From Frankia nepalensis (GTDB taxonomy: Bacteria; Actinomycetota; Actinomycetes; Frankiales; Frankiaceae): a stretch of DNA of 48,066 bases. Of this stretch, positions 1 through 48,066 are shown in pieces; the stretch's first letter is position 1, and each line of letters starts with the position of its first letter. A program made the position numbers and the translations under genes. The stretch spans positions 1 to 48,066 of the forward strand of contig NZ_JADWYU010000224.1 in assembly GCF_016786325.1 (NCBI RefSeq). The letters run 5' to 3'. The notes below the pieces were generated by a model, which saw only the letters and a program-made list of their open reading frames with translations, did no database searches and was not told where the DNA came from.

Positions 1-298
1 CCCGGCACCAGCACCACCCGCAGACGGGGTAAATGGCACTGACTTCTATGGCACGCTGTTGAGTTCTCAAGGAGCGGACGCATGAACCGGATCCACACCC
101 TACCAGGCGAATCACCGGCGCGATTGTTCACTCGCGCTTTTCCGAAGTATTCGGAAGGATCGTGTCTGGCCTCTCCGATTGCTCGGTGACCGCCACGTCC
201 CATACGCCCAGATTGGGGCGCTACCGGCACCGGGGCGAAGCCCGAGATTTCTCGGGTGAGCCCTAGGGGCTCCGCTGTCCGCCGTGTCCGGCGCTGTG
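1..298 (-). ncRNA. rRNA operon leader (16S gene lies beyond the left edge)
   Basis: Read on the minus strand, positions 85-25 carry the element CTTGAGAACTCAACAGCGTG followed shortly by ACCCCGTC. From memory this is nearly identical to the leader found just before 16S rRNA in Streptomyces rrn operons. A 7-bp hairpin (TTCCGAA/TTCGGAA, 140-156) and a perfect palindrome (241-256, CCCGAGATTTCTCGGG) lie in the same transcript. The rRNA genes themselves are not in the window, so the assignment rests on the leader motif and the promoter at 305-334. The exact transcript start is inferred. Confidence 0.7.
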
Positions 299-304
299 GA
301 GAGA

Positions 305-334
305 ACATTACGGTCGCGCGGCGGCAAGCGTCAA
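305..334 (-). promoter_or_regulatory. rRNA operon promoter (-35 TTGACG, -10 TAATGT)
   Basis: On the minus strand TTGACG (334-329) and TAATGT (310-305) are separated by 18 bp, a strong housekeeping-sigma pattern that points into the rrn leader. Transcription would start near 298. Confidence 0.65.
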
Positions 335-354
335 ACGCAGACGGCCCGAATCGC

Positions 355-370
355 TGTGACCTCCGTCACA
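355..370. promoter_or_regulatory. CRP-type operator palindrome
   Basis: TGTGACctccGTCACA is a perfect inverted repeat and matches the TGTGA-N6-TCACA pattern of the CRP/FNR family. Its centre is about 64-65 bp upstream of the predicted rrn start, close to a class I activator position. Binding is inferred, not shown. Confidence 0.5.
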
Positions 371-668
371 TCGCAGGCGACCAGCTGGACGACCTCCCGG
401 GACATGGGAGGCTGGTTAGCCGGGCCCTGAACAGGATCCGCCTCTGGCGGCCCGCCTGCACGGCGTCCGTCGGCACGGCATCCGTCGCACAGCATCCGTC
501 TGCGCAGCGCCCCTTGGCCCGGCAAGCCCTGGCCATCGGCCCGGCGGCCTCCGCGCCCGCCGACGCATCCGACGCGATCAGGTCCAGACCCGCCTCCACG
601 GCCCGCGATCCCGCCCGCCTCCTCAGCGTGGCCGCAAGCACCGCCCGCGGCTGAAGCACCGCCCGCCG
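371..668. other. Intergenic stretch without a recognisable gene
   Basis: No convincing coding region or RNA gene is seen. Three imperfect 14-bp direct repeats containing the core CATCCGTC or CGTCCGTC lie at about 466-507. Both flanking units run leftward: the end of the glycosylase gene at 669 and the rrn promoter below 371. Confidence 0.4.
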
Positions 669-1298
669 TCAGGGCACCGCCGGCCTTCGCCCCGGCCCGC
701 GCCACGCGCTGACCGTCGGGTTGTCGGCGAGCCAGAAACGCCAGGGCCGGTCATGGGCGGCGCGTACTCCGACCCTCGGGCCCACCAGCACCGGGCCCGC
801 CGGACCGTCCGCGGCCGGTTCGACCACGAGCGGGCCGTCCCCGGTGACCGGGCAGCCGGTCAGGGTGCCGTCGATGCCCAGGGCACGCGCGAGGCGGCCT
901 GGGCCGCGAGCGAGGTCCCGGTCGGCCAGCCGGGGCGCGCGGGCGCGCGCCGTCTCCAGCCCGTCGATCACCGCGCCCGCCCGGATCAGGACGGCGGCGG
1001 CCGATCCGGCCGGCTCGCAGACCAGGTTGAGGCACCAGTGCGTGCCGTAGATGAAGTACACGTAGGCCCGCCCGGGCGGCCCGAACATCACGGCCGCCCG
1101 CGGCGTCGGGCCGCGGGCCGCGTGCGAGGCCGGGTCGTCCAGGCCCGCGTACGCCTCCACCTCCGTGATCCGGACGGCGACCGGCCCGTGCCGGACCGTC
1201 GCGCCGAGCAGGTCGCGCGCGACGGCCAGCACGGGCCGGTCGAAGAACTCGTCCGCGACCGACGGCGCGGACGGGCCATGATCCCCGCCTCCGGTCAT
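669..1298 (-). CDS. mpg: 3-methyladenine DNA glycosylase (AAG/Mpg family)
   Basis: The product (209 aa from the ATG at 1298) removes alkylated purines such as 3-methyladenine from DNA as the first step of base excision repair. It shows the AAG-family pattern: ARDLLG near the N terminus, the catalytic-region motif ITEVEAYAG, then DPASHAARGPTPRAAVMFG and the strand AYVYFIYGTHWCLNLV, followed by ARGPGRLARALGI and a closing FWLADNPTVS. Length is normal for bacterial members. An in-frame opening extends upstream to 1667, but it overlaps argH and has no family similarity, so the ATG at 1298 is preferred. The gene follows argH by 152 bp on the same strand. Confidence 0.92.
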   Translation of the reverse strand: MTGGGDHGPSAPSVADEFFDRPVLAVARDLLGATVRHGPVAVRITEVEAYAGLDDPASHAARGPTPRAAVMFGPPGRAYVYFIYGTHWCLNLVCEPAGSAAAVLIRAGAVIDGLETARARAPRLADRDLARGPGRLARALGIDGTLTGCPVTGDGPLVVEPAADGPAGPVLVGPRVGVRAAHDRPWRFWLADNPTVSAWRGPGRRPAVP

Positions 1299-1450
1299 GT
1301 GCCACCCCGTACCTTCCGCATCAGCCCGGGATCGGGTCCGGGCGGGCACGAAGCGCCCGGCCACGCGGAGCACCCGCGGTTCCCGCTGGCTCGGCGAAGC
1401 CGATCCGGCAAGCAAGCGATCTGGGAGGTCCGGGGCGCGCCAGCGCCCTT

Positions 1451-2935
<1,485 letters not shown>

Positions 2936-3132
2936 CTATGTCGCTGATGGCCACATGCGGCCGGTGTCCCTGGTGGCCGGCCGGACGAGGACCAGACCCG
3001 GACGAGGATCCGTGTCCGAGGTCCTTCGTGGCCGGGCTCGGGCCTGTGCCCACGCGGGCCTGCCCGCGTGGTGGTCTCGACCGTCCTGTCCGCCGTCCTC
3101 GGACGCGGCCCCGCCGTCGTCCTCTTTCGGCT

Positions 3133-3858
3133 TCACGTCCGCTGGGCGTGGGCCCGTTCTCCCACGGGCATCGGCACCGACGGCACCCCGGCGACGGGTG
3201 GGTCCTCGCCCGGCCGGTCGCGCCCCTCGGCGAGGCCGAGCAGGCGGTCGGCCAGCCGCGGGCCACTCGGGGCGGCGGCCCGGGCCAGGCCCCGCTGGAC
3301 CGTCCCCTCGAGGACGCCCCCGCCTTCCGGGCCGGGTTCCTGGTCGGACAGCGGCAGGGCGCGGCAGACGACCAGGATGGTGTCGTCGCCGGCGATTGTG
3401 CCCATGATCTCCGGCAGCGCGGCGCGGTCGAGCGCGGAGGCGAACAGCTGCGCGGCGCCCGGCGGGGTGCGCAGCACGACGAGGTCGCCGTTGGCCTCGG
3501 CGGAGACGAGCAGGTCCTCACACAGCCGGGACAGCGGCAGGCGCACCGTCTCGGCCGGGGCGAGCCCCGCGTCGACGGTGTAGACGAGCGTGCCGTCCTG
3601 TCCGCGAACCTTCGTGGCCCCCAGCTCCTCCAGGTCCCGCGACAGGGTCGCCTGGGTGACCCGGACGCCCTCGACGGCCAGCAGCCTGGCGAGTTCCGTC
3701 TGGGAGCGGACCGGGTGCGCCGAGATCAGTGCCGCGAGCCGCGCGTGCCGGGCGCGTTTGGTCAGCGGCGCCGCTGGCCTGGTCCCTGATGTCATGCCCG
3801 TCCCGGTGGTGTCCTGCGAGTGGAGGGTCCGTGAGTGGGGGTCCGTGAGTGGGGTCAT
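3133..3858 (-). CDS. argR: Arginine repressor ArgR with insertion and C-terminal extension
   Basis: ArgR is a hexameric arginine-dependent DNA-binding regulator of the arg genes. The winged-helix domain covers about residues 35-85 ([25 protein letters not shown]). The arginine-binding and oligomerisation domain covers 110-166 and ends in [11 protein letters not shown]. In family members the final helix (here [10 protein letters not shown], 201-210) follows soon after that strand. Here about 33 residues rich in Pro/Gly/Ala intervene (167-199), and a tail of about 30 residues follows, giving 241 aa against the usual 150-170. An alternative start is ATG at 3795 (MTSGTRP), which fits homologues better. 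The first 21 codons contain an exact 14-bp tandem duplication (3827-3854). Confidence 0.9.
3827..3854. repeat. 14-bp tandem duplication at the argR 5' end
   Basis: GTCCGTGAGTGGGG occurs twice in direct succession (3827-3840, 3841-3854). A 14-bp unit shifts the reading frame, so this segment is more likely a leader than conserved coding sequence, which favours the later argR start. Confidence 0.7.
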
Positions 3859-3935
3859 GGTCGGTGGTGAGCGTCGTTCGGCGCTGACGGCCGGGCCGGC
3901 CGTTAGGCGGCGGGCGACGGCGGAGTCGGGCGAGG

Positions 3936-6240
<2,305 letters not shown>

Positions 6241-6244
<4 letters not shown>

Positions 6245-7320
6245 GCGTGGCCTCCGGTCGGCGCGGTCGGCGCGGCGGGCTCGCCCGCGTCCTGTTGGTC
6301 GGGGCGCTGGGGGTCGGTTCCCCCGGAGGGCTTCGTCTTGAGGGCCGGGGTGATCAGGGTGCCCACGCCCTCGTCGGTGAAGATCTCCAGCAGGACGGCG
6401 TGCGGGACGCGGCCGTCGAGCACGTGGGCCTGCGGCACGCCGCCCTGGACGGCGCGCAGGCAGGCCTCCATCTTCGGGATCATCCCGGCGGTCAGGGTCG
6501 GGAGCATCGCCTCGAGCTCGATGGCGTCCAGCTCGCTGATCACCTCTTCGGAGCTCGGCCAGTCGGCGTAGAGCCCTTCGACGTCGGTGAGCACGACGAA
6601 CTTCCCGGCGCCGAGCGCGACCGCGAGCGCGGCGGCGGCCGTGTCCGCGTTGACGTTGTAGACGCCGCCGTCCTCGCCGCGGGCGACCGTGGCGATCACC
6701 GGGACCTTGCCCGAGTCCAGCAGCGCGTTGACCGTCTCCGGCGCGACCTCGACGACGTCGCCGACGAGGCCGATGTCGACCTCCTCGCCGTCGACGACCG
6801 CGGGGCGGCGCCGCGCGGTGAACATGTTCGCGTCCTCGCCGGACAGCCCGACGGCGAACGCGCCGTGGTTGTTCACCAGGCCGACGACGTCGCGGTTCAC
6901 CTGGCCGACGAGCACCATCCGGACGATCTGCATCGTCTCGGGCGTCGTGACCCGCAGGCCGCCGGTGAACTCGGACTTCACGCCCAGCCGGTCGAGGTGC
7001 GCGGTGATCTGCGGGCCGCCACCGTGCACGACGACGACCCGGATACCGGCGAGGCGCAGGAACACGACGTCCTCGGCGAACGCCTCCCGCAGCGCCGGTG
7101 AGGTCATCGCGTGGCCGCCGTATTTGATCACCACGGTGGCGCCGTGGAAGCGGGCGAGCCAGGGCAGCGCCTCGACGAGCACCCGCGTCTTCGGCAGCGC
7201 CGCGTGGCCCCGCGCGAGCGCGGACGGCTCGCGCGGCGGGACCGCGCGAGCCATCCGCGCGGCGGCCTCCGTGGCCGGCGGAGCGGTGGACGCGTCCTCG
7301 GCGTCGTTCGCGACCGTCAT
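6241..7320 (-). CDS. argB: Acetylglutamate kinase
   Basis: ArgB phosphorylates N-acetylglutamate, usually the arginine-feedback-controlled step. The amino-acid-kinase fold is shown by [36 protein letters not shown] and [12 protein letters not shown]. The ATG at 7320 is chosen because GGGGGA lies 7 nt upstream. A GTG at 7341 would add seven residues. The N-terminal segment of about 40 residues before [12 protein letters not shown] and the Pro/Thr-rich tail are longer than in Streptomyces. The end overlaps argD by 4 nt. Confidence 0.95.
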
Positions 7321-7408
7321 GACCCCATCCCCCGCATCCACGCCGTCTCGCGCGCCGTCTCGCGCCTGTCCGTGCTCGCGCGGCCCGCGCCGCGGACGCT
7401 GGGCGCGC

Positions 7409-8566
7409 TCACGTCGAGTACGCCGAGTTCTCGTAGACGTAGCCGTCGGTCAGATCGTTGGTCCAGATCGTCGCCTCGGCGGCGCCGGCGTGCAGGTTGG
7501 CGACGATGGTGATCTCACGGCCGGACAGGTCGACGAGGTCACGGGACTGGCCCGGCGCGCCGGCCCTGCACACCCAGATGCCATTCATCGCCACGTCGAG
7601 CTCGTCGGGCTCGAAGGCGGCGCTGGTGGTGCCGATCGCGGCGAGCACCCGGCCCCAGTTGGGGTCCTTGCCGTAGAGCGCGCACTTGAGCAGGTTGTTA
7701 CGGGCGATGGACCGGCCGACCTCGAGCGCGTCGTCCTCGGACGCGGCGCCGGTCACGGTGATCGCGATGTCCTTGGTGGCGCCCTCGGCGTCGCCGATCA
7801 TCTGCTTGCCGAGGTCCATGCAGACGTCGGTGACCAGCGCCGTGAGCTCCTCCTCGGGCAGGGTCACCCCGGACGCGCCGGAGGCCAGCAGCAGCACGGT
7901 GTCGTTGGTGGACAGGCAGCCGTCGGAGTCGATCCGCTGGAACGTCAGCCGGGTCGCCTCCGTCACCGCCCGGCGCAGCGTCCCCGCGTCGGCGACCGCG
8001 TCGGTCGTAACGACGACGAGCATGGTCGCGAGTGACGGCGCGAGCATCGCGGCGCCCTTGCCCATGCCACCCACCGTCACCGAGCCGTCCGCGGACGTCC
8101 GCGCCGCCTGCTTGCTGACGGTGTCGGTGGTCCGGATCGCCTCCGCGGCCGCCGGGCCGCCGTCCGTCGACAGCAGGTTCGTGACCCTGGTGACTCCGTT
8201 GAGCAGCAGGTCCATGGGCAGCCGGACGCCGATCAGGCCGGTCGAGCAGACTCCGACGTCGCCGGCGCCGATCCCGATCGCCCTGGCGACGTGCTCGGCG
8301 GTGTGGTGGGTGTCGGCGAACCCGTCCGGCCCCGTACAGGCGTTGGCGCCGCCGGAGTTGAGGACGACCGCGCGCAGGCGCCCGTCCGCCAGCGCCTGGC
8401 GGGTCCACTGGACGGGCGCGGCCTGCACCCGGTTGGTGGTGAACACGCCGGCCGCGGCGTCCGACGGCCCGTCGTTGACGACGAGCGCGACATCCGGACG
8501 CCCGGACGGCTTCAGCCCGGCCGCGACACCCGCGGCCCGGAAGCCCTTCGGGGCGGTGACGCTCAC
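7409..8566 (-). CDS. argJ: Bifunctional ornithine acetyltransferase / N-acetylglutamate synthase
   Basis: ArgJ recycles the acetyl group from N-acetylornithine to glutamate and may also use acetyl-CoA. It is made as a precursor that cleaves itself before a conserved Thr, seen here in [15 protein letters not shown] (Thr near residue 181). Other family marks are [20 protein letters not shown] and IATKDP-like text near the end ([10 protein letters not shown]). The start is GTG at 8566 with GAGGAAG upstream. The 385-aa length is normal. The cyclic pathway implied by argJ explains the absence of argE or argA here. Confidence 0.95.
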
Positions 8567-8743
8567 GCGCTTCCTCGATTCGTTTTCGGTCGACCGTTGT
8601 GTCGCACTTCTGGTTGCCGCTGGGACTCTGGTTACCGCTGGAACGCCCGCCTCAGGTCCAGGCCCCGCTGAGGCCGGTCCTGTTCTGGGGCGTGCCTGCC
8701 GGCCCGGGGCCGCGGCGTGGAGGCACCGGGGGCGCGGGGCGTG

Positions 8744-9805
8744 TCAGGGCGCGAGGCCGGTGACGGGCAGGCCCAGGGTCTCGGGCAGGCCGAGCATCAG
8801 GTTGGCGCACTGGATCGCCTGCCCGGCGGCGCCCTTGGTGAGGTTGTCGATCGCCGAGATGACGACCACCCGGCCCGCGCCCTCGTCGAACGTCGCCTGG
8901 AGATGGACGGTGTTGCTCCCGAGGGTGGCCGACGTGCGCGGCCACCGCCCGGCGGGCAGCACCTTCACGAACGGCTCGTCGGCGTAGAAGGCCCGCAGGA
9001 TCCCGGTGATCAGCTCGTCGTCGAAGGCGAGGCCGACCCCGAGCTCGTCGGTGCCCGCCTTCGACGAGGGCCGCGCGGTGCACGTCGCGAGGATGCCGCG
9101 CGGCATCGGGGCGAGTGTCGTGGTGAACGAGAGCGTCACCGGCGCGCCCGCGACGCGGCCCAGGTTCTGGACGATCTCCGGGCCGTGCTGGTGGCGGCCG
9201 ACCTTGTAGGCGGTCACGTCGCCCATCACCTCGCTGCCGAGCAGGTTCACCTTGGCCGACCGGCCGGCGCCGGAGGTTCCGCTCGCCGCGACGGTCACCA
9301 GGTCCGCCGGCTCGATGACACCGGCGGCCAGCAGCGGGGCGTAGGCCAGCGAGACCGCGGTCGGGTAGCAGCCGGGGGCCGCCACCCGCTCGGCCGCGGC
9401 GATCTCGGCCCGCGCGCCGGGCAGTTCCGGCATGCCGTAGGTCCAGGTGCCGGCGTGCGGCACGCCGTAGGCCCTGGCCCACTCGTCGGCGTTCGCGAGC
9501 CGGAAGTCGGCGCCCAGATCGACGACCTTGACGCCCGCCGGGATGGTGGCCGCGACCTCGGCCGACCGGCCGTGCGGCAGCGCCAGGAAGATCAGGCCGG
9601 CCCCGGACGCGACGGCCGCCGCCGTGTCGACGAAGGTCCGCCCGGCCAGGTCCGGCAGGTGTGGGTGGACGTCGGCGATGTCCTCGCCGGCGTTGCTGTG
9701 CGCCGCCACCGCCCCGATCTCGATCTCCGGGTGCGCGAGCAGCAGGCGCAGGAGTTCGCCGCCGCCATACCCGCTGCCGCCGATGACCGCCGCCGTCATG
9801 CCCAT
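8744..9805 (-). CDS. argC: N-acetyl-gamma-glutamyl-phosphate reductase
   Basis: ArgC (353 aa) reduces N-acetylglutamyl phosphate with NADPH. The Rossmann start AAVIGGSGYGGGELLRLL and the catalytic-cysteine motif APGCYPTAV (about residue 150) are present, with FTTTLAPMPRGI further on. There is no Shine-Dalgarno, but a -10 box ends 7 nt before the ATG at 9805, which suggests a leaderless message. This is the first gene of the leftward arg run. It is separated from argJ by 177 bp. Confidence 0.95.
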   Translation of the reverse strand: MGMTAAVIGGSGYGGGELLRLLLAHPEIEIGAVAAHSNAGEDIADVHPHLPDLAGRTFVDTAAAVASGAGLIFLALPHGRSAEVAATIPAGVKVVDLGADFRLANADEWARAYGVPHAGTWTYGMPELPGARAEIAAAERVAAPGCYPTAVSLAYAPLLAAGVIEPADLVTVAASGTSGAGRSAKVNLLGSEVMGDVTAYKVGRHQHGPEIVQNLGRVAGAPVTLSFTTTLAPMPRGILATCTARPSSKAGTDELGVGLAFDDELITGILRAFYADEPFVKVLPAGRWPRTSATLGSNTVHLQATFDEGAGRVVVISAIDNLTKGAAGQAIQCANLMLGLPETLGLPVTGLAP

Positions 9806-9850
9806 GGCCGCAATTCTATGCACACGCACGTATGGACATCCAGTCTTTTC
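9805..9850 (-). promoter_or_regulatory. argC promoter, probably leaderless, with possible ARG-box half sites
   Basis: The minus strand reads TGTGCATAGAATTGCGGCC and then the ATG. TAGAAT (9818-9813) is a -10 box 7 nt from the start codon. TGCATAGAATTGC, and the related CATACGTG just upstream, resemble AT-containing ARG-box halves and stand out in GC-rich DNA. ArgR binding here is inference. Confidence 0.45.
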
Positions 9851-9969
9851 CTGTTCCCAGCACGACTGGTCGGCGGCCGGTCGGGTCAAGGACAGCAGCG
9901 TCTGGTCCACGCGCCGCTCTGCCACGATCGCGGTGTGACCGGGTTGATCAGCCTTGGCGAGCGCGGACC

Positions 9970-10914
9970 ATGGCGCTGACCATCCTGTTCGCCGTCTGCT
10001 ATCCGGTCGCCGTCGGCGTGACCGGCCTCGCGCTGTTGGCCCTGCGCCAGCGGATCCGCGGGCCGGGCTACTGGCCGCCGGTGGATCCCCAGCTGGTGCC
10101 GGTCGAGGAGCTCGCCCTGCTCGCCGGCGGGCCGCGCCGCGCCGCCGCCACCGCCGTCGTCCGGCTCTATGAGGCCGGCGCGATCGCGCCGTCTCAGGCC
10201 ACCGGACTCCTCGCGCCCGTCGGGCTGCCACCGATCGGGACGCACCCGATCTCCGCCGGCTGCTACGACCTGGTCCGCCAGGCGGGCCACGTGGACCCGC
10301 TCGCGGTCCGCCGCGCGGTCGCGACCAGCCCCGCGACGGACGCCACCCGCCGCGCCCTGGTGGCCAGCGGCCTGCTGCCCAGCCCGGCCAGCCGGCGGCT
10401 GCTGCTCGGTCTGCGTCGGCTCGCCGTCGCGCTGGCCGTCCTGGGTGTGGCGGCCTTTCTGGTGTCCGCCGTCGTCGACAGCCCGGTGAGCGCGGTGTTT
10501 GGCTTTCTGGTCCCGCTGACCGTGTTCATCGCGCTGGGGACCTCCCCGCCGCACCGCCGGTCCGGCGCCGCGCTGCTCGCCGCGGCCCGCCACCGGGCCT
10601 GGGCGCTGGCTGGCGGCGGGCTACCCGGCCAGCGGGCGCTGGCGGTGGCGGTGTTCGGCCCGGAGGCGCTCTGGAGCGCGGATCCGCGCCTCGCCGCCGG
10701 CCTCGGCGTCGTCCCAGCGGCACCGCGGCGAGGCGGCTCAGGTGGCGGCCACGGCTATCGAGGGGACTCCGGCTGTGCCAGCGCGGCCGGCTGCGGCGGG
10801 GGCGGCGGCTGCGGCACCGGTGGAGACGGCGGATCCAGTGACAGCGGATCCGGTGATAGCGGCGGATCCGGTGGCAGCGGGGGCGGCTGCGGCGGAGGCG
10901 GAGGCGGGGACTGA
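9970..10914 (+). CDS. TIGR04222-type membrane protein 1, Gly/Cys/Ser-rich tail
   Basis: The 314-aa product resembles the TIGR04222 family, whose function is unknown. It has an N-terminal membrane helix (about residues 3-24), a soluble domain with the family-like segments VDPQLVPVEELALLAGG, VVRLYEAGAI and GCYDLVRQAG, a pair of membrane helices (about 150-190), a helical segment with DPRLAAGLGV, and a low-complexity tail from about residue 258. The tail is rich in Gly, Ser and Asp and has several cysteines, but it ends in GGGGGGD rather than the Cys motif of the two other copies. It is divergent from argC and followed by a 13-bp-stem terminator. The start at 9970 places the membrane helix at the N terminus. 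Confidence 0.8.
   Translation: MALTILFAVCYPVAVGVTGLALLALRQRIRGPGYWPPVDPQLVPVEELALLAGGPRRAAATAVVRLYEAGAIAPSQATGLLAPVGLPPIGTHPISAGCYDLVRQAGHVDPLAVRRAVATSPATDATRRALVASGLLPSPASRRLLLGLRRLAVALAVLGVAAFLVSAVVDSPVSAVFGFLVPLTVFIALGTSPPHRRSGAALLAAARHRAWALAGGGLPGQRALAVAVFGPEALWSADPRLAAGLGVVPAAPRRGGSGGGHGYRGDSGCASAAGCGGGGGCGTGGDGGSSDSGSGDSGGSGGSGGGCGGGGGGD
10826..10890 (+). repeat. GGATCC-containing coding repeats in tail 1
   Basis: GGATCCAGTGACAGC, GGATCCGGTGATAGC and GGATCCGGTGGCAGC follow one another with small spacers and encode the Ser/Gly/Asp stretch. The similarity suggests recent slippage or duplication. Confidence 0.6.
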
Positions 10915-10964
10915 GGCCACCGAGCCCCCTCCCACCGCGGCGCCGCTCCCGCCGGCGCTCCGCA

Positions 10965-10993
10965 CGGGTGCGGCGGTCCAACCGCCGCACCCG
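10965..10993 (+). terminator. Strong stem-loop after TIGR04222 protein 1
   Basis: CGGGTGCGGCGGT and ACCGCCGCACCCG pair perfectly over 13 bp with a 3-nt loop (CCA), 51 nt after the stop. There is no U tract, as is common in actinobacteria. Confidence 0.7.
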
Positions 10994-11128
10994 CACTGGA
11001 TGTCGCATACCGGACAGCACCAGGCGCGACAGTTGCTCATCATCAGGATGCTCCCCAGCCCGAGACCGTCAGCTCCCTGCCCTCGTCCTCGGGATCCGCC
11101 CGTTCCACACGCGACAAGGACACCGCCC

Positions 11129-12154
11129 ATGTCGTCCGCCACGCTGGGCCTGTTGTGCTCCGTCGGCTTCCTCGCGCTGCTGTTCGCGGGAGCGTTGACC
11201 GCCCGGCGTCGCGCCCTCGCCCCGCGGCGACTGGCGCCGCGGGACCCGCGGCTGGTGTCGGTCGAGGACCTGGCGCTGCTCGGCGAGCAGTCCCCGACCG
11301 TCGCGACGGTCCTGCGCCTGCACGAGGCCGGGACCATCGGCCCAGGCCCGACGCCGGGCCGGCTGATGGTGACCGGCCGGCCACCCCCCGATCCGCGTCC
11401 GGTCGCGGCGTGCTGCGTCGAGGCCATCCGGTCAGCCGGGGAGTTGCCGTTCTCAGCCGTGTGCGGCGACGTGTCGTTCTCGACGTCCGACGGCGCGGCG
11501 GCGCCGTCGGTGCGCGGCGCCCCGGCAGAGGTCGCCGGGGCGATCGCCGCGAGCCATGACGGCCTGGTCGCCCGCGGGCTGGCCTGGAGGCCGGGCGGGC
11601 GCCGGCTGGCCCAGCACGCGGCCCGCGTCGGCTTCGCCGTCATGTACCTGGCCACCACCGCGCTCGTCGCGAACTTCGTCCTGCTCGCCATGGACCGGCC
11701 CGACTGGCCGGTCCTGCTTGGCCTGCTCGCCGTCACGGTGTTTCTGATGTTCGCGGCGCCCATCTCGCTCGGGGACCTCCACGAGCGCCCGCCAGCCGCC
11801 GGGGCGCTGCTGAAAGCGGCCCGCGAGCAGACCAGGCAGTCCTACGGCCGAGGCGACACCGGCCAGCTCGCGATCGTGGCGGCGCTGCTCGGCCCGTCCT
11901 ACGTCTGGGATGTCGATCCCGAGCTCGCGCCCCGTCTCGGCGTGCCCGATGGACGGTATGGCTACCAAGCGCCGATCCCGCGTCCAGGAGCAACTGACAG
12001 TGCTCCCGGCGGAGCGACGAGCCATGCGGCCAGCGGCTCCTCCGACGACGCCCGCGGCGCGGCCTGGATGGCCATCCTGACGGCACTGTCCGACGCGGAC
12101 CGTCAGGACAGTGGAGGCGGGAGCTGCGGAAGCGGATGCGGAGGCTGTGGCTGA
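11129..12154 (+). CDS. TIGR04222-type membrane protein 2, C-terminal Cys motif
   Basis: The 341-aa paralogue of the neighbours shows the same plan: N-terminal membrane helix (LGLLCSVGFLALLFAGAL), DPRLVSVEDLALLGEQ, VLRLHEAGTIGPG, a charged middle, paired membrane helices near residues 172-214, AREQTRQSYGRGD, and DPELAPRLGVPDGRYGY. The C terminus reads GGGSCGSGCGGCG and contains three cysteines. The ATG at 11129 has AAGGA 9 nt upstream. An in-frame extension back to 10742 would overlap gene 1 and lacks family similarity, so it was rejected. Function is unknown; the tail is a candidate substrate for the MNIO enzyme encoded next. Confidence 0.82.
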   Translation: MSSATLGLLCSVGFLALLFAGALTARRRALAPRRLAPRDPRLVSVEDLALLGEQSPTVATVLRLHEAGTIGPGPTPGRLMVTGRPPPDPRPVAACCVEAIRSAGELPFSAVCGDVSFSTSDGAAAPSVRGAPAEVAGAIAASHDGLVARGLAWRPGGRRLAQHAARVGFAVMYLATTALVANFVLLAMDRPDWPVLLGLLAVTVFLMFAAPISLGDLHERPPAAGALLKAAREQTRQSYGRGDTGQLAIVAALLGPSYVWDVDPELAPRLGVPDGRYGYQAPIPRPGATDSAPGGATSHAASGSSDDARGAAWMAILTALSDADRQDSGGGSCGSGCGGCG

Positions 12155-12367
12155 GCCGTCGGCCGGGTCCGCGAACCCGTGGGAGCGGCCCGGCGGGAGC
12201 CGGCCAGCGGGCAGGCCGGGCAGGACCGCCACCGCCGCGTTCCGCCCCGCGTCGGTTTCCGGACAGCGCCGGGGCGGCCCGTTGCGCACCATCTGTGGCG
12301 AAGGCACACCTGCGCACTCCGGTAACCCGCGCCGACGCGCGTCCACCTCGCAAGGAGGACAAGCCGG

Positions 12368-13315
12368 ATGATCTCTCCTCCCGCCACGAGACGCCGGGCC
12401 GACATCCCGGCTACGCCGGGTGACCCCGAGCCGCGCTCCGCCCCGGGGGCGGCGGTGACCGGGTTCGGGGTCGGGTGGCGGCCGGAGATCGCCGGGATGC
12501 TCGCGGCTCGCGCCGACCTCGGGTTCGTCGAGGTGATCGTCGAGAACATGCCCGGACGCGGCCCGCTGCCGCCGGCGCTGCTCGGCCTCGGCGTGCCGGT
12601 CGTGCCGCACGGCATCGGCCTGTCGCTGGGTGGCGCCGAGCCGCCCGAGGCAGCGCGGCTGCGCCGGATCGCGACCCTGGCCCAGGCCCTGGACGCGCCG
12701 CTCGTGAGCGAGCACGCCGCCTTCGTGCGCACCGGCGGGCACGAGGCCGGGCACCTGCTGCCGGTCCCCCACACCCGGGACGCGCTGGCCGTGCTGACCG
12801 CCAACGTCCGGATCGCGCGGGCCGAGCTGCCGGTGCCGCTCGCCCTGGAGAATCCCGCGTCGCTGCTGCGCTGGCCGGACAACGAGCTCACCCTCGCGGA
12901 CTTCCTCACCGAGCTGGCCGAACGGACGGACGCCCCGCTGCTCCTCGACATCTCGAACCTCTACGGCGACACCGTCAACCACGGCCTCGACCCGGCCACC
13001 ACGTTCGACCGGCTCCCCTGGGAACGCGTCGCCTACCTGCACGTCGCCGGGGGCGTCATGCTCGGTGAGCACTACCACGACACCCACCTGCACCGCGTCG
13101 GCCCGGGCCCGCTGGAGCTGCTGGCGGAGGCCGTCCGCCGGCTGCGCGCGCACGGCCGCTCGGGCCCCGGCCAGGCGGCCTACCTGCTGGAACGCGACGG
13201 CCACTACCCGCCGCCCAGCCGGTTGCACGACGAGCTCGACGAGGTCGTCACCGCCGCCGGCGACCGACCAGCCCGCCGCCCCCTGGCCCCGCCTCCGCCC
13301 GGAGCGCTCTGGTGA
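12368..13315 (+). CDS. DUF692 / MNIO-family multinuclear non-heme iron enzyme
   Basis: The 315-aa product matches the DUF692 (MNIO) family, TIM-barrel enzymes with two or three irons. Characterised relatives (MbnB, TglH, ChrH, bufferin enzymes) oxidatively alter cysteines in ribosomal peptides. Likely ligand positions are intact: VEVIVEN, VPHGIGLSLG, LVSEHAAF, LALENPAS, LLLDISNLY, YLHVAGG, DTHLH and the closing LLERDGHYPP. AAGGAGG lies 9 nt before the ATG. The stop overlaps the next gene by 4 nt (GTGA). It stands between TIGR04222 genes 2 and 3, a known association for this subfamily. The substrate is unproven; the Cys tails are the obvious candidates. Confidence 0.88.
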   Translation: MISPPATRRRADIPATPGDPEPRSAPGAAVTGFGVGWRPEIAGMLAARADLGFVEVIVENMPGRGPLPPALLGLGVPVVPHGIGLSLGGAEPPEAARLRRIATLAQALDAPLVSEHAAFVRTGGHEAGHLLPVPHTRDALAVLTANVRIARAELPVPLALENPASLLRWPDNELTLADFLTELAERTDAPLLLDISNLYGDTVNHGLDPATTFDRLPWERVAYLHVAGGVMLGEHYHDTHLHRVGPGPLELLAEAVRRLRAHGRSGPGQAAYLLERDGHYPPPSRLHDELDEVVTAAGDRPARRPLAPPPPGALW

Positions 13316-13851
13316 CCGCGGTCGGGCCGCCCTGCCCGGTCGGCCCGGTCGGCCCGGCCGGGCCGGCCGGCCTGCCGGACGTGGAGGCCGCGCGGACCCG
13401 GCTGGCGGCGGCGCAGGCGGAGCTGCTCGCGGCGCTCGTCGCCGGTGGCCCGGATCCCGACGGCTTCGACCGGGCGGCGCTGGCGGTCACCCGGCGCGCG
13501 CTGCTCGACAAGCGGCTGGCCGGCGTCGCCCGCCGGTGGCCCGCGCTCGCCGCCGAGCCTGGCTTCGCCGAGAAGTTCGCCGCCTTCGCCGCGACCAGGC
13601 CGCCGCTGGGCTCCCACCAGGACGGCCTGGCGTTCGCGGGGGCGCACCGCGCCGGGCTCACCGGGAACGCCCGCCGCGAGCTGCTGCTCGCGCGCGCCGC
13701 CACGCGCCGGTTCGCCCTCCTGGCCGACCGCCCCGGCGGCCGTGCCCTGGTCGCGGTCCGCGCCCCCGGCCTGGGCACCCGCCTCCTGTCCTTCCGTCTG
13801 TCCCTCCGTACGTCCCCGCGCGCTCCAGGACACGACAGCGACCCCGCCTGA
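13312..13851 (+). CDS. Small partner protein of the MNIO enzyme
   Basis: The 179-aa protein is translated from a GTG that overlaps the MNIO stop, so it is probably made in step with that enzyme. After a Pro/Gly/Val-rich start (about residues 5-23) it is helical and Ala/Arg-rich, with DVEAARTRLAAAQAELLAAL, a Pro-free middle (ALLDKRLAGVARRWPALA) and LLARAATRRFALLAD. It looks like the SCO6045-type proteins found beside DUF692 genes in Streptomyces; that link is from memory. MNIO enzymes generally need a small partner that presents the substrate, and this is the natural candidate. The first 20 codons are repetitive and the true start could be later. Confidence 0.7.
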   Translation: MTAVGPPCPVGPVGPAGPAGLPDVEAARTRLAAAQAELLAALVAGGPDPDGFDRAALAVTRRALLDKRLAGVARRWPALAAEPGFAEKFAAFAATRPPLGSHQDGLAFAGAHRAGLTGNARRELLLARAATRRFALLADRPGGRALVAVRAPGLGTRLLSFRLSLRTSPRAPGHDSDPA

Positions 13852-13896
13852 CCACGACGGCTCCCTCGCCCACGACGGTGACAAGGACGTCCTGCC

Positions 13897-14991
13897 ATGT
13901 CGACGATCACGTTGGTCTTCGTCTGCTACGTCGGGCTGCTCGCGCTGCTGTTCGCGGGAGCGCTCGCCGTCCGGCCGTGGCTGCTCCGCCAGGAGCGAGC
14001 ACGGCCGGACCCGCGCCGGGTACCCATCGAGGACCTGGCGCTGCTCAACCGGCAGCCGGTGGTCCTCGTCGGGATCCTGCGCCTGTACGACGCCGGCACG
14101 ATCGGCCCGGCCGCGGCGCCCGGGAAGCTGACGGTGACCGCGCAGCCGCCGGACGCCCTGCATCCGGTCACCGCGAGCTGCTACGAGGCGGTCCGCTCGG
14201 CCGGCGAGCTGCCGTTGTCCGCCATCCGTGACCACGCACAGGTCCTCGCGGCGAGGAACGCCGCGCGCAAGGCGCTGGACGCCTCGCTGCTCCCCAGCCC
14301 GGTCTATCGGCGGTTCGTCGGGGTGCTGGCCGCGTGCGCCGGCGGCCTGGGGCTCCTCACCAGCCTGGCGGTGCTCGCGGACATCGTCACGATCGCGGTC
14401 GATTCCGCCGATGTACCGCTTCTCCTGGGACTGATCGTCCCGATGATCGGCCTCACCCGGGGCGTCGGTGCCGCGCTCCCGCCGTCGGCACGCGCGAAGG
14501 ACGGGGCGGCGCGGCTTGGCGCCGCCTCGCTCGTCGCGCCCGCCCGCGAGCAGGTCCGACGGTCCTACGACGCCGGTGAGCTGGTCCCGCTCGCGGTCAT
14601 CGCCGCGTTGCTCGGCACGTCCGAGCTCTGGAAGGCCAATCCCGATCTCGCGCCGCGTCTCGGAGTGCCGGACGGGTCGTTCGGCTACCGGTCGCCGGAC
14701 AGGAAGATCCCGCCGAGAAGCTCCTCGAGGACCACGACGGGCTTCCCCGGCGCCACGGCCTACGTCCCCAGGAGCAGGACCGCCGCCTCTGCCTCCTCTG
14801 CCGCCTCCGACGGCTCCGACGGCTCCGACGGCTCCTCCCGGACCACGAGTGGCGGAAGCGGCCGCTCGTGGCGCCCAGCCGCGGGTGGCGTCTCCTGGGC
14901 CGACATCGCGCACGACCAGGCCACCTCGAACGACTCCGGCGGCCACAGCTGCGGCAGTGGGTGCGGCGGCGGCTGTGGTGGCTGCGGCTGA
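13897..14991 (+). CDS. TIGR04222-type membrane protein 3, C-terminal Cys motif
   Basis: The 364-aa third paralogue has an N-terminal membrane helix (VFVCYVGLLALLFAGALAV), DPRRVPIEDLALLNRQP, ILRLYDAGTIGPA, ASCYEAVRSAGELP, membrane helices near residues 143-190, AREQVRRSYDAGELVPL and NPDLAPRLGVPDGSFGY. A Ser/Thr/Asp-rich linker follows (about 270-335). The end reads HSCGSGCGGGCGGCG with four cysteines, nearly the same as protein 2. The start at 13897 lies 45 nt after the partner gene and has AAGGA upstream, as in gene 2. It converges on pheT. Confidence 0.83.
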   Translation: MSTITLVFVCYVGLLALLFAGALAVRPWLLRQERARPDPRRVPIEDLALLNRQPVVLVGILRLYDAGTIGPAAAPGKLTVTAQPPDALHPVTASCYEAVRSAGELPLSAIRDHAQVLAARNAARKALDASLLPSPVYRRFVGVLAACAGGLGLLTSLAVLADIVTIAVDSADVPLLLGLIVPMIGLTRGVGAALPPSARAKDGAARLGAASLVAPAREQVRRSYDAGELVPLAVIAALLGTSELWKANPDLAPRLGVPDGSFGYRSPDRKIPPRSSSRTTTGFPGATAYVPRSRTAASASSAASDGSDGSDGSSRTTSGGSGRSWRPAAGGVSWADIAHDQATSNDSGGHSCGSGCGGGCGGCG

Positions 14992-15021
14992 CAGCCACCG
15001 GTGACAGAAATCACCACGACC

Positions 15022-15068
15022 GAGCGAGCCGCGCCGCCCGCCGGGAGCCGGCGGGAGGCACGCTCGCT
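15022..15068. terminator. Bidirectional terminator between TIGR04222 gene 3 and pheT
   Basis: CCCGCCGG/CCGGCGGG (15037-15055, loop GAG) forms a perfect 8-bp stem, framed by an outer pairing AGCGAG (15023-15028) with CTCGCT (15063-15068). It lies between convergent genes. Confidence 0.65.
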
Positions 15069-15079
15069 GTCCGCTTCCG

Positions 15080-17584
15080 TCAGGCGCGCAGGCTCGCGCC
15101 GGTGCGGCGGGTGGCCTCGGCGACGGCGGCGTCGCGGACGCCGTTGGCCTCCTCGGCGGTGAGGGTGCGGTCGGTGGCCCGTAGCCGCAGGCCGAAGGCC
15201 AGCGAGCGCCGGCCCGCGCCGACCTGGGCACCCTCGAAGACGTCGAACAGGGTCAACGACTCGAGCAACTCGCCGGCGCCGTCGCGCAGCGCCGCCGTCA
15301 CCTGGGCCACCGGCGTGCCGGCCTCGACGACGAGCGCGACGTCCCGGTCGGCCGGCGGGTACTGCGAGACCACCGGGGCGGTCACCGGGCCGCGCCGAGC
15401 CGCCGCCTCGATCAGCTCCTCCAGACCCAGCTCGAAGGCCACCGACCGCTCCGGCAGGCCGAGGTGGGCCACGACCCGGGGATGCAGCTCACCGGCGTGG
15501 CCGACCAGCTCCCCGTCGGCGCGCAGCGCCGCGCACCGGCCGGGATGCCACGGAGCGTGCTCGTCGGGGGCCGCGGTGAGCTCCACGCCCACGGCGCGCG
15601 CCGCGACGCGCGCCGCCTCGACGGCGTCCGCCCAGTCCGCCCGGCGGCCCCCGGCCAGCGCGCCGCCGGCGACTCCGGCCGGCTCGCGCAGGCCGGCGAG
15701 CACGCCCGCGACCCGACGCGGCTGCTCGGGCAGCGCCGCGTTCAGCGCCGCGACCTGCCCGTCGGACGGGCGGTCGAGCACCGACGGCGTCGGCACCGGC
15801 GCCGCGGGCGCCGCCAGCTCGCGAAACACCTGGCCGATCTCGAACAGCGCGACGTCGGCCTGGCCACGGCCGATGTTGCGCGCCGCCGCGTCGAACAGCC
15901 CCGGCAGCAGGGTGGTGCGCAGGTAGGCCGCGTCCTCGGCGATCGGGTTGGCGATCCGCACCGCCGCCGCGCGCCGGTCGTCCTCCGGCAGACCGAGCGC
16001 GTCGGCCACGCCGGCGCCGACGAACGGCAGCGTCATGACCTCGGTGAGGCCGTCGTAGGCAAGCGCCCGGGAGATCGCCCGCACCATCCGCTGAGCCGGG
16101 GTGAGCCCCCGCCCGGCGGGCAGCCGCGGCAGCGTCACCGGGATCGTGTCGTAGCCCTCCAGCCGCATGACCTCCTCGACGAGGTCGGCCGGCCGGGTCA
16201 GGTCGGGCCGCCAGGAGGGCGGCGTCACCGTGACCACGCCCGGCACGTCGCTGTCCTCGACCGCGCAGCCGACCTCGGCCAGGCGGGCGCGCACGACCTC
16301 GTCCGGGTAGAGCCGGCCGCCGAGCCGGGTCGGCTCGGCGAGCGGGAAGGCCACCGTGACCGGCTCCCCCCGGTGGTCGACGTCGGTGACGCCGGGCTCG
16401 GCGCGCCCGCCGGCGAGCTCCCCGAACAGCCGGACCGCCGCCTCGGCGGCGACGGGCGCGAGCGCGGGGTCGACGCCGCGCTCGAACCGGCGGGACGCCT
16501 CGGAGAACAGCCGGTGCCGCCGCGCGGCGCGGGCGACCGTGACCGGGTCGAAGTGCGCGGCCTCCAGCACGATGTCGGCCGTCGTCTCGGAGATCTCGGT
16601 GCTCGCGCCGCCCATGACGCCGGCGAGAGCGATCGGCCCCGAGTCGTCGGCGATGACCAGGTCCTCGGGGTCGAGCGCCCGGTCGACCCCGTCCAGGGTC
16701 AGCAGCCGCTCGCCGGCGCGCGCCCGGCGGACCACGATCGGCCCGGTGAGCTTGGCCCTGTCGAACGCGTGCAGCGGCTGGCCCAGCCCCAGCATGACCG
16801 CGTTCGTCACGTCGACGGCCGCGGAGATCGGCCGCATGCCGGACAGCGTGAGCCGGCGGGCCCAGCGCAGCGGGGTGACGGCCGCCAGGTCGACCCCGGT
16901 GATCACCCGGGCGACGTAGCGGTCGCAGGCGGCGGTGTCCTCGACGGTCACCGGGTATCCGTCGCCCGGGGCGGCGGTCCCGACGGGCGACCCCGGGTCG
17001 GTGAACGGCAGGCCGGACGCGGTGGCCGCCTCCCGGGCGATGCCGCGGATCGACAGGCCGTAGCCCCGGTCGGGCGTGACGGCGATGTCGAGCACGTCGT
17101 CGACCAGGTCGAGCAGCTCGGCGACGTGCGCGCCCAGCGGGGCGTCCTTCGGCAGGATCAGGATGCCGTCGTGGTCCTCGCCGATGCCCAGCTCGCGCGC
17201 CGAGCAGATCATGCCGTCGGACACGTGCCCGTAGGTCTTGCGCGCGGTGATCTCGAACCCGCCGGGCAGCACCGCGCCGGGCAGCGCGACGGCCACCCGG
17301 TCACCCACCTCGAAGTTGAACGCCCCGCAGATGACCCCCCGGCTGCCGGGGTCGGTCTCGCCGGTGACCGGCTCGGCGACCCGGACCTGGCACCAGCGGA
17401 CGTTCTTCTTCTTGGCGGCGACGACCTCGATCGAGGTCACCTCGCCGACGACCACGCCGGCGAGCCCGCCGACGGCCTCGACACCCTCGACCTCGAAGCC
17501 GGCGCGGATGAGGGCATCCGCGACGGCCCGTGCCGGCGGCAGCCCGGGCACGTGCTCGCGCAGCCACGACATCAGGATCAGCAC
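15080..17584 (-). CDS. pheT: Phenylalanine-tRNA ligase beta subunit
   Basis: PheT (834 aa) forms the alpha2-beta2 enzyme that charges tRNA-Phe; this subunit carries the tRNA-binding and editing modules. It shows the EMAPII-like tRNA-binding domain (VVVGEVTSIEVV to GHVSDGMICSARELG, about residues 45-155), the B3/B4 editing region, the B5 domain (PTRLGGRLYPDEVVRARLAEVGC) and the C-terminal anticodon-binding domain from YPPADRDVALVV to the end. GTG at 17584 is preferred because GAGGGC lies about 8 nt upstream at the end of pheS. The ATG at 17572 has no ribosome site. Only 4 nt separate it from pheS. Confidence 0.95.
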   Translation of the reverse strand: MLILMSWLREHVPGLPPARAVADALIRAGFEVEGVEAVGGLAGVVVGEVTSIEVVAAKKKNVRWCQVRVAEPVTGETDPGSRGVICGAFNFEVGDRVAVALPGAVLPGGFEITARKTYGHVSDGMICSARELGIGEDHDGILILPKDAPLGAHVAELLDLVDDVLDIAVTPDRGYGLSIRGIAREAATASGLPFTDPGSPVGTAAPGDGYPVTVEDTAACDRYVARVITGVDLAAVTPLRWARRLTLSGMRPISAAVDVTNAVMLGLGQPLHAFDRAKLTGPIVVRRARAGERLLTLDGVDRALDPEDLVIADDSGPIALAGVMGGASTEISETTADIVLEAAHFDPVTVARAARRHRLFSEASRRFERGVDPALAPVAAEAAVRLFGELAGGRAEPGVTDVDHRGEPVTVAFPLAEPTRLGGRLYPDEVVRARLAEVGCAVEDSDVPGVVTVTPPSWRPDLTRPADLVEEVMRLEGYDTIPVTLPRLPAGRGLTPAQRMVRAISRALAYDGLTEVMTLPFVGAGVADALGLPEDDRRAAAVRIANPIAEDAAYLRTTLLPGLFDAAARNIGRGQADVALFEIGQVFRELAAPAAPVPTPSVLDRPSDGQVAALNAALPEQPRRVAGVLAGLREPAGVAGGALAGGRRADWADAVEAARVAARAVGVELTAAPDEHAPWHPGRCAALRADGELVGHAGELHPRVVAHLGLPERSVAFELGLEELIEAAARRGPVTAPVVSQYPPADRDVALVVEAGTPVAQVTAALRDGAGELLESLTLFDVFEGAQVGAGRRSLAFGLRLRATDRTLTAEEANGVRDAAVAEATRRTGASLRA

Positions 17585-17588
17585 GGCG

Positions 17589-18695
17589 TCAGCCCTCGAT
17601 TCCGAAGGGGAGGCTGAAACGGACGTCGCCGTCGACGAAGTCGCGGATCTCACGGACCCCGTGGCGCATCATCGCGGCCCGCTCCAGGCCCATGCCGAAC
17701 GCGAAGCCGCTGTACCGGGTCGCGTCGATCCCGACCGCGCGCAGCACGTTCGGGTCGACCATGCCGCAGCCACCCAGCTCGATCCATCCCTCGTCGGAGC
17801 AGACCCGGCAGGGCTGGCGGCTCGCCTCGCCGCGGCAGTTGAAGCACTGCACGTCGAGTTCGGCGCTCGGCTCGGTGAACGGGAAGAACGACGGGCGCAG
17901 CCGGGTCGCCAGGCCCGTGCCGAACAGCGAGGCCGCGAACGTCGCCAGCGTGCCGCGCAGGTCCGCCATCGTGATGCCCTCGTCGACGGCGAGGCATTCC
18001 AGCTGGCCGAACACCGGCGAGTGGGTCGCGTCGACCGTGTCGTTGCGGTACGTCCGCCCGGGGGCGACCACGTAGACCGGCAGCGGGCGGGACAGCAGCG
18101 CGCGGATCTGCACCGGCGAGGTGTGCGTGCGCATCACCCGGCCCGCGCCCTCCGGCTCGACATAGAGGGTGTCGTGCTCGCTGCGCGCCGGGTGGTCCGG
18201 GTGCATGTTGAGCGCCTCGAAATTGAACCAGTCGTGCTCGAGCTCCGGGCCCTCGGCGACCTCGTAGCCCATCGCGACGAACGTGTCGACGAGGCGTTCG
18301 GAGAGCACCGCGAGCGGGTGGCGGGCACCGACGGGCCGCCGACGGGTCGGCATGGTCACGTCGACCCGTTCCTCGACCAGCACGCGGGCGTCGCGCTCGG
18401 CGGTCAGCTCGGCGAGCCGGGCCGTGTGCGCGTCGCGGACGGTGGCCAGCGCGTCGTTGAGCCGGCGGCCGGCGTCGGCGCGGTCCTCGCGCGGCAGCGA
18501 GCCGAGCTTCTGGCGGGCCAGCACGAGCGGCGCCGAGCGGCCGTCGACGTGCGCGGCCCTGGCGGCCGCGAGTTCGGTGAGGTCGGTGGCCGCGGCGAGC
18601 GTGGCGAGCGCCTCGGCCACGGCCGCCGCGAGGCTGCTGGGGTCGAGCGGCCCGCCCGCCGCGGCGGGCTGCGGATCGGTCATCGTCTCTGTCAT
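17589..18695 (-). CDS. pheS: Phenylalanine-tRNA ligase alpha subunit
   Basis: PheS (368 aa) is the catalytic subunit. The N-terminal coiled coil (about residues 20-95) is followed by class II synthetase motifs: motif 2 around GRTYRNDTVDATHSPVFGQ, then FFPFTEPSAELDVQC, GGCGMVDPNVL and motif 3 FAFGMGLERAAMMRHG. A zinc-type cysteine cluster CFNCRG...CRVCSDEG lies in the catalytic domain, as in other actinobacterial PheS. The start is taken as ATG 18695; ATG 18683 is possible. About 257 bp without a gene precede it. I looked there for a Phe-rich leader peptide or T-box and saw neither. Confidence 0.95.
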   Translation of the reverse strand: MTETMTDPQPAAAGGPLDPSSLAAAVAEALATLAAATDLTELAAARAAHVDGRSAPLVLARQKLGSLPREDRADAGRRLNDALATVRDAHTARLAELTAERDARVLVEERVDVTMPTRRRPVGARHPLAVLSERLVDTFVAMGYEVAEGPELEHDWFNFEALNMHPDHPARSEHDTLYVEPEGAGRVMRTHTSPVQIRALLSRPLPVYVVAPGRTYRNDTVDATHSPVFGQLECLAVDEGITMADLRGTLATFAASLFGTGLATRLRPSFFPFTEPSAELDVQCFNCRGEASRQPCRVCSDEGWIELGGCGMVDPNVLRAVGIDATRYSGFAFGMGLERAAMMRHGVREIRDFVDGDVRFSLPFGIEG

Positions 18696-18940
18696 CGTCA
18701 AATCCGGTGTCAGCCTCTTGAGTTGGTGGAGCTCGTCTCCCGGGCGCTCGTCAGCATCCTCACCCGGACAGCCGAGTCGGCGTTCCGTAGGCCGTCCCGC
18801 GACGGCTCGCCGCGTTCGACCCAAGATCGGTGACCCTCAGCCCGGCGCGGACCTGACCTCGTCCGGGCAGCGTCACGGGCTTCGGGGAGCTGGCTGGAAG
18901 CCAGCGAACAGGGGCATCCGCCACGCCCGCCGGGCTCACG

Positions 18941-18966
18941 CGGTGTTCGGGTCTACCCGAACACCG
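18941..18966. terminator. 12-bp perfect hairpin over the histidine-kinase stop codon
   Basis: CGGTGTTCGGGT (18941-18952) and ACCCGAACACCG (18955-18966) are exact inverted repeats with the TAG stop at the tip. It may end transcription or limit decay of the kinase message. Confidence 0.6.
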
Positions 18967-20155
18967 GGGCGCCGGCGGGCAGGGAAAATCGGAACTCGGC
19001 GCCGCCGGCGGCGGCACGGCCCACCGTGATGGTGCCGCCGTGCGCCTCGATCAGCGCCTTGGCGATGTAGAGGCCAAGCCCGGTGCCGTTGCCCCGGCTC
19101 GCTCCCCGCCAGAACTTGGTGAAGACCCGGGAGGTGTTGGCCTCCGGCACGCCTTCGCCCTCGTCGGCCACGCTCACCTCGGCTCCCGTCGAAAGGCCCC
19201 TCAGGACAACGGTCACGGTACCCGCCCCGTGACGCAGGGCGTTGTCCACGAGGTTGTGCAGCACCTGCTCGATCTTGTCCGGGTCGATCCACATCTCCGG
19301 CAGCTCGCCGTCCTCGTGCACGACGAACCGGTCCGGGCCGGCCGTGCCGGACGCGACCTTGCCCGCGAGCACCCGGTGCAGGATGACGCTTGGATCCGCG
19401 ATCTGCTTGCGCATCTGGATCCGGCCGGCGTCGATCCGGGACACGTCCAGCAACTCGGTGAGCAGCCGGGTGACCCGGTCGGCGTCCGTGTTGACCGTGT
19501 TGAGCATGAGCTTCTTCTGCTCGTCGGTGAACCGCTCCCACTTGGCCAGCAGCGTCGCGGTGAAGCCCTTGACGCTGGTCAGCGGCGAGCGCAGCTCATG
19601 CGCGACGGTGGCGACCAGGTCGGATCGGTTGCGCTCGATGCGCTCCCGGCTGGCCGTGTCCCGCAGGCACAGCGCGACCTGGACGAGCTGGCCCGCCTCG
19701 CGGGTGTAGCGCACCGTCACGTTGAAGTCGTGGTCGCGCGCCGGGCCGGCGAAGGTGAGCCGCCGCTCGGGCTGTCCGGTGACCCGCGGCAGCCGCCGGC
19801 CCGGGCCAGAGGCCTCCCACCAGTCGTTGCCGCGCTCGTCGACCAGCGGCAGCACCTCACAGATGTGCCGGCCGCTGACGGCGCGCTGGTCGATGCTCGT
19901 GAGCGACGCGGCCGCGGCGTTGAAGACCAGGACGACGCCATCCGCGTCGGTGACCACGACCGCGTCCGGCAGGCCGTCGTAGGCCGCGGCGAGCACGACG
20001 GGACCGGCTGTGGCCTCAGAGGCCGCCACGCCGGCCTGTCCCATGGTGACGGCCGGCGCGTCCGCCTGGCCGGCGACGTCGTCCGAGCCCGCGGTCTGCG
20101 TGCCCACACGCGTGGGCGCCGAGGTGACCGTAGCCGACGTGACCGTATGCGTCAC
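18953..20155 (-). CDS. PAS-domain sensor histidine kinase
   Basis: The 400-aa kinase has a disordered Thr/Ala-rich N terminus, one PAS domain (about residues 60-170, GLPDAVVVTDADGVVLVFN) and no membrane segment, so it is probably cytoplasmic. The HisKA H box is VATVAHELRSPLTSVKGF with the phospho-accepting His near 186. The ATPase boxes are complete: DNALRHG (N), DEGEGVPE (G1) and GTGLGLYIAKALIEAHGG (G2). GTG at 20155 overlaps the trmH stop by 4 nt. No response regulator is nearby, so the partner is unknown. A kinase at this place between trmH and pheS is also present in Streptomyces. Confidence 0.9.
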   Translation of the reverse strand: MTHTVTSATVTSAPTRVGTQTAGSDDVAGQADAPAVTMGQAGVAASEATAGPVVLAAAYDGLPDAVVVTDADGVVLVFNAAAASLTSIDQRAVSGRHICEVLPLVDERGNDWWEASGPGRRLPRVTGQPERRLTFAGPARDHDFNVTVRYTREAGQLVQVALCLRDTASRERIERNRSDLVATVAHELRSPLTSVKGFTATLLAKWERFTDEQKKLMLNTVNTDADRVTRLLTELLDVSRIDAGRIQMRKQIADPSVILHRVLAGKVASGTAGPDRFVVHEDGELPEMWIDPDKIEQVLHNLVDNALRHGAGTVTVVLRGLSTGAEVSVADEGEGVPEANTSRVFTKFWRGASRGNGTGLGLYIAKALIEAHGGTITVGRAAAGGAEFRFSLPAGAPVFG

Positions 20156-21120
20156 CGCCGCCCACCTCCCCCGGTGCCGTGAGTACCGGATCTGGCCATT
20201 CTGCGCGCCCGCGCGGACGCGTAAAGACAGAGCGCTGTCGCGACCGCGAGATTCAACGACTCGGCCTGACCGTACACCGGCACCCGAAGCACCGCGTCCG
20301 CGGCGGCCAGTACATCGGTGGACAGGCCGTGCGCCTCGTTGCCGAACAGCCATCCGGTCGGCCCGTCGAGCTCACCGGAGTCGGCGGCGTCGTAGAGGTC
20401 ACGGGCGCCATGGCCCGAGGTCGCGACGACCTGACAGCCGACGGCGCGCAGCCAGTCGAGCGCCGCGCCGAGATCCGGTTCGACGATGACCGGAAGGTGG
20501 AAGAGACTGCCCGCGCTGGCGCGGACGCACTTGCCGCCGAACGGGTCGACGCCCTCGCCGGCGAACACGACCACGTCGGCGCCGGCGGCGTCCGCGGTGC
20601 GGATCACCGTGCCGGCGTTGCCCGGGTCGTTCGCGGCGACGCAGACGGCGACCAGCGTGGGCCGCCCGTGGCGGCCCGCGCCGTCCGCGGCCGCCCCGGC
20701 CCGTACGACACCGCGCGCGACGCCCTGCCCACCGGGGACACCCAGGTCGGTGAGCCGGACGCCGGACAGGGTGGCGACGCCGACCAGACCCTGGGGAGTG
20801 ACCGTCTCGGACAGCGCCGCCGCGGCCTGATCGGTGACCCGCCGCACCGGCAGCCCGGCGGCCGTCACCTCGGCGACGAGTCCGCCGTGGCGCGCCGCGG
20901 CGGACTCGCCGACGAACAGCTCGGTGAGCCGGCCCGTGGCCAACGCCGCCTCGACGGCCTGGAAGCCCTCGGCGAGGAACCGACCCTCGGCCCGGCGGGC
21001 CGAGGGACGCCGCAACTGCCGGGCGGCCGCGACGCTGGCCGCGCGCGGGCTCAGCGGCGCCGTGACCGGCCGCCGAGGACCGGCCGGCGGGCCGCCGCCA
21101 ACGGCTCCGCGGGGATTCAC
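20152..21120 (-). CDS. SpoU/TrmH-family RNA 2'-O-methyltransferase
   Basis: The product (about 322 aa) uses SAM to methylate a ribose in rRNA or tRNA; which one cannot be read from the sequence. The N-terminal substrate-binding part contains ARRAEGRFLAEGFQAVEAAL. The SPOUT knot motifs are present: VAANDPGNAGTVIRTADAAGAD, GWLFGNEAHGLS and VYGQAESLNLAVATALCLY. GTG 21120 lies 14 nt after the rplT stop; no good Shine-Dalgarno is visible, so the start is uncertain. Position in the ribosomal-protein operon suggests rRNA as target. Confidence 0.88.
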   Translation of the reverse strand: MNPRGAVGGGPPAGPRRPVTAPLSPRAASVAAARQLRRPSARRAEGRFLAEGFQAVEAALATGRLTELFVGESAAARHGGLVAEVTAAGLPVRRVTDQAAAALSETVTPQGLVGVATLSGVRLTDLGVPGGQGVARGVVRAGAAADGAGRHGRPTLVAVCVAANDPGNAGTVIRTADAAGADVVVFAGEGVDPFGGKCVRASAGSLFHLPVIVEPDLGAALDWLRAVGCQVVATSGHGARDLYDAADSGELDGPTGWLFGNEAHGLSTDVLAAADAVLRVPVYGQAESLNLAVATALCLYASARARRMARSGTHGTGGGGRR

Positions 21121-21134
21121 CGCGGCCGCGACGC

Positions 21135-21518
21135 TCAGGCCGCCGACGGCTCCGCCGCGACCGGCGGCACAGCGGCCCGGGCGACCTCGACCAGCGCGGT
21201 GAACGCGACCGGGTCGGTGACCGCGAGGTCCGCCAGGATCTTGCGGTCGACCTCGACGCCCGCGACCTTCAGGCCCTGGATGAAGCGGTTGTAGGTCATG
21301 CCGTTGGCGCGCGCCGCCGCGTTGATACGGGTGATCCACAGCTGCCGGAAGTCGCCCTTGCGGGCACGACGGTCCCGGTAGGCGTAGTTCATCGAGTGGA
21401 GCATCTGCTCCTTGGCCTTGCGGTACAGCCGGGACCGCTGGCCGCGGTAGCCGCTCGCCTGCTCGAGCGTGGTGCGGCGCTTCTTCTGGGCGTTGACCGC
21501 CCGCTTCACGCGTGCCAT
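21135..21518 (-). CDS. rplT: 50S ribosomal protein L20
   Basis: L20 (127 aa) binds 23S rRNA early in 50S assembly. The sequence opens [20 protein letters not shown], continues [17 protein letters not shown], and has the C-terminal globular part [18 protein letters not shown]. An Ala/Pro/Glu tail of about 10 residues is added at the C terminus. In other bacteria L20 represses its own operon by binding the messenger; a structured leader upstream of infC here would allow that. Confidence 0.97.
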
Positions 21519-21677
21519 GAGGGCACTGTCTCCTTAACGTTCTTCGTGGTCCGTCACCGGGCCGGACGGGACGCCGTCCTGGGCGGGCGGCCGGACGGCC
21601 GCCGTCGTCCCGTTCGCCTGTCCGTTCGCCGAGCCCGGGGACTACGACCTGGTCGCGCGCAACGCGAGTTCGGGGGT

Positions 21678-21695
21678 CCGGGGGTCGCCCCCCGG
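21678..21695. repeat. REP-like palindrome, copy B (rplT-rpmI gap)
   Basis: CCGGGGGTCGCCCCCCGG, preceded by CGGGGGT and followed by GGCAGAC, matches copy A at 40116-40134. It may act as an attenuating or stabilising hairpin inside the operon. The surrounding gap (21519-21766) shows no gene. Confidence 0.5.
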
Positions 21696-21766
21696 GGCAG
21701 ACATCCTGAGCGGGTGGTGTGGGCAGACCGACCGAGGTCAGCGACCGCGGCCCACCCGCCGGCCCA

Positions 21767-21961
21767 CTAGCGGGCGAGCAGGCGCGAGATGCGGCGGTTG
21801 TCCGCCGGAGCGAGCACGACCTCGGGGTCGAGCCGCCGGGTACGCCGGGACGGCTTGTGCTCGAAGAGGTGCGCGCGGTTGGCCCGGCGACGCATGATCT
21901 TGCCTGACCCGGTGACGCGGAACCGCTTCGAGGCTCCGCTGTGCGGCTTCATCTTGGGCAT
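21767..21961 (-). CDS. rpmI: 50S ribosomal protein L35
   Basis: L35 (64 aa) is a small basic 50S protein. The sequence begins [20 protein letters not shown] and continues [16 protein letters not shown] and SRRTRRLD, a complete family match. It lies between infC and rplT in the conserved order. Confidence 0.97.
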
Positions 21962-22264
21962 GTCGTGTCTCGTCCTGTGTGAGTGGAGGGAACTTGTCGT
22001 CGGGTCCGGAAGCCGCACCCAGGGGCAGTCGTCAGGGCCCCAGAAAACCGTCTCGACCAACCGCCGGCCCCGCCCCGGCGGCCCGGCGCAGCCGCCGGTG
22101 GGCCGGCACCCTGCCGGCCTCTCGCGAGGCCAGCCGAGGCCTCCCCGGGCGCGGACGGCGGCCGGGGCCAGCCGGCCCCCGCGCACGGACTCCGCGGCGG
22201 AGCTGTCCTCGGCGGCCTCGTGGGCCGGCCCCCGGTGAGGTGGCCAGAAGGTCCGCGAGCGGGG
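21962..22264 (-). other. infC-rpmI spacer with several hairpins
   Basis: These 303 nt hold no convincing gene. GC-rich inverted repeats are visible, for example GGCCTC/GAGGCC and GCCGGC/GCCGGC at about 22100-22135, and GGGGC/GCCCC near 22020-22050. They may tune the ratio of IF3 to L35/L20. Confidence 0.4.
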
Positions 22265-22825
22265 TTACCCCAGCACGGCACGCCCCTCGGTCGGCTCGCC
22301 CCGCAGCTGGCGGGCACCCTTGTGCGGAGCCATGACCATGGTCATGTTCCGCCCGTCCTGCTTGGGCTGGGCCTCGACGTATCCGAGTTCGGCGACGTCG
22401 GTCGAAAGCCGCTGCAGCAGCCGGATACCAAGCTCCGGCCGCGACTGCTCCCGGCCGCGGAACATGATGGTGATCTTCACCTTGTCGCCGGCCTTGAGGA
22501 AGCGCACGACGTGACCCTTCTTGGTCTCGTAGTCATGCGGGTCGATCTTCGGTCGGAGCTTCATCTCCTTGATGACCGTCTGGACCTGGTTCTTCCGAGC
22601 CTCGCGCCGCTTCTGGTCGGACTCGTACTTGAACTTCCCATAGTCCATCAGCTTGCAGACGGGCGGCCGGGCGGTCGGGGCGACCTCGACCAGGTCGAGA
22701 TCGGCCTCCTGTGCCAGCCGCATGGCCTCCTGGATGGAGACGATGCCGATCTGCTCGCCCTCCGCGCCGACGAGGCGAACCTCCGGCACGCGGATGCGGT
22801 CGTTGATGCGTGACTCTGTGCTGAT
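22265..22825 (-). CDS. infC: Translation initiation factor IF-3, AUC start codon
   Basis: IF3 (186 aa) binds the 30S subunit, blocks premature 50S joining and checks start codons. The reading frame matching the conserved N terminus [18 protein letters not shown] begins at ATC (22825-22823), with GGAGG 7 nt upstream and no ATG, GTG or TTG in frame nearby. The first ATG lies inside the conserved domain at 22789 and would cut off 12 residues. The linker and C-terminal domain are complete ([50 protein letters not shown]). Rare start codons on infC allow IF3 to repress itself, as known from E. coli. Confidence 0.93.
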
Positions 22826-23334
22826 CTGGTTTCCTCCGTGGCTCGACGCGCGGGCACGACCTCACCGCAGCGGAGCACCAAGCCCGAAATACGGGCTCCC
22901 GGCCGTCATACCGTCCAAAGGGAACGGTTCGGCCGACCGGCGACCCGGTCACCTTCAGGGACCGATCGTACCGATCGGTCAAACCCGGCGGTTGTCCGGG
23001 CGGTGACTCAGGTGGAGGGCGAACCCCCGCTTGGCCCTGCCAAGCGCCGGGCCAACCCACGCGGGCTGTCCCAAGCGCCGCCCCGGTGAGGGCGCGAGCG
23101 CGACATGTATGGGTCGCTGTCCTGGGTGTGACCAGAACGCCGGGCCACGAACGTCGGAACTACCAACCTCAGGCGGAGAACGCCTCAGGCTCACGTTCGG
23201 GACCGAGGACTGGAACGTCCAGTAGCGGTGCCCTATGCCGACCGTCGGCAGGCGGTCCGACCCAGCGTAGCAAACTGACCGCCAGAGGTCTGGGCGAGCC
23301 ACCGAACACGCTCAGCGAGCGCCGCTCCCACCCC
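22826..23334 (-). promoter_or_regulatory. Long structured leader of the infC-rpmI-rplT operon
   Basis: This 509-nt stretch has no gene. A possible -10 box TACGCT lies at 23269-23264 with a weak -35 (CAGACC) 17 nt further up. Downstream come GGCGCTTGG at 23079-23071, a perfect hairpin CGCTTGGC/GCCAAGCG at 23046-23028, a CCCGG/CCGGG stem followed by TTT near 23000-22980, and a 21-bp palindrome at 22980-22960. The ribosome site is at about 22837-22832. The layout fits an attenuation-type leader, possibly sensing L20 or IF3; that is inference. Confidence 0.5.
22960..22980. promoter_or_regulatory. 21-bp perfect palindrome upstream of infC
   Basis: GACCGATCG-TAC-CGATCGGTC is an exact inverted repeat. 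On the minus strand it is preceded by TT, so a -35-like TTGACC overlaps its edge. It could be a repressor operator or an RNA hairpin. Confidence 0.5.
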
Positions 23335-24300
23335 TCAGGCGGGTGCCCCCGCCGCCACCCGCGGCCGCCAGCGGCGTGGGGTGAGCCCGCGGCCGAGCGC
23401 GCGGCGCAGCGCCGGGGCGTCCACCGGGTCGACGAACACCACCGGCGGCGCCGCGCCGGCCCCGCCCCCTGGCGCCGCCACGGCGCGCAGCCGGCGGGCG
23501 ACCTCGTCGAGCCGGTCGTCCGGGAGAGCGGCCGGCGCGGCGAACGCGAGCACCTCGTCCGCCCCGCCGGCCGCCGTGACGAGCTCGGCCGGCCACAGCC
23601 GCGTGCCCCGCGGGAGCCCGGCGGCCAGCGCGTCCAGCTCGGCGGCCAGCCGGGACAGGCGGGCGGGCTCCCACGGCCGCGCGGGCCGGCGCAGGCCGTT
23701 CGCGCCCGAAGCGTCGCCGCCCGCCCGCGCGCCGGCGGCGCGAACTGGCCCGTCCGCCCCCATCGAGGCCGATCCGGGCACCGCGTCCGCCGGGTCACGC
23801 CGCGCCGGGCCGGCGGCGACCGGGCCGGCCAGGGCGCTGACGTCGAGCGTGGCGGTCACCGGGCCGGCCACGTCGATGACGACGGTCGGATGGCCGAGCC
23901 GAGACGCCTCGGCGCAGGCGTCCACCGCCGACACCGGCACCGGCCGGGCCGCCGAGCGCCAGGCGGACAGCGCGGCGACGCTGGAGAACACCGGAAGGGC
24001 GGTCGCGCCGGACGGCAGCCGCAAGGTCGCGAGCACCATTTCCGACTTCTTCTCACCCCGGAGCCCGGGTTTCCCGCCGGCCGGCCGCTCGTGGGCGGCG
24101 CACGCGCCCGCCGGCTGCTCGGCGGGGTCGACCGGGTCGGCGAGCTCCAGCAGGCGGGACTCGACGCCGACGAAGACCCGGGCACCCGGCAACGCGGCCG
24201 CCACGGCGCCCTCGTCGCCGGACCTGAGGGCCGCCAGCAGCCGCGGGTCCCCCTCGCCGGCGTCGCCCTGCCCTGGCGGGGTCATCAGGTCCACTGCCAC
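23335..24300 (-). CDS. SseB-like protein
   Basis: The 321-aa product contains an SseB N-terminal-type domain at about residues 35-160: LAALRSGDEGAVAAALPGARVFV, MVLATLRLPSGATALPVFSSVAALSAW and HPTVVIDVAGPV. A basic, Gly/Ala-rich linker (160-205) joins it to an Ala/Leu-rich C-terminal half ending in an Arg/Pro-rich tail. GTG 24300 has AGGGTG 7 nt upstream. SseB-like proteins are widespread in actinobacteria near infC; their role is not established. It is 76 nt downstream of the ATPase gene. Confidence 0.78.
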   Translation of the reverse strand: MAVDLMTPPGQGDAGEGDPRLLAALRSGDEGAVAAALPGARVFVGVESRLLELADPVDPAEQPAGACAAHERPAGGKPGLRGEKKSEMVLATLRLPSGATALPVFSSVAALSAWRSAARPVPVSAVDACAEASRLGHPTVVIDVAGPVTATLDVSALAGPVAAGPARRDPADAVPGSASMGADGPVRAAGARAGGDASGANGLRRPARPWEPARLSRLAAELDALAAGLPRGTRLWPAELVTAAGGADEVLAFAAPAALPDDRLDEVARRLRAVAAPGGGAGAAPPVVFVDPVDAPALRRALGRGLTPRRWRPRVAAGAPA

Positions 24301-24376
24301 CGGCTCACCCTACGGGCCGCGCTCGGGCCCGCGGCCCGGCCGCCGGGGCCGTGCCGGGTGCCCAGGGGCCCGGCCG

Positions 24377-26752
24377 CTACCAGGCCGACCCGGACGACCG
24401 GGACCGGTCGCGCGGCCGGGGCACCGTCGGGTCCTCGGACAGGTCACCCGGAGGGCCGGGCAGGGCGCCCGCCGCGCGGTGCTCGGCGGACGGCGGTCGT
24501 GGATCGAGCGGGGCCGCGTCGACGATCTCGGCCAGCTCGTCGAACGCGGCCCTGGTGCGCGAACGCAGCCGGTCCCAGCGCGGCGGGACGCCACCGGCGA
24601 GCGCCGGGTCGTACGGGATGGTCACCACGGCGTGCACGGGCTCGACCAGCGCCGGTGGCTGGGCCGGGGCCGGTCGCGCCCAGTTCCTGGCGGAAGGCGT
24701 CGTCTCCACGTGGACGACGACCGCCCCGTCGGGCAGGTCCGCCCGGGCGGCGGCGAGGGCGGTGAGCGCGTCCTGGGCGCAGCCGGCCTCCGTCAGCCCG
24801 GCCTTGGCGGCGAGCACCACGGTGTCGGCCCGGGCCAGCAGGACCGCCGGCACCGGCTGTGTCCAGCCCGGAGGGCCGTCGATGACGACCACGGGGAAGA
24901 GCCGCCCGAGCAGGTCGACCGCCCAGGCCGCCTCGGCCGGGGTCAGCCCGGGCGCGGTCAGGTCGCGCAGGCCCGGCAGCACCTCCAGCCCCGACGGTTG
25001 CGCGGTGGCCAGGAACCGGCGCACCTCGGCGAGGGAGGCGACCCGCGGGTCGGCGGCGGCGAGCTCGCGCAGTCCGACGCCGCGGCCGGGCACCCCGGCC
25101 CGGTCGGCGAGCGGGCCGCCCTGGTCGGGGCAGGCGTCGACGGCCACCACGCGCCCGCCCCGCAGCGCGGCCAGCGCCATGCCCAGGCCGGCCGCGACCG
25201 TGGTCCGCCCGCTGCCGCCGCCGAACCCGCCGACGAGCACCCGGCGCCCGCCGAGCCGCGTCGACGGCACGGGCGCGAGGATCCCCTTCCCGGCCAGCTC
25301 CAGCCCACGCAACCATGCCGCCGTGAAGGCCCCTGGACAGGCGAGAGGCGGGGACTGCCGCGTCTTCGCGGGCAGGGCGGCGGCCGCCCCCGGGTGGTCG
25401 TCCTGTCCGCTGCTCCAGGTATCGCCCGGAAGGATCTGGTAGGCGCGCGGGGACTCCGGCCGGGCCGGCTCCAGCGGCGCCGGACGGCTGGCCGACTCCA
25501 GGCCGCCCCGCGGTGGCACCAGCTCCGCGGCCGGCCGTGGCGCCGGCGCCGGGGTGTAGACCACGGGCGTGGTCGACTCCCCCGGCGGCGGGAACGGCGG
25601 TCTTGGCGGCTCCCCGTACCCGAACCAGGCACGCGGCGAGACCGGGCTCGCGGCCGGCTCGGCCGCGTCGGCGCGAGCCGTGGAACCGGGGCCCGCCTCG
25701 CCCGACTCGTCACCGCCCGGCCCGGGCACGGCCGGCCCGGGCACGGCCGGCTCGGCGGCGGCCGGGGCGTCCTTCGCGCCCTGGCCGGCCATGGGGCGCC
25801 CGGACGGCTCGGCCGGACGCGGCCCGAGCCAGGCGGCGTAGCCGCTCTGGTCGACGAGATCGTCCTGGTCGTCGGGCGCGGGTGGCTCCGGCGGATCCGT
25901 GGCCGCGGCGGCGGGGTCGACCGCCGGGGCCGCGAGGTCGGCGGTCGCGAGGTCGGCGGTCGCGGCGGGGCCGGGCGCGCCGGCCTGGCCGGCGGGCAGC
26001 GGCAGGCCCAGCGGGTCCCACCAGGCGCCGCGCGGCGGGGCGGCGGGGGCCGGGACCAGGCCGACGTCGGGAACCCAGCCACCGCCGGCCGGGGCCGGCC
26101 GGACCGCGGGCTGGCGACCAGCTTCCGAGCCGCTGGCGCCGCGAGGGGCGGGCCCGGTCACGGGGCCGGTGCTGTCGGGTTCCGCCGCCGGCCGGGGAGG
26201 AGGCCCGGCGGGCACCGGGCGGATGGCCGGCGGCGCGGTGCGCACCGGCGGCGGCGCGGCGGGCGCGGCGGGCGCGGCCGGCAAAGCGGTGCGCGCGGCG
26301 GGCAGAGCGGCACGCGCGGCAGGCCCGGATGGCGACGCGGCAGGCCTGGGTGGCGACGCGGCAGGCCTGGGTGGCGACGCGGCAGGCCTGGGTGGCGGCG
26401 CGGTGGCCCGACCGGGCGGCGGCACGTCGCCGCCGGCCGCGCCCTGCCCGGCCGCCCCGGCCGGGCGAGCCGCGGCGGCCGCGTCGCCGGGTATGGCGGT
26501 CAGCCGCCGGTCGCCGTCCCGGCGGGACCCGGCGGCCGCGCCCCGGGCACGCGACGACGGGCGGCGCACGACCGCGCGGTCGCCGCCCCCGCCGGTCAGC
26601 CGCACGCCGAGCAGCGAGACCGGGCGGGCGTCACCGCCCCCACCGGCCGTCGACACCGGGTCGGCCAGGTCCTCGCCGCCCGACCGGGCGGCCCTGGGCA
26701 CGCCCGGAGTGGGCTCGTCCTCGTCGTCGCCCGTCACCGGCGCCACCCGCAC
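24377..26752 (-). CDS. ParA/MinD-like ATPase with very long proline-rich N terminus
   Basis: Of 791 aa, the first 480 or so are low-complexity Pro/Ala/Gly sequence. The C-terminal part (about 505-745) is a SIMIBI-class ATPase-like domain: P-loop region VGGFGGGSGRTTVAAGLG, switch VVAVDACPDQGGPLAD and Walker B VVVIDGPPGW. The usual P-loop GKT lysine is Arg (GRT), and the N-terminal signature Lys of ParA proteins is Gly, so nucleotide hydrolysis is uncertain. The architecture (Pro-rich plus MinD-like) recalls EspI of type VII secretion, but no secretion genes are nearby. The start is GTG 26752 with GAGGTG upstream. Confidence 0.8.
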   Translation of the reverse strand: MRVAPVTGDDEDEPTPGVPRAARSGGEDLADPVSTAGGGGDARPVSLLGVRLTGGGGDRAVVRRPSSRARGAAAGSRRDGDRRLTAIPGDAAAAARPAGAAGQGAAGGDVPPPGRATAPPPRPAASPPRPAASPPRPAASPSGPAARAALPAARTALPAAPAAPAAPPPVRTAPPAIRPVPAGPPPRPAAEPDSTGPVTGPAPRGASGSEAGRQPAVRPAPAGGGWVPDVGLVPAPAAPPRGAWWDPLGLPLPAGQAGAPGPAATADLATADLAAPAVDPAAAATDPPEPPAPDDQDDLVDQSGYAAWLGPRPAEPSGRPMAGQGAKDAPAAAEPAVPGPAVPGPGGDESGEAGPGSTARADAAEPAASPVSPRAWFGYGEPPRPPFPPPGESTTPVVYTPAPAPRPAAELVPPRGGLESASRPAPLEPARPESPRAYQILPGDTWSSGQDDHPGAAAALPAKTRQSPPLACPGAFTAAWLRGLELAGKGILAPVPSTRLGGRRVLVGGFGGGSGRTTVAAGLGMALAALRGGRVVAVDACPDQGGPLADRAGVPGRGVGLRELAAADPRVASLAEVRRFLATAQPSGLEVLPGLRDLTAPGLTPAEAAWAVDLLGRLFPVVVIDGPPGWTQPVPAVLLARADTVVLAAKAGLTEAGCAQDALTALAAARADLPDGAVVVHVETTPSARNWARPAPAQPPALVEPVHAVVTIPYDPALAGGVPPRWDRLRSRTRAAFDELAEIVDAAPLDPRPPSAEHRAAGALPGPPGDLSEDPTVPRPRDRSRSSGSAW
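26321..26400. repeat. 21-bp tandem repeat inside the ATPase gene
   Basis: AGGCCTGGGTGGCGACGCGGC is repeated about 3.5 times with few differences. On the coding strand it gives repeated SPPRPAA units. Confidence 0.85.
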
Positions 26753-26915
26753 GCTGCCGTCACCTCGTCCCGTCTCCCCCTGCTCGCACCCACGACAGGT
26801 CGACTATCTCCGCCGACCCACGCCGGGTGTCGTACCGCAAGGAGCCCGATACACCGAGACAACACGGTCTCTCGCCGATGCCGGTCCGACAAGTCCGGAC
26901 GGGCCGGGGTTCCCA

Positions 26916-26938
26916 CCGGATCGACTTTGTCGATCCGG
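26916..26938 (-). terminator. Stem-loop after ribH
   Basis: CCGGATCGAC/GTCGATCCGG pair perfectly over 10 bp with a 3-nt loop, 22 nt beyond the ribH stop. This is the likely end of the riboflavin transcript. Confidence 0.7.
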
Positions 26939-26960
26939 GACCGGGTCCTGGATCGCTCTC

Positions 26961-27443
26961 TCAGGCCAACGGCTGCAGGTCGGTGAGGACGACGGCGGTC
27001 TCGAGGGCGGCGAGGGCCGCCTCGCGGCCCTTGTCCTCGCCCGAGCCGGCCAGGCCGGCCCGTTCCCTGGCCTGCTCGAGCGTGTCGCAGGTGAGCACGC
27101 CGAATCCGACCGGAACCCCGTTGTCAAGCGTCACCCGGAGCAGGCCCTCGGTGACGAACTTGCAGACGTAGTCGAAGTGCGGCGTGCCGCCGCGGATCAC
27201 GACGCCGAGCGCGACCACCGCGTCGTGGTGGGCGGCCAGCCGGTCGGCGACGACCGGGAGCTCCACCGCGCCCGAGACCCGGACCACCGTCGGCTCGTGG
27301 GCGAGCTTCACGTCACGCGCGGCCCGCAGCGCGCCCTCGAGCAGCGCGTCGGTGATCTCGCTGTGCCACCGGGTGGCGACGATCCCGAGCCGGACGTCGG
27401 AGGCCACTGGCAGCACCTCCTCGGGTGCCCCTGTCCCGCTCAC
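26961..27443 (-). CDS. ribH: 6,7-dimethyl-8-ribityllumazine synthase
   Basis: RibH (160 aa) condenses the ribityl-diaminouracil with dihydroxybutanone phosphate, the penultimate step to riboflavin. Family segments include [50 protein letters not shown] with the catalytic-region His, and [19 protein letters not shown] 27443 overlaps the ribBA stop (GTGA) and has AGGGAG upstream. A start at 27464 is also open but less likely. Confidence 0.95.
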
Positions 27444-29095
27444 CGGCTGTCTCCCTTCCCGCATGCCTCGGCCACCCTGCGGTGGCCCAGGCGCCGGCCG
27501 TGTCCTCGTCCGTTGACCGCTCCGTTGCCGTTGACCGCCGCGTTGCCGCCGCCCGCCGCGCCGTTACCGCCGTGCCCGTTCCCCCGGGTGCCTCCGGAGC
27601 CGTCGGGGCCCTCGGCCGGGCCGTCGCCGTCGGTGGCCGCCGCGTCGAGCGCGTCGGGGGCACCGGCCAGCACGTCGGCCTCCCGAGCGTCGGCCTCCCG
27701 AGCGTCGAGCGCGTCGGCGGCGGTGGCGACCGCGCCGGCCACCACCTGGGCGACGACGTCGGCCGGGACGGCCGGCACCGCGGTCGCGACCGCGTCCGCC
27801 ACTGCCTCGGCGACCACCTCGGGCAGCTCCGGCAGCCCGGGGATCTCGTGACCCATCCGGTCCCGCTTGGTGGTCAGGTAGCGCAGGTTCTCCGGCGTGT
27901 GGCTGACCGGCAGCGCGACCCGGCCCACGATGGCCAGGCCGTAGCCCTCCAGCCCGGCGCGCTTCGCCGGGTTGTTCGACATCAGGCGCAGCCCGCGCAC
28001 GCCGAGGTCGACGAGGATCTGGGCGCCGATGCCGTAGTCGCGCGCGTCGGCCGGCAGGCCCAGCGCCAGGTTGGCGTCGACCGTGTCGTGCCCGGCGTCC
28101 TGCAGCTGGTAGGCGGCGAGCTTGTGCGCCAGCCCGATGCCCCGGCCTTCGTGACCGCGCATGTAGAGCACGACGCCTCGGCCCTCGGCGGCGACCAGGC
28201 GCAGCGCGGCGTCGAGCTGGGTGCCGCAGTCGCAGCGCAGCGAGCCGAAGACGTCGCCGGTGAGGCACTCGCTGTGCACCCGGACCAGCACGTTCTCGCC
28301 GTCGCCGAGGTCCCCGCGGATGAGCGCCACGTGCTCGACGCCGTCGAGCGTGCCGCGGTAGCCGACCGCGCGGAACGCGCCGTACCTGGTGGGGATGCTC
28401 GCCTCGGCGACCCGCTCGACCTGCCGCTCGGTCCGCCGCCGGTGCGTGATGAGATCCGCGATCGAGATCAGCACCAGCCCATGGTCGCGCGCGAACGTGA
28501 CCAGCTCGGGCAGGCGGGCCATGGTGCCGTCGTCGTTCACGATCTCGCAGATCGCCCCCGCGGGCCGCAGCCCCGCGAGCCGGGCGAGGTCGACCGCCGC
28601 CTCGGTGTGGCCCGGCCGGCGCAGCACGCCGCCCTCGCGGGCCCGCAGCGGGAAGATGTGGCCTGGCCGGGCCAGGTCGCCGGCGGTGGTCGCCGGGTCG
28701 GCGAGCAGCCGCAGCGTGCGTGCCCGGTCCGCCGCGGAGATGCCGGTGGTGATGCCCTCGCGGGCGTCGACGGAGACGGTGAACGCCGTGCCCATCCGGT
28801 CGGTGTTGAGCGGGACCATCTGGCCGAGGCCCAGGCGGTCGGTGTCGCCTGGGTCCAGCGGGGCGCACACGACCCCGGAGGTGTGCCGGACCATGAAGGC
28901 GACCAGCTCCGGGGTCGCCATCTCGGCCGCGAAGATCAGATCGCCCTCGTTCTCGCGGTCGGCGTCGTCGACGACCACCACAGGCCGGCCGGCGGCGATC
29001 GCGGCGATCGCCTCGGGAACCGTGCCGAGGGCCGCGGCGAGGTCCTCGTCGATGTCCGGTCCGGGCGCGCTGGTCGGGGTGCTCGTGACGCTCAT
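27440..29095 (-). CDS. ribBA: Bifunctional DHBP synthase / GTP cyclohydrolase II with long tail
   Basis: RibBA supplies both riboflavin precursors, from ribulose 5-phosphate and from GTP. The N-terminal DHBP synthase (about residues 20-215) has [20 protein letters not shown] and [10 protein letters not shown]. The GTP cyclohydrolase II part (about 220-415) has the zinc motif [29 protein letters not shown] and [13 protein letters not shown]. After residue 415 an extra tail of about 135 residues follows, Ala/Asp/Val-rich and then Gly/Asn-rich, not part of either enzyme. ATG 29095 overlaps the ribE stop. Two near-identical 14-bp units at about 27678-27705 encode READAREAD in the tail. Confidence 0.95.
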
Positions 29096-29847
29096 CGGCC
29101 CGTTCCCTTCCCAGTGGTGACGATCGGCCCGGTGGGAGGCACCGGGAACGGCGGTGACGGGTCGAACCGGCCAAGCACGCTCGGCAGCGCCCCGACGCCG
29201 AGCGACGCGCTCGGCGCGACCAGCTTCTCGACGTACTTGGCGACGACGTCCACCTCGAGGTTCACGGGGGCGCCGATCTGCCGGGCACCCAGCGTGGTCT
29301 CGGCGAGCGTCGTCGGGATCAGGCTGACGGTGAAGCTGGCTGGTTCGCCGGCCGCCGTGGCGGGCGTGACCTCGACGACGGTGAGGCTCACCCCGTCGAC
29401 GGTGATCGAGCCCTTCTCGACGAGGTAGCGGTCGAGTCCCTCGGGCAGCTCGATCCGGACGACCTCCCAGTGTTCGTCCGGCGCGCGGTGCGCGATCGTC
29501 CCGACGCCGTCGACGTGCCCCTGGACCAGGTGGCCGCCGAGCCGGTCGGCGAGGCGCACCGGCCGCTCCAGGTTGACCCGCTCACCCGGGACGAGAGCGC
29601 CGAGCGCCGAGCGGCGCAGCGTCTCCAGCATCACGTCGGCGGTGAACACCCGGAGGCCCACACGCTCGTCGACCTCGCCCTGTGGGGTGAAGGAGGTGAC
29701 GGTGAGACACACACCGTTGACGGCGATCGACGCGCCGTGACGTACGTCCTCGAGTACGGCCGAACAGCCGATGGTCAGCTCGGCCGCGGATTCGTGTTCT
29801 GTGACCGCGACGATGGTGCCGAGCTCTTCGACGATGCCGGTGAACAT
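29092..29847 (-). CDS. ribE: Riboflavin synthase alpha subunit
   Basis: RibE (251 aa; ribC in some schemes) dismutates two lumazines to riboflavin. Two homologous barrels are seen: [12 protein letters not shown] with [13 protein letters not shown], and [15 protein letters not shown] with [14 protein letters not shown] Pro-rich tail of about 40 residues is extra. ATG 29847 follows the FMN riboswitch by about 157 nt, and the gene is coupled to ribBA by overlap. In-frame sequence upstream up to 30285 covers the riboswitch and is not coding. Confidence 0.95.
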
Positions 29848-30004
29848 CCGCCCCTGCGTCCTTCCCGTCCGGCGCACGGGCCGGGATGCGACGGGAGACG
29901 CCACGCGGGTCCATCGTCGACATGGCGGGCCCTGAGGGCCGGACGCCGACGCGACGGGCGCACGGAGCGACGGGCATGCCCGCCCCGTGACCCGGGGTCC
30001 CCGC

Positions 30005-30127
30005 GCGCTGCCTCCCATCCGGACTTTCACCGTCGGTCCCGGAATTCCACCGGGTCCACCGCCCACTGGTTGTGGGACGGGTCGCGGACTGTCACCGCCG
30101 GCTCGGAGTTTCACCGACCCCGGAGCG
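30005..30127 (-). promoter_or_regulatory. FMN riboswitch (RFN element)
   Basis: Read on the minus strand, the conserved RFN blocks occur in order: GGGGTCGGTGAAACTCCG, CCGGCGGTGACAGTCCGCGA, a variable arm, CCGGTGGAATTCCGGGACCG, ACGGTGAAAGTCCGGATGGG and AGGCAGCGCG. The outer GCGC ends pair. FMN binding should lower expression of ribE-ribBA-ribH. Downstream, GGCCC/GGGCC (about 29928-29940) and CGGGCATGCCCG (29971-29982) could form the expression platform. Confidence 0.95.
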
Positions 30128-30349
30128 CGCGTGCTGCTGTGTGTTGCCCGGCCGGTTCCCCGGCCCGGGCTTTTTGGCGGGCACCGTGGTGCCCACGGAC
30201 GAGTCTGGCACACAAGCCGGGCCAACGTCGCAGCTCGGCTGTCCGAGATGTCCCCGACGCGCCAATTGCGCGCCGGCGCGCGCACGACGTGGGCGACGTC
30301 ACCAATCCCCCGTCACCCGCCGGTCCGCCGTCACCCGCCGGTTCGACGG

Positions 30350-30387
30350 GTCACCGGCCGGGCAGCCAGGTCACCGGCCGGGCAGCA
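30350..30387. repeat. Direct repeat at the ribD 3' end
   Basis: GGTCACCGGCCGGGCAGC occurs twice about 20 bp apart, duplicating the last codons of ribD just beyond its stop. Confidence 0.6.
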
Positions 30388-30853
30388 GGTGGGCGTTGGC
30401 CTCGCGTACTCCGCCGGCGAGGTCGGGGCGCTCGACGACGGTGACACCGGCGGCGGCGAGCAGCTCGGCGCCCTGGCAGTCGACGAACAGCGCCGGCTCC
30501 CGCCAGGCGAACACGACCCGGCCGATCCCGGCCTCGATCGTCAGCTCGGCGCAGGTGCGCGGGCGCGAAGCCCGGGCGCTGCACGGCTCCAGCGAGCTGT
30601 ACAGCGTGGCGCCGGCCAGGCGCGGGTCGCGCGGCGCGAAGTCGCGCAGCGCGGCCTCCTCGGCGTGGTCGTGGGGGTCGGCGGCCCGCGACCAGCCCTC
30701 GGCGAGCACCGCCTCGCCGTCAGGGCCGACGATCACCGCGCCGACCGAGAACGCCGTCGCCGACGGGGGGCAGCGGCGCGCCAGCTCGACGGCGCGCGCC
30801 AGCCACCGGCCGTCGACGTCCGTTCCCGCCTGGTCCGTTCCCGCCTGGTCCAT
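30371..30853 (-). CDS. ribD: RibD-type deaminase, stand-alone (no reductase domain)
   Basis: The 160-aa product has the cytidine-deaminase-like zinc site of RibD: HAEE (residues 63-66), then PCSARASRPRTC (90-101). Pyrimidine deaminases of riboflavin synthesis normally carry a C-terminal reductase of about 200 residues, which is absent here. The chain ends in LLPGR at a stop, with no trace of reductase in the next 240 nt. The reductase is presumably encoded elsewhere. Its place directly after rpe and before the FMN riboswitch supports a role in riboflavin synthesis; a general nucleoside deaminase is the alternative. Confidence 0.85.
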   Translation of the reverse strand: MDQAGTDQAGTDVDGRWLARAVELARRCPPSATAFSVGAVIVGPDGEAVLAEGWSRAADPHDHAEEAALRDFAPRDPRLAGATLYSSLEPCSARASRPRTCAELTIEAGIGRVVFAWREPALFVDCQGAELLAAAGVTVVERPDLAGGVREANAHLLPGR

Positions 30854-30885
30854 GGCCACCAGTCTGTCGGTCGGCCGGCCGTCGG

Positions 30886-31587
30886 TCAGCCGGCCGCCTC
30901 GCGGGCCGGCGGGCGCAGCCGCGGGGCGGCGCGCAGCGCCTGGGCACGCAGCGCCTCGACGGCGGCCGCCGGGTCGGCCGCGCCGTAGACGGCGGTGCCG
31001 GCGACGAAGACGTCGACCCCGGCGGCGGCGGCCCGCTCGATCGTCTCGGCGTTCACCCCGCCGTCGATCTGCAGCCACAGGTCCAGGTCACGCTCGTCGA
31101 GCAGCCGGCGGGCGGCCTCGATCTTGGGCAGCACGCTGTCCATGAACTTCTGGCCGCCGAACCCGGGATCGATCGTCATCAGCAGCAGCAGGTCGAACCG
31201 GTGCAGGTCGTCGAGGTAGTGCTCGACCGGAGTGGCCGGCTTGACGGCGAGCCCGGTGCGCGCGCCCTCCGCCCTGATCGCCGCCGTGGTGGCCGGCAGG
31301 TTGTCGACCGCCTCCGCGTGGATGGTCACGTTGGCGGCGCCGCGCTCGGCGAACCCGGGGGCCCAGCGGTCCGGGTCCTCGATCATCAGGTGGCAGTCGA
31401 GCGGGATGTCGGTCACCGAGCGCAGCGCGGTGACCGTGTCGCCGGAGAAGGCCAGGTTCGGCACGAAGTGGTAGTCCATGACGTCCACGTGCAGCCAGTC
31501 GGCCCGGCCCTCGACCACCAGCGCCGCGTCCGCGATCCGGGCGAAGTCGGCGGCGAGCAAGCTGGGATAGATCTGTGCGATGGCCAC
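30886..31587 (-). CDS. rpe: Ribulose-phosphate 3-epimerase
   Basis: Rpe (233 aa) interconverts ribulose 5-phosphate and xylulose 5-phosphate. Family motifs are [30 protein letters not shown] (metal-binding His/Asp), [29 protein letters not shown] and [17 protein letters not shown] 31587 gives the conserved N terminus. Ribulose 5-phosphate is the RibBA substrate, so its position beside the rib genes is logical. The C-terminal tail is Ala/Arg/Pro-rich. Confidence 0.95.
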
Positions 31588-31786
31588 GCCGCCGAGCGTA
31601 TCCAGCGCGTGGACGCCACCGTCCCGCCAAGCGGGCCACGCCACGGCCACCGCCACGGCCACCGCGCCACAGCCACAGCGCCACGCCCCCGCCGCCGTCT
31701 CGGCCACCCCGAGCCCGGCGCGCCTGGCCGCGCCGACCGGTCCTCCGCGCCGCCGCGCGCGGGACGGGACCGGCGCGTTCGCGCCG

Positions 31787-31823
31787 TAGCATGGGTTCAT
31801 CCCCGTGCCGAAGGAGTCAGACT
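31787..31823 (+). promoter_or_regulatory. def promoter and ribosome site
   Basis: TAGCAT at 31787-31792 is a plausible -10 box; the -35 is poor. AAGGAG at 31811-31816 lies 6 nt before the TTG start. The divergent gap from 31588 holds nothing else recognisable. Confidence 0.4.
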
Positions 31824-32377
31824 TGTCCGTTCGTGAGATCCGACTGTTCGGGGATCCGGTGCTACGCACGAAGGCCGGCGAGGTGACGACCTTCGACAAG
31901 GAGCTGCGCAAGCTCGTCCGCGACCTCGGCGACACCATGTGGGAGGCCAGCGGCGCCGGGCTCGCCGCGCCGCAGCTGGGCGTATCGCTGCGGGTGTTCA
32001 CCTACCTCAATGACGACGACGAGATCGACCACCTGGTCAACCCGGTGCTCGGGCCGTTCAGCGAGGAAATGCAGGACGGCGAGGAGGGCTGCCTGTCGCT
32101 GCCCGGCCTCGCGTTCGAGCTGCGCCGGCCGGAGCGGGTGCTCGCCGTCGGTCAGAACATGTATGGCGACCCGGTGACGGTCGAGGGGAGCGGCATCGTC
32201 TCCCGCTGCCTGCAGCACGAGACGGACCACCTCGACGGCGTCCTGTTCATCGACAAGCTCGACCGCGAGACCAAGAAGGCCGCGATGAAGGCGATTCGTG
32301 AGGCCGAGTGGGCCAACGAGGCCAAGCCCGTCATCAAGACCTCTCCGCACCCGCTCTTCGGCGGTCACGCCACCTGA
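31823..32377 (+). CDS. def: Peptide deformylase
   Basis: Def (184 aa) removes the formyl group from nascent proteins. The three motifs are intact: [18 protein letters not shown] with the metal Cys, and QHETDHLDG with the two metal His and catalytic Glu. The TTG at 31823 is preferred: AAGGAG lies directly upstream, and [15 protein letters not shown] is the usual N terminus. GTG 31805 would add six residues but would place the ribosome site inside the gene. It pairs functionally with fmt, which follows. Confidence 0.94.
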
Positions 32378-32564
32378 GCACCGTTCCAGTCCACAATTGA
32401 GCCGCTCATCCTGGCAAACACGCTCATTGGCATGTCTCCGTTCCGGACCCGCAGCGAGCGCCCTAACAACTGACAACCGCCACGGACTCGGCAAACGCGC
32501 CTCGCTGGCGGTCGGACCCGCTCTTGGCGCACGGCGCGGTCCGGTCCTGGCCGAGTCGGCCGGG

Positions 32565-32599
32565 CCGTAGGTTAGGTTCCGGATTTCAGCAACCTACGG
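32565..32599 (+). promoter_or_regulatory. 9-bp-stem hairpin in the fmt upstream region
   Basis: CCGTAGGTT (32565-32573) and AACCTACGG (32591-32599) pair perfectly around a 17-nt loop, 46 nt before fmt. A TAGGTT -10-like box lies within the left arm. It may be an operator or a 5' leader hairpin. Confidence 0.4.
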
Positions 32600-32645
32600 A
32601 CGGCCGGGCGGCAGCGACCACGTTCCCGGCGGATCGGTACGGCTC

Positions 32646-33599
32646 ATGCGTCTTGTGTTCGCCGGCACGCCGGCGGTGGCCCTCCCCAGCCTGCGCCGGC
32701 TGCTCGACAGCCCGCGCCACGAGGTGGTCGCCGTCGTGACGAGGCCGGACCGACCCGCCGGCCGGGGGCGCAGGATCGCGCGTTCCCCGGTCGCGGAGCT
32801 CGCGGACGAGGCCGGGATCCGGGTGCTCACGCCCGAGCGGCCACGCGACCCCGAGTTCCTCGAGACGCTGGCCGGGATCGCCCCCGACTGCGCCCCGGTG
32901 GTCGCCTACGGCGCCCTGCTGCCCAAGGCGGCGCTCGACATCCCCCGGCGCGGCTGGGTGAACCTGCACTTCTCGCTGCTGCCGGCCTACCGGGGCGCCG
33001 CCCCCGTGCAGCGGGCCCTGCTCGCCGGCGAGGACGTCACCGGCGCGAGCGTCTTCCAGATCGAGGAGGGGCTCGACTCCGGCCCGGTCTTCGGCGCGCT
33101 CACCGAACGGGTCCGCCCCCGCGACACCGCCGGCGACCTGCTCGACCGGCTCGCCATCGCCGGCGCCGAGCTGCTGGCCGCGACGATGGACGGCCTGGAC
33201 GACGGCATCCTCGAGGCGCGTCCCCAGCCGGCGGACGGGGTCTCGCTCGCCCCGAAGCTCACCGTCGACGACGTCCGGATCGACTGGACGCTGCCCGACT
33301 ACGCGGTCGACCGGCTCATCCGCGCCGCCACCCCGGCCCCCGGCGCCTGGACCACCTTCCGCGACCACCGGGTCAAGCTGGGCCCGGTCCGCCCGGCCGT
33401 GGCCAGCGAGGCCCGCTCGTCACTCGCCAGGGACCTGGCGCCCGGACAGCTCGCCGTGCTCGGGAAGGACACCGTCGCGGCCGGCACCGGGACGGGGGCT
33501 GTCACGCTCGGCGAGGTCCGCCCCGAGGGCAAGGCCGCGATGCCGGCCGTGGCCTGGGCCCGGGGCCTGCGCCCCACCGAGGGCGAGGCCTTCCAGTGA
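32646..33599 (+). CDS. fmt: Methionyl-tRNA formyltransferase
   Basis: Fmt (317 aa) formylates initiator Met-tRNA using 10-formyl-THF. The start [20 protein letters not shown], the catalytic core [23 protein letters not shown], and [16 protein letters not shown] with the catalytic Asp are all present. The C-terminal OB-like domain runs from about residue 205. ATG 32646 has no clear Shine-Dalgarno. It lies 268 bp after def. Confidence 0.96.
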
Positions 33600-33639
33600 C
33601 GGCGACGGTTCCCCCGGTCCGCCTCGGGCGCGCCGCCAC

Positions 33640-35193
33640 GTGGCGCGCGCGGGCCGGGTCGGCGGGCCCGAGGCCGTCGGCGGCCGGCGCGTGACCGCGC
33701 ATGGCGGCCGCGGCGGCCAGGGTGGTCACCGCGGCGACCGGCCCCGGGGCTCCGGGGGCCCCGGCGGGCCCGCAGGTCAGGGAGCGGGAATCGACGGCGC
33801 CAGGATGGTGGCCTGGGAGGTGCTGCGGGCCGTCGACGAGCGCGGTGCCTACGCCAACCTGCTGCTGCCCGCCCTGCTGTCCCAGCGCCGGCTGTCCGGC
33901 CTCGACCGCGGCTTCGCGACCGAGCTGACCTACGGGGCGCTGCGCGCGCAGGGCCTGATCGACGGCGTGCTCGACACGGTGACGAGCCGGCCGGTGGCCA
34001 CCGTCGACGCCGGCCTGCGCGACGCGCTTCGCCTGGGCACCTACCAGCTGCTGCGAACCCGGGTGCCCGCGCGCGCCGCCGTCGGCACCACCGTCGAGCT
34101 GGTCCGCGCGACCAGCGGCGAGCGGCCGGTCCGGTTCGCCAACGCGGTGCTGCGCCGGGTCGCCGACCGGGTCGCCGAGACCGGCGGGGACGTCGCCGCG
34201 CTGCTGTCCGCGCCGCCGTTCGCGCGCGACCCGTTCGGTCACCTCGCGGTGGTCACGGCGCATCCGCGCTGGATCGTCGAGGTGATCGCCGACGCGCTCG
34301 GCGGCGACCTCGACGAGACCCGCGCCGCGCTTGAGGCCGACGACGCCCGCCCCGCCGTCCACCTGGTCGCGCCGCCCGACCGGCTGAGCCGCGACGACCT
34401 GCTCGCCGAGACGGCCGAAGCGGGGTTCTCGGCCGAGCCGGGCCGCCACTCGCCGTTCGCCGTCGTCCTCGGCGGCGGCGACCCGGGGGCGTTGCCGTCG
34501 GTCGCCGCCGGGCGGGCCGCCGTCCAGGACGAGGGCAGCCAGCTGATGGCGCTCGCGCTCGCCCGCACCCCGACGGTCGGCGCGGACAGCGGCGTCACCG
34601 TCGACCTGTGCGCCGGCCCCGGGGGCAAGGCCGCGCTGCTCGCCGCGCTGCTGACGACGGGCGGCGCGGGCGTCGGCGACGGTCTCGGCCTGCCGGAGCC
34701 GGCGCTGCTGGCCTGCGAGCCGCGGGCGACGCGGGCGGCGATGGTCGCCGCGGCGCTCGGCGGCCGGCCGGGCGCGTTCGTGGTCCGCGCCGACGGCCGG
34801 TACCCGCCGCTGCCAGCGGGCCGGGTCGACCGGGTGCTGGTCGACGCGCCGTGCACCGGGCTGGGCGCGCTGCGCCGCCGGCCCGAGGCCCGCTGGCGCA
34901 AGCTAGCCGCCGACGCGACGGCGCTGTCCGGCCTGCAGCGCCAGTTGCTGGTCAGCGCGCTCGACCTGGTCCGCCCGGGTGGCGTCGTCGCCTACGTCAC
35001 CTGCTCACCGCACCCGGCGGAGACCACCGAGGTGGTTGGCGCGGTCGTCGAGCAGCGCGGCGGCGCGGTCGGGGTGCTCGACGCCCGCGCGGCGCTTCCC
35101 GGCGTACCGGCCCTCGGCGACGGCCCCTACGTCCAGCTCTGGCCCCACCGCCACGGCACCGACGCCATGTTCCTGGCCCTGCTGCGCGGCTGA
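33640..35193 (+). CDS. rsmB: 16S rRNA m5C967 methyltransferase (RsmB/Sun family)
   Basis: The enzyme uses SAM to methylate C967 of 16S rRNA. An N-terminal NusB-like domain (about residues 55-190: [37 protein letters not shown]) precedes the Rossmann methyltransferase (VDLCAGPGGKAALLAALL). The motif IV catalytic region DAPCTGLGALRRRPEARWR and motif VI YVTCSPHPAETTEVV are intact. The first 50 residues are Gly/Arg-rich and repetitive, so the true start may lie later than GTG 33640. It converges on priA with a 14-nt gap. Confidence 0.93.
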   Translation: MARAGRVGGPEAVGGRRVTAHGGRGGQGGHRGDRPRGSGGPGGPAGQGAGIDGARMVAWEVLRAVDERGAYANLLLPALLSQRRLSGLDRGFATELTYGALRAQGLIDGVLDTVTSRPVATVDAGLRDALRLGTYQLLRTRVPARAAVGTTVELVRATSGERPVRFANAVLRRVADRVAETGGDVAALLSAPPFARDPFGHLAVVTAHPRWIVEVIADALGGDLDETRAALEADDARPAVHLVAPPDRLSRDDLLAETAEAGFSAEPGRHSPFAVVLGGGDPGALPSVAAGRAAVQDEGSQLMALALARTPTVGADSGVTVDLCAGPGGKAALLAALLTTGGAGVGDGLGLPEPALLACEPRATRAAMVAAALGGRPGAFVVRADGRYPPLPAGRVDRVLVDAPCTGLGALRRRPEARWRKLAADATALSGLQRQLLVSALDLVRPGGVVAYVTCSPHPAETTEVVGAVVEQRGGAVGVLDARAALPGVPALGDGPYVQLWPHRHGTDAMFLALLRG

Positions 35194-35207
35194 GCCCCGG
35201 GCAGGGG

Positions 35208-37433
35208 TCAGCCGAGAGCCAGCGGGTCCAGGTGGACGCGCAGGCCGGAGGCGGCGCGGCGGGCGTCGAGGACGCCGTTGGCGGCCCGCAGGGCGGCGGC
35301 GAGCTCGCCGCCCTGCTTGCGGGGCACCCGGATCAGCAGCCGTTCCCCAGGGCCGTCGGCCCCCGGGCCCCCTGAGCCAAAACCCTCGGGGCCGGGGACG
35401 ACGGCGCCCGGGCCGGCGGAGCCGGCTCGCGGGCGGGCCGGCTCGGGCAGCGGGACCGGGCCGAGCACGTCGGCGGCGGCGGGCAGCGCCGCCGCGTCGA
35501 GGAAGGCGGCGAGCGTGGCCGCGGAGCCCTCGACGGCCGCCATCCTCGTCGCGGGCGGGAAGCCCAGCTCGGCGCGCTCGTCGGCCTCGCGGGCCACGAA
35601 CCCCGCCGGGTCCCAGCGCACGAGCGCCTGCACGCCGGCGAGGCCCTCGTCGGCGACGACCACGACCCGCCCGCCCGCCGGCCCGGGCCGGGCCAGCGCC
35701 GCCGCGTTCATCCAGCGACGCAGCGTCTCCTCGCCGGCGCGCAGGTCAGGACGGCCGAGCAGCGCCCAGCCGTCGAGCAGCAGCACCGCGCCGTAGCCGC
35801 CGTCGGCGACCGGCTCGGCGCCCGGGGTAGCCACCACCAGCGCGGGGCCGGCGGGCACGGTGGCCAACACCTCGTCTCGCCCGGAAGTGCGCAGCGCCAC
35901 GCCGGAAAAGGCCCGGCCCAGCTCCTCGGCGGTGCGCCGGTCGCCGGTGACCGACACCCGCGTCCGCGGGTCGGAACATCCCGGGCAGGCCCAGTCGGCG
36001 GCCGGGCGGCCGCACCACCTGCACGTCGACACGCTGCCGCGGCCCGCCCGCCCCAACGGGCCGCGGCAGTGGGCGCACCGCGCCGGGCGGCGGCAGGACG
36101 CGCAGGCAAGCGATGGCTGGTAACCGCGTCTCGGCACCTGCACGAGCACGGGGTGGCCCGCCGCCAGCGCCTCCCGGGCGGCGCGGACCGCCAGCGACGG
36201 CAGCCGCGCCGTGCGGGCCGCCTCGTCACGGGCCGCCTCCCAGTCCGATCCGGTCGCCCGGACGAGCGGCGCCAGCTCCCGCGTCCGCGTCCTGGGCAGC
36301 ACGAGCGGATGCGCCCAGCCGGAACGGGTCAGCGCCTCGGCGTCGGTGGAGGGGGCGTGACCGCCGATGAGGAGCCCCGCCTCCTCCAGGCGGGAACGCA
36401 GGACCGCGACGTCACGGGTGTGCGGGTAGGGAGCGAGACGCTCGGCGTGCAGGTCGTCGCCGTCGTCCCAGACCACCACGAGGCCGAGGCGCTCGACCGG
36501 CGCGAACACGGCCGCCCTGGTGCCCACGACGACCCGCGCCGCGCCGCGCCGGACCTCCAGGAACCGCCGGTACCGCTCGGCCGGTCCCAGGTCCGCCCGC
36601 AGGGTCACCACCAGCCGCGGATCCGCCAGCCCTGGATCCGCGTCGGCTCCAGGCGCCGTCTCGCCGTCCCGAGCCAGCGCCCCGAGGCCGCTCTCCAGGG
36701 CGGCCGCCACCCGGTCGACGTCCCGGTGATCCGGCACCACGACCAGCACGCCGCGCCCGCCGGCGACGGTGGCCCGGGCCGCCGTCGCGACCATCGCGGG
36801 CCAGGCCGGCCCTGGCGGCGCCCACCACACCGCCCGCGGCGCCCGCCCGTCGCCGAGCGCCGCCAGCAGGGGGGTTCCCGACTGGTAGAGCCGCCACTCC
36901 CCCGGATCCGCGGCGGGCTGGACGGCCACGGCCACGGCGGCCGCCGGCGCCGGCTCCCGCTCGGCGCGCGCGTGCCGGGGCGGGACGGCGAGGCGCAGGA
37001 CGTCGGCCAGGGTGCCGGCGTACCGGTCCGCGACCGCCCGGGCGAGCCGCGCCACCGCCGGCGACAGCACCGGCTCGGGCGAGACGACCTTCGTCAGCGG
37101 CGCGAGCCGGCCACCGTGATCGGAACGCTCGAGCCGTTCGAGGACGAAGCCGTCGACGAGCCGGCCGGCGAAGCGGACCCGCACCCGAGCCCCCGGCACG
37201 GCGTCCGCGGCCATCGACGCGGGCACCAGATAGTCGAACGGCCGGTCCAGGTGCGCGAAGGGCACCATCGCCGCGACCCGCGCCACCGGCAACTCGGCCG
37301 CGATCTCGGCATCCCGGCTCACCGGCCGCGCCTTCGGCGCCTTCGGCCGGCGCGCCGCCGCGGGCTCCTCGGCCTCGTCGCCACCACCGGGGTCGGCCTC
37401 GGGCCCGGACAGCGGGCTGTCCAGCGGCTTCAT
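35208..37433 (-). CDS. priA: Primosomal protein N' (PriA), helicase motifs degenerate
   Basis: PriA (741 aa from ATG 37433) helps restart stalled replication forks. The 3'-DNA-binding domain (VAAMVPFAHLDRPFDYLVP to PLTKVVSPEPVLSP) and the zinc region (CASC, CAHC, CRWC, CPGC) are present. The Walker A GxGKT is missing (WWAPPGPAWPAMVATAARAT in its place) and the DEEH box reads DDGDD. Actinobacterial PriA proteins are known to lack helicase motifs, so this is lineage-typical, not decay. A GTG at 37457 with GGAGG upstream is an alternative start. Confidence 0.9.
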   Translation of the reverse strand: MKPLDSPLSGPEADPGGGDEAEEPAAARRPKAPKARPVSRDAEIAAELPVARVAAMVPFAHLDRPFDYLVPASMAADAVPGARVRVRFAGRLVDGFVLERLERSDHGGRLAPLTKVVSPEPVLSPAVARLARAVADRYAGTLADVLRLAVPPRHARAEREPAPAAAVAVAVQPAADPGEWRLYQSGTPLLAALGDGRAPRAVWWAPPGPAWPAMVATAARATVAGGRGVLVVVPDHRDVDRVAAALESGLGALARDGETAPGADADPGLADPRLVVTLRADLGPAERYRRFLEVRRGAARVVVGTRAAVFAPVERLGLVVVWDDGDDLHAERLAPYPHTRDVAVLRSRLEEAGLLIGGHAPSTDAEALTRSGWAHPLVLPRTRTRELAPLVRATGSDWEAARDEAARTARLPSLAVRAAREALAAGHPVLVQVPRRGYQPSLACASCRRPARCAHCRGPLGRAGRGSVSTCRWCGRPAADWACPGCSDPRTRVSVTGDRRTAEELGRAFSGVALRTSGRDEVLATVPAGPALVVATPGAEPVADGGYGAVLLLDGWALLGRPDLRAGEETLRRWMNAAALARPGPAGGRVVVVADEGLAGVQALVRWDPAGFVAREADERAELGFPPATRMAAVEGSAATLAAFLDAAALPAAADVLGPVPLPEPARPRAGSAGPGAVVPGPEGFGSGGPGADGPGERLLIRVPRKQGGELAAALRAANGVLDARRAASGLRVHLDPLALG

Positions 37434-37509
37434 GCCCACGTTCGTACCAGCCCCCACCGACACCTCCGCCGGCGGTCCCAACGGGGCCGGGACGCTGGGG
37501 AGGGCCGGG

Positions 37510-38706
37510 TCAGCCCTTGACGGCCTTGGCGAGGGCCTCGGCGCGGCTGGTGGACTCCCAGGTGAAGTCCAGCTCGGGGCGGCCGAAGTGGCCGTAGGCG
37601 GCGGTCGGCGCGTAGATCGGGCGGAGCAGGTCGAGGTCGCGGATGATCGCGGCCGGGCGCAGGTCGAAGACCTGGGTGATGGCGTCGGAGATCTGCTCCT
37701 CGGGGACCGTGGCGGTGCCAAAGGTCTCGACGAACAGGCCGACCGGGTGCGCCTTGCCGATCGCGTAGGCGACCTGGACCTCGCACTTGGTGGCCAGTCC
37801 GGCGGCGACGACGTTCTTGGCGACCCAGCGGGTGGCGTAGGCGGCGGACCGGTCGACCTTGGAGGGGTCCTTGCCGGAGAAGGCGCCGCCGCCGTGGCGG
37901 GCGTAGCCGCCGTAGGTGTCGACGATGATCTTACGGCCGGTCAGGCCGGCGTCACCCATCGGGCCGCCGATCTCGAAGCGGCCGGTCGGGTTCACCAGCA
38001 GCCGGACGCCCTCGGTGGAGATGCCGAGCGTCGCCAGCTCGGGGTCGACGACGTACTCCTTGATGTCGGGCGCCAGCAGCGTGTCGAGGTCGATATCGGC
38101 CGCGTGCTGGGTGGAGACGACGACCGTGTCGAGCCGGACCGGCTTGCCGTCGACGTACTCGATGGTGACCTGCGTCTTGCCGTCGGGGCGCAGGTAGCCG
38201 ACCTGGCCATCCTTGCGGACCGCGGACAGCCGTCGGGCGAGCCGGTGCGCGAGCGCGATCGGCAGCGGCATGAGCTCAGGGGTCTCGTCGACGGCGAAGC
38301 CGAACATCAGGCCCTGGTCGCCGGCGCCCTGCTTGTCGAGGTCGTCCTCGGTGGAGCCGCCGACGCGCGTCTCGTGGGCGTCGTCGACGCCCTGGGCGAT
38401 GTCCGGCGACTGCGCGCCGATCGAGACGCTCACGCCGCAGGAGTGGCCGTCGAAGCCCTTCTTGGACGAGTCGTAGCCGATCTCCAGGATCCGCTCCCGG
38501 ACGACCGAGGCGATGTCGACGTAGGTCTTGGTGGTCACCTCGCCGGCGACGTGCACCTGACCGGTGGTGATCAGCGTCTCGACGGCGACCCGGCTCTTCG
38601 GGTCGTCCTTGAGCATCGCGTCCAGGATGGAGTCGCTGATCTGGTCAGCGATCTTGTCCGGGTGTCCCTCGGTGACGGACTCGGACGTGAACAGGCGCGT
38701 CGCCAC
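37510..38706 (-). CDS. metK: S-adenosylmethionine synthetase
   Basis: MetK (398 aa) makes SAM from methionine and ATP. Signatures include [32 protein letters not shown] and [23 protein letters not shown] 38706 has AGGGGG about 9 nt upstream. I found no SAM riboswitch in the 117 bp before it. The product supports the methyltransferases encoded nearby only in a general sense. Confidence 0.97.
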
Positions 38707-38782
38707 TTGGTGGTACCCCCTGAAGGATCCGGCAGATTCTGACGAAGTTTACCGATGAGGTCCCGGGGGTACGGAGCGTGCC

Positions 38783-38798
38783 CGGCGCGGTGGCGCCG
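38783..38798 (-). terminator. Possible terminator after coaBC
   Basis: CGGCGC/GCGCCG with a 4-nt loop lies 26-41 nt beyond the coaBC stop. Confidence 0.35.
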
Positions 38799-38823
38799 AT
38801 GTCACCGTCGTACCTCGTGGCGC

Positions 38824-40107
38824 TCACATCCGCGCAACATTGCCAGCGAGGGCGTCGTTCCCACCGGGGCCGGCCAGGCGGTCGACGACCAGGTCGAGAA
38901 CCCGGTGGGCCAGCAGGTCCTTGGTGGTGTGCTCGATCGTGGTGGCGGAGCCGTCGGCCCCGAGCACCACCGCGGCGTTGTGCTCGACCTCGAAGCCGCG
39001 CCCGGCGCCGACCTCGTTGACGACCAGCAGGTCGGCGCGCTTGCGGGCGAGCTTCGCCCGGCCGAGCTCCAGCACAGAGCCGTCCGGCCCGCCCGTCTCG
39101 GCGGCGAAGCCGACCAGGAGCTGCCCGGCCGGGCGGCGCTCGCGGGTGGCGCACAGCTCTGCGAGCACGTCCGGGTTCGGCTCCAGCTCCACCGGGATGG
39201 GCGGCCCGCCCGCTTTTTTGATCTTGTGGTCGGCCCGCTTGGCCGGGCGGAAGTCCGCGACGGCCGCCGCCATCACGACCACGTCGGCCTCGGCGGCGGC
39301 CGCGTGCACGGCGGCGCCCAGGTCGAGGGCGGAGGTCACGCGCACGACCGTGGCGCCCGCGGGGTCGGGCAGGGCGACGTTCGCCGCCACGACGGTCACC
39401 CGCGCGCCGCGGGCGAGCGCCGCGCGGGCCAGCGCGTAGCCCTGCCGGCCGCTGGACGAGTTGCCCAGGAAGCGCACCGGGTCCAGGTGCTCGCGGGTAC
39501 CGCCGGCGCTCACGACGACGTGGCGGCCGGCGAGGTCGGGGCGGGCGGCGGCCGGGCCGAGCGCCAGCACCGCGCGGGCGAGCGTGGCGATCTCGGCGGG
39601 CTCGGGCAGCCGCCCAGGGCCGGAGTCCGGACCGGTGAGCCGGCCGACCGCCGGCTCGACCACGATCGCGCCGCGTTCCCGCAGGGTCGCCACGTTGGCC
39701 CTGGTCGCCGGGTGCTCCCACATCTCGGTGTGCATCGCCGGGGCGAAGACGACCGGGCAGGTCGCGGTGAGCAGCGTCGCGGTGAGCAGGTCGTCGGCGC
39801 GGCCGGCCACGGCCCGGCTCATCAGGTCGGCGGTCGCGGGAACGACGAGCACCAGTTCGGCCTCCCGGCCGATCCGGACGTGGGCGACCTCGTCCGCGTC
39901 CGCCCACACGTCGGTGTGCACCGGGTTGCCCGACAGGGCGGCCCAGGTCACCTCGCCGACGAAGCGCAGCGCCGCCGGTGTCGGCACCACCCGGACGTCA
40001 TGACCGGACTCGGTGAGCCGGCGGAGCACCTCCAGCGCCTTGTAGGCGGCGATCCCGCCCGAGACGCCGAGCACGACCCGAGGACGGCGGCTCGCCCCGA
40101 TCACCAT
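38824..40107 (-). CDS. coaBC: Bifunctional phosphopantothenoylcysteine decarboxylase / synthetase
   Basis: CoaBC (427 aa) carries out two steps of coenzyme A synthesis: ligation of Cys to phosphopantothenate (CoaB) and decarboxylation (CoaC). The CoaC half has LGVSGGIAAYKALEVLR, the FMN-site region VVPATADLMSR and the clamp PAMHTEMW. The CoaB half starts near residue 190 with GRHVVVSAGGTREHLDPVRFLGNSSSG and has DFRPAKRADHKIKK. ATG 40107 sits 9 nt after a strong hairpin. The His in PAMHTEMW replaces the commoner Asn; as I recall the same variant occurs in mycobacteria. Confidence 0.95.
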   Translation of the reverse strand: MVIGASRRPRVVLGVSGGIAAYKALEVLRRLTESGHDVRVVPTPAALRFVGEVTWAALSGNPVHTDVWADADEVAHVRIGREAELVLVVPATADLMSRAVAGRADDLLTATLLTATCPVVFAPAMHTEMWEHPATRANVATLRERGAIVVEPAVGRLTGPDSGPGRLPEPAEIATLARAVLALGPAAARPDLAGRHVVVSAGGTREHLDPVRFLGNSSSGRQGYALARAALARGARVTVVAANVALPDPAGATVVRVTSALDLGAAVHAAAAEADVVVMAAAVADFRPAKRADHKIKKAGGPPIPVELEPNPDVLAELCATRERRPAGQLLVGFAAETGGPDGSVLELGRAKLARKRADLLVVNEVGAGRGFEVEHNAAVVLGADGSATTIEHTTKDLLAHRVLDLVVDRLAGPGGNDALAGNVARM

Positions 40108-40115
40108 CGGGGGTT

Positions 40116-40134
40116 CCAGGGGGTCGCCCCCTGG
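40116..40134. repeat. REP-like palindrome, copy A (rpoZ-coaBC gap)
   Basis: CCAGGGGG-TCG-CCCCCTGG is a perfect 8-bp stem with flanks CGGGGGTT and GTCAGCATC. It matches copy B at 21678 with a compensatory A-to-G/T-to-C pair. Confidence 0.6.
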
Positions 40135-40159
40135 GTCAGCATCACGTGGGAGCCGGGGA

Positions 40160-40178
40160 GCTTCCCCGAAGGGGAAGC
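40160..40178 (-). terminator. rpoZ terminator-like hairpin
   Basis: GCTTCCCC and GGGGAAGC pair over 8 bp with a 3-nt loop (TTC on the minus strand), 30 nt after the rpoZ stop. Confidence 0.6.
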
Positions 40179-40207
40179 GAACAGGCTCGCCCCGATCGCG
40201 ACCACCG

Positions 40208-40492
40208 CTAGGAAACGGGCGGCAGCGGCTCGGGAGTGGCCTCGTGGGTGAGAAGACCGGCGTTGATCTCGCGCAGCGCGATCGACAGCGGCTTCTCCTG
40301 GGCGCTGGTGGGCTCGACCAGCGGGCCGACGTACTCCAGCAGGCCCTCGCCGAGCTGCGAGTAGTACGCGTTGATCTGGCGGGCGCGCTTCGCCGCGTAG
40401 ATCACCAGGCTGTACTTCGAGTCGGTCGCCTCGAGCAGCTCGTCGATCGGCGGGTTGGTGATGCCCTCGGGGTGGGCGGCGGTACCGGACAA
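40208..40492 (-). CDS. rpoZ: DNA-directed RNA polymerase omega subunit
   Basis: Omega (94 aa) helps assemble and stabilise RNA polymerase. The core [31 protein letters not shown] is conserved, as is [15 protein letters not shown]. The start is TTG (40492-40490) with GGAAGGA 6 nt upstream. The place between gmk and coaBC is conserved in actinobacteria. Confidence 0.96.
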
Positions 40493-40700
40493 GGTGGTCC
40501 TTCCGGTGGTTAGGGTGCTCGGGTCTGGCGGTTCGATGACGGCGTCCGGGTCGGTCTCCTCGTCGGAGCCCCGGGAACCCGGCCTCGCGTGCTCCAGGAG
40601 ACGCCTCAGAATTGTGGCATTCGGAGGGCGACCGGAGGGTCACTCGGCGCAGTCGGGAGGTCCTGGGAGTCGGAAGGCCAGGGAGGTCGTCCCCCAGGGG

Positions 40701-41246
40701 TCACTCAGTAGTCATCAACGATACCAACCTGGAAGCGGCGACCTCGACATCGTCGTTGACGACGACGGCGTCGAACTCCTTCTCGGCGGCGAGCTCCACC
40801 CGGGCGCGCTCGAGGCGGCGCGCCACCACCTCGGGGGCCTCGGTGCCCCGGCCGGTCAGCCGGCGGACGAGCTCGTCCCAGCTGGGCGGGGCGAGAAAGA
40901 CGAACCGACTGGCGGGCATCGCCGCGCGCACCTGGCGGGCTCCCTGCAGTTCGATCTCGAGCAGGGCGGGCAGCCCCGCGGCGAGCCGGCGCTCCAGCGG
41001 GGCGCGCGGCGTGCCGTAGCTGTTGCCGGCGAACTCCGCGTGCTCGACGAACTCGTCGTCCTTGACCATGCGTTCGAACTGGTCCCGGTCGACGAAGTGG
41101 TACTCGACGCCCTCGGTCTCCCCCGGCCTCGGCTCCCGGGTGGTCACGCTGACGGACACCCAGACGTCCGGGAACAGCCGGCGCACCGCGGCGACGACCG
41201 TGCCTTTCCCCACTCCGGACGGCCCGGAGAGAACGGTGAGACCCAT
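40701..41246 (-). CDS. gmk: Guanylate kinase
   Basis: Gmk (181 aa) converts GMP to GDP with ATP. The P-loop GPSGVGKGT is at residues 8-16, followed by [21 protein letters not shown] (GMP binding) and [15 protein letters not shown] 41246 has AAGGTGG upstream, which is part of a small hairpin CCACC/GGTGG (41251-41263). The gene is complete and typical. Confidence 0.96.
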
Positions 41247-41652
41247 CCGCCCACCTTAGGTGGACCACCGGTGCTTCCCCGGCGCGGGTCGCCGGGTCCG
41301 GGGACTCCACGCGCCACGTCCGGACAGCGCGCCGGCCCGCGCGCTCGCGGGCGGAGGCTTCGCGGACGCAGGCACGGCCAGCGAGCGGGGACATCCCGGT
41401 GACGGAAGGTCCCACCCGGTCCGGCCGAGCCTCGTCGTTGCTCCTGGCCGAGCCGGCGGGGCATACAACGCCCCGCCGGTCCGACGCCATGTGGCCCCCG
41501 GCCGCGACGCGGCCGGGTGCCCCACCTTGCCGGCGCCGCCGGCGCCCGTAAGGGTCCCCGGACACCGCGCCGACGTCCTCGCGTCGCGCCGAGGGCGCCA
41601 CGCGAGGACCCGGCATACGCGGCGGCGCGGGGAGACGCGCCGACGCCACCGG
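41247..41652 (-). other. mihF-gmk intergenic region with consecutive hairpins
   Basis: There is no gene in 406 bp. Perfect stems are: GTCCTCGCGT/ACGCGAGGAC with inner GCGCC/GGCGC (41575-41609), CCCGGCCGC/GCGGCCGGG (41497-41517) and CCGGCGGGGC/GCCCCGCCGG (41453-41479). A GGCGCCGG-rich palindromic patch lies near 41530-41546. The first probably ends mihF transcription; the others may belong to a gmk leader. Confidence 0.55.
41575..41609 (-). terminator. mihF terminator hairpin
   Basis: The 10-bp outer stem and 5-bp inner stem, separated by a single C-C mismatch, have a 3-nt tip. It lies 44 nt after the mihF stop. Confidence 0.6.
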
Positions 41653-41973
41653 TCAGGATGCCGCGCCGAACTCCTCCAGGAGCGCGGCCCGCTGCTTGGC
41701 CCCGAGGCCACGCAGCCGGCGGGTGGGGCTGATGCCGAGTCGCTCCCGGATGCGCTGGGCCCTGACGCGGCCCACGCCCGGAAGTGCCTCCAGCACCGCC
41801 GAGACCTTCATCTTGCCGACGACCTCGTCTTCCTCGGCCTGTTCCAGCACCGCGGCCAAGGTCGTCTCCGCCTTCTTGAGCCGTTCCTTGAGATCGGCAC
41901 GCTGCTTACGAGCAAGTGCGGCCTTCTCGAGGGCGGCTGCCCGCTGCTCGGGCGTCAGGGGCGGCAGGGGCAC
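41653..41973 (-). CDS. mihF: Actinobacterial integration host factor (mIHF/sIHF)
   Basis: The 106-aa nucleoid protein belongs to the mycobacterial/Streptomyces IHF family, which binds and bends DNA and is unrelated to E. coli IHF. Typical segments are PLTPEQRAAALEKAALARKQRADLK with a long N-terminal helix, VSAVLEALPGVGRVRAQRIRERLGI (helix-two-turn-helix DNA contact) and RRLRGLGAKQRAALLEEF. GTG 41973 has GGAGG 8 nt upstream and a clear promoter further up. The position beside gmk is conserved. Confidence 0.95.
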   Translation of the reverse strand: MPLPPLTPEQRAAALEKAALARKQRADLKERLKKAETTLAAVLEQAEEDEVVGKMKVSAVLEALPGVGRVRAQRIRERLGISPTRRLRGLGAKQRAALLEEFGAAS

Positions 41974-42009
41974 GGTTACGCCTCCTCAAATGGGGTGATC
42001 GCGACGCGC

Positions 42010-42038
42010 AACCTAGCGAGTACTGTCGCGCTGGTCTA
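42010..42038 (-). promoter_or_regulatory. mihF promoter
   Basis: TAGACC (42038-42033) and TAGGTT (42015-42010) are spaced by 17 bp, about 37 nt before the mihF start. Confidence 0.5.
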
Positions 42039-42117
42039 GCGGTGGCTACTCCACGCGAGGTGGGTTTACCCGGTCGAAACGTGAAATCACCGGACGTCAC
42101 CGGCCCGTCTAACCCAA

Positions 42118-42197
42118 GCCCGGCCAGGCCGGGCAGGCCGCTCCGCGAGCCACGCCGGGACGGCCGAGCGTCACCGTCGCCGGTCGGGCCGACCGGC
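42118..42197 (-). terminator. Pair of palindromes after pyrF
   Basis: GCCGGTCGG/CCGACCGGC (42179-42197) lies 25 nt past the pyrF stop and is the likely terminator of the car-pyrF transcript. GCCCGGCC/GGCCGGGC (42118-42134) follows. Confidence 0.55.
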
Positions 42198-42221
42198 CGC
42201 CCCGGTCGGCGCCGCGCCGCA

Positions 42222-43030
42222 TTACCGCAGGTCAGCGACCCGTGAGACACCGTTCAGGGTGGCCGCGAGCCTCGCCGCGACCGCCGCGGGATCGGCCGCG
42301 GCAGTGATCGGCCGGCCCATCACGACGAGGTCCGCGCCGGCCGCGAGGGCCTCCTCGGCGGTCGCCACCCTGGTCTGGTCGGCCCGTTCGCCCCCCTTTG
42401 ACCGCACTCCCGGAGTGATGAGAGTCACATTTTTTCCGACCTCATTTCGGAGCACCTCGGCCTCCCATGGGCTTGCGACCAGCGCGGTCGCGCCCGCCTC
42501 GACGGCCAGTGCGGCGAGCCTGCGGGCCGCGTCGAGAGCCGGTCCGGCAAGCCCGACGGCGGCGAGGTCCGCCTCGCCGAGCGATGTGAGCACAGTCACA
42601 GCGGCGATCGCGATCGGCGTGCCGGTCGACGCGGCGGCGGCCTCCTCGACGGCGGCTCGGATCATCGCCCGGCCGCCCGCCGCGTGCACCGTGAGGAACC
42701 GCGGCCCGAGCCCGGCGACGGAACGCACGCCGCCAGCGACCGTCGCCGGGATGTCGTGCAGCTTCAGGTCGAGGAACAGCCCTGGCGCGGCCGGCGCGGG
42801 GCCCGTCCGCCCCTCTGGGGCCGCGAGCAGGCCCTCGGCGCGCAGGGCGGCGACGACCGCGGGCCCCTCGCGGTAGAACAGCTCCATCCCGACCTTGAGC
42901 ACCGCCACGTGCGGCGCGACCGCCCGGCCCCAGCGCAGCGCCGTCGCGGTGTCCGGGGCGTCCAGCGCGACCGCCACCGGCGCCCGGCGCCCGTTCGGCG
43001 TGCCGGCCGGGGCCCCGCCCGCCGGCACGC

Positions 43031-43034
<4 letters not shown>
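42222..43034 (-). CDS. pyrF: Orotidine 5'-phosphate decarboxylase, type 1
   Basis: PyrF (270 aa) converts OMP to UMP. The catalytic motif is [14 protein letters not shown] (about residues 88-101), the type-1 form known from E. coli and Bacillus; further family segments are [27 protein letters not shown] and [10 protein letters not shown]. Streptomyces and mycobacteria use the type-2 form with DAKRGDI. A Pro/Ala-rich insertion (residues 73-86) precedes the motif. GTG 43034 overlaps the carB stop by 4 nt. The pyrD gene that usually stands between carB and pyrF is missing. Confidence 0.93.
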
Positions 43035-46350
<3,316 letters not shown>

Positions 46351-46351
<1 letters not shown>

Positions 46352-47502
46352 CAGGGGGTCCCTTTCCGGCCGGAGGCCATGAGCTCGCAGAACCGGTCGA
46401 ACAGGCTCTGGGCGTCGTGCGGGCCCGCCGCCGCCTCCGGGTGGTACTGAACGCTGAACGCGGGCACGTCCAGGCAGGCGATGCCCTCGACGACGCCGTC
46501 GTTGAGGGCGACGTGACTGACCGCCACCCGGCCGAACGGGGTGTCCGTGTGGGTCCCGTCGGCGGGCGCCGCGACGGCGAAGCCGTGGTTGTGGCAGGTG
46601 ACCGCGATCTGCCCGGTCGTGAGGTCCTGGACCGGCTGGTTGATGCCCCGGTGGCCATAGACCAGCTTGTAGGTGCCGAAGCCGAGAGCGCGGCCGAGCA
46701 CCTGGTTGCCGAAGCAGATCCCGAACAGCGGCACGCCGGCGGCCAGCACGCCCGTGGCCGCGGCGACCGCGTAGTCGGCGGTCGCCGGGTCACCGGGGCC
46801 GTTGGACAGGAACACGCCGTCCGGCCCGAGCGCCAGCAGGTCGTCGGCGGTGGCCGTCGCCGGCAGGACGTGCACCTCGCAGCCCCTGGCCGCCATCGAC
46901 AGCGGCGTGTTGCGCTTGATCCCCAGGTCAAGGGCGGCGACCCGGAACCGGCGCTCGCCGCCGGCCGGGGCGACGACGTACGGCTCGCGGGTGCTCACCT
47001 CGGGCGCGAGGTCGGCGCCGACCATCGCCGGGCTCGCGAGCACCTTCGCCAGCAGCGCGGCCGGGTCGGCGTCGAGGCTCGAGACACCGCAGCGCATCGC
47101 GCCGCGCTCCCGCAGGTGGCGGGTGAGCGCCCGGGTGTCCACCCCGCTGATGCCGACGACGCCGGCGCGCGCCAGTTCGCCGCCCAGGTCCCGCTGGGCA
47201 CGCCAGCTGGAGGCGATCCGGCTCGGGTCGCGCACGACGTAGCCGGCGACCTGGATCCGGGTCGACTCGTAGTCGAGGTCGTTGACCCCGGTGTTGCCGA
47301 CGTGCGGCGCGGTCATCACCACCACCTGCCGGTGGTACGACGGGTCGCTCAGCGTCTCCTGGTACCCGGTCATGCCGGTGGAGAACACCGCCTCGCCGAA
47401 CGTCTCGCCGACGGCGCCGAACGCCTCGCCGGCGAACGCCCGGCCGTCCTCCAGGACCAGCACCGCCGGCTGCCCCGGTCTGGCCTGTTCCCCTGTTCCC
47501 AC
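46351..47502 (-). CDS. carA: Carbamoyl-phosphate synthase small (glutaminase) subunit
   Basis: CarA (383 aa) releases ammonia from glutamine and passes it to CarB. The N-terminal domain opens [20 protein letters not shown] and contains [17 protein letters not shown]. The class I glutaminase site has [16 protein letters not shown] with the nucleophile Cys, and YHPEA with the catalytic His. The oxyanion-side text is CFGN rather than CLGH. GTG 47502 is chosen because GAGGG lies 5 nt upstream. GTG 47529 would add nine residues. Confidence 0.95.
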
Positions 47503-47727
47503 CTGTGCCCTCGTTCCCTGCTCGCTCACTGAGGCTCGTCTGTTGGGCCCGGTCTGTTGGGCCGGGTCACGGCGCCGCGGCCACCGGCCGCGCGCCACGA
47601 TGTCAGGCGGCGTCCCGCGGCGGCCCCGCCCCGCGACGACCACGCGGCCGGTCGGGGCCTGCCCGTCGGCGCCCTGCCCGTGGTTCGGGTGCCCGCGGTT
47701 CGGGTGTTCCTGGTCCTGGCCGGCGGC

Positions 47728-48066
47728 TCACTGCTCGCCGCGGCCGCGGCGACGCGGCGCGTCGCCGTACGGGTCCGGGTCGTACGGGTCGGGGTCGTAC
47801 GGGTCGGGGCTCTGCCCGTCCGCCCTGCCCGGCCGCGCGTACGGGTCCGCGGGCCACGGCGCCTGCTCGCCCGGCCGGGCCGCGTACGGGTCCCCCAGGT
47901 CCGGCGGCGCCGCGGCGTACGGGTCGCGCGGCGTCGGGCGCGGTCGCGCCGCCGGCGGGGGCGAGGCCGGCGGTACCGGTGCCTGGTAGGCGCGAGGCGG
48001 CGTCCGCTGCCCCGACCCATAGGGGTCGTACCCACCACCGGCGGCCGGCCGCGCGCCGGCCGGGCC
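47728..48066 (-). CDS. C-terminal tail of a DPY-repeat protein (5' end outside window)
   Basis: A frame open from the right edge ends at TGA (47730-47728). The 112 visible residues are disordered: Pro/Ala/Gly/Arg-rich with seven DPY units, three of them consecutive (PDPYDPDPYDPDPY), then a basic end RRRGRGEQ. The conserved domain is not visible. In Streptomyces and mycobacteria the gene before carA encodes a membrane-anchored protein of unknown function with a PH-like domain; this could be its counterpart, by position only. The 225 bp to carA hold no gene. Confidence 0.6.
   Translation of the reverse strand, partial: GPAGARPAAGGGYDPYGSGQRTPPRAYQAPVPPASPPPAARPRPTPRDPYAAAPPDLGDPYAARPGEQAPWPADPYARPGRADGQSPDPYDPDPYDPDPYGDAPRRRGRGEQ

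Follow-up and report, generated by a model that had tools for sequence, protein, structure and literature searches.

MNIO (DUF692) enzymes contain multinuclear iron and carry out O2-dependent oxidations, and their known substrates are peptides and small exported precursors. Methanobactin is a short, free peptide that cells export to chelate copper; the TglH/TglI and ApyH systems perform other peptide chemistry, bufferin systems have a DoxX gene in their operon, and PME-type 2 partners join a DUF2063-like helical domain to a partial RRE-like part. A recent paper suggests that MNIO acts on some TIGR04222 proteins and, from AlphaFold2 models, places their tails in the periplasm (Antoine et al. 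2025, PMC12452194), so that the substrate idea, which an earlier note on the present DNA also raised, was already in print. That paper uses the name "adjamnio-V" for very small proteins whose genes follow MNIO (PMC12452194).

Gene content of the argC-pheT interval in Frankia nepalensis

The window analyzed here is a stretch of 48,066 nucleotides from Frankia nepalensis, a soil actinobacterium (GCF_016786325.1, contig NZ_JADWYU010000224.1, positions 1 to 48,066, forward strand). Five + strand genes occupy positions 9970-14991, in the order TIGR-A, TIGR-B, MNIO, partner, TIGR-C. They sit between argC and pheT and are flanked by argJ/argC and pheT/pheS (gene names assigned from the sequences), with a GC3 of 0.88-0.95 across all five. 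The coordinates bear out the earlier description of an intact MNIO gene and an overlapping small partner among three paralogous membrane proteins, all on one strand of the arg-phe interval. The features are as follows.

9970..10914, + strand: TIGR-A, TIGR04222 membrane protein, 314 aa, with a Cys/Gly tail (TIGR04222, 102.5 bits, cut-off 43)
10771..10911, + strand: Cys/Gly/Ser tail of TIGR-A, Cys 269, 275, 281, 307 (translation)
11129..12154, + strand: TIGR-B, TIGR04222 membrane protein, 341 aa (TIGR04222, 48.5 bits, cut-off 43)
12107..12151, + strand: Cys/Gly tail of TIGR-B, Cys 333, 337, 340 (translation)
12368..13315, + strand: MNIO (DUF692) oxidase, 315 aa (PF05114, 231 bits, cut-off 25)
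13312..13851, + strand: small partner (PME-like), 179 aa, GTG start (family co-occurrence with MNIO; AF2 model)
13897..14991, + strand: TIGR-C, diverged TIGR04222 paralogue, 364 aa (iterated profile, alignment, tree)
14932..14988, + strand: Cys/Gly tail of TIGR-C, Cys 352, 356, 360, 363 (translation)

Although TIGR-A and TIGR-B pass the cut-off of the NCBIfam TIGR04222 model, this model gave no match to TIGR-C. Because TIGR-C is 49% identical to TIGR-B in our alignment, is recovered by an iterated profile search started from the three paralogues, and groups in the tree with TIGR-B (SH-aLRT of 99) and with A+B (94), we consider it a paralogue missed by the curated model. An AlphaFold2 model of TIGR-C with its two paralogues was set aside (pLDDT of 45.7). 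The tails had been described as being of the SCGSGCGG type, which holds for TIGR-B (C terminus SCGSGCGGCG) and TIGR-C (C terminus SCGSGCGGGCGGCG) and does not extend to TIGR-A, whose looser tail spreads four Cys over ∼46 residues and ends in GGGCGGGGGGD.

The MNIO protein (P0003) belongs to the DUF692 superfamily by its PF05114 match and is the single such match in a genome that is 97% complete; the motif AAGGAGG lies upstream of its start, at ∼12352. Fourteen of its His/Asp/Glu/Asn/Arg positions are conserved in 69 to 70 of 70 MNIO sequences, with H81, H116, E161, D194, H225, D238, and H240 present in 70/70 and E275 in 69/70. The conserved His/Asp/Glu positions could form the metal site. Among the NCBIfam MNIO models, BufB (NF050167) scored highest, at 165.8 bits and below its cut-off of 310; the ApyH model gave 96.4 bits (cut-off, 400), and the TglH-type chain 8hci matched with an E value of 1.5e-14.

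The partner start overlaps the MNIO stop (13312 versus 13315), and the partner family was found at 66 of the 70 strong MNIO loci. Its AF2 model (pLDDT of 77.5) shows helices followed by three strands, and the best PDB match in Foldseek was to MbnC, a known MNIO partner (7fc0_C; a weak match, with E of 0.085 and prob of 0.89). VIA-align of the model returned no MNIO partner among 50 rows (best Z, 7.2), and when the partner alignment (26 of 69 sequences) was run as a profile against the PDB, no match had an E value below 0.41. A Pfam scan of the window partner yielded no family, DUF2063 (PME-type 1) included, and DUF2063 appeared in only 1 of the 26 partner relatives scanned, at an E value of 0.18. 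Judged from the model and these searches, any kinship of the partner to MbnC or DUF2063 would be weak.

The Cys tail, its carriers, and MNIO across genomes

We then compared loci from related genomes. About a dozen class matches far below the TIGR04222 cut-off were left out of the locus set, as was one of 111 TIGR ORFs, which ran off its locus; nine loci of the set have no TIGR or MNIO ORF by the profiles used. In 16 other Frankiaceae loci, argC, MNIO, and pheT mark the same syntenic site. Ten of these carry a Cys-tailed TIGR04222 protein, and four carry instead a single-TM Cys-tailed protein of 60 to 99 aa; one has a TIGR04222 protein with a Cys-less Gly/Ser tail, and the last is without a carrier in cis, with a Cys-tailed TIGR04222 protein elsewhere in its genome. 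Proteins without a TM segment bear the Cys tail in four genomes (G020, G026, G109, and G154), so that a modification fixed to the membrane, as the earlier note had imagined it, is not the rule.

The window's family, f1, comprises 35 genomes. All 20 with a TIGR04222 match also have an MNIO match, and six have MNIO without a TIGR04222 match; the tail is on another protein in five of these six, and the MNIO matches of the sixth are fragmentary only. Outside the Streptomyces-like family f18, a Cys tail is present in cis at 39 of 42 MNIO+partner loci. Because the tail is kept beside MNIO and the partner when the carrier changes, it is, from these sequence comparisons, the best candidate substrate, as the earlier note had supposed; and since MNIO in relatives adjoins unrelated proteins with the same tail, the tail is probably what MNIO modifies.

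The same tail in many MNIO-less genomes had been named beforehand as the observation that would tell against this idea; this did not turn up. Reading the TIGR04222-type genes of 25 MNIO-less genomes, we found 24 without a Cys tail and one (G203) flagged by our rule, whose tail is by eye not a Gly/Cys tail. G109, which had counted as MNIO-less under the strong-hit rule, is excluded from these 25 because an MNIO fragment scoring 37 bits lies next to its Cys-tailed gene, at the edge of a contig. Among Gly-rich tails (last 30 residues, at least 70% Gly/Ser/Ala/Asp/Cys), Cys makes up 187 of 1,650 residues in genomes with MNIO (11.3%; 55 tails) versus 4 of 480 in MNIO-less genomes (0.8%; 16 tails). 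In the co-occurrence survey that the earlier note had proposed, the MNIO-less genomes showed no clear Cys tail, and independent contrasts were few: on the TIGR04222 tree (83 of 110 rows, those with a near full-length domain), the tail-MNIO association amounts to about one split, with three independent pairs (sign test, p of 1). Counted by genome, the Cys tail and MNIO are associated with a p of 6e-9 (Fisher test), which we do not take as proof because of this one main split and the three pairs. In a phylum sample of 256 genomes (E value of 1e-5), 27 have TIGR04222 and 15 have MNIO. Only two genomes from outside the class, G315 and G329, exceeded the TIGR04222 cut-off; G315 has the order TIGR04222 (one tail Cys)-MNIO-partner, and the G329 locus ends at a contig edge.

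The few independent contrasts would suit a chance origin, in which the Gly/Cys tails are low-complexity products of drift in GC-rich repeats and are functionally unconnected with MNIO, as would the free variation of tail length and the one-base change from Gly (GGY) to Cys (TGY). Such drift is, however, very improbable in our view, given the scarcity of Cys in similarly Gly-rich tails of MNIO-less genomes and the presence of the tail on another protein in five of the six TIGR-less MNIO genomes of f1.

Family f18 provides counter-cases. Eleven of its clusters pair MNIO and the partner with Cys-less TIGR04222 proteins only, and four further loci have no TIGR04222 in the stretch examined, one of them ending at a contig edge. 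A separate case is G025, in which MNIO and the partner lie beside a Cys-less Gly/Ser tail. A search with P0008 for a Cys-tailed protein in trans gave matches in 4 of 15 f18 genomes, three being known genes with a single-Cys tail and one a 53-residue fragment, which leaves the Cys-less f18 clusters without rescue. These cases favor a reading in which unmodified tails bind metal or form disulfides and MNIO and its partner act elsewhere, e.g., on a residue of the TIGR04222 body or on a protein in trans, and some MNIOs do target non-Cys residues, according to the main text of PMC12452194. We nevertheless regard this as unlikely, as the tail persists through a carrier change at one site and Cys is scarce in the Gly-rich tails of MNIO-less genomes.

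A rough check of 28 representative loci, made without Pfam scans, identified no recurring metal-handling neighbor. The large unlabelled neighbor clusters turned out to consist of frames antisense to MNIO and, via shadow frames, to TIGR04222. The neighbors left after that reflect synteny within families (f17; arg/phe genes in Frankiaceae). One gene ∼4.5 to 6 kb from MNIO is common to five f18 loci and G263.

Membrane side of the tail

We counted charged residues around the TM segments of the same 83 near full-length domains. The three segments presumed to be inside have on average 3.33, 2.64, and 4.69 K+R and the outer segments 0.06 and 0.47 (segments of unequal length), and total inner K+R exceeds total outer K+R in 83/83 domains. 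The charge signal is not uniform, K+R exceeding D+E after TM1 in just 55/83. All nine single-TM carriers have four to seven K/R after the TM and zero to one before it, and in the TM-less carriers no segment passed the hydrophobicity thresholds applied. A profile of the TIGR04222 core, built from 21 of 79 eligible sequences, gives winged-helix-like matches. Based on the charge distribution, the TM-less carriers, and the winged-helix-like core, the tail most likely lies on the inner face of the membrane, which opposes the published inference.

As published, the MNIO-modified tails would face the periplasm and, like bufferins, chelate extracytoplasmic copper; the AlphaFold2 models and the likeness to bufferins drawn in the main text of PMC12452194 speak for this, as does the lead of BufB among the NCBIfam MNIO models. 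We find it improbable in light of the charge asymmetry of domains and single-TM carriers, the TM-less carriers, the winged-helix-like core, and a partner that falls short of DUF2063 by Pfam. An inner-face orientation, if true, would change the purpose of the tag.

Proposed modification unit and comparison with known systems

We propose, with reasonable though not high confidence, that the cluster is a minimal protein-modification unit in which a cytosolic MNIO and its partner act on a portable Cys/Gly tail at the cytosolic face. The MNIO iron oxidase would be assisted by the small PME-like partner, which would present substrates. The substrate would be no particular protein but a C-terminal tail with Cys in a Gly/Ser (sometimes His) context, carried in this genome by three paralogues, each with three TM segments and a winged-helix-like core in the cytosol, and in relatives by single-TM or TM-less proteins. 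By analogy with bufferins and methanobactin, our guess is that MNIO oxidizes the tail Cys to products of the thiooxazole or oxazolone/thioamide type; guessing likewise at a metal role, the product might be a soft-metal-binding or redox-active tag. More tentatively, the tail may be a transferable cytosolic tag, oxidatively matured by MNIO and the partner and moved by evolution between unrelated proteins; on TIGR04222 it would arm a winged-helix protein tethered to the membrane, which might be a regulator responding to metal or redox state and not a secreted metallophore. If true, a tail that stays with MNIO through a carrier swap would mean that RiPP chemistry is used to tag proteins. The Frankiaceae series, in which site and enzyme are constant and the carrier differs, offers ready-made candidate substrates, including a single-pass protein of 60 aa. 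In the passages of PMC12452194 consulted, we found no mention of the carrier swap at the argC-pheT site, the partner frequency, the cytosolic tail, or the survey of MNIO-less genomes; its "adjamnio-V" proteins may include the single-TM carriers described here.

Like the bufferin systems (Buf1/Buf2; BufB maturase), the cluster pairs an MNIO and a partner with Cys-rich gene products. Bufferin precursors carry Sec signal peptides, and DUF2063 proteins serve as the partners (PMC12452194, main text); here the partner matches no Pfam family, and MNIO scores under the BufB cut-off. It shares with methanobactin MbnB/MbnC an MNIO with a small partner (top PDB match, 7fc0_C), but here the candidate substrate is in most cases a tail at the C terminus of a protein. 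The TglH/TglI (pearlin) and ApyH systems also combine an MNIO and a partner, with substrates lacking a signal peptide (PMC12452194, main text), whereas similarity to them is confined here to MNIO. Closest are the TIGR04222-MNIO clusters of PMC12452194, which, as its main text presents them, have the same enzyme family, the same Cys-tailed membrane proteins, and short PME-type 2 partners. The partner is reported there for "at least 10%" of TIGR04222 clusters versus 66/70 strong MNIO loci here, with different denominators. Unlike those clusters, the present one groups three TIGR04222 paralogues around one MNIO, its tail occurs on other carriers at the same site, and we argue that this tail is cytosolic, not periplasmic.

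Genes of the window cluster and their conserved association

Five plus-strand genes lie between argC and pheT in the window, and the tail cysteines of the three membrane proteins stand in a Gly/Ser context.

Genes between argC and pheT in the window
9970-10914, +, TIGR-A, Cys-tailed membrane protein above the TIGR04222 cut-off; 4 tail Cys
11129-12154, +, TIGR-B, Cys-tailed membrane protein above the TIGR04222 cut-off; 3 tail Cys
12368-13315, +, MNIO (DUF692) enzyme; PF05114, 231 bits
13312-13851, +, partner, a small PME-like protein; its start overlaps the MNIO stop
13897-14991, +, TIGR-C, not matched by the TIGR04222 model, yet a paralogue of TIGR-A and TIGR-B; 4 tail Cys

The gene calls and the PF05114 match bear out the arrangement described in the earlier note, an MNIO gene with a coupled small partner and three paralogous Cys-tailed membrane proteins. 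The TIGR04222 identity proposed for all three holds by model match for TIGR-A and TIGR-B, whereas TIGR-C has no match and is a paralogue by comparison. Elsewhere in the window, an FMN riboswitch was detected at 30003-30132 on the minus strand (89.9 bits).

In the available part of Antoine et al. 2025 (PMC12452194), MNIO is described as often having TIGR04222 proteins for neighbors, and some of these are proposed as its substrates, so the core idea of the earlier note is already in print. The same text reports that at least 10% of TIGR04222-MNIO clusters include a PME-type 2 partner, that MNIO is absent from 490 of 1372 TIGR04222-bearing genomes, and that over one-quarter of TIGR04222 proteins have no C-proximal Cys. 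The window cluster is of this published kind, in an unusual three-paralogue form.

We searched TIGR04222 and PF05114 in 58 relatives and in 296 genomes of the class, where they matched 100 and 66 genomes, respectively, at an E value of 0.001. TIGR04222, MNIO, and the partner were then re-found, by profiles grown from the window proteins, in 80 fetched stretches with MNIO and 60 with TIGR04222 only. The partner family adjoined MNIO in 66 of the 70 strong MNIO loci (MNIO profile of at least 300 bits, window counted).

Cys-tailed genes at MNIO-partner loci (Cys-tailed TIGR04222; other Cys-tailed protein only; Cys-less TIGR04222 only; none)
All 66 loci: 38; 10; 12; 6
24 loci of the Streptomyces-like family f18: 9; 0; 11; 4
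42 loci outside f18: 29; 10; 1; 2

Outside f18, a Cys tail is thus encoded in cis at 39 of 42 loci; the locus of G001 and the second MNIO locus of G006 lack one, and both genomes carry Cys-tailed proteins elsewhere. When 28 representative loci were compared in a rough check, the only additional neighbor shared beyond family-level synteny was a gene some kilobases off, present in five f18 loci and in G263.

The 11 f18 clusters that have TIGR04222 in Cys-less form alone demonstrate that MNIO and its partner can be retained with no Cys tail encoded in cis. The Cys-less protein is a separate paralogue, and since it adjoins a Cys-tailed one in G194, G202, G280, and G301, these clusters may plausibly have lost the tailed paralogue. 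In three f18 loci (L070, L072, and L076), a Cys-poor gene, presumably DUF4142-like, sits between the partner and the Cys-less TIGR04222 gene. Two other MNIO contexts were seen: at about 3740-7480 of L077 (G252), a distinct cluster encodes a short protein with C-terminal SSCGGCNGCMGCSM, an asparagine-synthetase-like protein (by eye), and then MNIO; in L035 (G300), which has no partner of the window family, a Cys-rich frame (6117-6794) overlaps the beginning of a gene for a different MNIO type, and further downstream is a gene that by eye looks ferritin-like.

Tail cysteines and exchange of their carrier

TIGR04222 tails in MNIO-less genomes are often rich in Gly, Ser, and Asp and almost without Cys: Cys accounts for 4 of 480 residues of low-complexity tail ends (16 tails), against 187 of 1650 (55 tails) where MNIO is present. 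Genomes scored as tailed numbered 44 of 59 with MNIO and 2 of 26 without. The same tail in many DUF692-less genomes, which the earlier note would have counted against modification, was therefore not found; of the two MNIO-less genomes scored as tailed, G109 has an MNIO fragment at a contig edge, and G203 has, by eye, no Gly/Cys tail. On the TIGR04222 tree, the association comes down to one main split and three independent pairs; these statistics are therefore insufficient to carry the case, which rests on the exchange of the protein bearing the tail (the carrier).

Using tblastn with the window argC and pheT, we recovered the argC-pheT site with MNIO in 16 further loci. The Cys-tailed gene is a TIGR04222 gene in 10 of them, and in four (G003, G004, G005, and G006) it encodes a single-TM protein of 60 to 99 aa, located between MNIO and the partner and present twice in G005. 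G025 has a TIGR04222 gene without Cys, and G001 has MNIO and no Cys-tailed gene. The genus-mates G001 and G003 to G006 retain a Cys-tailed TIGR04222 protein at another site. The single-TM genes look real on a small codon-position test: over the first 36 codons in G004, G005, and G006, third positions hold most of the differences in two pairwise comparisons (9/14 and 11/15), with a weaker excess in the remaining one (6/11), and just 3 of 7 between G032 and G033. Further single-TM carriers occur in G019, G032, G033 (record L142, Candidatus Frankia nodulisporulans), and G108.

Other carriers lack a hydrophobic segment, namely, a frame of 452 to 476 codons without Pfam match in G020 and G026 and an extra short protein in G154. 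Membrane anchoring of the tails, as the earlier note had it, is therefore not general. Among the 35 genomes of f1, the family of the window genome, MNIO matched in 20 of 20 with a TIGR04222 match; six have an MNIO match without TIGR04222, and in five of them the tail is on another protein, the sixth (G030) having fragmentary MNIO matches only. New evidence thus points to the Cys tail as the portable part of the cluster.

MNIO is gone from the argC-pheT site of G012, and the other MNIO of this genome matches PF05114 only in part. At that site (L088), the frame of a Cys-tailed TIGR04222 protein continues into sequence resembling the partner, as would be expected had MNIO been lost by deletion.

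The MNIO enzyme and its partner

Fourteen polar MNIO positions are conserved in 69 to 70 of 70 sequences, and two further ones in 67 to 68. The closest named models to the window enzyme are BufB, HvfB, and ApyH, all scoring far under cut-off, and its PDB relatives are 3bww and 8hci.

The window partner matched no Pfam family. An alignment of 26 members showed conservation of Q15, L44, K47, R48, P57, L59, and D84, and a model built from two sequences is helical, followed by three C-terminal strands. Foldseek placed MbnC, from the MbnABC complex, top of 350,542 chains (E value, 0.085; probability, 0.89; TM-score, 0.36), and MbnC was not among the matches listed by VIA-align; a fold likeness to MbnC is suggestive and not significant by itself.

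Predicted membrane side of the Cys tail

Three hydrophobic segments make up the membrane part of the TIGR04222 domain. Mean K+R counts are 3.33 after TM1, 2.64 before TM2, and 4.69 after TM3, the presumed inner segments, versus 0.06 at the N terminus and 0.47 in the TM2-TM3 loop. Segment lengths are unequal (inner, 18, 13, and 21; outer, 5 and 8), and the contrast survives this difference (per residue, about 0.19 to 0.22 versus 0.01 to 0.06). Of 83 domains, 55, 66, and 73 have more K+R than D+E in these inner segments, taken in the order above, and 40 have less K+R than D+E in the TM2-TM3 loop. Single-TM carriers have the same charge sense in 9 of 9 cases; two of these, G032 and G033, have a Lys near the N-terminal end of the TM window that was scored as belonging to it.

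G109 has a TIGR04222-type carrier without hydrophobic segment, and G100 and G122 are borderline. Short TIGR04222-like proteins with a Gly-rich tail end and one Cys were also seen in four f18 loci (L098, L115, L119, and L123), with no hydrophobic segment seen in L119 and L123.

Among PDB chains, the soluble-core profile (21 members) matched winged-helix regulators, with a best E value of 0.0042; 12 of the 13 chains listed were HTH regulators and the remaining one was RNase III. Single members matched HTH_20 (2e-6), GPP34 (4e-4), and MarR_2 (7e-4) in Pfam, in which the window's own core matched no family. The weak likeness to GPP34 (Golgi phosphoprotein 3) was seen in 3 of the 21 members.

Because of the charge asymmetry, the carriers without hydrophobic segment, and the winged-helix-like core, we favor a cytosolic tail. 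This prediction, that the Cys tail is probably located inside the cell, draws on new evidence and would place the tail on the same side as the MNIO enzyme. It differs from the reading in the available part of PMC12452194, where the Gly/Ser/Cys tails of TIGR04222 proteins are placed in the periplasm.
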